In this document: positions 1 through 50,562 of the stretch, piece after piece
Position numbering within the stretch: the first letter of the stretch is position 1
How the letters are laid out: each line of letters begins with the position of its first letter
Assembly (NCBI GenBank): GCA_019313915.1
Contig: JAFDAJ010000019.1
Coordinates: forward strand, 1-50,562
Direction of reading: 5' to 3'
Source: Deltaproteobacteria bacterium
GTDB lineage: Bacteria; Myxococcota_A; Polyangia; Polyangiales; Houyiibacteriaceae
DNA length: 50,562 bases
Made by a program: the position numbers and the translations under genes
Notes under the pieces: model-generated
What the model was told of the DNA's origin: nothing
What the model saw: the letters and a program-made list of their open reading frames with translations, nothing else
The model's database searches: none

Positions 1-484
1 TGAACCGGTAGTGGTGCACGAGGCTGTCGTTGAACGGTGGACAAGGACCATCGTAACCGAAGTAATCGCCGGCCATGTCGGGATCGCCCGCAAACCAACC
101 GGTGTAGTCGTTGATGCCACAGCGGGTTCCTTGAGGCCCTTCGGGGCCCTCCTTGCCCTTCGCCGTGACGCCATCGCTAAACGCTCCCTCGGCAATGACA
201 GCGTCGGGCGCGACATCGACCAGAACCCAGTGACTGAAGTCCGCGCGAGGCAGATCCAAAGGGACCATGCGGCCCTCCTGATTTACGTCGTCGGGCTTGG
301 TCGGCGCGTCGCTATCGATGCAGAGAATCGCAATCGACTTCGTGCCTTCTGGTAAGTCCGACCACGCAAGGTGCGGACTTTTGTTGTCGGAAAGATCGAT
401 CTTGCCTTCAGCGCTGGTCTTGCCGAACGCGTACTGGGTGGGAATGAAATCGCCGTCATGGAAGCTGTCGCTGCGGAGTTGCAT
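1..484 (-). CDS. YbhB/YbcL (PEBP) family protein, partial
   Basis: The reverse strand encodes a phosphatidylethanolamine-binding-protein-like protein that runs off the left edge, so its C-terminus is missing. Translation from the ATG at 484 begins MQLRSDSFHDGDFIPTQYAF, the usual opening of bacterial YbhB/YbcL proteins. It continues with the family's DSDAP ligand-pocket motif, a SHW motif, and near the break GPCPPF followed by HHYRF, all hallmarks of the PEBP fold. An in-frame GTG lies 18 bases upstream, but the ATG matches the family start better; neither has a clear ribosome-binding site. The family binds small anions or lipids. A specific role here cannot be assigned. It is co-oriented with the GH5 gene upstream. 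Confidence 0.85.
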   Translation of the reverse strand, partial: MQLRSDSFHDGDFIPTQYAFGKTSAEGKIDLSDNKSPHLAWSDLPEGTKSIAILCIDSDAPTKPDDVNQEGRMVPLDLPRADFSHWVLVDVAPDAVIAEGAFSDGVTAKGKEGPEGPQGTRCGINDYTGWFAGDPDMAGDYFGYDGPCPPFNDSLVHHYRF

Positions 485-529
485 GGGAGCGGAGATCAGC
501 ACTGAGGGGGGGTAGTGTCAATTGGTCGA

Positions 530-554
530 TGGCAGTGTCAGCGTCAGCGAATCA
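530..554. repeat. Short degenerate hexamer tract at the GH5 stop codon
   Basis: Three near-identical hexamers (TGGCAG, TGTCAG, CGTCAG) run directly up to the stop codon of the GH5 gene at 552-554. The same unit occurs at 2163-2204, and a related one at 14000-14021. This is a short intergenic microsatellite rather than a gene. Confidence 0.5.
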
Positions 555-2141
555 GAAGGTGACTTCCAGCTCCCAGCTGGCGTCCGTAGGGTCCGCCGAC
601 CAGATCTGGCCCGGGCCGATCGTTCGCACTAGCTGAGCATTCGCAAGCCCAGTCATACTAAACGCCGAAGCCTCGATCTCTTCGTGAACGAAGAGCAACA
701 AGGTTTGACCCGGAGTGGCTCCCCCACCCGACGCCCTGAGCACACCAGTCTCGTAGTCCCAGAGTATGTTGCCAATCGGTCCCGGGGCGGCACGAAGAAG
801 GGGGCGGCGCAGGACAGCGGCAAACCCTTCGCGGAAGCCAATCGTCTCGCTCGACGGGCAGTCGACGTCATAGAAGCCCCATAGGTTTGGGTCGTTGCCT
901 TCGAAGGGGTCGCCCGCATGGTGCGGATCACCGCAGGCTGCACGCCAGAGCCATTGGGTGGCGCTGACTCGGTATTTGTCTTGATAGGCCTGATGGCGTT
1001 CGAAGTAGTCATCCTCGGGGTCGGTGGCCCGGGGTGGACCGGTCCCCCACTCCCCGGTCAGCACCGGAACGCCACCATACTCGGCCGCTTCGTCGCGGGC
1101 CCGCTGGAAAGCCCCCTCGGTGAGGGGACGGGACACGATGCCTCCTTGGTAGATGTGCGGCGAGTAAACCACTTGGCCGTCGTGCTCGAAGTCCGGGTTA
1201 GGGCGCACGGAAAACGGAAGCTGAGCCCAGTCGGGGGAAGGCTCGAACAACATGAGCCGAGTGGGACTGTTGGCGCGCCTTTCTCCGTCGCGAATCGCCG
1301 CTAGAGCACGCTCGTAGAACCGCGATAGAAACTCGGTTTGATCCTCGAGTCCAAGCTCTGGTGCCGCTACGTCCAGAATAACCTGGCTCCAGGCGTTGGG
1401 CTCGTTCATCGGGTCGTAACCGATCACCGAATCGAACTTCGCGAAGCGCGCTGCGACGTGGCTGAGCATGGCGTGAAAGCGTGTCTGGATGCCGACTCCG
1501 CCCGGCCCTTCGGCGTCTTCCCAGAACGACAAGAACGCTTGCACGACGGCCGGCGAGAACTCGCGCGTGTTGATCAATGGGTTATTGGGGACGCACCTCG
1601 GCGCCCCTTTGTCGAGCGTCGCCCAGGCAGGAGCGCCGTCCCATCCGATCGCTGGGCTGGCGTCCGCGCCGCAGTCCTCATCTTCGCGTGCGGCAAGCGA
1701 GATATCCCAGGCATCCTGATGAAGATCGATGATGGTATAGATCTCCCGACTCTCGAGCAGGCGTACGGCCGCTTCGACTTCGTCGAGATAGGCTTCGTCA
1801 TATTCGCCGGGACTCGGTTCGACGCGGGACCAGGTGATCAGAAGTCGAACGGCGTTCCATCCAATGCTGGCCATCCGATCGGCATCCTCTTCACCGAACG
1901 GGAACACCGGAGCCATATCGGGATCGAACTGCCAGTACTCTCCCAGCGAGTTGATGTTGGCACCGCTCAACATGACTTCGCGCCCCTCGGCGTCAACGAA
2001 GCGACCACCGTTTACTTGATCGAGCTCTGCGTGGATTGGGCTAAGCGAACCCTCGACGACGTTGGGGCTGTCTGGGGAGCTGCAAGCTGCGACGGTGAGC
2101 AAACCGACGAGAGTGAGCTCCAGGATGTTCGAGTAAGTCAT
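552..2141 (-). CDS. GH5-family glycoside hydrolase lipoprotein, endoglycoceramidase-like
   Basis: A 529-residue exported glycosidase. The N-terminus is a lipoprotein signal with lipobox VAAC and Cys20. The catalytic (beta/alpha)8 barrel spans about residues 45-450. Visible motifs are the barrel strand ending DLHQDAW (about 139-145), the acid/base glutamate in YDPMNEP (Glu247) and the nucleophile in LTGEWG (Glu364). The HQD motif, the DGAPAWAT segment and the small C-terminal beta domain resemble endoglycosylceramidases more than ordinary cellulases, which suggests a glycolipid or aryl/alkyl glycoside substrate; that part is inference. The gene follows the GT4 gene by 47 bases in the same direction and may be cotranscribed with it. 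Confidence 0.85.
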   Translation of the reverse strand: MTYSNILELTLVGLLTVAACSSPDSPNVVEGSLSPIHAELDQVNGGRFVDAEGREVMLSGANINSLGEYWQFDPDMAPVFPFGEEDADRMASIGWNAVRLLITWSRVEPSPGEYDEAYLDEVEAAVRLLESREIYTIIDLHQDAWDISLAAREDEDCGADASPAIGWDGAPAWATLDKGAPRCVPNNPLINTREFSPAVVQAFLSFWEDAEGPGGVGIQTRFHAMLSHVAARFAKFDSVIGYDPMNEPNAWSQVILDVAAPELGLEDQTEFLSRFYERALAAIRDGERRANSPTRLMLFEPSPDWAQLPFSVRPNPDFEHDGQVVYSPHIYQGGIVSRPLTEGAFQRARDEAAEYGGVPVLTGEWGTGPPRATDPEDDYFERHQAYQDKYRVSATQWLWRAACGDPHHAGDPFEGNDPNLWGFYDVDCPSSETIGFREGFAAVLRRPLLRAAPGPIGNILWDYETGVLRASGGGATPGQTLLLFVHEEIEASAFSMTGLANAQLVRTIGPGQIWSADPTDASWELEVTF

Positions 2142-2162
2142 GCGGGCGAGAGGCTAGTCCCG

Positions 2163-2204
2163 TGACAGGGTCAGTGCCAGCGTCAGTGTCAGTGTCGGCG
2201 TAGG
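2163..2204. repeat. Hexamer microsatellite (consensus NGYCAG) at the GT4 stop codon
   Basis: About six tandem hexamers occur in register: TGACAG, GGTCAG, TGCCAG, CGTCAG, TGTCAG, TGTCGG. The GT4 stop codon at 2189-2191 and the gene's last codons lie inside the tract, so expansion or contraction could change the C-terminus of that protein. The rest fills the gap before the GH5 gene. Confidence 0.6.
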
Positions 2205-3313
2205 GCGTCGAGATAGCGTTGGGCGATCGTGTCCCAGCGGAACGTTGTGGTGACGTGCTCCACTGTGCGTTCACTTGCGTCACGCAGTCCTTCAGGATCG
2301 TCGATCAATCCCTCAATCCGCGCAGAAAATGCATCGGCGTCTTGGGTGGGGGCGAACCAGCCGTTGACGCCCTCGTCGATCACGTCGCGGATGCCTTCGA
2401 GGTCTGCCGCCAGTGTCGGCAGCCCGCAGGCGCCTGCTTCGAGCATCACGATTCCGAAGCCCTCCATGTCACCGGGGACGACGATGTTGGGCATGACGAA
2501 CAGCCTGCCTCGTCGATAGAGCTCGACCAACTCCGCTTCAGAGATCTTGCCCAAGCAGCGAACGCGCTTCCCGAGGCCCGCACGCTCGATCGCGGCTTCG
2601 ATGTTCTGCCGATCCGGTCCGTCGCCGGCCAGCCAGAAGAACACCCGATCGGGAAGCTTCGGCATCACGTTGTCGATGAACCAAACGAAGCCCTTGCGGC
2701 GCACTTGGCGTCCAACGGTCACCAGCAGAAACGCATCGGCGGGCAACGGAGGGACGCCGGCGATCGAAACCCGTGCAGGCTCACCACGTGAAGCCGCCAC
2801 GCCCTCGAAACGATCGAGGTCGACCGCGTTGGGAACGACGTGCACTCGCTCGCGAGGCAAGCCGCGGGCAACCAGTTCTTCGCCGGTTGCGCGACTCACC
2901 GGCATAGCCGTATCGAGCAACCCACACAGACGCCGCACCGCCATCTGGTACACGGGGTTTGGCTCGGTCACGTCGAGCCCATGGACAGTCGCTGCGAGAC
3001 GAATCCCCTTCTTCTTCAATGCCGGCCCCGCGATAAGAAGCGGCAGGGCGCTCGTCATGCTGGTAAACAGAATCGTGTCGGCTCGGTGAGCAGCAGCCTC
3101 CCGCCCCAATCGAACCGCAAGTGAAGCCAGAAACGGCACCGCCCTGATGTGCACCCACTTCCAACTCGCCCGAAGCGCCACTGTCCGCATCGCCAAGTCG
3201 TCCCGCCCCTCGAGCTCACGATGCAGCTCACTCGCCACCCGCTGCATCCCCCCCACATTGCTCAACGGAGCATCGGGAGGCGGAAAGGAATGGGAAACGA
3301 AAAGGAGGCGCAT
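2189..3313 (-). CDS. Glycosyltransferase family 4 (GT-B fold)
   Basis: A 374-residue retaining glycosyltransferase of the GT4 family, which transfers a sugar from a nucleotide donor to a lipid or saccharide acceptor on the cytoplasmic side. The N-terminal Rossmann domain begins MRLLFVSHSFPPP and contains a GGMQR acceptor-side loop (21-25). The C-terminal donor domain has VGRQVRRKGF (about 200-209), LAGDGPD (about 228-234) and the family EX7E motif EGFGIVMLE (Glu284 and Glu292). No signal peptide is visible. Its neighbour downstream is the GH5 lipoprotein, which suggests a glycan- or glycolipid-related pair, but the substrate is unknown. Confidence 0.9.
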   Translation of the reverse strand: MRLLFVSHSFPPPDAPLSNVGGMQRVASELHRELEGRDDLAMRTVALRASWKWVHIRAVPFLASLAVRLGREAAAHRADTILFTSMTSALPLLIAGPALKKKGIRLAATVHGLDVTEPNPVYQMAVRRLCGLLDTAMPVSRATGEELVARGLPRERVHVVPNAVDLDRFEGVAASRGEPARVSIAGVPPLPADAFLLVTVGRQVRRKGFVWFIDNVMPKLPDRVFFWLAGDGPDRQNIEAAIERAGLGKRVRCLGKISEAELVELYRRGRLFVMPNIVVPGDMEGFGIVMLEAGACGLPTLAADLEGIRDVIDEGVNGWFAPTQDADAFSARIEGLIDDPEGLRDASERTVEHVTTTFRWDTIAQRYLDALRRH

Positions 3314-3456
3314 GGGGGAGTTGATACAAGAGGGGTCGCGGCGGCGCCAGTGACCGCGCGCTCATCGAGCTCTGCATCGCCGATAGCGCCACCGAAGACG
3401 GATCAGGCCCGAAAGTTCGGAAAACCCAGCTCACCGCCGTATCCTGAGGGTCTCTC

Positions 3457-4137
3457 GTGCTCCCAATCGCTCGCATCGCGCTCGCGGCGACATTGACCAT
3501 CAGTTGCCTGACTGGATGCGACGCGATCATCACTTGGACGACCGAGCGATTGAACGAGCGGCTCCAGAACGAACACGAGTCGGACGAGGCGGGCTGGGAG
3601 ACAGACGAAGCGGATCTCGAGGCCGAGGAAGTGGAGCTCCCGAAACGGCCGGTGGATTCGATCGCGCATTCGGCGAAGGGAGTCAGTCGGTTTGCCGCGA
3701 TTCTGCAGAACAGCGAGATGACACGAGAGCAGCGCATCCAGGCCTTTCAGAACCTGGACCCGGGAGCTCTTCAAGCCCCAGCGGCGAGACCAGCATTCGC
3801 GGGCGGCCCCGCGACTCAGGACCGTGCACCGAGCACTGGAGGCGGCGCGCCCAAGGACTGGGAGGTTGCGAACTCCCGAAAGCGGGTCCCCATCGTGATG
3901 TTCTCGACCTCGTGGTGTGGCGTCTGCAAACGAGCAAGAGCGTACTTCGAGAAGGAAGGAATCCCCTTCGTGGAGCACGACGTCGACAAGAACCAGGCAG
4001 CGCGTGCCGAGTACCTCGCGCTCAACCCGAAGCGAAGCGTCCCGACCATCAAGATCGGCAACGAAGTCGTCGTCGGGTTCAGCGAGCGGGCGGTTCAAAG
4101 CGCGATCGATGCGGCCGCGCGCGCCAGACTCCGTTGA
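3457..4137 (+). CDS. Lipoprotein with C-terminal glutaredoxin/thioredoxin-like domain
   Basis: A 226-residue protein with a lipoprotein signal (lipobox LTGC, Cys21), a charged and Pro/Ala/Gly-rich linker of about 120 residues, and a glutaredoxin-like domain from about residue 143. That domain has the redox motif CGVC (Cys154, Cys157), the cis-Pro loop SVPTI and a GF glutathione-side motif. The start is a GTG at 3457, supported by TGAGGG about six bases upstream. Glutaredoxins are usually cytosolic, so a membrane-anchored, extracytoplasmic one is unusual; a role in periplasmic thiol handling is inference. It is divergent from the GT4 gene. Confidence 0.8.
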   Translation: MLPIARIALAATLTISCLTGCDAIITWTTERLNERLQNEHESDEAGWETDEADLEAEEVELPKRPVDSIAHSAKGVSRFAAILQNSEMTREQRIQAFQNLDPGALQAPAARPAFAGGPATQDRAPSTGGGAPKDWEVANSRKRVPIVMFSTSWCGVCKRARAYFEKEGIPFVEHDVDKNQAARAEYLALNPKRSVPTIKIGNEVVVGFSERAVQSAIDAAARARLR

Positions 4138-4161
4138 CTAGGAACAGCAACGCCAGCGCGA

Positions 4162-4866
4162 TCAACCCGCAAGGGGCAGGTCCTCGACACTCAGGGACTT
4201 GCACGCCGGTAGGCGCTTGTCGTGTAGGACGAACGCATCGCTCCAATCCGACGTCATCCGATCGAGCAAGGGATTGGTTCCGATCCTCATGACCTCGGGG
4301 CCTAGAACCGCGATGCGGTCGCGCCGTTCGCGGAACAGGGACAACCACAGGACCCATTGCTCACGCGGATGCACATCGGCGATGTGAGAGTACTTCCCGC
4401 GGCCGTTCTCGAGCCACTCATCGAGAAACCTCCTCCCGAAATCGGAGGCGCGTATCATCATGAAACCGCAATTGCCCGGGCGCAGGGTGCGCGCCGAGAC
4501 GACCCCGCGCAGACTGAGCGGAACGGGGATCCCGAATCGCCGGGAGCAATCCTCCGAAATCAGGAAATCTTTGTCGGGATGAGCGCGAACGAGGTCTGCT
4601 AGTTCCCGCTCCGGCTTGTTGACGATGGTGTCGGCATCCACGACGACCAGCCATTCGGCCGTCATCTCGCGCATGTGACGGCGCATCAACTCGATCTTCG
4701 ACCAGATCAGATGCATGTCGTCGAGCACGGCGTCTCGCCAACACGTGAACTCATAGCCATGACGATCGCAGTACGCCCGCCAATTCGCTTGCGTTGCCGC
4801 TGCGTAGTGGTCGATCTGACGGGTGGCTAGCATTGCGACGTCGAACGTCATCGTCGCCACGCCCAC
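4162..4866 (-). CDS. Glycosyltransferase with DxD motif, galactosyl-transferase (GT34-like) type
   Basis: A protein of about 234 residues resembling GMA12/MNN10-type transferases. The visible signals are an N-terminal segment DVAMLATRQID, a WSKIELM helix (about 55-61), the metal/nucleotide-binding DAD in VVVDADTIV (Asp77, Asp79), and a GNCGFMMIR segment. The start is uncertain: GTG at 4866, GTG at 4860 (better spaced from AAGG) and ATG at 4851 are all in frame. The gene begins directly after the broken ppnP fragment, so its arrival or rearrangement may have removed the rest of ppnP. The sugar and acceptor are unknown. Confidence 0.75.
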   Translation of the reverse strand: MGVATMTFDVAMLATRQIDHYAAATQANWRAYCDRHGYEFTCWRDAVLDDMHLIWSKIELMRRHMREMTAEWLVVVDADTIVNKPERELADLVRAHPDKDFLISEDCSRRFGIPVPLSLRGVVSARTLRPGNCGFMMIRASDFGRRFLDEWLENGRGKYSHIADVHPREQWVLWLSLFRERRDRIAVLGPEVMRIGTNPLLDRMTSDWSDAFVLHDKRLPACKSLSVEDLPLAG

Positions 4867-4875
4867 CTTACCGCC

Positions 4876-4971
4876 TCACTCGTACTCGCCAGGAGCCATC
4901 ACGCCGACGGTGGCGCGCAACGTCTCCGTCAGGAACCCAATCGATTTGACGTTGCCGTCGAGCGTACTCAT
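4876..4971 (-). pseudogene. ppnP: Truncated 5' remnant of ppnP (DUF1255 pyrimidine/purine nucleoside phosphorylase)
   Basis: A 31-codon reading frame starts at ATG 4971, overlapping the flavin reductase stop as ATGA, and ends at TGA 4876-4878. Its product contains GNVKSIGF, RATVGVM and PGEYE, which align with the first third of the PpnP/YaiE family (E. coli YaiE: GKVKSIGF, RASVGVM, EGEYTF). Complete family members are about 95 residues. No matching continuation is found in any frame of the next 60 bases; instead the glycosyltransferase begins. I read this as a broken gene left by a rearrangement. It could still be expressed through coupling. The family assignment rests on my memory of the YaiE sequence. 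Confidence 0.65.
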
Positions 4972-5471
4972 CCGCCGTAGAAGACTTTCTCGCCTAGGTC
5001 CTTGAGCCACAGGGTCGCGTCGTCGGCGCGGCCTTCGGGCTGCTTGGTCACGCCCGCGTTGACGACTTCACCGACGAACAAGGAATGATCGCCCTTCTCG
5101 ATGGTATCGACGAGTTTGCATTCGACGAACGCAGGCGCGTTGTCGAGGATCGGCGCGCCCGTCGTCCCACTGTGGCAAGGCTCGCCGCCCAACATGTCAC
5201 CATCGCGCTCGACCGGTTTGAAGAACGCATAGGCTTGCCCCTGCTGCCCCTTTCCGAGCACATTGAGCGCAAACGCACCGGTCGATTTGATCAGCGCATG
5301 CGCGCCAGACTCTACCTTCACCCCGACGGCAACCAGAGGCGGCTCGAAGGCCGTCTGAGTCACCCAGTTGACCGTCGCAGCGGCAACGTTCCCCTCTCCA
5401 TCCTCGGCGGTGAGCACATAGAGCCCATACGGAATCATTCGCAGTGCCGTTTTCTTCGCGTCATTGTCCAT
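4968..5471 (-). CDS. Flavin reductase domain (FMN-binding split-barrel) protein
   Basis: A 167-residue protein of the flavin reductase-like family, which binds FMN and reduces flavin with NAD(P)H or acts as an FMN-dependent oxidoreductase. The start at ATG 5471 is chosen because ATGAGG lies eight bases upstream and the product opens with the family-like MIPYGLYVLTAEDG. Further signals are AATVNWVTQTAFEPPLVAVG (flavin-binding strand), GAFALNVL, DNAPAFVEC and GDHSLFVGEVV near the C-terminus. The stop overlaps the start of the ppnP remnant. Expression is probably governed from the divergent region at 5472-5550. Confidence 0.88.
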   Translation of the reverse strand: MDNDAKKTALRMIPYGLYVLTAEDGEGNVAAATVNWVTQTAFEPPLVAVGVKVESGAHALIKSTGAFALNVLGKGQQGQAYAFFKPVERDGDMLGGEPCHSGTTGAPILDNAPAFVECKLVDTIEKGDHSLFVGEVVNAGVTKQPEGRADDATLWLKDLGEKVFYGG

Positions 5472-5479
5472 GCGCGCCT

Positions 5480-5551
5480 CATAGCACTCCGCAAAGACGA
5501 CGCATAGCGCTGGCACTGACGTTGCCATCGCGAAAGTGCTATGCAACGTCA
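5480..5551. promoter_or_regulatory. Two interleaved 9-bp inverted repeats in a divergent intergenic region
   Basis: CATAGCACT at 5480-5488 is mirrored by AGTGCTATG at 5535-5543, and TGACGTTGC at 5517-5525 is mirrored by GCAACGTCA at 5543-5551. Both are perfect. A further CATAGC sits at 5503-5508. The second dyad reaches the A of the MBL-hydrolase ATG at 5551, so in RNA it could hide that start. The arrangement suggests an operator or alternative RNA folds; no regulator is identified. Confidence 0.45.
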
Positions 5552-6192
5552 TGATCATTGAGCATTTCTCGGTGGCGCCACTGGGGTGCAACTGTGTGAT
5601 TCTAGGCGACGAGGAGCGTGGGACGGCGATCGTGGTGGATCCGGGTGGCGAAGCGCCGCGGATCGTCGCGCGCCTCGAAGAGCTCGGATTGAAGTGCGAA
5701 GCGATCGTGCACACACACACGCACTTCGATCACATCGGCGGGACCAAAGAGGTCCAAGAAGCGACCCATGCTCCGACGATGATCCACGAGGAGGACTTGT
5801 TCCTCTACGAGGGCGTGCAGATGCAACTCGACGGTTTTAGGGCACCCTTCAGCGCGCCTGAGGTAGCCGAAATCGACCGTTTTCTCTCGGACGGCGACAC
5901 GGTCTTGGCGGGTGGGCTGGAAGCCGAAGTCGTCCACACGCCGGGACACTCGCCCGGCAGCATCTGCCTCACGCTCGAAGGCGATCGGCCGGTCGTGATC
6001 GCAGGGGACACGCTGTTTGCCCGTAGCGTCGGCCGCACTGACCTCTGGGGCGGGGACGCATCTCAACTGGTTGACTCGATCAAGCGCAAACTGTTCGCGC
6101 TACCAGACGAGACGCTCGTGATCTGCGGACACGGCCCGAACACGACCATTGGCGAAGAGCGCCGCCTAAACCCGTTCGTCGGCGGCACCTAG
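5551..6192 (+). CDS. MBL-fold metallo-hydrolase (glyoxalase II-like)
   Basis: A 213-residue metallo-beta-lactamase-fold hydrolase, cytosolic. The dinuclear metal motif is THTHFDH (His56, His58, Asp60, His61), followed by HTPGHSPGSI with the next His ligand, AGDTLF with the bridging Asp, and CGHGPNTTIGEE with the last His. The length and the order of motifs fit small GloB-like hydrolases that cleave thioesters such as hydroxyacyl-glutathione; the substrate is not certain. The start at ATG 5551 gives the typical MIIEHF opening; a GTG at 5536 is an in-frame alternative. Its stop shares a CTAG palindrome with the stop of the convergent ROK kinase gene. Confidence 0.88.
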   Translation: MIIEHFSVAPLGCNCVILGDEERGTAIVVDPGGEAPRIVARLEELGLKCEAIVHTHTHFDHIGGTKEVQEATHAPTMIHEEDLFLYEGVQMQLDGFRAPFSAPEVAEIDRFLSDGDTVLAGGLEAEVVHTPGHSPGSICLTLEGDRPVVIAGDTLFARSVGRTDLWGGDASQLVDSIKRKLFALPDETLVICGHGPNTTIGEERRLNPFVGGT

Positions 6193-6881
6193 GCGCCGTC
6201 CCACAACTTCAACGCACCCCGAAGCGCTTCGGTGAGCGAGAAGATGCGGACGTTCTCTGGCAGCTCAGCTTGAATGTGGCGAACATTTCCTCCACCAAGA
6301 TGAAGGGTGTCGTAGTTGAAGATCGGCTCGAGCTGTTCGATGGCGTTGACGACACGTGCAGTCCACTCGACCGGGCCGAGTCGCTTGAGCTCGCTGTCGC
6401 GCACGAGATCCTCATAGGTGTGCCCGTCGCGTAGCGGGTGGTGCCCGAGCTCGAGATTTGGAACCAAGACGCCTTCGGTGAAAAGCGCCGCACCCATCCC
6501 CGTGCCGAGCGTCACCACCAGCTCTACACCCTTTCCTCTCACGACCCCGAGCCCCTGAAGATCGGCATCGTTGACCGCGCGCACTGGACGCTGCAGCAAG
6601 TGCGTCAGCCGCTCGTTGAGCTCCACGCCGCGCCACAGCTCGTCGCCGAGGTTGGGCGCGTTCTGCGCCACCCCGTTCTTCACGATCCCGGGAAAGCCAA
6701 CCGAAACCCGCCGATGTGGTGGCAGGGTGTCCGCCATGTCGCGGATCAAAGCAAACACCTCTACGGGCGCTGCGGGTACCGGCGTTGGCTGACTGAGCGT
6801 CTCGGTCACTGGCGCTCCCTGGTCGTTGAGCGCGAGGACCTTGATGCTACTGCCACCGATATCGACCGCGACCGTGCTCAT
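6189..6881 (-). CDS. ROK-family kinase, polyphosphate-glucokinase-like
   Basis: A 230-residue sugar kinase of the ROK/actin-like ATPase fold. The phosphate-binding loop VDIGGSSIK is at the N-terminus, followed by VGFPGIV, catalytic NDAD, the second phosphate loop [11 protein letters not shown] and VPNLELGHH. The CXCGXXGC zinc motif of ordinary ROK proteins is absent, and the VPNLELGH segment resembles polyphosphate glucokinases. It probably phosphorylates glucose with polyphosphate and/or ATP; donor preference is inference. The ATG at 6881 overlaps the pgi stop as ATGA, so the two are translationally coupled and both act on glucose 6-phosphate. Confidence 0.85.
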
Positions 6882-8527
6882 GTCTTCGAGTCTTTGTGCG
6901 TTCGGTAGTAGTCGATCAGCTGGTGCGTGGAGCTGTCGTGCTCGCCATCGGGGCCACTCAGCTCGGGAAGAATGACCTTGGCCAGCTGCTTGCCGAGCTC
7001 TACACCCCACTGGTCAAAGCTATATACGTTCCAGATCACGCCCTGAACGAAGATCTTGTGCTCGTAGAGCGCAATCAGGCGACCCAATGCCCGGGGGGTG
7101 AGCCGTTCCACCATGAAGGTGTTGCTCGGGCGGTTTCCCGGAAACGTCTTGTGTGGCACGAGCGCGGCGACCCGCACATCGGAAATGCCGGTGTGCTCGA
7201 GCTCCCCACGTGCTTCGTCCGCTGTCTTGCCACGCATCAGAGCTTCTGTCTGGGCGATGCAGTTCGCGATCAGAATATCCTGATGTGGACCGATTGGATT
7301 GTGACTCCTCGCGGCCACGATGAAGTCGCATGGGACCAGGTGCGTCCCTTGATGCAAGAGCTGAAAGAACGCGTGCTGTCCGTTGGTGCCCGGCTCTCCC
7401 CATACGATCGGCCCCGTCGTGTAGTCGGTGATAATCGCGCCGTCCCGAGACGTGCGCTTGCCGTTGCTCTCCATGTCCGCTTGCTGGAGGTACGCGGGGA
7501 AACGATGCATATACTGATCGTAGGGCAATACCGCGTGCGAAGACGCCCCGAAAAAATTGTGATACCAAACGCCGAGCGCCGCCATGACCACGGGAATGTT
7601 CTCGTGCAGAGGCGCGCTCCGAACGTGCTCGTCCGCTTCGTACGCGCCCGCGAGCAACTCTTCGAAGTGATCCATGCCCACGACGGTGGCGATCGACAGG
7701 CCGATGGCAGACCACAAGGAATAGCGGCCGCCTACCCAGTCCCAGAACTCGAACATGTGCGCCGGGTCGATTCCGAACTCCACGACCGCGTCACGATTGG
7801 TTGACAGCGCCACGAAATGCTTGGCCACTGCGCTCTCTGCGCCTAGCCGTTCGACGAGCCACTGCCGTGCGGACCGCGCGTTGGTGAGTGTCTCTTGGGT
7901 GGTGAATGTTTTCGACGCGATGATGAACAAAGTCGTCTCGGCCTGCACCTGGCGAAGAACTTCACTCAAGTGCGTGCCATCGACGTTCGACACGAAATGA
8001 GCGCGCAGCCCCTGCTTCCAATACGGACGCAGTGCTTCGGTCACCATCACCGGACCGAGGTCCGAGCCGCCTATCCCGATGTTGACGACGTCGGTGATCG
8101 CTCGACCGGTGTGCCCCACCCACGCGCCCTCGCGGATCGAGGTCGTGAATGCCCGCATCTGGGACAGCACGCGCCGAACATCGGGCATCACGTCTACGCC
8201 GTCGACGTTCACGGCGCGATCGCTGCGGTTGCGAAGGGCGGTATGCAGGACGGCTCTCCCCTCGGTCTCGTTGATCGCATCGCCCGAGAACATCCGCGCG
8301 ATCCAATCGCGGACTCCGCACTCTTCACAGAGCTCTGTCAGGAGCGAGACCGTTTGAGCGTTGATGCGGTTCTTCGAGAAGTCGAAGAGAAGGTCGCCGA
8401 GCGTGAGCGAGAACCGCGCCGCTCGCCCGGGGTCGTCACGGAAAAGATCTCGCATCTGAAGGTCCGCGACCTCCTCGTGGTGCGCACGCAACGCCTTCCA
8501 CGCCGCTGTCTGTGTGGGATCAGCCAT
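6878..8527 (-). CDS. pgi: Glucose-6-phosphate isomerase
   Basis: A 549-residue glucose-6-phosphate isomerase, interconverting glucose 6-phosphate and fructose 6-phosphate in the cytosol. Visible motifs include the sugar-phosphate-binding [21 protein letters not shown] (phosphate loop), [13 protein letters not shown] (PGI signature 1 region), the catalytic Glu in QADMESNGK and the C-terminal [14 protein letters not shown] (signature 2). The length is the same as E. coli Pgi. The start at ATG 8527 is preferred because AAGG lies about seven bases upstream and because a longer frame would run through the hppA terminator. It forms a coupled pair with the ROK kinase. Confidence 0.97.
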
Positions 8528-8555
8528 CGCCCCAACCTTACCCCTGCGACGCGGC

Positions 8556-8590
8556 AAAGAAAAACCCCGCAAGGCAGAACGCCTGCGGGG
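8556..8590 (-). terminator. Intrinsic terminator downstream of hppA
   Basis: On the reverse strand CCCCGCAGGC is followed by a five-base loop, its complement with one bulged base, and TTTTTCTTT. It lies about 45 bases after the hppA stop and ends before the pgi start, separating the two genes. Confidence 0.8.
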
Positions 8591-8635
8591 TCTTCTCTCC
8601 CTGTACGGAAGGGCTAGATGAGAACTAGATGAGGA

Positions 8636-10717
8636 CTAGACGAGAAGCGGCGCGAGAACGAGCGCCACGATGCTCATCAGCTTGACGAGGATGTTCAGCG
8701 ACGGACCCGCCGTGTCCTTGAAGGGGTCACCGACGGTATCACCGACGACTGAGGCGGTGTGCGCCTCGCTGCCCTTCGGGTGGACCGAGCCATCCGTCAT
8801 CTTGTAGCCGCCGCCGCTTTCGAACGACTTCTTGGCGTTGTCCCAAGCGCCGCCGGCGTTGGCCATGAAAAGCGCCATCGTCACGCCCGACACGGTGACA
8901 CCGGCAAGCAAGCCGCCGAGCGGCTCCGGGCCCATCGTGAAGCCCACGACGACCGGGGTCAAAATGGCGAGCGCACCGGGCGCCACCATGCGCTTTAGAG
9001 AAGCCTCGGTCGAGATCTTCACGCAGCGGGCCGTGTCCGGCTTCGCCTTACCCTCGAGCAGCCCCGGAATCTCACGGAACTGACGACGGACCTCTTCGAT
9101 CATCTCCATCGCCGCGACTCCGACCGCCTTCATCGCCATCGACGAGAAGAGGAACGGAAGCATGCCGCCGAGGAACAAACCGGCCATGACCAGCGGCTTC
9201 GAGATGTTGATGCCCGAGATGCCTGCGGTCTGCGCGAAGGCAGCGAAGAGGGCAAGAGCCGTCATCGCCGCAGAGCCGATAGCAAAGCCCTTGCCGATTG
9301 CCGCGGTGGTGTTGCCGACCGCGTCCAACTTGTCCGTGCGCTCACGCACCTCAGGCGCCTGGCCGCTCATCTCGGCGATGCCGCCGGCGTTGTCGGCGAT
9401 GGGGCCGTACGCGTCGACCGCGAGCTGAATGCCGGTGGTGGAGAGCATGCCCAGCGCGGCGATGGCCACACCGTAGAGGCCCGCAACGTTCGCAGCGATG
9501 ACCACGCCAAAGGCGATGACGATGATCGGCATAGCGGTCGACTGCATGCCGACGGCCAAGCCCGCGATGATGTTGGTCGCAGTGCCCGTTTTGCTCTGCT
9601 CCGCGATGTTATCGACCGGACCCTTGTGCATCGACGTGTAATACGACGTGATTAGACCGACTAGAACGCCAGCGCCCAAGCCGGTGACGGTCGCCAAACC
9701 CACGTCGATCCAAGTCACGAGCTGGCCCTTCGAGGTCGTCGCGCCACCTTCTGGCCACATGACGTACGCGATTCCAAAGGTCGCCACTGCCATCACGCCC
9801 GCGGCGCCGAAAGCGCCCATGTCGAGCGCGTGCTGAGGATTGCCACCCTCTTTGGTACGGACGAAGAACGTGCCGACGATCGAACAAACGATGCCTGCAG
9901 CTGCGATGACGAGCGGCATGATGATCGGGTTGACGTTACCGCTCACCACGGCATCGAAGCCCAGCCCGAGAACCATCGCACCGATCATCGCGCCGACGAA
10001 AGACTCGAAGAGGTCGGCGCCCATGCCGGCCACGTCGCCGACGTTGTCACCCACGTTGTCTGCGATGACAGCGGGGTTACGGGGATCGTCCTCGGGAAGA
10101 CCCGCCTCGACCTTGCCGACGAGGTCGGCGCCGACGTCCGCGGCCTTGGTGTAGATGCCACCGCCGACTCGCGCGAAGAGCGCGATTGACGAGGCGCCCA
10201 TCGAGAAGCCGGTGAGGACGTTGACCGTGCGAACGAGCTCCCAGCCAAGCACGTTGGTGAATAAGAGGTAGAGCCCACTGAGACCGATCGTCGCGAGACC
10301 GACGACGGTCATGCCCATGACGGTGCCGCCCGAAAACGCTACCTGGAGCGCGGGGGATAGGCCGATGCGAGCCGCCATCGTGGTTCGCACGTTGGCGTTC
10401 GTCGCGACTTTCATGCCGGCCCAGCCTGCTGCAGCCGACAAGCTCGCGCCGACGACGAAGGCGCCCGCTATCTGCCAGCCGCGCTCGGGATCGCCAAAGT
10501 AGGCAACGCCCAGAATCGCGCCAACGGCGAGCACGAAGATCGACAGGACGCGATACTCGGCCCGGATGAACGCCAAGGCGCCTTCCTGAATCTGATCAGC
10601 GATCTCGACCATGTTGGCGTCGCCAGGATCCTGTTTGGAAACCCAACTCGCCTTCATCCAGGCGAAAAGAAGAGCGAGCACGCCGGCTGCGGGGGCTGCG
10701 TAAATCAGTTGTTGCAT
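8636..10717 (-). CDS. hppA: K+-dependent membrane-bound pyrophosphatase (ion-translocating)
   Basis: A 693-residue integral membrane protein with about 16 transmembrane segments that couples hydrolysis of cytosolic pyrophosphate to export of H+ and/or Na+. The conserved substrate site is clear: [11 protein letters not shown], then [20 protein letters not shown], and C-terminal [21 protein letters not shown]. The signature [16 protein letters not shown] has Ala at the position where K+-independent enzymes have Lys, so it belongs to the K+-dependent group. Whether it moves H+ or Na+ cannot be told by eye. GAGG upstream supports the ATG at 10717. A candidate promoter lies at 10773-10800 and a terminator at 8556-8590, so it is probably monocistronic. 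Confidence 0.97.
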
Positions 10718-10772
10718 ATGCGCTGAACCTCTATTTGAGCCCGGCCCCGGTTAACTGCTGGCGGGCGGCGCG

Positions 10773-10800
10773 TTTCTACAAGATTTGAAAATCAGGTCAA
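10773..10800 (-). promoter_or_regulatory. Candidate sigma-70 promoter for hppA
   Basis: On the reverse strand TTGACC (10800-10795) is followed after 16 bases by TAGAAA (10778-10773). It sits in the 128-base gap between fabD and hppA, about 55 bases upstream of the hppA start. Confidence 0.4.
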
Positions 10801-10845
10801 ACGCAGGGGAGGCGGCTTAGACAGGTACTTAGAATTACAGGCGAA

Positions 10846-11775
10846 TTAGCTCGCTCGGGCTTCCGCGATGGCCTCCTTGGCCGCAGCGAAGTCGGATGGG
10901 CCCTGGACGCTGACCCGCCCCGCCGTCTTGTCGATTCGGGCCAGGAGGGCGCTCAGCACCCGGCCTGGACCGACTTCGACGAAGAGCGAAACCCCATCGG
11001 CGATCATCCTGCGGACGCTTTCCTCCCACAGCACCGGCCGACTCACTTGGCGAATCAGCGCGTCCTTCGCGGCCTCCGCATCTGTGATCGGCGTGGCGTC
11101 CACATTGACATACACCGGCACGCGGGGGTCCGAGAACGCGAGCCGATCGATGTCCTCGCGTAGGCGCGCTTCGGCCGGCTCCATTAGTGTGGAATGGAAC
11201 GGCGCGCTGACCGGAAGAGTGCTGGCGCGCGCCCCCGCCGCCTTGAGCTTCATCCCCGCCTCGCTCACTGCCGTCGTCTCTCCCGCGATCACGATCTGTT
11301 GAGGGGAGTTGTAGTTGACCGCTTCAACCAGACCCGGGACCTCCGCACAGATTCGTTCGACGAGGGTACGGTCGGCTTTGAGCACCGCGGCCATCGCGCC
11401 TTCGCCGTACGGCACGGCCTCTTGCATGTATTGACCGCGCTTTCTCACGAGGCGCACCGCATCGGCGAGATCGAGCGTCCCCGCCGCAACGTGCGCGGAA
11501 TACTCGCCGAGACTGTGACCAGCCACGACATCGAACTCCGCGTCGAGAGCGCGAAGCACCGCAATCGACGCCGTCAGGACCGCGGGCTGAGTATTGGCGG
11601 TGAGCTTGAGGTCGTCTTCGGGACCTTCAAAGCAAAGCTGCGACAGGGCTTCGCCGAGCGCCTCGTCAGCTTCTTCGAACACTGCGCGCGCTTCATCCGA
11701 GGCATCGAATGCGTCCCGGCCCATGCCCACCTTTTGGCTGCCTTGCCCGGGAAAAACGAATGCGACCTTGCCCAT
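10846..11775 (-). CDS. fabD: [Acyl-carrier-protein] S-malonyltransferase
   Basis: A 309-residue malonyl-CoA:ACP transacylase, which loads malonate onto ACP for fatty-acid synthesis. The N-terminus MGKVAFVFPGQGSQ is typical. The nucleophile is Ser88 in GHSLGEY, the partner His is in SAPFHSTLMEP, and Arg/Gln pocket residues occur in VRKRGQYMQ. The C-terminal FVEVGPGRVLSAL is also standard. The start at ATG 11775 gives the family length; longer frames cross into the divergent gene. Unusually, no other fab genes (fabH, fabG, acpP, fabF) adjoin it in this window. Confidence 0.96.
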   Translation of the reverse strand: MGKVAFVFPGQGSQKVGMGRDAFDASDEARAVFEEADEALGEALSQLCFEGPEDDLKLTANTQPAVLTASIAVLRALDAEFDVVAGHSLGEYSAHVAAGTLDLADAVRLVRKRGQYMQEAVPYGEGAMAAVLKADRTLVERICAEVPGLVEAVNYNSPQQIVIAGETTAVSEAGMKLKAAGARASTLPVSAPFHSTLMEPAEARLREDIDRLAFSDPRVPVYVNVDATPITDAEAAKDALIRQVSRPVLWEESVRRMIADGVSLFVEVGPGRVLSALLARIDKTAGRVSVQGPSDFAAAKEAIAEARAS

Positions 11776-11800
11776 CGCGTGCGTGCATAGCACGATCTCC

Positions 11801-12277
11801 ATGGGGTTTCGCTTGGAAGAAAAACCAAACGCAGAAGACACAGAGCACTTGAGCGCGCTTTCGATCGGGCACTTCATCCTGGCGGGAGTCGCCCTCCTCG
11901 GCGGGATTCCCATGCTGTTGTCCGGCATCGCAGGAGCGAAGCTCATCGACGAATTCGGCAGTGACCTGTCCATGGCGATGGGCGACATCCCTGGGCAGCC
12001 CGGTGCGAGCCCGTTCGGGGGAAGTCCCGACGCCATGATGCAAGACATGAGCACGCTGTTGACCACCTTGATGGTGACCGCGGTCCTCGTCGCAGTGCTG
12101 AGCGCGGTGCACCTCGTGGTCGTCGGCGTCATGATCCGCAAGCGCCGATGGTGGACGTTTTGCTACCTCACCGGATGGGGCGAGTGCCTCATGTTCCCTT
12201 TCGGGACGATCCTGGGCATCTTCACCATCCTCGTACTATCGCGCCCGTCGGTGAAGCATCTATTCGGCGTCGACTGA
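11801..12277 (+). CDS. Small hydrophobic membrane protein, function unknown
   Basis: A 158-residue protein I do not recognise. It has a short charged N-terminus (LEEKPNAEDTEH) and hydrophobic segments at about residues 20-45, 85-113 and 122-150, separated by a loop rich in Gly, Pro and Met (DIPGQPGASPFGGSPDAMMQ). Pairs of basic residues (IRKRRW) fit a cytoplasmic loop. The start at ATG 11801 is only 25 bases from the divergent fabD start, so promoters must overlap or the true start lies further in. Both the start and the function are uncertain. Confidence 0.65.
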   Translation: MGFRLEEKPNAEDTEHLSALSIGHFILAGVALLGGIPMLLSGIAGAKLIDEFGSDLSMAMGDIPGQPGASPFGGSPDAMMQDMSTLLTTLMVTAVLVAVLSAVHLVVVGVMIRKRRWWTFCYLTGWGECLMFPFGTILGIFTILVLSRPSVKHLFGVD

Positions 12278-12353
12278 CCCTGGCGGACCGCCCCTGGCGA
12301 TTGACAAGCCCCCTGTCGAGCCTTACCGAAGGACGTTGAGTGGAGGCGACTCG

Positions 12354-12608
12354 ATGGTTGAAGCTGAAGACTTGGAAGAACGAATCCGTCAGGGCGTGGG
12401 CGACGTGTCGCACATCGTGGTGAAGGACCTCACGGGCACCAAAGATCACTGGGAAGCGCTGATCGTGTCGCAGTCTTTTTCCGGCAAATCGGCCATCGAA
12501 CAGCACCAAATGGTCTACGCTGCGCTGGGTGAGCTCATGGCTGGGCCGGTTCATGCACTTGCGCTCAAGACCTACTCGCCCGAGAGTTGGCATAAGCAAG
12601 AGGGATAA
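12354..12608 (+). CDS. BolA family protein
   Basis: An 84-residue BolA/IbaG-like protein that works with monothiol glutaredoxins in iron-sulfur cluster trafficking or regulation. The family signature appears as HWEALIVSQSFSGKS followed by IEQHQMVYAALGEL, with the conserved His ligand in the latter, and the C-terminal ALALKTYSPESW. GGAGG seven bases before the ATG at 12354 decides the start over a TTG at 12336. It is two bases from grxD, a classical BolA-Grx4 pair. Confidence 0.93.
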   Translation: MVEAEDLEERIRQGVGDVSHIVVKDLTGTKDHWEALIVSQSFSGKSAIEQHQMVYAALGELMAGPVHALALKTYSPESWHKQEG

Positions 12609-12610
12609 AG

Positions 12611-12931
12611 ATGGAAGATACCTTGCAAGAACGCATCCAGGGCATCATCGACAGTAACGATGTCGTGCTCTTCATGAAGGGCACCAAGCACTTCCCCCAG
12701 TGCGGATTTTCGGCGACTGTCGTCGAGGTGCTGCGCCGCTCGGGCTCGGATTTCCAGGACGTAAACGTCCTCGAAGATCCCGACATCCGGCAGGGAATCA
12801 AGGAGTTCGCCAACTGGCCAACGATCCCGCAGCTTTACGTCCGCGGTAAGTTCGTCGGCGGCTGCGACATCATTCGCGAGATGTACGAGAAGGGTGAACT
12901 CGACGCCGTGCTTTCTGCTAAAGAAAGCTGA
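12611..12931 (+). CDS. grxD: Grx4-family monothiol glutaredoxin
   Basis: A 106-residue monothiol glutaredoxin that binds a [2Fe-2S] cluster with glutathione and passes it to client proteins. The active site is CGFS (Cys31), preceded by VLFMKGTKHFPQ. The glutathione-binding elements WPTIPQLYVRGKFVGGCDI and the C-terminal helix are complete. It is cotranscribed with bolA, and the two products are known to form heterodimers in other organisms. The kinase gene follows 12 bases downstream. Confidence 0.96.
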   Translation: MEDTLQERIQGIIDSNDVVLFMKGTKHFPQCGFSATVVEVLRRSGSDFQDVNVLEDPDIRQGIKEFANWPTIPQLYVRGKFVGGCDIIREMYEKGELDAVLSAKES

Positions 12932-12943
12932 GGCGTCAGCCAC

Positions 12944-13990
12944 ATGACAGAGCTGCTCGGCGGCAAATACGAGGTCTTGGAGCTCGCGGGTGAAGGCGGG
13001 ATGGCCAAGGTATATCGCGGGCAGACGCACGGGGCTGCAGGGTTCACGCGGCCCGTGGCGATCAAGCGCGTGCTCGCACCGTTGAGTCAGAACCCCGAGT
13101 TCCTCAAGATGTTCGTCGAAGAGGCGCGCGTCGTCTCCGAGCTAGATCATCCGAACATCGCGCAGATTCACGACTTCGATCGCGACCGCACAGGCGAGTA
13201 CTACTTGGTCCTCGAATGGGTCGAGGGACTCACACTTGCCGAGTGGCGCCAAGGGTATCGGGCCCACGGCAACCACACGCCGTGGACTCTGACGGCGGCC
13301 ATCGGGATCGAGATCCTCGAAGCCCTTCACGCCGCACACGCGCGAGAAGACGCCGAGGGGCGGCCGGCGCCGGTCTTCCACCGGGACGTGACGCCGCAAA
13401 ACGTGATGGTGAGCAACTGCGGTGTCGTGAAGCTGACGGATTTCGGCCTGGCGCGCGCGATGGATCGGAGCTCGATCACCAAGCCCGGTTTCGTGAAGGG
13501 CAAGCTCTCCTATCTGGCGCCGGAGCTGACGTACGAAGCCGAACCGAGCGCCCAAACCGATGTGTTCAGCGCGGGTGTGGTGCTTTGGGAGGTTCTTGCG
13601 GGCGAAAAGCTCTTCAAAGGCGAAGACCCACTCGAGATCGTCGGCACGATCCGTGACATGGACGTCCCTGACCTCGCGGAGTTTCGTGATGACCTGCCGG
13701 AGCGGTTGAGGGAGATCATCCGAAAGGCGCTTCGACGCAATCCGATCGAGCGCTACGCCTCCAGCAGAGAGATGGCGCGCGACCTCGCGGCCCTCCTACG
13801 CACCACGGACGAAGTCACCGACTCCCACGTGATCGCCCAAAGCGTCCGCTGGGCCCATGCTCAACTCGAACAGACGCGCCCAAGCGAACCGGCAACCAAG
13901 CCCTTCGCCGCACAAGAGGCCCTAACCAGAGCCGCTTCAGCCGACGAAACAATCCCCGACACCAACATCCCCCTAACCCGCCGCAAGTAA
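12944..13990 (+). CDS. Soluble Hanks-type serine/threonine protein kinase
   Basis: A 348-residue eukaryotic-type kinase without transmembrane or PASTA segments, so it is probably cytosolic. The kinase domain covers about residues 9-285: glycine loop AGEGGMAKVY, ATP Lys41 in VAIKRVL, helix-C Glu60 in FVEEARVV, catalytic loop HRDVTPQN (Asp148), DFG at 166-168, and LAPE in the activation segment. All catalytic residues are present, so it should be active. The C-terminal 60 residues look unstructured. The proximity to bolA-grxD may mean cotranscription; a functional link is only inference. Confidence 0.93.
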   Translation: MTELLGGKYEVLELAGEGGMAKVYRGQTHGAAGFTRPVAIKRVLAPLSQNPEFLKMFVEEARVVSELDHPNIAQIHDFDRDRTGEYYLVLEWVEGLTLAEWRQGYRAHGNHTPWTLTAAIGIEILEALHAAHAREDAEGRPAPVFHRDVTPQNVMVSNCGVVKLTDFGLARAMDRSSITKPGFVKGKLSYLAPELTYEAEPSAQTDVFSAGVVLWEVLAGEKLFKGEDPLEIVGTIRDMDVPDLAEFRDDLPERLREIIRKALRRNPIERYASSREMARDLAALLRTTDEVTDSHVIAQSVRWAHAQLEQTRPSEPATKPFAAQEALTRAASADETIPDTNIPLTRRK

Positions 13991-13999
13991 CCGCTCGCA

Positions 14000-14021
14000 C
14001 TGCCGCTGCCGCTGCCGCTGC
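14000..14021. repeat. CTGCCG hexamer tract between convergent genes
   Basis: Three exact CTGCCG units plus one partial fill the 30-base gap between the kinase and TVP38 genes and touch the stop codon of the latter at 14021-14023. This is the third place in the window where a hexamer tract abuts a stop codon. Confidence 0.6.
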
Positions 14022-14581
14022 TACAAGAGATTGAACCCCAGCCCCGCGGCTACCGATAGGGCTACGAAGGGGGGGGTCATGCCGATGACTGCGGCGATCA
14101 TGTAGTCGCGGAACGTTACGCTGGACATGGCCAGCGTGTAGTTCACAGGAGGAATCGCCCATAGGAAAAGGCGGATGACGATCATCGAGCGGATTGGGCG
14201 CTCCTCCAGGTGGTCGAGAGGCTTTTGCAGGAAGGGGCGGTTGATGTTGAGGTTCTTCAGGGGCTGTCCGCCGATGGTGCGCACGATGACGAACGATACG
14301 GCGACAGAGACGGTTGCTGCGATGACAGATGCCACCGAACCCCAAATCGGGCCGTATGCGAGCCCCGAAACCATGACGAAGAGGAAGCCGGGGATATAGA
14401 GCAGCTGACCCACACTAAAGATCGCGACGAAAACAGCGAACCCGCCGACCCCTGCCGCCCGCATCGACTCGCGAATGCCGTCCACGGTGAGCCCCTCGGT
14501 GAAGCCAGTCACCCGCCCGATTACATAGGCGCCAACGAGGAACACGGCCAACAGCGTTAAGCGAACCCAGGGGTTGTTCAC
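14021..14581 (-). CDS. TVP38/TMEM64 family (DedA-superfamily) membrane protein
   Basis: A 186-residue inner-membrane protein. The first helix is at about residues 7-24 and the SNARE-associated/DedA-like core follows from about residue 45, with the family features GFLFVMVSGLAYGPIWGS, a basic re-entrant region, and IRLFLWAIPPVNYTLAMSSVTFRDY near the C-terminus, where the Pro-rich turn is typical. The family includes lipid scramblase- or transporter-like proteins, but a substrate cannot be assigned. It lies 72 bases after the TPR gene in the same direction and could be the last gene of the DUF58 operon, although a hairpin at 14634-14652 intervenes. Confidence 0.85.
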   Translation of the reverse strand: MNNPWVRLTLLAVFLVGAYVIGRVTGFTEGLTVDGIRESMRAAGVGGFAVFVAIFSVGQLLYIPGFLFVMVSGLAYGPIWGSVASVIAATVSVAVSFVIVRTIGGQPLKNLNINRPFLQKPLDHLEERPIRSMIVIRLFLWAIPPVNYTLAMSSVTFRDYMIAAVIGMTPPFVALSVAAGLGFNLL

Positions 14582-14633
14582 GGCCCGCAGTAAGACACAG
14601 CGCCGTCCGCAAGGCTAGGGGTGAGGCCCCATG

Positions 14634-14652
14634 GTCGGCGCGAAGCGCCGAC
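14634..14652 (-). other. Intercistronic hairpin after the TPR gene
   Basis: A perfect 8-bp stem (GTCGGCGC) closes on a 3-base loop, beginning two bases after the TPR gene stop at 14654. There is no T-run on the reverse strand, so it may be an mRNA-stabilising or weak attenuating hairpin rather than a full terminator. Confidence 0.4.
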
Positions 14653-14653
14653 T

Positions 14654-16612
14654 TTACGGGGGGGCCAGGAGCATATCGAGCGGATTCCGAGTGACCCGGT
14701 TTGAGCCGTCGAGGGAGTTGATGTCGATCCGGCTGAGGTCGACGCGCGGCGAGAAGATGACCTCGTGAAACGAATCGACCACGCGCTGGGCATAGCTCTC
14801 GCTCGTTTCGTCTTCTTCGAGCTCCGCTTCACTGCAACCCCATGAGGTTCCTGTGCGCCCAAACAAGCAGATGCGGGCCCCGTCGACCTGGATGAGAAGC
14901 CCGTTGCCTGATCTCTCGAAACGGGGAGACCGCATGACCGCCTTTGCGAGGGCGCGGTCGATCTCGGCGTCGCTCGAGTGCGCTTCCACCGGCAGAGCCC
15001 ATCCCAACCGACGGAAGAGCCCTGGATCGGTGGCAAGGACTTCCTCGTAGAGCGCGGTGGTTTCGCGCGGATCAGAAAGCGACTTCGCAAGCACCGCGAC
15101 CACGCGCTGTCGCAGCAACCCGTCTCCGGGCTGCAGCCCTTTCAGCGCCTGCTCGGCGTGTTCGACCGCCTCCTCGTAGTCGCGCTGCGCCAAAGAGACC
15201 TCGGCGAGCACCGCACTGTAGTAAGCGGTTGCGCCTCGCCTCGGGTCGTCTTTTGCGACTCGCGCGATCGCAGCTCGTACCACGCCGGGACCAAGCGCGC
15301 CGATTAACTCGCCCAAGAACCACGGCGGCATGACTGCACTGCGTGCCGTCCCAATTGCAAATATTCCGACGAGTCGCGCTTCGTCGTCGAGAAAGCGCGC
15401 CACCTGCCGAGCGCTCATCCATGCCTCGAAACGCAACCAAAGCGCTTTGCCTTGCGCCCACCAGCGCAAATAAAACGGCTTCGCAGCAGCGCGCTCAACC
15501 GTCATCTCCGCCAACGTCAGACGCGCCCGCCTGTCGAGAAGCGCGACGATGCTCCGGTCTTGTTGCGGGTCGCGACTGTTGTGCGAGCGCCGGTCCGGAA
15601 GCACGGAAGCCTTGTCGGTGATCCGCAGCGCCTCATCTGGCCTTCCCATCAACAACAGAAACGCGGCAAGGGAGCGGCGGGCTTCGTTGCGATCAGAGTC
15701 ACGCACGTGCGCCGGCCGGGCTGCCCGATGACGGGGCACCTCCTTCAACGCAGACAACGCTTCGGCAAAGCGCCCTGCCCTCATGTAGAGATCGGCAAGC
15801 TCGAGCCACGGATTCCCATACCAAGAAAGCCCACTCTTGGAAGCCTCCATCAAGAGCCGCTCCGCCTCGTCGAACCGAAAGACCGATCTGGCCGCCTCCG
15901 CGTAATTGCCGAGGTCAACGGCCGTCGCGCTTCCAAAATGACTGCTCCCGTATTCGACCGCCTCCGCGCACACTTCGTAGCTCTTCGCGTCATCACCGGC
16001 TTCGAACTCGATCGCGCATAGCGCGTTCTTAGCCCGTTCGATCTGATACGGGTCGCCGGTGGCCAACCCCTCCTCGGCGGCCAGACGCGCCTTGTCGAAC
16101 TCGCGTTTCTTCATGAGGGGCCAGGCGAGCTCAGCCTTGAGCTGAGGAGTATAGAGCTCGTTGTAGCGGTACATGAAGGCGAGCTGTTCGTCGTAGTGTT
16201 CGAGATCGCCGTGCACGCGGGTCAGCTCCACCAAGACGCGCGCATGCCAGCGCCACGGCTGGCTCGGCGCGGGTTGCCCACCCTCGCTTGCCTCGAAAAG
16301 GTCGAGCGAGTGCATTTGATGAAACAGCGCCTTCGGGAAGTTGGCTTCGCCATAGTGTTGCGCCATTCCCAAGACGAGATGAGCGACGTACGAATTCGGA
16401 TGCTCCATCAGATACGTCTCGGCGTCTTCCCGAGCCTTCACGTAGCGCTGACGTTCGACCAATTCCCAAAGGGCAAGCTCTTCGGCCTCCGCTTCTTCGC
16501 CTTCGAGCAAGAGCGGCGCGATCATGTCTTCCGCCGCAGCCAACGACGCACATAGCGCCACGGCCATCAGGACGGCGGCAAAACGGGCTGACGCGGACTG
16601 GCGCATCGTCAC
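14654..16612 (-). CDS. Exported TPR-type repeat protein, function unknown
   Basis: A protein of about 652 residues with a Sec signal peptide (hydrophobic segment about residues 10-25, probable cleavage after SLAAA). The rest is almost entirely helical, with repeated A-A-x-x-G-L and Y-x-x-A-E patterns typical of tetratricopeptide repeats, for example ERLLMEASKSGLSWYGNPW and LADLYMRAGRFAEALSALKE. The C-terminal region (about 530-652) is less repetitive and contains LIQVDGARICLFGRTGTSW. The start is either the GTG at 16612, overlapping the MoxR stop as GTGA, or the ATG at 16606. Its place after MoxR suggests a scaffold role in that module; this is inference. Confidence 0.75.
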   Translation of the reverse strand: MTMRQSASARFAAVLMAVALCASLAAAEDMIAPLLLEGEEAEAEELALWELVERQRYVKAREDAETYLMEHPNSYVAHLVLGMAQHYGEANFPKALFHQMHSLDLFEASEGGQPAPSQPWRWHARVLVELTRVHGDLEHYDEQLAFMYRYNELYTPQLKAELAWPLMKKREFDKARLAAEEGLATGDPYQIERAKNALCAIEFEAGDDAKSYEVCAEAVEYGSSHFGSATAVDLGNYAEAARSVFRFDEAERLLMEASKSGLSWYGNPWLELADLYMRAGRFAEALSALKEVPRHRAARPAHVRDSDRNEARRSLAAFLLLMGRPDEALRITDKASVLPDRRSHNSRDPQQDRSIVALLDRRARLTLAEMTVERAAAKPFYLRWWAQGKALWLRFEAWMSARQVARFLDDEARLVGIFAIGTARSAVMPPWFLGELIGALGPGVVRAAIARVAKDDPRRGATAYYSAVLAEVSLAQRDYEEAVEHAEQALKGLQPGDGLLRQRVVAVLAKSLSDPRETTALYEEVLATDPGLFRRLGWALPVEAHSSDAEIDRALAKAVMRSPRFERSGNGLLIQVDGARICLFGRTGTSWGCSEAELEEDETSESYAQRVVDSFHEVIFSPRVDLSRIDINSLDGSNRVTRNPLDMLLAPP

Positions 16613-17622
16613 CCGCGGCGCAGGCTCGCTCTGGCGAGCTTTTCGATCTGGACGGCGGTGGCCTCAGCGATTAGTGCGTCGACATCTTCAACTCCCGGAG
16701 CGCATTCGAGTCGGTGCTTGAACACGTGAGGAGCCAATGCCTCGATGTCTTCGGGCGAGACGAAGTCACGGCCGTGGATCACCGCGCGCGCCTGAAGAGC
16801 CGGTAACATCAAGACGAGTGCCCGGGTCGAAGCGCCTTGAAGGACACGCGAGTCACTCCGCAGCAAACGCGCTAGATCGACCAACGCTTCCTTGACGACG
16901 GGCGCAACATGAACGGCTCCGCGCGTGTGGCGCCGAGCCGCGAGGATCTCCGCGCGGGACACGCCCGGATGATCGCTGGCCACCTCGAGGCTTGCCCGAG
17001 GATACTGGTCCAGCACCTCGAGCTCCGAAGCGCGGTCGATGTGCTTCATCTCGATCTTGAAGAGGAATCGGTCGAGTTGCGGCGTCGGGAGCGGATAGGT
17101 ACCCGCCAAGTCGAGCGGGTTCTGTGTCGCGATGACGAAGAAGAGATCGTCGAGGAGGTAGGAGTGGTTGTCGACCGTCACCTGTTTTTCAGCCATGGCT
17201 TCGAGCATCGCGGCCTGCACTTTGGGTGACGTGCGATTGATCTCGTCAGCCAGCACGATGTGCGCGAAGACCGGGCCACGGCGAAACGCAAAGTGGCTGG
17301 TCTCGACGTCGAAGATGTTGGTGCCTGTGATGTCGCTCGGAAGCAGATCGGGGGTGAACTGGATGCGACGAAAGGCCGCGACCTCACTGGTGCCGTCACC
17401 CTCTTCGAGCGCATTGCCGAGCGCGCGCGCAAGGGTCGTCTTGCCGGAGCCAGGGTAGTCTTCGAGGAGCACGTGCCCATCGGCGAACAGCGCGATGAGC
17501 ACCAGCTCGACCACGTCGTCCCGACCTCGAATCGCCGCGCTCAACCGAACGCCCAGCCGTCTCGCAACTTCGCGCGCGCCGGTCAACGTGTCGTCAATGG
17601 ATGACTGAATCGCTTGCTGCAT
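16609..17622 (-). CDS. MoxR family AAA+ ATPase
   Basis: A 337-residue AAA+ ATPase of the MoxR type, a chaperone-like ATPase that usually acts with a DUF58 and/or vWA protein. The Walker A motif is EDYPGSGKT (Lys61), Walker B is IVLADEINRT, and sensor 1 is in FVIATQNPLDLAGTYPLPTPQLDRFLFK. The C-terminal lid domain contains the usual SPEDIEALAPHVFKHRL. It overlaps the TPR gene and lies 33 bases after the transglutaminase gene. The order DUF58, transglutaminase, MoxR resembles operons seen in many bacteria, whose exact substrates are poorly known. Confidence 0.95.
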   Translation of the reverse strand: MQQAIQSSIDDTLTGAREVARRLGVRLSAAIRGRDDVVELVLIALFADGHVLLEDYPGSGKTTLARALGNALEEGDGTSEVAAFRRIQFTPDLLPSDITGTNIFDVETSHFAFRRGPVFAHIVLADEINRTSPKVQAAMLEAMAEKQVTVDNHSYLLDDLFFVIATQNPLDLAGTYPLPTPQLDRFLFKIEMKHIDRASELEVLDQYPRASLEVASDHPGVSRAEILAARRHTRGAVHVAPVVKEALVDLARLLRSDSRVLQGASTRALVLMLPALQARAVIHGRDFVSPEDIEALAPHVFKHRLECAPGVEDVDALIAEATAVQIEKLARASLRRG

Positions 17623-17655
17623 GTCAGTTCGGAGCTCCGTTGTGGAAGGATGGCA

Positions 17656-19833
17656 TCATTTCGAACGCAACCAAGACCAAGGGGTGACTAACCCCAAAAA
17701 CCGCTTCCAAACCGGAAATCTATCGCGAATGTCACTGCGAACGCGGGCCGCTTCGTCGCGCAGTTGGAGTGGGTTAGCCTCGTGTACACCGTACGCGGCC
17801 GCAACGTGAGCGGTCGTGAGCGGCGCGAACGAGGGCAACTGGTCGCGGATGCGGTTTGCGAAGGACTCGCGCGACTCGCCGGGATCCCTTCGAAGCGCAA
17901 CTTCACCGATACGATCGAGCTCTGCGCGATAGACCAACCTAGGGAGCGCGCGGGAACTGCCCCAACGCGGCGCGAGTCGGCGCCACGTCTTGACCGAATA
18001 GAGGAACATCACAAGGCAGGCGAGCAGCGATAAGAGCCAGGTTCCGGCGGTCAATGTCATACGTCGCGCGAGCTCCTTGAGCTTGGGTAGGTCAGTTGCG
18101 GACAGGGGAAGCGGAGACGCTCCGCGAGCGAGCTCACCGAGGAGCCTCTGCAAATCAGCATCCATCGGCTGCTCGGGTGGATCGAGCGCGCGCTCCGGAT
18201 ACACGTCGAGTACCACCCACCCGTAGCCGTCGATGTAGATCTCCGGCCACGCATGGGATGCCGCACCGGAAAGGAGAAGCGAGGAGCCGCCCTGACGCGC
18301 CGCTTCGCTGACCGCATAGCCGGTGGCAACCCGGGCGGGCACCCCGAGGCTTCGCATCAAATAGGTCGCCGCATGGGAGAAGTGAACGCAGTATCCGGTG
18401 CGGTCGCCAAACAGGAAGCTCGCGGTGGGGTCGTTCGCGCCGCTGTGGTCGTTCTTGAGACTGTAGATGCCCTCTCGCCCGAGCCAACCGGTCACCGCAA
18501 AGGCTTTGGCAATTGGATTGTTTTCGAGCTCATCCGGGAGCGCGGCGCTGATCTCGGCTCCGAGCTCAGCGTACCGCGTATCGGGCGGGACCTCGGTGTA
18601 GTGCGCCCACTGTTCCTTGGACCAAGCAGGGGAGCCCACGTAACCATCGAGCATGGAGATGTAGTCCGCGGTGAGCACGGCGGAGGTCGCGCGATACACG
18701 CGCCGAAACCGATTCGGCGATGGGTTGTCTAGCGGCTCGACCTCGAGTGGCGCCTCCAGCGCAAAGGGCTGCGTGTGGTCGGCCATCAGCGCAATGGTGG
18801 TTTCGAGCGGTCCCCGATTGTCGTTGGTTGGAGGCGCGTTCTCGATCTCAATGCGACGTGTCGGGAAATACGGGATCAAATCATTGTCGATGTCCTGACG
18901 GCCGGAGACCACGAGCTTTCTGCCGTTGTACTGACTGAACGCACCCTGTCGGAAGTAGTACACGCCGCTCGGCGGTGAGTAGTCGTCATGAAAGAGGACG
19001 ACCGCAACAGGAACGCGGGACCCTCCGGTGTTGTACTTGTTTCGGAACTCGAGCTCGCTGGCCGCAGGCCCGCCGCGATCTTGCTTCTCGCTTTCGCCGT
19101 CCTTTCCCTCGGACTTGTCGGAACGAAGACCGAGGCCCCCTCCTCCATCAGGAGGCGGAGGCATACCGATCATCGGCGTTGCGACCACGATGACCGCGAG
19201 AAGCAACGCAATGACGCCGAGGTTGATGACGGCTCGGCCAAACCGTTGTTCTCGCAGCAGCAGCACCAACCCAAACACCGTCGCGGTGCCGCCCATGAAT
19301 AGGAAAAGCCAGGTCGGGTCCCAACCGAGCGCGATAATCCAGTCCGCCAAGTAGAAAGGCCGGTTGATCGCTCCGTGACGATGGGGAACGAAAAGCTGCG
19401 CAAAGGCAACCGCCACCAGCAGAAGCTCTAATACTGCGAAGATCGCCCTCCGCCTGGACCCCACCCGCATCGCCGCACTGCCGATCGCAGCCACCAACAA
19501 GGCCGTCAGTGTGCCGGCAAACCGGAGCGCACCAACGGGACCCAGCATGGCCGCCAACATGGAACCATGGGTCAGTGAGGCGCGGAGCCCGGAGACCAGC
19601 GCGATCAACAAGACCGCCCCGACGACGACCGCCGACGTGCGCACGCGCGTGCGCGCGACCTTGGCTCCGATGAGGCACCCGCCCAGCCCTCCGAGGAACG
19701 CAGCGAGAACGGATCCGGAGGGAGCCATCGTCGCGACCAACACACTCCAACCAAGGCCATGGATCGTCGCTCTTCCGAGCTCGGCAATCGCGCCTGCCAC
19801 CCCGAGCGACGAACGCTGTACGGCGGCCGTCAT
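17656..19833 (-). CDS. TgpA-like membrane protein with periplasmic transglutaminase domain
   Basis: A 725-residue inner-membrane protein. About six hydrophobic segments occupy residues 15-220, followed by an extracytoplasmic region with a transglutaminase-like domain, one more membrane segment near residue 600, and a cytoplasmic tail. The catalytic triad is visible as Cys in GYCVHFSHA (about 480), His in ASHAWPEIYI (about 528) and Asp in WVVLDVYPE (about 543). The layout is that of TgpA (DUF3488-transglutaminase) proteins. The start ATG at 19833 overlaps the DUF58 stop by four bases. The biochemical target is unknown; Cys-protease or amidase chemistry on envelope proteins is the general expectation. 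Confidence 0.9.
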   Translation of the reverse strand: MTAAVQRSSLGVAGAIAELGRATIHGLGWSVLVATMAPSGSVLAAFLGGLGGCLIGAKVARTRVRTSAVVVGAVLLIALVSGLRASLTHGSMLAAMLGPVGALRFAGTLTALLVAAIGSAAMRVGSRRRAIFAVLELLLVAVAFAQLFVPHRHGAINRPFYLADWIIALGWDPTWLFLFMGGTATVFGLVLLLREQRFGRAVINLGVIALLLAVIVVATPMIGMPPPPDGGGGLGLRSDKSEGKDGESEKQDRGGPAASELEFRNKYNTGGSRVPVAVVLFHDDYSPPSGVYYFRQGAFSQYNGRKLVVSGRQDIDNDLIPYFPTRRIEIENAPPTNDNRGPLETTIALMADHTQPFALEAPLEVEPLDNPSPNRFRRVYRATSAVLTADYISMLDGYVGSPAWSKEQWAHYTEVPPDTRYAELGAEISAALPDELENNPIAKAFAVTGWLGREGIYSLKNDHSGANDPTASFLFGDRTGYCVHFSHAATYLMRSLGVPARVATGYAVSEAARQGGSSLLLSGAASHAWPEIYIDGYGWVVLDVYPERALDPPEQPMDADLQRLLGELARGASPLPLSATDLPKLKELARRMTLTAGTWLLSLLACLVMFLYSVKTWRRLAPRWGSSRALPRLVYRAELDRIGEVALRRDPGESRESFANRIRDQLPSFAPLTTAHVAAAYGVHEANPLQLRDEAARVRSDIRDRFPVWKRFLGLVTPWSWLRSK

Positions 19834-21152
19834 GCGGCCCTCCGGCGCGCGGAGCTGAGATGCCGGCCGTCACCCAGCACCCGCCCACTCACGCGGTCGA
19901 TGATGACGACCTCGCAACGGATCTGCCCCAAGGCCCGGCCGACGCGCTCGAGATCGCCGCGATCGACACCCGGGGAGCCAACCGGCCTGAGAATCCACCG
20001 GCGCCAGGAAGACTGAGCAGCCGGGTCATGGACAGCATCGACCGCAATGACGACACGGACGCGGCCGTAGCGCCGGCTCGCGACCACGCGCATCTCGTCG
20101 AGCCACGCTCCCATGGTCGGAGGCGCAAACACTACCAGTGCGGCAGGACCGCGCGGATTCACCTCTGCCAGGAACCGCTTCATCCCGCTCCCGCTCGCGC
20201 CCGTAAAGCGCGAGGAAGTCATCACCTTGTGGATGGCCTCAGAACGATCCGAGGTCGCCTCCGGAGAGCCGTCGGCCGCAAACTGCCAGTCCATGCCGAG
20301 CGCCTCTTCCTCGATGGCGGCCCGCGCCGCTGCTGCGGCGGCTTCGTCGTGTTCGCCGGAGATGAGGTAGGCGATCGTCCTGCGCGCTCGGCTCAATGCA
20401 CGCTCTGGGGTACGCACCATCAGCTTGCGCGTGCGGCCGAAAACCTTCCAATGAATGAAGCGCGCGGAGTCGCCGGGAACATATCTCCTGAGCTCGGCCC
20501 GATCACCGTCCTCGAGCCCCATGGGATGCGGCTTCTCCTCTCCGCCGGTGAGCGACGTGAGAACAGGCAAACGCCGAATGCCGCCGAGGTGGGGGAGCAC
20601 TTCGATCGGACCCGGTTGGCAATGATGAAAGGCGATCCGGGACAGTCCGAACGCGTCCTGCACGACCACTCGCCGAGTGACCGACGAGTAGATGCCGCGC
20701 CGGCGAAGGGTCACCCGCTCTGCAAGCCGACCGTTCCCCGAAGCGGGTTCAGCCGCATCGGCTTCAGGTGACACCCACGTCCAACTCACCTGCACCAGCG
20801 GCAGCCACCACAAGGAGGGAAGAGAGAACCCGGTTGGCAGGGGCGCCCCGGTCTCGAACGTCGGAGTCGACCAGCGAAACGACGCACGCCGGAGCCGCAA
20901 CCAAAGGCCGAGCGCACTCGATACGACTATCACGGTCGTGATCATGAGAAGACCCACGCCACCGTATCCGACCACTAGCAAGACCAGGTCGAGCTTCTTG
21001 AACCCAAAGCTGAGCAGAGCCACCATCGCAACCAGGGCGAGCGCCATGCCGAGCGCAGTGAGCGGCCAGACGCCGGCGGCGCGGCGTGCAACACGCCTAA
21101 CGCGCAGCAACACGCCCTCGATGGTTCCGGGCAATGCATTTGGGGGCCTCAT
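19830..21152 (-). CDS. DUF58 domain-containing membrane protein
   Basis: A 440-residue protein with two transmembrane segments near the N-terminus (about residues 28-50 and 55-78) and a cytosolic part bearing the DUF58 signature: RRYVPGDSARFIHWKVFGRT at about 230, with the invariant Asp, His-Trp-Lys and Arg. A vWA-like region follows. DUF58 proteins are the usual partner of MoxR ATPases. The start at ATG 21152 is taken because the protein then begins MRPPNALPG just before the first helix; upstream sequence belongs to the divergent promoter region. It is the first gene of the leftward operon. Confidence 0.88.
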   Translation of the reverse strand: MRPPNALPGTIEGVLLRVRRVARRAAGVWPLTALGMALALVAMVALLSFGFKKLDLVLLVVGYGGVGLLMITTVIVVSSALGLWLRLRRASFRWSTPTFETGAPLPTGFSLPSLWWLPLVQVSWTWVSPEADAAEPASGNGRLAERVTLRRRGIYSSVTRRVVVQDAFGLSRIAFHHCQPGPIEVLPHLGGIRRLPVLTSLTGGEEKPHPMGLEDGDRAELRRYVPGDSARFIHWKVFGRTRKLMVRTPERALSRARRTIAYLISGEHDEAAAAAARAAIEEEALGMDWQFAADGSPEATSDRSEAIHKVMTSSRFTGASGSGMKRFLAEVNPRGPAALVVFAPPTMGAWLDEMRVVASRRYGRVRVVIAVDAVHDPAAQSSWRRWILRPVGSPGVDRGDLERVGRALGQIRCEVVIIDRVSGRVLGDGRHLSSARRRAA

Positions 21153-21199
21153 GGTCGCGATCGTGTCACGGGACCGGAGTGTAGGCTGCCGGGCGTGTC

Positions 21200-21227
21200 T
21201 TGACAGGCCTAGAGCCGGGGCTAACCT
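21200..21227 (+). promoter_or_regulatory. Candidate sigma-70 promoter for the Gld-type ABC operon
   Basis: TTGACA at 21200-21205, a 16-base spacer, then TAACCT at 21222-21227. Transcription would begin near 21234, about 38 bases before the ABC ATPase start, which has its own GAGGGGA ribosome-binding site. It sits in the divergent gap with the DUF58 gene. Confidence 0.55.
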
Positions 21228-21271
21228 CCGCCAGCCCTGCGAAAAGCCACGGATCACGCGCGAGGGGAAAT

Positions 21272-22237
21272 ATGACCGATGTGATGATCGAAGCGCGGGA
21301 TTTGACCAAGCACTACGGTCCGATCACCGCCCTCAAGAACGCAACTTTCCAAGTCAACCGCGGCGAGGTCGTCGGTTTCCTGGGCCCGAACGGCGCCGGG
21401 AAAACCACGACGATGAAGATCCTCACGTGCTTCATCGCGCCCTCCGAGGGAACGGCCCGCATCGGCGGCGCCGACATCTTCGACGACCCGATCGCCGTCC
21501 GCGAAGCGATCGGATATCTACCCGAGAGCACGCCGCTCTACACCGACATGCTGGTGCTCGAGTACCTCGAATTCGTTGGGAAGATGCGCGGCCTCAGAGG
21601 CGCTGGGCTTCAGGCGAGGCTTCGAAAGGTCGCCGAGGAAACCAGCGTGGGCGACGTCATCGGAAGGAGTATCGGCGAGCTGTCCAAGGGCTATCGCCAG
21701 CGTGTCGGCCTCGCACAAGCTCTGATTCACGAGCCCCCTGTTCTGATTCTCGATGAGCCAATGAGCGGCCTCGATCCGAATCAGGCCGCTGAGATTCGAG
21801 AGCTGATTCGCGAGATCGGCCGCGAGCGCACCATCATTCTGTCGACCCACAACTTGGCGGAGGTTCGCGTCACCTGCGGGCGCGTCCTCATCATCTCTCA
21901 AGGCCAACTGGTAGCGGACGACACCCCCGACGAGCTCGCTGCGCGTGCCGGCAAGCCACGCTTCGTGGCAACCCTCCGGCAGAACGGTCACAGCGCATCC
22001 GACATTCGCGAAGCGTTCTCTTCCATCGGCGATGCCCAAAGCGTCAAGGAGCAAACCGGTGCCGCAGCCGGTGAGGTGATCGTCGAGCTCGTGCCGAAAG
22101 GCAACCAGGACCTGCGCGCGGACATCTTCCAGGCGGCGGTGTCCGCCAACCTCGTGCTCCTCGGCCTCGAGCAGCGCGGTGAAAACCTCGAAGACATATT
22201 TCGACAGCTTACGACGGGCGGGGGGGCACCATCATGA
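21272..22237 (+). CDS. ABC transporter ATP-binding protein, GldA-like
   Basis: A 321-residue ABC ATPase. Walker A is GPNGAGKT (38-45), the Q-loop precedes YLPESTPLYTDMLV, the signature is LSKGYRQRVGLAQAL, Walker B is LILDEPMSGLDP, and the switch His is in STHNLAEV. The C-terminal 80 residues are the DUF4162-like extension found in ABC-2 exporters. The start at ATG 21272 is supported by GAGGGGA. The following permease, GldG-like and DUF4340 genes match the conserved gliding-motility-type ABC export module also found in non-gliding bacteria. Cargo unknown. Confidence 0.94.
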   Translation: MTDVMIEARDLTKHYGPITALKNATFQVNRGEVVGFLGPNGAGKTTTMKILTCFIAPSEGTARIGGADIFDDPIAVREAIGYLPESTPLYTDMLVLEYLEFVGKMRGLRGAGLQARLRKVAEETSVGDVIGRSIGELSKGYRQRVGLAQALIHEPPVLILDEPMSGLDPNQAAEIRELIREIGRERTIILSTHNLAEVRVTCGRVLIISQGQLVADDTPDELAARAGKPRFVATLRQNGHSASDIREAFSSIGDAQSVKEQTGAAAGEVIVELVPKGNQDLRADIFQAAVSANLVLLGLEQRGENLEDIFRQLTTGGGAPS

Positions 22238-22944
22238 ATCACATCCTCACCATCGGCGGCCGCCAGTTCCGCAGCTACTTCAATGGACCCGTCGCATACA
22301 TCGTCATCTGCATCGTCATGCTGACGTTGGGTTTCTTTTTTTGGAACACATTTTTCCTCTACGGCCGCGCGAGCTCCCGCGAGATGTTTCGCTGGTTGGG
22401 GCTCATCCTGGTGTTTGCCCTTCCGGCGCTGACGATGGGCCTTCTTGCCGAAGAGAAACGCACGGGCACCATCGACCTCCTCATCACGATGCCAGTGACC
22501 GAGGCGCAGGTGATCCTGGGGAAGTTCCTCGGCGTCCTTGGGCTCTACGCGGTTCTCCTGGTACTAACCGTGGCCTACCCGATTAGCGTGTCCACGCTCG
22601 GCCACCTGGATTGGGGCCCGGTATGGAGCGGCTATCTCGGATTGTTCCTGCAAGGCTCGGCGGTTCTCGCCATCGGTCTGATGGCGTCGAGCTGGACCGA
22701 CAATCAACTGATCGCGCTCTTCGTCGCACTGACTCTGAGCGTGTTCTTTTGGGTGCTAGACAAGTTCTTGGCGCTGCTGCCAACGAACGCCGCATCGGTC
22801 CTGGAATGGCTGTCGTTCGACTACCACTTCCAAAGCATGGCGCGCGGCGTAGTCGACCTACGCGACGTTCTCTTCTTCTTCTCCGTGACCGTATTCGCGC
22901 TGGCACTCGCGTTTCGGGCACTGGAATCGCGGCGGTGGAGCTGA
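22234..22944 (+). CDS. ABC-2 type permease, GldF-like
   Basis: A 236-residue permease with six predicted membrane segments. It opens with the family-typical MNHILTIGGRQFRSYFNGPVA, followed by IVMLTLGFFFWNTFF, and a conserved charged loop LLAEEKRTGTIDLLITMPVTEAQVILGKF, which matches GldF/NosY-type ABC-2 permeases. The start overlaps the ATPase stop as ATGA. It should form the membrane part of the transporter with the ATPase encoded upstream. Confidence 0.93.
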   Translation: MNHILTIGGRQFRSYFNGPVAYIVICIVMLTLGFFFWNTFFLYGRASSREMFRWLGLILVFALPALTMGLLAEEKRTGTIDLLITMPVTEAQVILGKFLGVLGLYAVLLVLTVAYPISVSTLGHLDWGPVWSGYLGLFLQGSAVLAIGLMASSWTDNQLIALFVALTLSVFFWVLDKFLALLPTNAASVLEWLSFDYHFQSMARGVVDLRDVLFFFSVTVFALALAFRALESRRWS

Positions 22945-24653
22945 GTGATGTCATCCAAAGTTCAAAAACGCGCCGCTAGCGAGTCGTTGCTCTTCCTCTC
23001 ATTGGTAGGCGGCATCCTCGTCCTCCTCAATGTGCTCATCGCGTACTTCCCCTCCCCACGCGTCGACCTGACCCAGAACGGACTGTTCTCTCTGGCCGAG
23101 GGCTCCGAACGACTGGCTGCAAGCCTCGACGACCGTCTGGCGGTCACGGCGTACTTCACCGAAAATCTCCCTCCTCCGTTCAACGCCACCGAGCGTCACG
23201 TGCGCGACTTGCTCTCTGAATACTCGGCGGCGTCGAACGGCCAGATCATCGTCAAGTCAATCCCGACGACGAGGCGAAGCAGCAGGCGGCGCGCGCCGAT
23301 GGCGTGCAACCGGTCGCGCATCAGAAGATCGAGGAAGACCAGGTCGCGGTCGTCGAAGGCTACCGTGGCATGGTCCTGCACTACCTAGATGAGACGCGGA
23401 CGATTCCGGTCATTCAGGATACGATCGGACTCGAGTACATCATCACGTCCGCGATCAAGGAACTGGTCGGCGAGCGCAAACCGATCGGCATCGTCAGCGG
23501 GCACGGAGGGCCCTCCCTCGAACAGGGGCTGACGAGCCTGAAGTCCGTCCTCAAGCTGTACGACATCCGGGAGGTCGACGCGTCGCAGGAGATCGATCCC
23601 GGACTGGCCGCGGTGTTGATCGTCGGCCCACAGGAGCCCTTCAGCACCGATGAGCTACGGCGCATCGACCAGTTCGTCATGCGCGGAGGCTCACTCGGCG
23701 TCTTCGGCGGAGCGCTTGCCGTAGATCTTGCCGCCCAAACGGGACCCGCAGGTCGGCCGCTGGACACGCGCGTGGACGGATTGCTCAGCGCGTGGGGAGT
23801 TCGATTGACGTCGAAGGTCGTAGCCGACGCGCGGTGCAGTCGCGCGCCGATGCGCGGGCCGATGGGGCTGCAAGTGCTCGTGCCCTACCCGCCGATCCCC
23901 GTTCTGCAGCTCACTGAGGAACAGCTGGAGCATCCCGTCATGTTCAGGCTGGCGTCGCCCATGCTTCCGTTCGTCGCGCCGCTCGAAGTCGGGGACGCAC
24001 CGGCCGACGTGCATCTCACGGTGCTCGCGAGCTCCTCCGAAGACTCGTGGACGATGTCCGGGCCCACGATCTCCCTCGAACCACGAAACCCTCGGGATTG
24101 GCAAATGACCTCGGACGCCGGCCCGTTCGCGTTGATCGTCGCCATCGAAGGCAGGTTACCTTCGGCGTACGCTGCACCGATCAACGAAGAGGCCGCCAAA
24201 GCGATCCCAGCTCCGCCGACAGCTCAAGCCAACGTGCGTGTACTGGTCTCCGGAACGAGCACGTTCCTCGAGGACAACTTCATGCCGCCCCCGACGCAAC
24301 AGGGTGACGTTCAAATGAACGCGGCTCTGGCGCTCGCGCTCAACGCGGTCGACTGGTTGGCAGCCGATTCGGACTTGATCGCGATCCGCGCCAAGACGAT
24401 CGAAGAGCCTGCGCTCGACATCCCAGACTCGGTACTCGCGGCGGAAAACGTCGCGCTTGCAGCCGCCGAAGATGGCGACGAGGCTGGTGTCGAGTCCGCC
24501 CTGGCCGAACGCACGGCTGCGATCGAGTCGTGGGACGCCAAGAAGCGCGCCTACCGCTGGGTCAACACACTCGGCATTCCGTTCCTCGTTGCGCTGTTTG
24601 GGCTCTTCCGGTGGCGACGGCGCTCGAACAAGAAGAAGACCCTCAAACTCTAG
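22945..24653 (+). pseudogene. GldG-like ABC transporter auxiliary protein, interrupted by a frameshift
   Basis: Two reading frames together encode one GldG-type protein of about 570 residues. The first (GTG 22945 or ATG 22948 to 23388) gives an N-terminal membrane helix and the family segment DLTQNGLFSLAEGSERLAA up to about residue 105. From about 23255 to 23265 the sense continues in the -1 frame (NPDDEAKQQAARADGVQPV) to 24653, with GLEYIITSAIKEL, GIVSGHGGPS and a C-terminal membrane helix ending in a basic tail. The join needs one extra base near the AAGTCAATCCC stretch. It may be a sequencing error, a true mutation or, less likely, programmed frameshifting; no classic slippery heptamer was found. 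Confidence 0.85.
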
Positions 24654-24671
24654 GCAAGGGAAAGACTCGCA

Positions 24672-25754
24672 ATGGAATGGCGAAAGAACCGTATTGCGAT
24701 CGGAGCGGTGGCGTTTTTCGCGCTGCTCGGCCTGACGCTCTGGGCGGTGAACGGCAGGAACCGTCAAAAGAGCACCTCGGGAGAGATCCCGACGGTCGAG
24801 CTCGACAAGGGGGCGATCACCGCGCTCGAAATCACTCGGCCTGAGGGCGAGCCAGTCGTGTTGTCCAGCGTCGATGGGGTTTGGCGCGTGACCGAGCCGT
24901 TGGATGCCGCCGCCGATCAAAACAACATGGAATCTGCGCTCAACCGGCTAGCCGATCTGAGGATCACGCGGGTCGTGGCAACCAAGCCCGAAAACTACGC
25001 GCGACTGCAGGTCGACGATGCAAGCGCGGTGCACGTCACTGTGAAAGCCGGAGACGACACACTCGCTCGACTCATGATCGGGAAGTACGGCAACGGCATG
25101 ACGATGGTGCGTATCGACGACCGGGCCGAGGTTTTCGGCGCGAGCGGCTCGCTGCGCTACGCGTTCGACCGGGAGCTCAAGTCGTGGCGTGACCGAAAGG
25201 TCGTCGCCGTTGACACGGCCGACGTACAGACGATCCGCTTCGCAAGCTCCAACGGGACCTTCCACTTCCAGCGCGATGGCGAACGTTGGACGGCCCTGGA
25301 AGGCCAAGAAGCGTTGGGCGATTTCGATTCGAAACAGGTGAATGGCCGCCTATCGACGGCGGCACGCCTGACCGCGTCCGACTTCGCCTCTGAAGAGGTT
25401 TCCGCGGCCCGAGCGGGGCTGACGGAGCCCCGGGCCAGCGTGACGATGACTTTGGCGGACGACCCAAACGAGATCGTGCTCGAGCTCGGTGACAGCACGG
25501 AGCAGGCGGGGGAGCTCTACCTGTGGCGAAAGGGCGAGCCCACGATCTACGTGATCTCTCAATACCTAGCCGACCGATTGCAGCCCGCGGCAACGGCGTT
25601 TGAAACGCCGGCAGCGTCCGCGGCTCCCCCGCCGGTAATGCCGAACGCACCGCCCGCAGGGCAACAGGAGCCCCAGCTTCCTCCCGAGGTCATGAGGCAG
25701 CTGCAAGAGCAGATTCGCGCCCAACAGCAACAACAGCAACAACAGCAACAGTAG
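24672..25754 (+). CDS. DUF4340 domain-containing protein with C-terminal polyglutamine
   Basis: A 360-residue protein with an N-terminal membrane anchor (about residues 8-26) and an extracytoplasmic DUF4340 domain made of repeated beta units, seen as GVWRVTEPLDAAADQNNMESALNRLADLR and later GERWTALEG. DUF4340 proteins regularly follow GldG-like genes, as here (18 bases downstream), and are thought to be accessory parts of the exporter. The tail is Pro/Ala-rich and ends in ten consecutive Gln. The start codon ATG 24672 follows AAGGGAAAGACTCGCA. Confidence 0.88.
   Translation: MEWRKNRIAIGAVAFFALLGLTLWAVNGRNRQKSTSGEIPTVELDKGAITALEITRPEGEPVVLSSVDGVWRVTEPLDAAADQNNMESALNRLADLRITRVVATKPENYARLQVDDASAVHVTVKAGDDTLARLMIGKYGNGMTMVRIDDRAEVFGASGSLRYAFDRELKSWRDRKVVAVDTADVQTIRFASSNGTFHFQRDGERWTALEGQEALGDFDSKQVNGRLSTAARLTASDFASEEVSAARAGLTEPRASVTMTLADDPNEIVLELGDSTEQAGELYLWRKGEPTIYVISQYLADRLQPAATAFETPAASAAPPPVMPNAPPAGQQEPQLPPEVMRQLQEQIRAQQQQQQQQQQ
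25722..25751 (+). repeat. CAACAGCAA nonamer tandem repeat encoding terminal Gln10
   Basis: Three exact copies of CAACAGCAA and a final CAG precede the TAG stop of the DUF4340 gene. The tract is a coding microsatellite, able to change length in steps of one or three Gln without shifting frame. Confidence 0.9.
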
Positions 25755-25759
25755 TCGTC

Positions 25760-26152
25760 CTAGTGTGCGCTGAGTCGCCAGCCCGCTACCATGACAGCTC
25801 CCCAGCCGACCAAGAAGAACAAGCCCCCCAAGGGAGTGATTGCACCGAGCCTCGTCTGTCCCGTGATCGTCATGACGTAGAGGCTGCCACTGAAGAGCGC
25901 GACACCCGCAACGAACGACCAGCCGGCCACCGTAGCCGAAGCGCCCGCGCCTCGATGAGCCAGCCACGCGACAAACGCAAGCGCCAGCGCATGGGTGAGA
26001 TGATAGTGGGCGGCGGTGTTCCACCATTCCAAACGCTTTACCCCGTCTGGGAGCGCCTCCATTCGAGATCGCAATCCATGCGCACCAAACGCGCCCAACG
26101 CCACGGCGGTAAAGCCGAGCAACCCTGCTAGAACGACGAAGATCCGGGTCAT
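25760..26152 (-). CDS. DUF423 family membrane protein (YgdD-like)
   Basis: A 130-residue protein with four hydrophobic segments. The start used here (ATG 26152) gives MTRIFVVLAGLLG and then ALGAFGAHGLRSRM, the family's diagnostic opening; in-frame starts at 26161 (ATG) and 26176 (GTG) are possible, and none has a good ribosome-binding site. Further family signals are WWNTAAHYHLTHALALA and the C-terminal GAITPLGGLFFLVGW. The function of DUF423 proteins is not established. It is convergent with the DUF4340 gene (five bases apart) and divergent from sucA. Confidence 0.9.
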   Translation of the reverse strand: MTRIFVVLAGLLGFTAVALGAFGAHGLRSRMEALPDGVKRLEWWNTAAHYHLTHALALAFVAWLAHRGAGASATVAGWSFVAGVALFSGSLYVMTITGQTRLGAITPLGGLFFLVGWGAVMVAGWRLSAH

Positions 26153-26265
26153 CGCCGCCATGATGGGCCAACTCACGAACCACGACCAGCCTGCTCGCTA
26201 GCACCGCGCAAGCGAACGGGCTAGGCTTGGCGGGCGACCGGGGTTATTGGAGCCACGACTCGGAG

Positions 26266-29196
26266 ATGACCGCAGATTTCGGCGTAAACCAAGGGCTGGT
26301 CGAAGAACAGTTTCTCAAGTGGGTGGACAACCCCCTTGCAGTAGACGAAGCGTGGCGCACGTACTTCGAAAGCCTCGCTCCGACGGACCGGCCTCAAATA
26401 TCGAGTGCGGGAACGGTCATCGCGCCCGTCACGGCTACGGGTGTCTTGAGCCCAGCACCTCTGCCGTCCGACGGGAAGGGCTCAGGGACGCTGCCGACCG
26501 CCGAGTTTGACCGAGACGGGGGCGTGCGCGACTCGGTTTTCTTCCCGTCGACGACGGAGACGACGTTGGCGCCGCTCGTCCCCGAAGAACGAACTTCGTT
26601 TCCACCCTCGTCCGAGGTGCTCGCAGCCAACGAGTTGCAGGCACGACTTTCTGCCCTGATCAACGCGTACCGCGTGCGCGGGCATCTCTTTGCGAACCTC
26701 GACCCACTCGGACTGCATCGGGGCCCCCCCAAAGATGAGTTCGTTCTCAAGCGCTACGGGCTCGCCCACGTCGATCCGGACACGATCTTTGCGACCGGCA
26801 ACTTGGCAGGGCCGGCAACCGCACCCCTGCACTCCGTGCTCGCGCGTCTCAAAGACACGTACGCGCGAACGATTGGCGTCGAGTTCACGTTTCTCGAAAA
26901 CCAAGAGGCCCGTGATTGGCTTCGCGAGCGCATGGAGCTCACGGGCAACCACATCGACCTGAGCCGCGAACAGCAAGTTCGCATCCTTACCAAGCTCACC
27001 GATGCGGAGATCTTCGAGCAGTTCCTGCACACGAAGTACACCGGCGCCAAGCGCTTCTCGCTCGAGGGCGCGGAGAGCGTAATCCCGATGCTGGACATCC
27101 TCACGGAGCGCGCGTCGGAGCTCGGCGTCGAGGAGATAGTCATCGGGATGGCGCACCGGGGGCGGCTCAATGTGATGGTCAACATCATGGAAATGAACGT
27201 CCGGCAAATCTTCGCCGGCTTCGAAGATGACGACCCTGAACAGTATGTCGGGCGCGGCGACGTCAAGTACCACCTTGGCTACTCGCTCGATCGAAAGACC
27301 GCGAGCGGGAACAACGTACACATGACGTTGGCTTTCAACCCGAGCCATCTCGAGTGGGTCAACCCCGTGGTCGAGGGTCGCGTGCGCGCCAAGCAAGATC
27401 GCAAAGGCGACGAACACCGGATCAGCGTGCTACCGCTCTTGATTCACGGCGATGCCGCATTCGTCGGCCAGGGGGTGGTCGCCGAGACACTGAATCTCAG
27501 TCGGCTGAAAGCGTACGAAACGGGCGGAACGGTCCACGTCGTCATCAACAATCAGATCGGCTTCACCACCAACCCCGAGGACTCGCGCTCGACGGCGTAC
27601 TGCACCGACATCACGCGGATGCTTCGGTGTCCGGTCTTCCACGTGAACGGCGAGGATCCCGAGGCGGTGGCACAGGCGGTGACGTTGGCAGCGGAGTATC
27701 GGCAACGCTTCCACGGCGACGTCGTGCTCGATCTCTTCTGCTACCGAAAGTACGGCCACAACGAGGGCGACGAGCCGCGCTTCACTCAGCCGGAGATGTA
27801 CGCGGCGATCGATCGTAAGCAGACGGTCCGTGAGGTGTACATCGAGCACCTCGTCAAGACAGGGAAGCTGACCGTAGAGCAAGCGGACGAGATCAAGGTC
27901 CAGCGCCTGCAAGACTTGGAAAATGCGCTCGATGACACCCGCAGCAATGGCAACTACAACCTGATCCCTGCTTCGATGTTGGGGCTTTGGACCGGGTACC
28001 AAGGCGGCAGCGACCTGGACGTTCCGGACGCGGACACGCGCTTTGCAAGGGAGAAGCTCGACGACGCGCTCGACAAGCTAACCAGCTACCCCGACTGGTT
28101 CACTCCGCACCCCCGCATCGAGCGCTTCGTCCTCGCGAAACAACGTAATGTGCTGAAAACGGGGGAAGGCGTCGACTGGGGCACTGCGGAGAACCTCGCC
28201 TTTGGCACCCTTCTCCTCGAAGGCGTCCGGTGCAGATTGACTGGCCAGGATGTGCGGCGAGGCACGTTCAGCCACCGGCACGCGGTGATCTTCGACTCTG
28301 AGACCGGCCGCCGGTACACCCGACTGGGCCACCTGAGCGCCAACCAGGCGCAATTGGAAATCTACGACAGCTCGCTTTCCGAAGCGGGGGTCGTCGGCTT
28401 CGAGTGGGGTTATTCGCTCGACTCGCCGGATGCACTGGTCTGCTGGGAGGCGCAGTTTGGCGACTTCGTCAACGCCGCACAGGTGATCATCGACCAGTTC
28501 ATTTCGTCGTCCGAGGACAAGTGGCATCGTTTGAGCGGGTTGATCCTGCTGCTTCCTCACGGCATGGAGGGCCAAGGCCCCGAGCACTCCAGCGCAAGGC
28601 TCGAGCGCTTCCTCCTGCTATGCGCGGAAGACAACATGCAGGTCGTCAACCTCACGACACCCGCGCAGCTCTTCCATTGCCTCCGTCGTCAGGTGATACG
28701 TCCGTGGCGTAAGCCGCTGATCGTCATGAGCCCTAAGAGCCTACTGCGACACCGCCGCGCGATCAGCACCATGGATGAGCTCGCCGAGGGCGCGTTCCAA
28801 CGGATCATCCCCGACGATCCAGCCATCGACCCGAGTAAGGCGCGCCGCCTCGTGATGTGTACCGGCAAGATCTACTACGACCTCCTCGAACGACGAGAGC
28901 GAGACGAAGCGGACGACATCGGGATTATGCGCATCGAGCAACTCTACCCGCTCCGCGCGAGCGAGCTCCAGGCCCGCCTGGCCCCGTACCCCAAGGACAT
29001 CGACTTGGTCTGGGTGCAAGAAGAGCCTTGGAACATGGGGGCTTGGTACTTCATGCGCGCACGGCTGCCGGAGATCCTCGGGAACGAGCAGCCGCTGCGG
29101 TGCATTGCGCGGCCGGAGAGCGCCAGCCCTGCGACGGGCTCAGGGGCTTCACACAAGCTCGAACAAACGCTGTTGGTCGACGAAGTGTTTAGCTAG
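26266..29196 (+). CDS. sucA: 2-oxoglutarate dehydrogenase E1 component
   Basis: A 976-residue thiamine-diphosphate enzyme that decarboxylates 2-oxoglutarate in the TCA cycle. Visible motifs are the N-terminal FGVNQGLVEEQFLKW (E2-binding region), GMAHRGRLNVMVNIM, HLEWVNPVVEGRVRAKQ, HGDAAFVGQGVVAETLNLS, TNPEDSRST, and the diphosphate site ending YRKYGHNEGDEP. The C-terminal transketolase-like half has LPHGMEGQGPEHSSARLERFL. The ATG at 26266 matches the family start, though GGAG sits unusually close to it. Neither sucB nor lpd is adjacent, so the complex is encoded in separate loci. Confidence 0.96.
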   Translation: MTADFGVNQGLVEEQFLKWVDNPLAVDEAWRTYFESLAPTDRPQISSAGTVIAPVTATGVLSPAPLPSDGKGSGTLPTAEFDRDGGVRDSVFFPSTTETTLAPLVPEERTSFPPSSEVLAANELQARLSALINAYRVRGHLFANLDPLGLHRGPPKDEFVLKRYGLAHVDPDTIFATGNLAGPATAPLHSVLARLKDTYARTIGVEFTFLENQEARDWLRERMELTGNHIDLSREQQVRILTKLTDAEIFEQFLHTKYTGAKRFSLEGAESVIPMLDILTERASELGVEEIVIGMAHRGRLNVMVNIMEMNVRQIFAGFEDDDPEQYVGRGDVKYHLGYSLDRKTASGNNVHMTLAFNPSHLEWVNPVVEGRVRAKQDRKGDEHRISVLPLLIHGDAAFVGQGVVAETLNLSRLKAYETGGTVHVVINNQIGFTTNPEDSRSTAYCTDITRMLRCPVFHVNGEDPEAVAQAVTLAAEYRQRFHGDVVLDLFCYRKYGHNEGDEPRFTQPEMYAAIDRKQTVREVYIEHLVKTGKLTVEQADEIKVQRLQDLENALDDTRSNGNYNLIPASMLGLWTGYQGGSDLDVPDADTRFAREKLDDALDKLTSYPDWFTPHPRIERFVLAKQRNVLKTGEGVDWGTAENLAFGTLLLEGVRCRLTGQDVRRGTFSHRHAVIFDSETGRRYTRLGHLSANQAQLEIYDSSLSEAGVVGFEWGYSLDSPDALVCWEAQFGDFVNAAQVIIDQFISSSEDKWHRLSGLILLLPHGMEGQGPEHSSARLERFLLLCAEDNMQVVNLTTPAQLFHCLRRQVIRPWRKPLIVMSPKSLLRHRRAISTMDELAEGAFQRIIPDDPAIDPSKARRLVMCTGKIYYDLLERRERDEADDIGIMRIEQLYPLRASELQARLAPYPKDIDLVWVQEEPWNMGAWYFMRARLPEILGNEQPLRCIARPESASPATGSGASHKLEQTLLVDEVFS

Positions 29197-29226
29197 GGCA
29201 CGGCCACTGGCACTGAAGGCCGGATA

Positions 29227-29255
29227 CAAAACGGCCCCGTCCAAGGACGAGGCCG
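29227..29255 (-). terminator. Terminator downstream of the hsp20 gene
   Basis: On the reverse strand CGGCCTCGTCC and GGACGGGGCCG form an 11-bp stem with one mismatch around a two-base loop, followed by TTTTGT. It starts 20 bases after the hsp20 stop and may also stop transcription from sucA weakly. Confidence 0.65.
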
Positions 29256-29274
29256 CCTGATACGCGCCTGAGCC

Positions 29275-29688
29275 TTACTTCGCCGCCTTGACCGAAATGC
29301 TGCGCGGGGTCGGGGCATCCTTCTTTGGAAGCCGCAACGCGAGCACACCTTCCTTCAGGTCGGCGCTGATGTTCTCGGTGTCGACCGTCTCGGGAAGGGT
29401 GAATGACCGAGTGAAACTGCCGTACTGTCGTTCGACACGACGATAGGTGCCTTCGACCTCCTCCTTCTCGACTTTGCGCTCCCCGCTCAGCGTGAGAACG
29501 TTCTTCTCGATGTCGACCTTGACGTCTTCCGCAGCCAAGCCCGGAACCTCGGCATCTACATAAAACGCGTCGTCCTCTTCGCGGATGTCGACCGCAACTT
29601 GAAATGCCTGTTTGGAAAGCCCCCTGCCACTAAGAAAGTGGTCATGGAGGCGGTTCATCTCTTCAAATGGATCCCAACGAACCAGCAT
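29275..29688 (-). CDS. Small heat-shock protein, Hsp20/alpha-crystallin family
   Basis: A 137-residue ATP-independent holdase chaperone. The N-terminal arm is MLVRWDPFEEMNRLHDHFL; the alpha-crystallin domain runs from about residue 38 to 130, with DAEVPGLAAEDVKVDIEKNV, GERKVEKEE, YGSFTRSFTLPETVD and ADLKEGVLALRLPK; the tail carries an I-x-V motif (SISVKAAK). GGAGGAG upstream of the ATG at 29688 fixes the start; an earlier in-frame codon at 29706 would lie upstream of that site. No clear sigma-32 or HrcA site was recognised upstream. Confidence 0.96.
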   Translation of the reverse strand: MLVRWDPFEEMNRLHDHFLSGRGLSKQAFQVAVDIREEDDAFYVDAEVPGLAAEDVKVDIEKNVLTLSGERKVEKEEVEGTYRRVERQYGSFTRSFTLPETVDTENISADLKEGVLALRLPKKDAPTPRSISVKAAK

Positions 29689-29823
29689 GATGTACTCCTC
29701 CCTCAACCTGCGTGCGCAGACCTGGTAATGATCGGAGCAGGCCGTGACGCCACCATCGCGCTTCAGCCGTCTTCCGACGATTGAAGCAAACTAAGCACGG
29801 AAACCGGGCTGTCAACTCTCGAA

Positions 29824-29851
29824 TTGACTGCATTTTCGGGCGCGATAGGCT
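29824..29851 (+). promoter_or_regulatory. Candidate promoter giving a leaderless or near-leaderless lipoprotein mRNA
   Basis: TTGACT (29824-29829), a 16-base spacer and TAGGCT (29846-29851). Initiation six to eight bases later falls at 29857-29859, immediately before the ATG at 29860, which has no ribosome-binding site. Confidence 0.5.
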
Positions 29852-29859
29852 ACCCGCAG

Positions 29860-30390
29860 ATGAGGGTTTCAACGCTCGTGCTCGTGTTGGCGCTGATGGG
29901 TGGCGCGCTGCCAGCGGGCTGCGTCGAGGATGTGCGCTTCAATCCATCGGGATGCGACGTACACGTCCGGGGCCGATGGCTCGTCGACGGGCAGAATCCG
30001 ACCGCAGAAACCTGTGGAAACATCGCCCTCGTCGAGCTTGTCATCATCGACCAGCCGGAGATCGAGTTTTGGGCAGCGCCCGAGTTTCTCCTCAGGTGCG
30101 ACGCCGAGTCTGATCCCAACGCCGCGGTCATCGACGGCGGGGCGTACCTCGACACGATAATCGTCACGCGCGATCGATGTGGCGGAACGGGGAAAATTCT
30201 CGAGAATCCTCCGAACGAGGAGTACAAGTCCCGATGGCGTGCGACCACCGATCTCAAGTTCGTCGTCGACTGCTCCCCGATCGCAACAACCCGAATCACG
30301 CCCATCGACGGCGGAACCGACCTGATCTTGGACGTCGGCACCGTGAACTTCATGACGGCGGATGGCGGCGTGGTGTGCCCAGAACCTTGA
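29860..30390 (+). CDS. Predicted lipoprotein, function unknown
   Basis: A 176-residue protein with a lipoprotein signal (lipobox PAGC, Cys21) and no family that I recognise. The mature part is predicted to be beta-rich, with six Cys that could form disulfides (for example in SGCDVHVRGRW, ETCGN, LLRCDAE, DRCGGTG, VDCSP and VVCPEP). The ATG at 29860 is chosen because the upstream in-frame TTG coincides with the -35 element of the candidate promoter. It opens a run of five lipoprotein or membrane genes in the same direction. Confidence 0.75.
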   Translation: MRVSTLVLVLALMGGALPAGCVEDVRFNPSGCDVHVRGRWLVDGQNPTAETCGNIALVELVIIDQPEIEFWAAPEFLLRCDAESDPNAAVIDGGAYLDTIIVTRDRCGGTGKILENPPNEEYKSRWRATTDLKFVVDCSPIATTRITPIDGGTDLILDVGTVNFMTADGGVVCPEP

Positions 30391-30429
30391 TCCCTTGCGG
30401 CTGAGCCCCACTATAACTAGACAAAGACC

Positions 30430-31140
30430 ATGTTTCGCTTTCCCCCACTTACCCCATTCGTAAAGAAGCTGCTGATTGCGCTGTTCGGCACCTGGATCTT
30501 GCAGATCATTCTGCAGAACTGGGCGGGCATGCCGATTTTCGAGTTTCTAGCGCTAAGCACGGCGAGCCCCGGGTTGAATACCCTGTGGCAGCTCGGCACT
30601 CACGTCTTTGCATTCCCCACCGGCCCGCAGTCGGTGTTCTCCATGCTGATCGTCCTGCTGTTCCTCTGGTTGATGCTTGCCCCGTTCGAGCAACGGTTTG
30701 GAGAGAAGCGAACCATTCAACTGTGCGTCGCCGCGACGCTGTCGTCGGCATTCCTGGCGCTCATCGTGGGGCTCATCGTCCCGAGCCCGTCTGCCTTATA
30801 CGGCGCACAGGCGATCCTCTTGGGGTCGATCGCGGCGTTCGCATGGTCCTACCGAGGCCAGGGGCGCATGAGCTTCTTCGGCGTCATCGACATGAAACCC
30901 GTGCACATCATCTATCTCGTGCTGGCACTGAGCGCGCTGATGTTCATCACGTCGGGCGACGCCGTTGCGCTTGCAGCCGACATCGGCGCGATCGGCGGTG
31001 GCGTCGCGTTCATCGAGTGGCTGAGGAAGCCACCCGGACGGCGGCGCAAGCGGCCCAAGTGGCCCAAGCGGCGCAAGAAGAAGAGCGACTTCGACGTGAT
31101 TCAAGGAGGTCGCGCCGATGAGCCCCGCTGGCTAAACTGA
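30430..31140 (+). CDS. Rhomboid-like membrane protein lacking catalytic residues
   Basis: A 236-residue protein with about six transmembrane segments and the overall plan of bacterial rhomboids, including the L1-loop-like NTLWQLGTHVFAFP and an acidic FEQRFGEKR. The catalytic GxSG is replaced by YGAQA (no Ser), and the His of the last-helix AHLGG motif is replaced in AADIGAIGGG. It should therefore be proteolytically inactive, as in pseudorhomboids. The C-terminal tail is very basic, with KRPKWPKRRKKK. The start ATG 30430 lacks a ribosome-binding site but follows TATAAC at 30412-30417. Client or partner unknown. Confidence 0.75.
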   Translation: MFRFPPLTPFVKKLLIALFGTWILQIILQNWAGMPIFEFLALSTASPGLNTLWQLGTHVFAFPTGPQSVFSMLIVLLFLWLMLAPFEQRFGEKRTIQLCVAATLSSAFLALIVGLIVPSPSALYGAQAILLGSIAAFAWSYRGQGRMSFFGVIDMKPVHIIYLVLALSALMFITSGDAVALAADIGAIGGGVAFIEWLRKPPGRRRKRPKWPKRRKKKSDFDVIQGGRADEPRWLN

Positions 31141-31144
31141 GGCC

Positions 31145-31603
31145 ATGCTTGGTCGCCCGCTCATGCTGATCCTCGGAGCGCTGACGTTCTCGGCGTTGCT
31201 CGGCTGCTCGAGCGGTCCGAACGGTCCCGAATTTCTGTTACCCGTCTACGACGCCTGCTACACCGTGGACGATTGTGTTCCTGCCGCGACCCTCTGCGAG
31301 GAACTGACGGTCGAGTTTGGCGGCGAGCTGTGGAGCAACGCGATCTGCACCCTCACCTGCGAAACCGAGGGCGCAATTTCACCCGATTGCCCGCGGGCTT
31401 TCATTGGGCGCTTCGGTAGCTGCTATCCATCGAGCGTAGCCGGAGGGATCGACGACACCCTCATCTGTTTCGAGCCATGCAACTTCGATGAGGACTGCCA
31501 AGCGGGTTTCCGCTGCCTCTACGCCGAAGACCTCTGCGGGATCGATGCTCCGTCCTGCGCCATCGACGAAAACGATGCGATTTGCGTACCTGGACCCAAC
31601 TGA
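31145..31603 (+). CDS. Cys-rich lipoprotein, function unknown
   Basis: A 152-residue protein with a lipoprotein signal (lipobox LLGC, Cys21). The mature region has about a dozen Cys, including the C-x4-6-D/E-C-x5-C spacing of CNFDEDCQAGFRCL, a pattern common in small secreted domains of myxobacterial lipoproteins and probably disulfide-bonded. No enzymatic motif is seen. The ATG at 31145 is four bases after the rhomboid-like gene and is preceded by TAAACTGAGGCC, which holds both a -10-like box and GAGG. Confidence 0.75.
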   Translation: MLGRPLMLILGALTFSALLGCSSGPNGPEFLLPVYDACYTVDDCVPAATLCEELTVEFGGELWSNAICTLTCETEGAISPDCPRAFIGRFGSCYPSSVAGGIDDTLICFEPCNFDEDCQAGFRCLYAEDLCGIDAPSCAIDENDAICVPGPN

Positions 31604-31646
31604 CGCTTTTGAGGCTCCCTGCCCGAACGCGTGCTAACTCACTCGC

Positions 31647-33404
31647 ATGAACGTGTGCCGATCGCAGCGCTGGGCTGCCGCGCTGGTCATGTTTCTCGCT
31701 GGTGGGCTTCTGGCGGGGGCACTCGGGGGATGCTCGGGCCGCAAGCAGGTGCCGTTCGGCTTGCAGGACGCGGGTGCTCCGGTGGAGCTGGAGGCGGAGA
31801 CCGGAGAGGCCGTAGCCGAGTTGCCCGTGGGGGCGGCCTTCGCGCCGAACCAGGTCGAGGTCCAGGTCGCGGAATCGACTCTGGTCTTGCAGGCCGGCTA
31901 TGCGCTGGCCGCGCTCCAGCTGGATCTCGACGGCAGCGAGCCGAACGACGCACTGGTCGTGTCGGCAGACCCTCAAGAGGTTCGGCTCCAGGCCGCATAC
32001 CCGCGAGGACTGGACGTGACCACACGCAGCATCGATTCCTTCCTCGTGCCGAGCCACTGCACTGAGCCTGCGGCAGAGATTCGACAACTTTCAGAGTCGC
32101 TGGTTGGGGTGCGCGTCGACCACGTGTGTGAGACCGGAAAGCGAAGCAACTTCTGGCTCGTCACGATCGAGGCGCAGCCCCGCGTGCGCGAACGGATCAC
32201 GGTCCTGCCGCCGAACGACCGCTCGACCGCAGCGATCGAGCTCGAGCTCCGCGTCGAGGATCGCGACGCCGATGGATACGACGATGTGGTTGCGAACGTA
32301 CGGATCGGGCAGACGGAAGTTCCGTTGGCTTGGCTCAACAGGCCTGGTGGATTCGCAAGGGACGCATCACAGCCTGAAGCCACGTTCCGGGAGCTTGCGG
32401 ACACCGCCTGGGGATCGCTCGACTCGGACCCTGCGGGAGCCAAGAAGCACGCGCTCGCGGTCATTGATGCGTTCGTCGCCCTGTGCCGCGAGAGTGGCGC
32501 GGCCCGGATCGGGCTCTCCGGCACCCACGGCCTGCAGTGCCAACAGTCTCCCGCCACTGCGCGTGCGGTTGCGGTTGCAATTACAGCCGCTATTCGGCGC
32601 GGCAGCTTCGTCCGGGCACTGGAGCTGCAGCGTTGGTGGGAAGCGACGGCGACGAGGCCCACCCCCGAAGAACGGGAGCTCGTGCAGGCCGCGTGGCGCA
32701 AGGCCAAAGCCACCGCGACAGCGACATGGCGCGCCGTCGGCAAAGAAGGGAGCCCAGTTTCGCTCTACTTTCGGGACGCCGATACACTCGTCATCGATGG
32801 CCGGTCGCCGCGGGCGATCCAGCTGAGCTCCGGATCCGAAACGAGGCTGTCCGAAGCGGAGGTGATGCCGCCGGTGCGAGATCCCGAAGGCCGCTACGCC
32901 GTCAGGTCGGTGCGCGTAACGTGTGTTGGATTCGAGGCGGAGGTGGGCCCCATTCGCAGCAAGCAGACTCATCGGGTGCTGATCGAGCGACGCTCAGGCA
33001 ATGCTCCGTGCAAGACCCCGATCGACCGTCCGGCGTCCGTGTTCGAATGGGCGGTGCTCGGCTGGGCACCGCAGGGTTTGGTCGCCGCATCGGGAGACTT
33101 GTTGCGGGTCGTGCCTCTCAATGCATTCGCAAAGCCTGCCGGAGGCCCCATCGACTTGAGCGCAGGCAGCCCGTTGCCCGCGCCGATTCGGGGCGCGCGC
33201 ATCACCGCAGACGGATCACGCTACGTGATTCCACACAGTGAAGGCGTTGTCGTGCGCGACTGGCGAAAGGGTGGGGCTGGGCTGTGGCTGCGTCCGGCCG
33301 ACTGGAACGCTGTCCCCGGCGAGCTACGAAGCGTCGCCATCAGCCCGGATGGCCGGCGTGTCGCCGTACAAAAAGGCAATGAGATCAGGGTTCTAACCTG
33401 GTAG
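31647..33404 (+). CDS. Large predicted lipoprotein with Ca-binding-like and propeller-like regions
   Basis: A 585-residue protein I do not recognise as a family. It has a long signal with lipobox LGGC (Cys29). A segment DRDADGYDDVVANV resembles the Asp-rich calcium loops of thrombospondin-3 or FG-GAP repeats (about residue 208). A helical middle part (about 240-370) is followed by a beta-rich C-terminus with repeat-like RGARITADGSRYVIP and RSVAISPDGRRVAVQ, as in WD40/TolB-type blades. The ATG at 31647 has no ribosome-binding site and lies six bases after TAACTC. Confidence 0.75.
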   Translation: MNVCRSQRWAAALVMFLAGGLLAGALGGCSGRKQVPFGLQDAGAPVELEAETGEAVAELPVGAAFAPNQVEVQVAESTLVLQAGYALAALQLDLDGSEPNDALVVSADPQEVRLQAAYPRGLDVTTRSIDSFLVPSHCTEPAAEIRQLSESLVGVRVDHVCETGKRSNFWLVTIEAQPRVRERITVLPPNDRSTAAIELELRVEDRDADGYDDVVANVRIGQTEVPLAWLNRPGGFARDASQPEATFRELADTAWGSLDSDPAGAKKHALAVIDAFVALCRESGAARIGLSGTHGLQCQQSPATARAVAVAITAAIRRGSFVRALELQRWWEATATRPTPEERELVQAAWRKAKATATATWRAVGKEGSPVSLYFRDADTLVIDGRSPRAIQLSSGSETRLSEAEVMPPVRDPEGRYAVRSVRVTCVGFEAEVGPIRSKQTHRVLIERRSGNAPCKTPIDRPASVFEWAVLGWAPQGLVAASGDLLRVVPLNAFAKPAGGPIDLSAGSPLPAPIRGARITADGSRYVIPHSEGVVVRDWRKGGAGLWLRPADWNAVPGELRSVAISPDGRRVAVQKGNEIRVLTW

Positions 33405-33416
33405 TGAGCACCGGCT

Positions 33417-34694
33417 GTGACGACGGATCGGCGATGGTATAGTCCGGGCGCCTTGCGCTGCAGCCCGCAACTCTTGTTGGCATCTACCCTACTGTTGGTG
33501 GTCGCAGCCTGTGGTGGTGCCCACTCACGTCCGTCGACGCCGTGCATGTCCGATGCGGAGTGCCGAGCGGATCGCATCTGTCACGACGGCAAATGCCGTT
33601 TCGTCGAAGAAGTGCTCGCGGAGCTCGCCGTGCCGCCCTCCGTGACCGACGTAGGACCTCCGGGCGCCACGCCGCGCAGCGCCAACGGCTTCATGGGCGA
33701 CGCGGCGCACACGGGCCGGAGCGAATTCCGCGGCCCATCGGAGAGCCCGTCTCCAGCTTGGACCTATCAGACCGGAGCCCGAGTATTCGCGTCTCCCGTC
33801 GTCGGGAATGACGGCACCGTGTACGTAGGATCTTTGGACGGGCAGTTCGTCGCGCTGAATCCCGACGGTTCGTTGAAGTGGCGCTACTCGGCCGGACAGA
33901 AGATCTACCCGAGCGCACTCGTTGCGGGCGCATCTGTCATCTTCGGAACCCACCAGCAAGAGCTCGTCTCGCTTTCCCTTGAAGGGCAACCTCGGTGGAA
34001 GCTCCCCCTTCAAGACGTGGTCGATGCATCGGCCACCCTGGGCCCTGATGGGAAGGTCTACGTGGTAGCCAACGGTGCTTATGCCGTCGACCTGCTGGGG
34101 CGTTTGCATTGGCACAAGCCAACCGCCGACCACGTTCGGAGCGCTCCGGCGATTCACCCGGCGCGTCTCGTTATCATCGGCACGAGCGATGGCTCACTAA
34201 TGGCACTGCGGCCCGATGGCTCGCTCGCTTGGGAGGTAGCACTCGGCGGTGCGATCGAAGGCGCAGCTTCGATCGACGACGAAGGCGGTATCTACACCGG
34301 CACCGGCCGGGGCGAGATCGTGCAGGTCGACCAGACCGGCTCGGTGGGTTGGCGATTCAAGACGGGTGACGAGGTTCGCGCGACGCCGGCAATCGCGAGG
34401 GACGGCACCGTCATCGTTGGCTCGTATGATGGCAACGTGTATGCCATAAGCCCCTCCGGTGCCCTTCGCTGGAAGGTAGCTACCGGAGGCCGAGTACGAG
34501 CTTCAGCTCGTATTGATGCGGATGGTCGCATCTACGTGGGCTCACAAGACAACTTCCTCTACTGCATCGACGCCAATGGTTCTGTACTCTGGCGATACAA
34601 CGTCGGTCAGGATGTCGACTCGACAGTGGAGATCGGATCGGACGGAACACTCTACTTCGGGTCCGATGACGGCGGGGTTCACGCCCTGCGATAG
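33417..34694 (+). CDS. PQQ-type beta-propeller repeat lipoprotein
   Basis: A protein of about 425 residues with a lipoprotein signal (lipobox VAAC, Cys32), a short Cys-rich linker (CMSDAECRADRICHDGKC), and a beta-propeller of seven or eight blades of the BamB/PQQ type. Each blade carries a DGTVYVGS-like strand and a LKWRY- or LRWKV-like strand. The Trp-docking pattern without dehydrogenase residues suggests a scaffold or binding role. The start is uncertain: GTG 33417 has no ribosome-binding site, and an in-frame TTG at 33453 lies just after TATAGT (33438-33443) and would give a shorter signal peptide. Confidence 0.85.
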   Translation: MTTDRRWYSPGALRCSPQLLLASTLLLVVAACGGAHSRPSTPCMSDAECRADRICHDGKCRFVEEVLAELAVPPSVTDVGPPGATPRSANGFMGDAAHTGRSEFRGPSESPSPAWTYQTGARVFASPVVGNDGTVYVGSLDGQFVALNPDGSLKWRYSAGQKIYPSALVAGASVIFGTHQQELVSLSLEGQPRWKLPLQDVVDASATLGPDGKVYVVANGAYAVDLLGRLHWHKPTADHVRSAPAIHPARLVIIGTSDGSLMALRPDGSLAWEVALGGAIEGAASIDDEGGIYTGTGRGEIVQVDQTGSVGWRFKTGDEVRATPAIARDGTVIVGSYDGNVYAISPSGALRWKVATGGRVRASARIDADGRIYVGSQDNFLYCIDANGSVLWRYNVGQDVDSTVEIGSDGTLYFGSDDGGVHALR

Positions 34695-34699
34695 AGAAA

Positions 34700-37150
34700 A
34701 TGAAAAAAGATATTCCTGAGAAAGACGAGATCCTGCAGGTGCTGCGGGCACATGCCCCCCGTGCGATGCACGTTGGAGCCCTTTGCGACCAGCTCGACGT
34801 TTCGCGAAGCGCAAAGGACGAAATCGTCCGGCGTCTGCTGTTGCTTGCCGACGAGAACCTCGTCCGCGAGATGCCCGGTCTTCGTTTTCGAGCGGCCGAC
34901 GCATCGAAGAACCGGAAACGCGGACGAGAAAAGATCACGGCCGGGCGCGGACGCAAAGCGAAAGAAGCGGAGCGGCGAGACCGTACGCCGCCTGTCACGC
35001 CGGCGATCGAAGGACGGTTGACCATGACCCGGCAAGGGTATGGCTTCGTCAACGTATACGACGGAAGCCCCGACGTGTTCATTCCGCCTGACAAAGTGGG
35101 GCCGGCGCTTCACGGCGATACGGTCCAGCTTCGAGCTCGCGCATCAGCCAAGGGCCGCGAAGGGCAGATCGTGGGAATCGTCCAGCGGCGGCTGAAGAAC
35201 GTCACCGGAACCCTGCATCCCCGAGGCCGAGGGATGAGCTTCGAGCCCGACGACGAGCGACTGCCCTCTCCGATGCGCGTCGTCGGCAAGGTCCCGAAGG
35301 CCGCCAAGAAGGACGACGTGACCCTTGCGGAGATCGTGACGTTTCCCCAGCGGCGCGAGGACCGGCCAGAGGTGCGCATCTTGGAGGTGCTCGGCGCACA
35401 GGGAGTTGCACGAATCGAGGTCGAGAAGATCAAGATCCGCGACGGCATCCGAGAGGTGTTTCCGGATGAAGTCGAACAAGAAGCGGCCGCCCTCCCCGCC
35501 CGCGTGGACCGCGAAGTAGCGCACAGCCGTGAGGACCTACGGGAGATCGACTTGGTCACGATCGATCCGGAAACCGCACGCGACCACGACGATGCGATCT
35601 GGGTGAAACGCGAAGGCAACGGCTTCCATCTGATCGTTGCGATCGCGGACGTGTCTCACTACGTCACCGAAGGAAGCGCGATGGACCGCGAAGCGATAAG
35701 CCGTGGTACGAGCGTCTACCTGCCGGACCGCGCGATCCCCATGCTGCCTCCAGAGCTGTCGACAAACCTCGCGTCGCTGGTGCCGAACCGGGACCGCCTA
35801 TGCATGGCCGTCGAGATGCACATCGATGACAAGGCGCATGTGACGTCCCATCGGATCTTCGAAGCGGTGATGCGGTCGCACGGGAAGCTCTACTACGAAG
35901 GGGTGGCTCGGGCGCTCGGGCTTACGCAGCGCGGTCCTCACCAGCCGTCGGCCGAAAAGCGAATCCCAACACTGAAGATTCTCCTCGACCTGTCGCAACG
36001 GCTTCGAGCACGTCGCCTGAAGCGAGGCGCCCTCGATTTCGATCTACCGGAGGGCAAGATCGTCCTCGACACGAACGGAGAGCCGAAGGAAATCGTCCAG
36101 TCTCGCAAGGACCCCGGCATTCGGCAGGCATACCGAATCGTCGAGGACATGATGCTGGTCACCAACGAGACGGTGGCCGCACACATCAAACGGCACGCTG
36201 CGCCGGGCGTGTTCCGAGTCCACGGCAAGCCCGACCCGGAACGCATCTCCATGTTTTGTCAGGTAGCGAAGTCGTTCGGATATGAGCTGGAAGAGGAATC
36301 GGCGACAACACCCAAGCAACTCAGTCGGTTTCTCCGACACATCGAGGGAACGAACGAAGCCTCGTTGCTTCGATACCTGCTGTTGCGAGCAATGCAGCAA
36401 GCAATCTACGACACCGATCCAACTACCGGGCACTTCGCTCTCGCAGCGAAGGACTACCTGCACTTCACCTCCCCGATTCGTCGATATCCGGACTTGCTGG
36501 TCCACCGGGTCCTTCGAAGCATGATCCGGAACGAGAGCCTCGATGCCGCTTCGCTGCGACCGCGTCTGCAGCGCTTTGCCGCGCAAGCGAGCGAGGCGGA
36601 GCGGCGGTCGATGATCGTGGAGCGCGACGTCATGGACGTCTATCGGACGATCTACATGCAGAAGCACATCGGAGATGAGTTCGAAGGGCGAATCTCGGGC
36701 TTTGCTCCGTTTGGGATCTACATTCAGATTGCGGAGCCTTTCGTGAGCGTGTTGCTCCCATTCGAACAGCTCGAAGATACTTACGAACCCGACGATTTGG
36801 GTATTCGATTGATCGGGATACGCACCGCGCAGATCTTCACGATGAACGACCCGGTGACAGTGCGGATCGAGGACGCGAACGTCCAAGCACGGGACGTCGT
36901 GGGCTCCCTGCTAACGCACCAGCCAGCAGAGGCGCCGACGCAGGTCCGGAGGAAGCAACGCGGAGCCCCGAAGAAACGGCATGGGGCGCCAAGCGAACGG
37001 CGCGCGGCGGCTACCGAGCGGCAGGGATCGCCCAAAAAACGAGGTGGCGCCGCGACGAAAAGGGGTGGGACGCAAAAGAAGCGACGTGACGACTCGAGAA
37101 AGCAGGGCGCTGAACCCCGCAAGCGTGCGCGGCGCCCACGACGCAAGTGA
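34700..37150 (+). CDS. rnr: Ribonuclease R
   Basis: An 816-residue 3'-5' exoribonuclease of the RNR family that degrades structured RNA in the cytosol. Domain order: N-terminal winged helix (about 1-70), basic linker, cold-shock OB domain with GYGFVNVYDGSPDVFIPP (about 110-180), the RNB catalytic domain with DPETARDHDDAIW (about 289-301, the clustered metal-binding Asp) and RGTSVYLPDRAIPMLPPELS, and an S1 domain with EGRISGFAPFGIYIQI. The last 75 residues are a Lys/Arg-rich tail with repeated KKR and GGA units. It begins five bases after the propeller gene, and its stop overlaps the thymidine phosphorylase start. Confidence 0.96.
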   Translation: MKKDIPEKDEILQVLRAHAPRAMHVGALCDQLDVSRSAKDEIVRRLLLLADENLVREMPGLRFRAADASKNRKRGREKITAGRGRKAKEAERRDRTPPVTPAIEGRLTMTRQGYGFVNVYDGSPDVFIPPDKVGPALHGDTVQLRARASAKGREGQIVGIVQRRLKNVTGTLHPRGRGMSFEPDDERLPSPMRVVGKVPKAAKKDDVTLAEIVTFPQRREDRPEVRILEVLGAQGVARIEVEKIKIRDGIREVFPDEVEQEAAALPARVDREVAHSREDLREIDLVTIDPETARDHDDAIWVKREGNGFHLIVAIADVSHYVTEGSAMDREAISRGTSVYLPDRAIPMLPPELSTNLASLVPNRDRLCMAVEMHIDDKAHVTSHRIFEAVMRSHGKLYYEGVARALGLTQRGPHQPSAEKRIPTLKILLDLSQRLRARRLKRGALDFDLPEGKIVLDTNGEPKEIVQSRKDPGIRQAYRIVEDMMLVTNETVAAHIKRHAAPGVFRVHGKPDPERISMFCQVAKSFGYELEEESATTPKQLSRFLRHIEGTNEASLLRYLLLRAMQQAIYDTDPTTGHFALAAKDYLHFTSPIRRYPDLLVHRVLRSMIRNESLDAASLRPRLQRFAAQASEAERRSMIVERDVMDVYRTIYMQKHIGDEFEGRISGFAPFGIYIQIAEPFVSVLLPFEQLEDTYEPDDLGIRLIGIRTAQIFTMNDPVTVRIEDANVQARDVVGSLLTHQPAEAPTQVRRKQRGAPKKRHGAPSERRAAATERQGSPKKRGGAATKRGGTQKKRRDDSRKQGAEPRKRARRPRRK

Positions 37151-38481
37151 TGGCGCGGAAGAAACGGCAAGCACTGCAGGTCCCGGAGCTAATCGTTCGC
37201 AAACGTGAGGGGGGGCAGCTCAGCGAGCAGGAGATTCGAGACGTCGTCGCTGGGTTCATGGACGGTTCGGTGGCCGACTACCAGATGAGCGCGCTGGCGA
37301 TGGCGGTCTACTTCCGGGGCATGAGCTTCGAAGAGACCGTGGCGATGACGCTGGCAATGCGCGACAGCGGCAAGGTCGTGAGCCTCGACAACGTCGACGC
37401 GCCCAAGGTCGACAAGCACTCGACCGGAGGTGTCGGGGACAAAGTTAGCATCTGCCTCGCTCCGATCGTCGCGGCGTGCGGCGTGGCGGTACCCATGATG
37501 AGTGGTCGAGGGCTCGGACACACAGGAGGAACGCTCGACAAGCTCGAGGCGATTCCAGGCTTCAGGGTCGATCTTTCCGTGAGAGAGTTTCGCGCGCAGC
37601 TCGGTAAGATCGGGTGTGCGCTGATTGGCCAAACCGGCGACTTGGCGCCTGCGGACAAGCGGCTATACGCGCTGCGGGACGTCACGGGAACGGTCGAGTC
37701 GATTCCGCTAATCACCTCGAGCATCCTGTCGAAGAAGCTAGCAGAAGGAATCGACTCGCTGGTGCTCGACGTGAAGGTCGGCCGCGGCGCCTTCATGAAA
37801 ACCGAATCCCACGCCAGAGAGCTCGCGCGCTGCCTAGTGCGAGTCGGCAGGCTTGCAGGGAAGCGAGTCTCCGCCCTGCTCACCGACATGCACACGCCCA
37901 TCGGGTACACGATCGGCAACGCACTAGAAACAACCGAAGCGCTCGAGGTGCTTCATGGCCAGGGACCGAATGATCTGCAGGAGCTCACCTTCGAGCTGGC
38001 GGCCGAAATGCTGCGCTCCGCAGGGGTGTCCAAGACCAGGGCGCAGGCGCTACGGCGCGTCGAGCTCGCGGTGAGGGACGGGGCCGCGCTCCAGAAGATG
38101 CGGCAAATCGTCGAGGCCCAGGGTGGTGATCCGGGTGTAGTCGATGAACCAGACCGACTCGCGGTGGCGCGGCACCGGTCAACAATCAAGGCGAGGTCCA
38201 ACGGATATGTCACAGAGATCGACCCGCTCGAGCTCGGTTACGCTTCGATGGGATTGGGCGCGGGCCGCAGCCGAGCAGAGGATGCAGTCGACCCGGGCGC
38301 CGGCATCCGCTTATACGTTCAGCTTGGCGATCGAGTCCGAACGGGCGACGAGCTTGCGACCCTCTATGCGTCGGAGCGCGCGCGGGTGCGGGGCGGCGCG
38401 GACCGGGTGGCCGCCTCTTTTCGAATCGGTAAACGGCGCCCAGCAACGCGGAGCCGCATCATCGAGACGATTCGGCGTTGA
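37150..38481 (+). CDS. deoA: Thymidine (pyrimidine-nucleoside) phosphorylase
   Basis: A 443-residue nucleoside phosphorylase that splits thymidine or other pyrimidine nucleosides with phosphate. Signals: KHSTGGVGDKVS (phosphate loop), SGRGLGHTGGTLDKLEAIPG (family signature), ITSSILSKKLAEGIDSLVLDVKVGRGAFM and PIGYTIGNALE. The length fits the dimeric family. The ATG at 37150 overlaps the rnr stop (TGATG); a GTG three bases upstream is also possible. The coupling of RNase R with a nucleoside phosphorylase suggests joint RNA turnover and nucleoside salvage. Its end overlaps the convergent peptidase gene by 23 bases. Confidence 0.95.
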   Translation: MARKKRQALQVPELIVRKREGGQLSEQEIRDVVAGFMDGSVADYQMSALAMAVYFRGMSFEETVAMTLAMRDSGKVVSLDNVDAPKVDKHSTGGVGDKVSICLAPIVAACGVAVPMMSGRGLGHTGGTLDKLEAIPGFRVDLSVREFRAQLGKIGCALIGQTGDLAPADKRLYALRDVTGTVESIPLITSSILSKKLAEGIDSLVLDVKVGRGAFMKTESHARELARCLVRVGRLAGKRVSALLTDMHTPIGYTIGNALETTEALEVLHGQGPNDLQELTFELAAEMLRSAGVSKTRAQALRRVELAVRDGAALQKMRQIVEAQGGDPGVVDEPDRLAVARHRSTIKARSNGYVTEIDPLELGYASMGLGAGRSRAEDAVDPGAGIRLYVQLGDRVRTGDELATLYASERARVRGGADRVAASFRIGKRRPATRSRIIETIRR

Positions 38482-39841
38482 TCCCGCAGGCGCGCTCGGC
38501 ACGCGACGTAATCTGTGCGCGAACCTGCTGATACTCCGGTGAATCGACGTACGGGATGCTCGGGAAATCGGAGCTCGCCGCGTACTTCGCTCCAAGCTCC
38601 TCGATGAAGCCGGCGCCGCTGGCCTCTTGCAGCGCTCTTAGCAAGACGGCGGCCCCAACAGGCACAGCTTGAGCGCCCCAGATGTGTTGAGCCTCGCTGA
38701 TGGCGCGCAAGAGCGTCATCTCCCCTTTGCTGCTCTTTCGGAGCCGAACATCCGCTTCCAGCGCGAACGCGGCCCCGGCCCAATACACGCGATGGTACGC
38801 GCCCGTTCGATTCATGTTCCGGCTCTCGCTAGCCAGTCGGCGCCCGGTGCCGGACCGCCGCCCTCGCTCGAAGCCCGCTTGCAGACGTGTCCACGCGCGT
38901 TCGCTCGTCTGAAAGCCGCACCGTGCTCGCAACACCTCCTGCAGATAGGTCGCAACTCCCTCCGAGATCCAACGGTCTTTGGAGTACAAGGGAGGCAGCC
39001 AGAGATGCGAGAGCTCGTGAACGGCCACCCAATCTGCTTCGAGCTGCTCGACCGTCGCGTCGGGTGACGAAAGCAGCAGAACCGATGAGCCGCCTCCCCG
39101 ACGCACCATCCCGAACACCACCGCCATCTCTTGGTCTTGCTGGGGAGCAATGATGAAATGAAGGTGCTTGCGCGGGAAACGATCGCCGGCTGAAGCAGTG
39201 GCTTGCACCGCACGACTGAGCCAACGGCGAATGTGTTCGTCTGACGGACGCGCTCCGAGACGGGCGACGTCGATACTCGTGCCCGCTGCCGAAAACGCTT
39301 GACGGTCAAACGACCCGAACACGCCGAACGTGCCGGCAAAGAAAGCGCTGTCATCTGGGAAGTAAACCGCGTCGGAATGCGGCCAAGGTAGCGACACCTG
39401 TTGGTCCGCGGGGAGGACGAACCGAATGGACGTGTCGAGCTCGCGTGGGAACGGGTCGGGCCGCCACAGCCACTGTGCTTGTGAAACGATGATGGCGGCC
39501 GAGTCGTTCGCTCGAAGCATCGGCGTCCCAAAGCGCGTCTCGTAGTCGACGCACGACGCGTGCAAAGACTGCGGCAGTCGAATCCGGCCGCGGGAGATAT
39601 CGAGCGTGTCACCTTGGATCCAAGCTCCATGCAGCTCATGCCCCGCGCTGTCACCAATGGGGACTAACGCACGCACCGTCGCGCCTTCGAGGCATACCCG
39701 GACCTTGGCACCGCCAAAGTTGTCAGAAATTGTCACGGTGTAGTGTGCTGATGCCCGAGTTGACTGGGTTGGAGCAGGCCTCTCGGGGGCGTGCGCACAT
39801 CCAAGGAGGCAGAGCAGCACACCGACTCTCCATTGATTCAT
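38459..39841 (-). CDS. Lipoprotein zinc metallopeptidase, M61/M1-like (gluzincin)
   Basis: A 460-residue protein with a short lipoprotein signal (lipobox LLGC, Cys15). A beta-rich N-terminal half is followed by a gluzincin catalytic site: HELSH (His275, Glu276, His279) and, 15 residues after the second His, Glu294 in WISEGVATYLQEV. That spacing and the WISEG motif suggest an M61 glycyl-aminopeptidase-like or M1-like fold. The start ATG 39841 is set by the signal peptide; the longer open frame upstream would run antisense through the RiPP precursor. It is transcribed divergently from the RiPP cluster; any role in processing that peptide is speculation. Confidence 0.8.
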   Translation of the reverse strand: MNQWRVGVLLCLLGCAHAPERPAPTQSTRASAHYTVTISDNFGGAKVRVCLEGATVRALVPIGDSAGHELHGAWIQGDTLDISRGRIRLPQSLHASCVDYETRFGTPMLRANDSAAIIVSQAQWLWRPDPFPRELDTSIRFVLPADQQVSLPWPHSDAVYFPDDSAFFAGTFGVFGSFDRQAFSAAGTSIDVARLGARPSDEHIRRWLSRAVQATASAGDRFPRKHLHFIIAPQQDQEMAVVFGMVRRGGGSSVLLLSSPDATVEQLEADWVAVHELSHLWLPPLYSKDRWISEGVATYLQEVLRARCGFQTSERAWTRLQAGFERGRRSGTGRRLASESRNMNRTGAYHRVYWAGAAFALEADVRLRKSSKGEMTLLRAISEAQHIWGAQAVPVGAAVLLRALQEASGAGFIEELGAKYAASSDFPSIPYVDSPEYQQVRAQITSRAERACGINAESSR

Positions 39842-39970
39842 GACGTGTAACCCCTGAGAACCTATGGGGTATTTGCGCCAGAGTGGTAGTGTCTTAGTGT
39901 TGAAATTCGTCCGAAACATCTGCGTCTCACCAACGTACCTGTATGTCATGACGCACGTTTCGCTTTTAGA

Positions 39971-39999
39971 TTGCGACAACCGATGGGTTTGGCTAGCGT
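39971..39999 (+). promoter_or_regulatory. Candidate promoter for the RiPP cluster
   Basis: TTGCGA (39971-39976), a 17-base spacer and TAGCGT (39994-39999) lie upstream of the precursor gene and would give a leader of about 100 bases. The rest of the 265-base divergent region (39842-40106) shows no other gene and no recognised metal-responsive operator. Confidence 0.35.
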
Positions 40000-40106
40000 G
40001 CACTCGAAGGAAGCGGGGGAATGGGATTGGTCCCTGACGCCGTGTTGCATCGATCGGGGCCTTTCCTATCGCTCCTGATGCTCTTACAAGAAAGAGGAAA
40101 GAAACA

Positions 40107-40352
40107 ATGAACTCAGCACTCAAGCACACGATCATCGCGATGGCGACCGCGGCACTCAGCATGACCGCCGCATGCAAGTCGGACGATGGTCCGGAAGCCA
40201 GCGAAGCGACGACCGGAGCCGAGACTGCAGCGGCCGCCGAAGAAGGCGCAGCAGAAGCCTCCTGTGGCGAGGGCAGCTGTGGCGAAGCCGCGAAGGAAGG
40301 CGACGCATCGGAAGCTTCTTGCGGTGAAGGCAGCTGCGGCGGCGCCAAGTAA
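40107..40352 (+). CDS. HvfA/bufferin-like RiPP precursor with lipoprotein signal
   Basis: An 81-residue peptide. Residues 1-22 form a signal with lipobox TAAC (Cys23), followed by an Ala/Glu/Gly-rich linker and two identical copies of EASCGEGSCG (50-59 and 69-78), placing Cys at 53, 58, 72 and 77. EGSCG closely resembles the EGKCG motif of HvfA-family precursors, whose Cys are modified by the DUF692 enzyme encoded next to them. AGAGGAAAG upstream is a strong ribosome-binding site. Known precursors have an ordinary signal peptide; a lipobox would tether the product to a membrane. The core function, probably copper or other metal binding, is inferred from the family. Confidence 0.85.
   Translation: MNSALKHTIIAMATAALSMTAACKSDDGPEASEATTGAETAAAAEEGAAEASCGEGSCGEAAKEGDASEASCGEGSCGGAK
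40254..40340 (+). repeat. Duplicated Cys-motif repeat in the RiPP precursor
   Basis: Two 30-base copies (40254-40283 and 40311-40340) encode the same ten residues. They differ at six bases, all third codon positions and all synonymous, so the peptide repeat has been kept while the DNA drifted. Confidence 0.9.
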
Positions 40353-40394
40353 TCCACAAAGGTCACGCTGCTCGCGACCGGGCAGCAAGGTGTT

Positions 40395-40438
40395 AGAAGC
40401 CGCGGCGGCGGATGTCGCCGCGGCTTCTTGTTTTGTGA
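40395..40438 (+). terminator. Strong hairpin/attenuator between precursor and modifying enzyme
   Basis: AGAAGCCGCGGCG (40395-40407) pairs perfectly with CGCCGCGGCTTCT (40416-40428) over an eight-base loop and is followed by TGTTTTGTG. It lies between the precursor stop and the DUF692 start at 40447, so most transcripts would end after the precursor, with some read-through to the enzymes. Confidence 0.75.
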
Positions 40439-40446
40439 GAGAGTAA

Positions 40447-41289
40447 ATGACTCGAGACGTCGCCGGAATCGGCCTGGGGCTTCGATACGACCTTGCGACG
40501 GAGCTCCTCGAACGGACTCCGAAGAACATCGCGTGGTTGGAGATCCATCCGGAAAACTACATCGACCGCGGTGGTCGCTATCAAGAGATGCTGGACCTAG
40601 CCCGAGAAGACTGGCCGGTCATCACGCACGGTTTGAGCTCTTGCCTAGGCGCACTCGAACCCTTCGACGCGAGCTACCTGAAAGAGCTCGGAACCTTCTT
40701 GAGAGATCTCGAAATCCCGTGGCACAGCGAGCACCTCTGTCTAGGCGGAGTCGATGATCGCTTCTTCCACGACTTGCTCCCGCTCCCGTTCACGGAGGAG
40801 GCGGCGGCGATCGCGTCACAGCGATTGATCGAGATGCGCGACGCGATCGGAGTGCCGCTCGCGCTCGAGAACGCGAGTTACTACGCGCCGCAAGGCCCGG
40901 ACGGCCTGGCGGAAGCCGACTTCGTGGTAGAGGTCCTCGAGAAGGCGGATGCGAAGCTGCTTCTAGACGTCAACAACATCTATGTAAACGGCCGCAACTT
41001 CGACTTCGACCCCAAGTTGTATATCGACAAGATCCCGATGGAGCGCGTGGTGCAAATCCACGTCGCCGGCCACTTCGTCCGCGACGACGGGCTGCGCATC
41101 GACACACATGGCGAGCCGGTGCCCGACGACGTGTACGAGCTGCTCGACTACACGTTGCGCAAGACAGGCCCCGTCCCGGTGCTTCTCGAACGCGACAATA
41201 ATGTTCCGCCACTCGACGAGCTCCTCTCCGAGATCGATGAGCTCTGGACGATTTATCGGAACGCAACGGGGGTTGGCGATGCTCGCTGA
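40447..41289 (+). CDS. DUF692 multinuclear non-heme iron enzyme (MNIO), HvfB/BufB-like
   Basis: A 280-residue TIM-barrel enzyme of the DUF692 family, which uses two or three iron ions and oxygen to modify Cys in precursor peptides. Candidate metal ligands and family motifs in order are IHPENY (34-39), THG (His61), HSEHLC (93-98), LENASYY (Glu141, Asn142), DVNNIYVN (174-181), IHVAGH (His205, His209), DTHG (Asp219, His221) and LLERDNN (Glu249). All expected positions are filled, so it should be active. It follows the precursor after a hairpin and overlaps the partner gene by 11 bases. The exact modification (oxazolone/thioamide or thiooxazole) cannot be decided from sequence. Confidence 0.93.
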   Translation: MTRDVAGIGLGLRYDLATELLERTPKNIAWLEIHPENYIDRGGRYQEMLDLAREDWPVITHGLSSCLGALEPFDASYLKELGTFLRDLEIPWHSEHLCLGGVDDRFFHDLLPLPFTEEAAAIASQRLIEMRDAIGVPLALENASYYAPQGPDGLAEADFVVEVLEKADAKLLLDVNNIYVNGRNFDFDPKLYIDKIPMERVVQIHVAGHFVRDDGLRIDTHGEPVPDDVYELLDYTLRKTGPVPVLLERDNNVPPLDELLSEIDELWTIYRNATGVGDAR

Positions 41290-42016
41290 CCATGCCAAAG
41301 CCATCCACCGTGTCTGCTTCGGTTCGGAGCCGAGCGAAGCCGACCTCGAGCTGCTCGGGTCGCGCGAACGCTGGCTGGTCTATAGGGACCTCGTGCGTAA
41401 CCGCCTCAACCATGTGATCGGCGTCGCCCTGGCCCGCACCAAGAACGCAATTGGGGAAGAGGTGTTCCAGAGGGCCGTCGACGAATGGTTCAGCACGGGC
41501 GGCCCCACCACTCGATACCTACGATACGTGCCGAGTGAGCTCGCGGAGTTTGCCATTCCGATCTGGCAACGCACCGAAGCCCCGTGGGTCGCTGACCTCG
41601 CGGGCTACGAGATCACCGCATGGGAGATCCGCTACGGGCCCCCAAACCCTACGCCGTCCCACGAGTTCGCCTTCGACCGCAGGCCGGTCCTCGCCACGGC
41701 CGTGAAAGTTCTCCGCCTCGCGTATCCGGTCCACAACGAACCCGCGCCCGGCGCAGGTTACGAACCGGACCCCACGATTCTCTGCCTCTACCGCGACAAG
41801 AACCACAAGGCGATCCCGCGCAAGCTCAACCCCCTCGCTGCAGACCTCCTCGACGCCTGGCGCGCAGGCGATCAAACCGTCGCAGAGTCCGTGCAACAAG
41901 TCGCGGCCGCCCACAAGACCCAAATCGGCCCGGACTTCATCGAAAAACTCTCCACCCTAATCGCCGACTTCCTCAACCGCGGCATCCTCTTGGGGGGACA
42001 GGATCCCCCTCCGTAA
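41279..42016 (+). CDS. DUF2063-type RiPP partner protein, HvfC/BufC-like
   Basis: A 245-residue protein that matches the partner of DUF692 enzymes, thought to bind and present the precursor peptide. The N-terminal part (about 1-95) is the helical DUF2063 domain, beginning MLADHAKAIHRVCFG, with WLVYRDLVRNRLNHV; the C-terminal half contains YEITAWEIRYGPPNP and LCLYRDKNHKAIPRKLNPLAADLLDAW. The start at ATG 41279 overlaps the DUF692 gene by 11 bases. The last residues, GGQDPPP, and the stop codon are encoded by the left arm of a 26-bp inverted repeat, so the C-terminus may have been altered by that element. Confidence 0.85.
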   Translation: MLADHAKAIHRVCFGSEPSEADLELLGSRERWLVYRDLVRNRLNHVIGVALARTKNAIGEEVFQRAVDEWFSTGGPTTRYLRYVPSELAEFAIPIWQRTEAPWVADLAGYEITAWEIRYGPPNPTPSHEFAFDRRPVLATAVKVLRLAYPVHNEPAPGAGYEPDPTILCLYRDKNHKAIPRKLNPLAADLLDAWRAGDQTVAESVQQVAAAHKTQIGPDFIEKLSTLIADFLNRGILLGGQDPPP

Positions 42017-42192
42017 CCCCCCGAAACCAAACAGCCTCTCCGCCGAAGATCACAACGACAGATCACCGAGCCGTCGGTGACCACGGCTGGAGGCCGAAAC
42101 GGCCCCATGCAAGATCGCGGAAAGTAGCCGCTGGGATCTTCCGCTGAGAAGCGGAGTGGTCCCGGTGGGTTACGGAGGGGGATCCTGTCCCC
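41994..42192. repeat. 199-bp element bounded by a perfect 26-bp inverted repeat with four inner hairpins
   Basis: The arms at 41994-42019 and 42167-42192 are exact reverse complements. Between them lie four stem-loops: TCACCGA/TCGGTGA (42063-42080), GGCCG/CGGCC (42092-42104), AAGATCGCGG with CCGC plus GATCTT (42111-42140), and CCGCT/AGCGG on a GAGA loop (42141-42154). The left arm holds the HvfC-like stop codon and the right arm ends in the acyl-CoA dehydrogenase stop. No clear target-site duplication and no T-run were found. It may be a MITE-like insertion, a structured RNA, or a bidirectional 3'-end element. Confidence 0.85.
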
Positions 42193-43349
42193 TAATAGCC
42201 TTCTACTTTGCTTATGATTTCGTTCATTATTTCGCGGGTGCCGCCGCCTATTGGGTAGAGGCGGGCGTCGCGGTAGAGGCGTTCTACGACGTATTCGCGC
42301 ATGTAGCCGTAGCCGCCGTGGATTTGGACGGCCTGATCGCACACGGCTGAGCACGCGTCGGTTGCGGTGTTCTTCGCCATCGCCGCTAGCGCGGGTGTCT
42401 GCTCGCCGGCCAAGTAGCGCGTGACGCACTCCCCGGTGAGCGCACGGGCCGCTGCTATCTGGGTCGCCATGTCGGCCAGCTTGTGACGAATCACTTGGAA
42501 TCCGGCGAGGTTCTTGCCGAAGGCGTGCCGTTCCTTCGCGTACTGCACCGACTCCCGATACGCGAGCTCGGCGATCGCAACACACTGACCGGCGATAAAG
42601 AGCCGCTCGGTCACGAAGTTCATCATGATCATCAAGAAGCCGGCGCCTTCTTGCCCGATGAGATTGCTCGCCGGAACACGGCAGTCCTCGAAGGCGAGCT
42701 CTGCGGTGTCGCTTGCCCACCATCCCGTCTTCTTGAGCTTACTGGAAACGCTGAAGCCAGGCGTGTCGCTCTCGACGACGAGCATGGAAATGCCCGCATG
42801 CCCTTCCCCGCCTGTTCGGACGGCCGCCGTGACGAAGTCGGCACGGCATCCGGAGGTGATGAACGTCTTTGAGCCGTTCACGATGTAGTGATCGCCATCC
42901 CGGACGGCCTTGGTGCGAACGGCAGCGACATCACTGCCGCCGCCCGGTTCAGTGATCCCGAGCGCGCTCACCTTCTCACCTGTCAACGCTGGTTTGACGA
43001 AGCGCTCTTTCTGCTCGTCCGTGCCGAACCTCACGATCGGGGGAATGGCGATGCCGAGGCTCCCCAGCCCGACGAGGGTGCCAACCGATTTCCCGGCGAG
43101 CACCATCTCTTCGGAAGCGCACAGCACGTGAGTCAGATCCCCCCCATTGCCACCAAGCTCCTCCGGGTAGCCGATGCCCAAGAACCCGGCCTTTGCCGCC
43201 GTCTGATAGAGTTCCCGCGGGAACTCGTTGGCCTCTTCCCAAGCATGGGCGTTTGGCGCGATCGCGTGAGCCGCAAACCGCCGAATCTGCTCGCGCAGCG
43301 CGCGGTGCTCGTCGGTCTCGAACAGATAACCCTTTTTCGGAGCTTCCAT
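42192..43349 (-). CDS. Acyl-CoA dehydrogenase, long-chain/isovaleryl-type
   Basis: A 385-residue FAD-dependent acyl-CoA dehydrogenase, introducing the alpha-beta double bond in fatty-acid or branched acyl-CoA breakdown. Domain order is standard: N-terminal helices, the beta domain with ALGITEPGGGSDV (signature 1) and GSKTFITSG, and the C-terminal helices with QVIRHKLADM and QIHGGYGYMREY. The usual YEGT at the C-terminus is GGGT (about 377), as in long-chain and isovaleryl enzymes, where the base is instead a Glu in helix G; Glu248 in FVTERLFIA fits. Substrate is not certain. Its stop lies in the right arm of the inverted repeat. Confidence 0.92.
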   Translation of the reverse strand: MEAPKKGYLFETDEHRALREQIRRFAAHAIAPNAHAWEEANEFPRELYQTAAKAGFLGIGYPEELGGNGGDLTHVLCASEEMVLAGKSVGTLVGLGSLGIAIPPIVRFGTDEQKERFVKPALTGEKVSALGITEPGGGSDVAAVRTKAVRDGDHYIVNGSKTFITSGCRADFVTAAVRTGGEGHAGISMLVVESDTPGFSVSSKLKKTGWWASDTAELAFEDCRVPASNLIGQEGAGFLMIMMNFVTERLFIAGQCVAIAELAYRESVQYAKERHAFGKNLAGFQVIRHKLADMATQIAAARALTGECVTRYLAGEQTPALAAMAKNTATDACSAVCDQAVQIHGGYGYMREYVVERLYRDARLYPIGGGTREIMNEIISKVEGY

Positions 43350-43447
43350 TCGCCGACTCTACACGGGGACACCCCCGCAAGTCAGCCGAATAACCGCGCT
43401 GGGCCCTGGATGATTCGCAGGCGTAGTCGCCCAATGCTGAGGTCGAC

Positions 43448-47638
<4,191 letters not shown>

Positions 47639-47641
47639 GAC

Positions 47642-50562
<2,921 letters not shown>

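Follow-up and report, generated by a model that had tools for sequence, protein, structure and literature searches.

A three-gene MNIO cluster with a predicted lipoprotein precursor of the HvfA type in Myxococcota

The window (the whole stretch of DNA that was analysed, 50,562 nucleotides from the 4.4-Mb draft genome of an uncultured relative of the myxobacteria, whose close relatives carry the GTDB labels Myxococcales or Deltaproteobacteria) contains a cluster of three genes that encode, in this order, a small precursor peptide, an MNIO (DUF692) enzyme and a partner protein with DUF2063 and RRE parts (Table 1). A Shine-Dalgarno-like AGAGGA lies upstream of the precursor ORF, and the hvfB- and hvfC-like genes overlap by 11 nt. 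The gene order precursor-MNIO-DUF2063 with a partner of PME type 1 is one of the features of the HvfA/oxazolin (Buf_EGKCG) family. No DoxX gene, copper regulator or other copper genes were found in the cluster.

Table 1. Features of the cluster and its upstream DNA (positions in the window).
Feature	Position	Strand	Basis or reading
Conserved upstream box GAAACATC-N13-CGTA	39913..39937	+	ECF-promoter-like spacing GAAAC-N16-CGTA
Probable housekeeping-type promoter of the precursor gene, TTGCGA-N17-TAGCGT	39971..39999	+	Inferred from conservation
HvfA-like precursor	40107..40352	+	ORF, 81 aa; NCBIfam NF050137 match; family conservation
15-bp hairpin with T-rich tail between precursor stop codon and enzyme gene	40395..40428	+	Probable internal terminator/attenuator
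MNIO (DUF692) enzyme, HvfB/BufB-like	40447..41289	+	PF05114, NCBIfam HvfB and PDB 3BWW matches
Partner, DUF2063 + NGO1945_C/RRE-like, HvfC type, 'PME type 1'	41279..42016	+	DUF2063, NGO1945_C and NCBIfam HvfC matches

By its sequence matches the second gene product is certainly an MNIO of the HvfB/BufB group. It matched PF05114 (1.2e-88), the NCBIfam models for HvfB (2e-86) and BufB (7e-78) and PDB 3BWW (1.3e-49), and it is the single PF05114 match of its genome. The genus members G391, G392 and G386 also encode another, distantly related MNIO (about 30% identity) that is missing from this genome. The metal-site segments THG, SEHL, LENASYY, DVNN, HVAGH, DTHGE and LLERD are conserved, and His61, His96, Glu141, Asp174, Asn176/177, His205, His209, Asp219, His221 and Glu248 lie within conserved segments. 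Site 3 of HvfB is formed by N175, D242 and H244 (PMC13419390), and the enzyme has the segments expected to hold these residues, a comparison made at the level of segments. The partner matched DUF2063 (5e-9), NGO1945_C (4e-11) and the NCBIfam HvfC model (4.6e-25), so that the DUF692 and DUF2063-type genes which had been named behind the small ORF are indeed present. The score of the enzyme against the HvfB equivalog model (289.8 bits) did not reach the cut-off of 360, and all proteins of the cluster stayed under the respective cut-offs of the HvfA, HvfB, BufB and HvfC equivalog models.

The precursor reads MNSALKHTIIAMATAALSMTAAC(23)KSDDGPEASEATTGAETAAAAEEGAAEASC(53)GEGSC(58)GEAAKEGDASEASC(72)GEGSC(77)GGAK. 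It consists of a lipoprotein signal peptide (residues 1-22) with the lipobox TAAC and Cys23 as predicted lipid site, an acidic Ala/Glu-rich linker and two EASCG-EGSCG pairs. The position of this small ORF and its four core Cys (53, 58, 72 and 77) agreed with the original prediction, as did the lipobox before the repeats. The lipoprotein (SPII) signal by which DAG-RiPPs are recognized was found here by a pattern rule, which combined a lipobox pattern with a hydrophobic stretch. A comparison with the HvfA families had been proposed as a check. The repeat-domain model NF050137 (KCGExKCG_twice, HvfA-type, NCBIfam) accepted the precursor with 23.5 bits at a cut-off of 19.5, and the HvfA equivalog model NF050188 gave 25.9 bits, below its cut-off of 95. 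Database standards thus place the peptide in the HvfA-type repeat family without making it a strict orthologue of HvfA.

In the genus the same three-gene block occupies a fixed chromosomal place, flanked by rnr and thymidine phosphorylase at one end and by acyl-CoA dehydrogenase and rpoC at the opposite end. The cluster is thus more than a chance arrangement, and the locus is a core chromosomal one and not mobile. The divergent neighbour (38459-39841, minus strand) probably encodes a lipoprotein as well, with the lipobox LLGC and a zinc-peptidase-like HELSH motif. No match to it was found beside the cluster in the loci L005, L006 and L007, and it is therefore not considered part of the cluster. 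At the other end, a palindromic repeat (41994-42057 and 42129-42192) begins within the 3' end of the partner gene and provides the last codons of the partner protein (GGQDPPP). Similar copies elsewhere in the genome, on several further contigs, identify it as a dispersed REP/MITE-like element.

The enzyme was matched in 31 of 34 genomes of the same bacterial family. The lipobox Cys, Cys23 in the window, is kept in all 25 distinct precursors that could be read from this family, 23 of them called by the automatic rule and two (L005 and L007) by eye. It is invariant while the flanking residues vary, and its context, outside the EASCG/EGSCG motif, is always compatible with a lipobox. A count of homologues with a lipobox beside DUF692 genes, also proposed earlier, was carried out on the precursors upstream of 158 MNIO genes, each labelled by the same rule. 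Lipoboxes were called in 23/23 precursors of the family, in 35/79 of other Myxococcota and in 0/56 of the non-Myxococcota (mostly Gammaproteobacteria). From this last group one doubtful call was set aside (L063, one among 56 EGxCG precursors in a survey of the loci, with a better signal-peptidase-I site). Together, 58 of the 102 Myxococcota precursors in the sample have a lipobox; these fractions are not population estimates, since the Myxococcota were sampled as best PF05114 matches and the outside set as nearest relatives of the query. Buf2-like and ASCSG-type precursors are among the other Myxococcota precursors with lipoboxes (L091, L092, L094, L101, L109, L157 and L163, and others). In a quick tree of the MNIO sequences the family's enzymes group together with a support of 99. 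This group falls on the side of the gammaproteobacterial EGKCG enzymes, and no fewer than ten changes of lipobox state are needed along the tree.

The literal EGKCG motif is absent from the precursor in the window, which contains EASCG and EGSCG only. In the family, Ser precedes the core Cys at 95 of 100 sites, but in the non-Myxococcota set Lys does so at 401 of 443. The mean net charge after the signal peptide is about -22 per 100 residues for family precursors versus about +1 for that set. Family precursors have two to six core Cys and one to three close pairs, and at least one Cys-x4-Cys pair is found in 25/25 distinct sequences. It had been suggested that the Ser motif and the paired Cys spacing may define a separate subfamily. 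The Ser-for-Lys exchange does mark a supported clade, but the spacing was rejected as a subfamily mark because five residues are the normal register of EGKCG-EGKCG repeats.

Work on FonBC, as reported in PMC12668002, helps to judge whether such a motif can be a substrate. There one EGKCG repeat was left unmodified and two were modified, the minimal core was EAKCGEGKCG, and at the Lys position Ala, Arg and Thr were tolerated whereas Phe and Glu were not; Ser at this third motif position is not reported among the variants which that paper describes. EASCGEGSCG corresponds to the ten-residue FonBC core with Ser for Lys. The two-repeat rule and the tolerance at the Lys position make it a plausible substrate. 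By analogy with the FonBC minimum, and with a close pair in every precursor, modification of the core Cys of family precursors by the MNIO seems likely, and the pairing would be explained as the smallest accepted substrate, so that no novel spacing is involved.

A hairpin equivalent to that behind the precursor gene is present in all 16 genus loci examined. In 15 aligned loci it shows 14 consensus stem pairs, none of which is broken and three of which have compensatory changes. Several other family members have hairpins of different sequence at the same position. Judged by sequence it is probably an internal terminator. Most simply, it would act as a partial terminator that gives more precursor than enzyme, but it may also be leaky or non-working. 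The main text of the paper on the MNIO landscape (PMC12452194) mentions neither 'terminator' nor 'hairpin'.

Two conserved blocks with the look of promoters lie upstream of the precursor gene. In 15 genus loci GCTAGCGTG hardly varies, and several more members of the family have a TTGC...TAGCGT-like block, although a generic sigma-70 scan did not report TTGCGA-N17-TAGCGT at this place. The box GAAACATC-N13-CGTA has constant spacing in 15 genus loci, with CATA for CGTA in one. Control of the cluster by an ECF sigma factor was nevertheless rejected: no further site of this kind was found in the own genome, and a box that occurs once per genome supports no regulon. A short upstream ORF (MTHVSLLDC..., from 39946) seemed conserved, but in several loci of the genus its frame and stop codon are not preserved, which makes conservation of a promoter at the DNA level the better explanation. 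The 5' untranslated region of the precursor (40002-40106) has two hairpins that are conserved in 15 genus loci, GCGG..GGGATTGGTCCC..CCGC and GCATC..GATGC, and the stem GCATCG...CGATGC recurs in other family members. With almost no covariation and no credible Rfam match, a riboswitch-like function was rejected.

From the genes and from the conservation of lipobox, Cys pairs and hairpin we infer a modification chemistry, lipidation, copper ligand and expression ratio as follows. The cluster would encode a DAG-RiPP (a RiPP-lipoprotein hybrid) of the HvfA/oxazolin kind, modified, lipidated and copper-binding, with precursor in excess over enzyme through the internal terminator; we put the probability of this reading at roughly two in three. 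In the cytoplasm the MNIO, an iron enzyme, and its DUF2063/RRE partner would oxidize the core Cys of the two EASCG-EGSCG pairs, four in all, with 5-thiooxazoles as the probable product and a loss of 4 Da each and 16 Da in total. The precursor would then be exported through Sec, after which Lgt would attach diacylglycerol to Cys23 and Lsp would cleave before it. The mature peptide would sit on a membrane, exposed to the periplasm (or beyond) at the end of its long acidic linker, and bind excess Cu(I). The hairpin behind the precursor gene would ensure that much precursor and little enzyme is made. EGKCG products were reported to contain 5-thiooxazole and to bind Cu(I) (PMC12668002; PMC13419390), and HvfB makes copper-binding 5-thiooxazoles (PMC13419390). 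In addition, NedA of Neisseria dentiae, an EGKCG peptide with a lipobox, was described as triacylated and as losing 4 Da per motif by the action of an MNIO (PMC12636315), which shows that one and the same peptide can be lipidated and modified by an MNIO.

Other explanations have to be considered. The peptide might be modified and exported but freed by signal peptidase I, which would make it an ordinary soluble periplasmic oxazolin or bufferin in which Cys23 is incidental. The HvfA-type precursors outside Myxococcota in the tree set, without lipobox apart from the one doubtful call, are in line with such a release. Against it, Cys23 is invariant in the family precursors within a lipobox-compatible context outside the repeat motif, the genome contains an Lsp gene and two Lgt genes, and NedA, as described in PMC12636315, shows that a lipidated form exists; release in soluble form is therefore improbable. 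It seems hardly credible that the product is a plain small lipoprotein with Cys, left unmodified by an enzyme that is adjacent by accident. Modification of the precursor is itself a prediction, but the block of precursor, MNIO and partner is kept across the genus and also outside it, and no family precursor lacks a two-repeat pair.

A lipidated and modified peptide could also serve something other than copper buffering, such as another metal, defence against redox or thiol stress, or delivery of metal via outer-membrane vesicles or to neighbours. The acidic motif, with almost no Lys, is unlike the peptides tested with copper, the cluster is without copper genes, and for some bufferins MerC fusions point to other metals (PMC12452194). 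However, according to PMC12668002 the characterized members of the MNIO + PME-1 group all form 5-thiooxazole, with copper binding in each one that was tested, and we regard a role of this kind as unlikely. For the DAG-RiPP that we favour, copper would by analogy be the natural ligand, with another soft metal as a possibility.

The membrane on which the peptide would stand cannot be read from the residue after the lipid site. In M. xanthus, Lys at +2 was found in 8 of 12 inner-membrane lipoproteins (PMC3222651). The genus precursors begin with C-K-S-D and the rest of the family has mostly Gly at +2. In the own genome two OmpA/Pal-like lipoproteins that are expected in the outer membrane (L238, L239) begin with C-K-K-D, and two HlyD-type periplasmic adaptor lipoproteins expected in the inner membrane (L240, L242) begin with C-P and C-A. 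The M. xanthus rule is therefore not transferable, and inner-membrane retention by Lys at +2 was rejected as a rule here.

A wider reading, which we offer tentatively and consider rather doubtful, is that membrane anchoring of MNIO copper RiPPs is widespread in Myxococcota and has been switched repeatedly, so that it is no oddity. In this family it would have become fixed alongside an acidic core almost free of Lys, to give a membrane-standing copper buffer that works in a mode unlike soluble oxazolins and that cells might share through vesicles or exchange of outer membrane. Lipid anchoring of copper-binding RiPPs has so far been tested in one oxazolin-type peptide (from Neisseria); as a predicted trait it is fixed across this family and often switches in the phylum. 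The natural series of Ser-for-Lys substrates, with one to three close Cys pairs, may serve to probe what MNIO-partner complexes need, and the internal hairpin offers a simple, testable account of how the precursor could outnumber the enzyme.

The original prediction implied that lipid anchoring of such peptides was new. This does not hold: lipidated MNIO peptides are already published, including the triacylated and modified EGKCG peptide NedA (PMC12636315), and lipoprotein signals were counted in about 16% of Buf2 bufferins (PMC12452194). What appears to be added here is a clade in Myxococcota with a Ser-type, acidic core, a family-wide lipobox and a conserved internal hairpin, some sequences of which may be listed in the supplementary tables of PMC12636315. 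The cluster resembles NedABC in that EG-x-CG-type repeats, a lipobox and an MNIO with DUF2063 partner are combined, but NedA, from Neisseria, keeps the Lys of EGKCG. With HvfABC of Haemophilus influenzae (PMC13419390) and the fontiphorin FonABC and captophorins (PMC12668002) it shares the MNIO with HvfC-type partner, the five-residue Cys register and a Sec signal. For HvfABC and FonABC these two papers report Lys before Cys and, in what they describe, no lipid anchor; HvfA has six modified Cys and FonA seven sites, compared to four in the window precursor. Buf2 bufferins are likewise MNIO substrates with a signal peptide, but they have 6 or 12 conserved Cys (PMC12452194), and the Buf2-like precursors of Myxococcota belong to other branches of the enzyme tree. 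The CxxxxC family (PMC12452194), with the lipidated Cluster X (PMC12636315), also has a C-x4-C pair, a signal peptide and in part a lipobox; compared by its published description, it may overlap with the Ser type of Myxococcota.

Follow-up and report, generated by a model that had tools for sequence, protein, structure and literature searches.

A probable TIRtron-type element between convergent genes, with fixed copies probably retargeted in place across a myxococcotal genome

Introduction

TIRtrons (TIRYTs) and their TIR repeat families were described by Di Nocera et al. (2013; PMC3733652), who give GGGGWSAS as the signature of many TIRYT/TIRtron elements and report the TIRs to be unrelated to GTAG REPs. 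Most TIRYTs are assigned to TnpAY1 subclass 2.1 of Quentin et al. (2018; PMC6006769). RAYTs coevolve with the REPs that flank them (Nunvar et al. 2010; PMC2817692), and in an 'orthoswitch' (Nunvar et al. 2013; PMC3686654) the original copies decay and new variants multiply; both phenomena are known. Di Nocera et al. also list the bacterial MITEs ERIC, NEMIS, RUP, Nezha and others. In the open-access REP/TIR-transposase literature, within the extent of the text accessible, we found no description of in-place retargeting of fixed orthologous copies.

The window analysed here, a stretch of 50,562 nucleotides, contains at 41994–42192 a palindrome that is very probably a non-autonomous TIR element of the TIRtron type. 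It would belong to a tyrosine transposase (HUH, Y1) of the REP/TIR-associated kind, and its fixed copies have probably been retargeted in place. Hereafter, G000 denotes the window's own genome and C-numbers its contigs. The locus resembles a TIRtron in several respects: long TIRs with the GGGGWSAS motif (here GGGGACAG, which is present at both ends of the palindrome) border a Y1 HUH transposase; in the genome they enclose the tyrosine transposase gene within the interval C443:7963–8758 and also recur as dispersed dimers; and the host is delta-proteobacterial. It differs in that no C-terminal HTH was found, the copies are few (about a dozen) and fixed at orthologous loci across the genus, a second conserved inner motif, GATCNCA, lies 54–60 nt inside each end, and the putative recognition bases were switched in place. 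The element is a member-like TIR repeat of a TIRtron for which one feature of most TIRYTs, the C-terminal HTH, was not found.

With REPIN/RAYT systems (REPtrons) it shares a transposase that is single-copy, inherited vertically and evolves fast; in both, the palindromic non-autonomous partners lie at gene 3' ends, and enzyme and cognate site change jointly. In contrast to them, it has neither a GTAG/GTGG foot nor a short hairpin; the elements are 130–220 bp long, their ends start with GGGACA, and the GT[AG]G foot is absent from the consensus. Moreover, old fixed copies were switched here, whereas the orthoswitch model has them decay. Bacterial MITEs are likewise short, without coding capacity, and share inverted ends with an autonomous relative, but the parent in the present case is a Y1 single-strand transposase, no target-site duplication was seen, and the positions are conserved between species.

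Structure of the palindrome and its flanking genes

The outer 26 bp of the arms (41994–42019, plus strand; 42167–42192, minus strand) form an exact inverted repeat in the window sequence, as an earlier note on this DNA had stated, and a repeat search extended them to 64-nt arms (41994–42057, plus; 42129–42192, minus), which are 83% complementary and separated by 71 nt. The whole non-autonomous element measures 199 bp with its outer G/C, or 197 bp from GGGACA to TGTCCC, and has copies in its own genome and orthologous copies in relatives. The terminal motif GGGACAGGATCC, which comprises positions 1–12 of an arm, lies at 41995–42006 (plus) and 42180–42191 (minus). Its GGA triplet at 42001–42003, matched by the switched triplet at 42183–42185 in the right arm, reads CTC in the sister species G008. 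The inner motif is GATCACA on the left (42048–42054, plus) and GATCCCA on the right (42132–42138, minus), with GATCCCA in most arms of G000 and GATCGCA in relatives.

The folding energy was −128 kcal/mol versus −80.6 ± 4.8 in shuffled sequences (z −9.9), and the chance expectation of a 27-mer match at the observed level was 0. Instead of the four successive hairpins described earlier, the predicted fold is a single long imperfect stem with a branched middle, in which the hairpins are not of equal standing; the middle segment includes a small hairpin, TCACCGA-gccg-TCGGTGA, at 42063–42080 (plus). Neither a T-run, in agreement with the earlier note, nor a terminator-like site was found inside the palindrome. 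No promoter-like site was found within it either, and an Rfam search with the palindrome matched no family.

The 3' part of a DUF2063/NGO1945_C-type gene (41108–42016, plus) runs into the element, which supplies its TAA stop (42014–42016) at position +19, and a convergent acyl-CoA dehydrogenase gene (42192–43349, minus) has a TAG stop (42192–42194) that abuts the element on the other side. The previous claim that the arms include both stop codons holds for the DUF2063 TAA, which lies in the left arm, but not for the dehydrogenase TAG, which overlaps the right arm by a single base. No close homologue of the dehydrogenase, whose gene is next to rpoC in G000, was found in G014 (81% complete, one contig). 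Upstream of the PF05114 (MbnB/TglH/ChrH-type) and DUF2063 genes (window 40107–41289, plus) there is a Cys-rich ORF of 81 aa in which SCGEGSCG motifs recur, and by their sequences the three look like a bufferin/metallophore-type RiPP operon.

The transposase and the gene-less copies of the source genome

The BLASTN check for other copies that had been suggested for this palindrome returned related palindromes on other contigs of G000, and the element is present in relatives as well; a single copy absent from relatives, which had been named as the outcome that would speak against the earlier reading, is therefore not what is observed. Pairs of GGGACAGGATCC ends spaced 130–200 bp apart occur on C85, C155, C156, C205, C213, C27, C209 and C290 and in the window. 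A further end, at C443:8747–8758, lies ~90 bp from the only Y1_Tnp gene of G000 that scores over the cut-off. As the ends of the palindromes also bracket this gene (C443:8034–8657, 207 aa), the palindromes correspond to the transposase element minus its gene. The transposase element itself (about 798 bp) starts directly at the TAG stop of leuS and is located between leuS and an mglA-type GTPase gene.

Gene-less copies number about a dozen in G000, mostly at gene 3' ends, a lower bound like all counts from the pattern, BLAST and covariance-model searches by which copies were located. Their common ends consist of GGGACA-NNN-TC plus the inner GATCNCA motif. They are non-coding, share inverted ends with an autonomous element and are present in several copies, so that the earlier suggestion of a MITE-like mobile element was right and can be made precise as a TIR element of a TIRYT/RAYT transposase. 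No target-site duplication was noticed; the empty sites of relatives reflect presence or absence of the element, and no recent jump was seen.

The G000 transposase scored 36.6 bits against Pfam Y1_Tnp (cut-off 23) and 49.9 bits against NCBIfam REP_Tyr_transpos (NF047646), which is under the cut-off of 80. The HUH motif, NHVH, and the catalytic Tyr motif, YIDLNP/Y-DLNP, are kept in the protein and its relatives. The AlphaFold2 model obtained for the G008 ortholog (mean pLDDT 84.7) had its best PDB fold match in entry 4er8, the structure of TnpAREP, a REP-associated tyrosine transposase, in complex with a REP hairpin. Pfam returned Y1_Tnp only, without a C-terminal HTH (Bac_DnaA_C, HTH_23 or HTH_28), and the protein is 207–218 aa long in G000 and its orthologs, compared with about 238 aa for TnpAY1 subclass 2.1; for these two reasons it was not filed under that subclass. 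The relatives retrieved by the transposase scan are uncultured Myxococcota.

Among its orthologs, the G000 protein is a long-branch outlier and the most diverged one (55–63% identity), compared with 84% shared by G008 and G017; its dN/dS is well below 1 where dS is estimable. It is without nine residues, KRYxTTGKL, of which GKL is invariant across twelve aligned relatives, and the missing segment is just before the stretch that aligns to the tetranucleotide-contacting residues of E. coli TnpAREP. Plasmid and phage records yielded no transposase relative above 60% identity, and a recent phage or plasmid origin was rejected on these grounds. Horizontal replacement of the G000 transposase appears disfavoured, if still conceivable, given that its closest relative in 317 genomes of the class is 63% identical.

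Distribution and inheritance across the genus

A covariance model built from 21 copies was used to search 19 genus genomes and found copies in all 19, so that a single-copy oddity was rejected. The first pattern search had taken the end motif of G000 itself as query; the later model covered three end types (CTCTCC, CGCTCC and GGATCC), which limits ascertainment bias. As palindromes score on both strands and are counted twice, the figures to be compared are 29–44 matches in the eight genomes with a leuS-linked transposase, 34 in G002 (80% complete; leuS region not found), and 2–16 in the remaining ones. Copy number follows the presence of the leuS-linked transposase across the 19 genomes, and without the transposase the copies are few and decayed: the terminal 12-mers of the arms carry on average 2.4 differences in nine examples from transposase-less genomes versus 0.1–0.45 in genomes with the enzyme.

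At the window locus, the element is complete in G000, G003, G005, G008 and G017; G001, G006, G009, G012 and possibly G011 have half of it or a remnant, and the site is empty in G004, G007, G013, G015, G016 and G018. Eight genomes carry the transposase in the leuS–mglA gap and two carry remnants there; another TIR family sits in the gap in two genomes, and three have nothing in it. The transposase is enclosed by family-type ends in six relatives, and in G014 only the left end was seen. The reading frame of the mglA-type GTPase gene of G015 (L259, C1:2562905–2563495) is interrupted by a single TAG, which may be an error of the assembly.

Ninety elements with flanks were extracted from the best-scoring matches, among which degenerate copies are under-represented, and 85 of them fell into 16 locus clusters common to at least two species when grouped by flanking protein similarity. 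The identity of arm interiors was 0.687 for the same locus in different genomes, 0.560 for different loci of the same genome, and 0.552 for neither; shuffling the locus labels within genomes gave 0.563 ± 0.005 and reached 0.687 in none of 1000 trials. Because the interiors track the locus, the copies were inherited in place. Lengths agree within 2 bp in 39% of ortholog pairs versus 12–14%, and interior closeness follows the species tree, with the highest value for G000 obtained with G008 (0.732). Gene ends flank the copies on both sides in 49/90 cases and on one side in 39/90, stop codons peak at positions −3 and +19 of the elements, and TAG is found at 42% of element ends versus 1.8% in the background.

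At the C169 locus (L043; orthologs L131, L132, L305, L307 and L133), a decayed element is kept in five transposase-less genomes, and its ends stay CGCTC where other loci read CTCTC. This element may represent the oldest of the copies, or it may serve a different role.

Switch of terminal and inner bases in G000

Identity of the hexamer that follows GGGACA was 0.923 within the same genome, 0.843 at the same locus and 0.828 for neither, and the corresponding values for the end hexamer of G000 were 0.769 (own genome), 0.568 (same locus) and 0.550 (unrelated). In ortholog pairs that include G000, identity at positions 7, 8 and 9 is 0.17, 0.21 and 0.29, respectively, versus 0.97–1.00 among the other species, and at position 58 it is 0.17 versus 0.98; weaker drops are found at 61–62, and other strongly conserved positions are unchanged. 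Most G000 arms have changed from CTC to GGA at positions 7–9 and from G to C at position 58, and only these four positions switched throughout. GGA is present in 16 of the 22 G000 arms, and three more begin with GG. The sister species of G000, G008 (support 99.8/100), reads CTC and GATCGCA. Positions 13–57, between the switched patches, show an identity of 0.658 at the same locus versus 0.540 within the own genome, with C169 as an example. Exceptions in G000 are the copy on C446, which is unswitched and could reside on a contaminant contig, and one lagging arm of C169. A second, different state is found in G003, in which the transposase ends (L091, C81) read GGTTCC/GGATCC and the dispersed copies mostly CGCTCC; the match between the two is imperfect, and this genome departs from a simple rule.

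Alternative explanations

The terminal and inner motifs might have spread from a master copy by transposase-mediated strand exchange or gene conversion, with no selection involved, a reading we regard as decidedly improbable. Several G000 copies are in the same GGATCC/GATCCCA state and lagging arms show intermediates such as GGCTCC, both as expected from it, but a conversion tract would overwrite positions 13–57, which stay locus-specific; whole-arm conversion was rejected for this reason. That the gaps are insertion hot spots colonised independently by each species, so that shared loci do not denote inheritance, is very hard to credit. The second TIR family in the leuS–mglA gap of G010 and G015 and the enrichment of TAG at element ends are in its favour; however, interiors and lengths are locus-specific across species and their closeness tracks the species tree, and for the first family independent colonisation is already contradicted.

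A role chiefly as a bidirectional terminator or mRNA 3'-end stabiliser for convergent genes, with the transposase link being historical, is unlikely. It would account for the gene ends on either side, the stop-codon peaks and the very stable stem, and REPs are known at gene 3' ends (PMC3733652). It conflicts with the missing T-run, the interior stems that are not maintained and the loss or decay of copies in transposase-less genomes, and it offers no reason for a genome-wide switch of three terminal bases. An intrinsic terminator in particular was rejected, as the G+C-rich stem is without a following T-run. We give next to no credence to a conserved structured non-coding RNA, which had also been proposed for this palindrome and has the folding z-score on its side: Rfam gave no match, there is no promoter-like site, and the covariation check of the stems revealed that arm positions 13–52 pair no better among orthologs than with shuffled partners (0.634 vs 0.633), which led to its rejection. 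The recombination or cruciform site that the earlier note also named may have a counterpart in the system, as it resembles in kind the processing of single strands by HUH transposases.

Proposed origin and retargeting of the element

For the non-autonomous TIR element, probably retargeted in place, we propose that gene-less elements entered gaps just behind stop codons before many species of the genus diverged, and that they would thereafter have been inherited locus by locus. Positions 7–9 and 58 are putative recognition bases, judging by the concerted change of four positions per arm, which the transposase may recognise on single-stranded DNA, as do TnpAREP and IS608. The sites would then have changed in place because they were selected to remain recognisable, and not through re-transposition or gene conversion. 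Both of these are unlikely given that the sequence between the switched patches is still specific to the locus, which leaves as the remaining option a point change per site under such selection. This pattern, as read from sequence, suggests a benefit of recognition for the host, without which in-place retargeting is hard to explain; the likeliest reason, and a plausible one, would be that the host profits at gene 3' ends from the interaction of the transposase with its sites. The RNA form of the element is probably not the selected object, since the interiors show no maintained pairing.

Whether the transposase and the fixed palindromes constitute a domesticated, host-selected system, in which a specificity change in the G000 lineage led selection to rewrite positions 7–9 and 58 on both arms of nearly every copy, we consider evenly balanced. 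If so, they would behave like a regulator with its binding sites and not like a mobile element with its copies. This touches on an open puzzle, the retention over millions of years of single-copy REP-type transposases that are not seen to jump. A slow selfish replicator would be expected to add copies at new sites, whereas under a host function the old sites themselves should be retargeted where they are. The present data show the latter, in that the copies are old, fixed and alignable, yet the recognition bases moved with the enzyme. The data thereby single out four bases in each arm, and one segment of the protein, as targets for direct binding comparison.

Other transposase lineages

A second transposase lineage (G011 and G013) has ends GGGACACGCTA and inner motif CCGCGAAAAC, and the CCGCGAAAAC inner motif is also seen in palindromes of G010 and G015. 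In G025, which belongs to another genus, transposase and palindromes share GGGACAGGATCA and CGAAATGCAT. By inspection, and unscored, each transposase lineage appears to have its own terminal and inner motif. A second TIR family (L098, L099, L135 and L303, in G013, G011 and G015) was recorded with ends GGGACACGCT and inner motif ACCGCGAAAAC; it has a transposase lineage of its own and, in G010 and G015, fills the leuS–mglA gap, where other species hold the first transposase.
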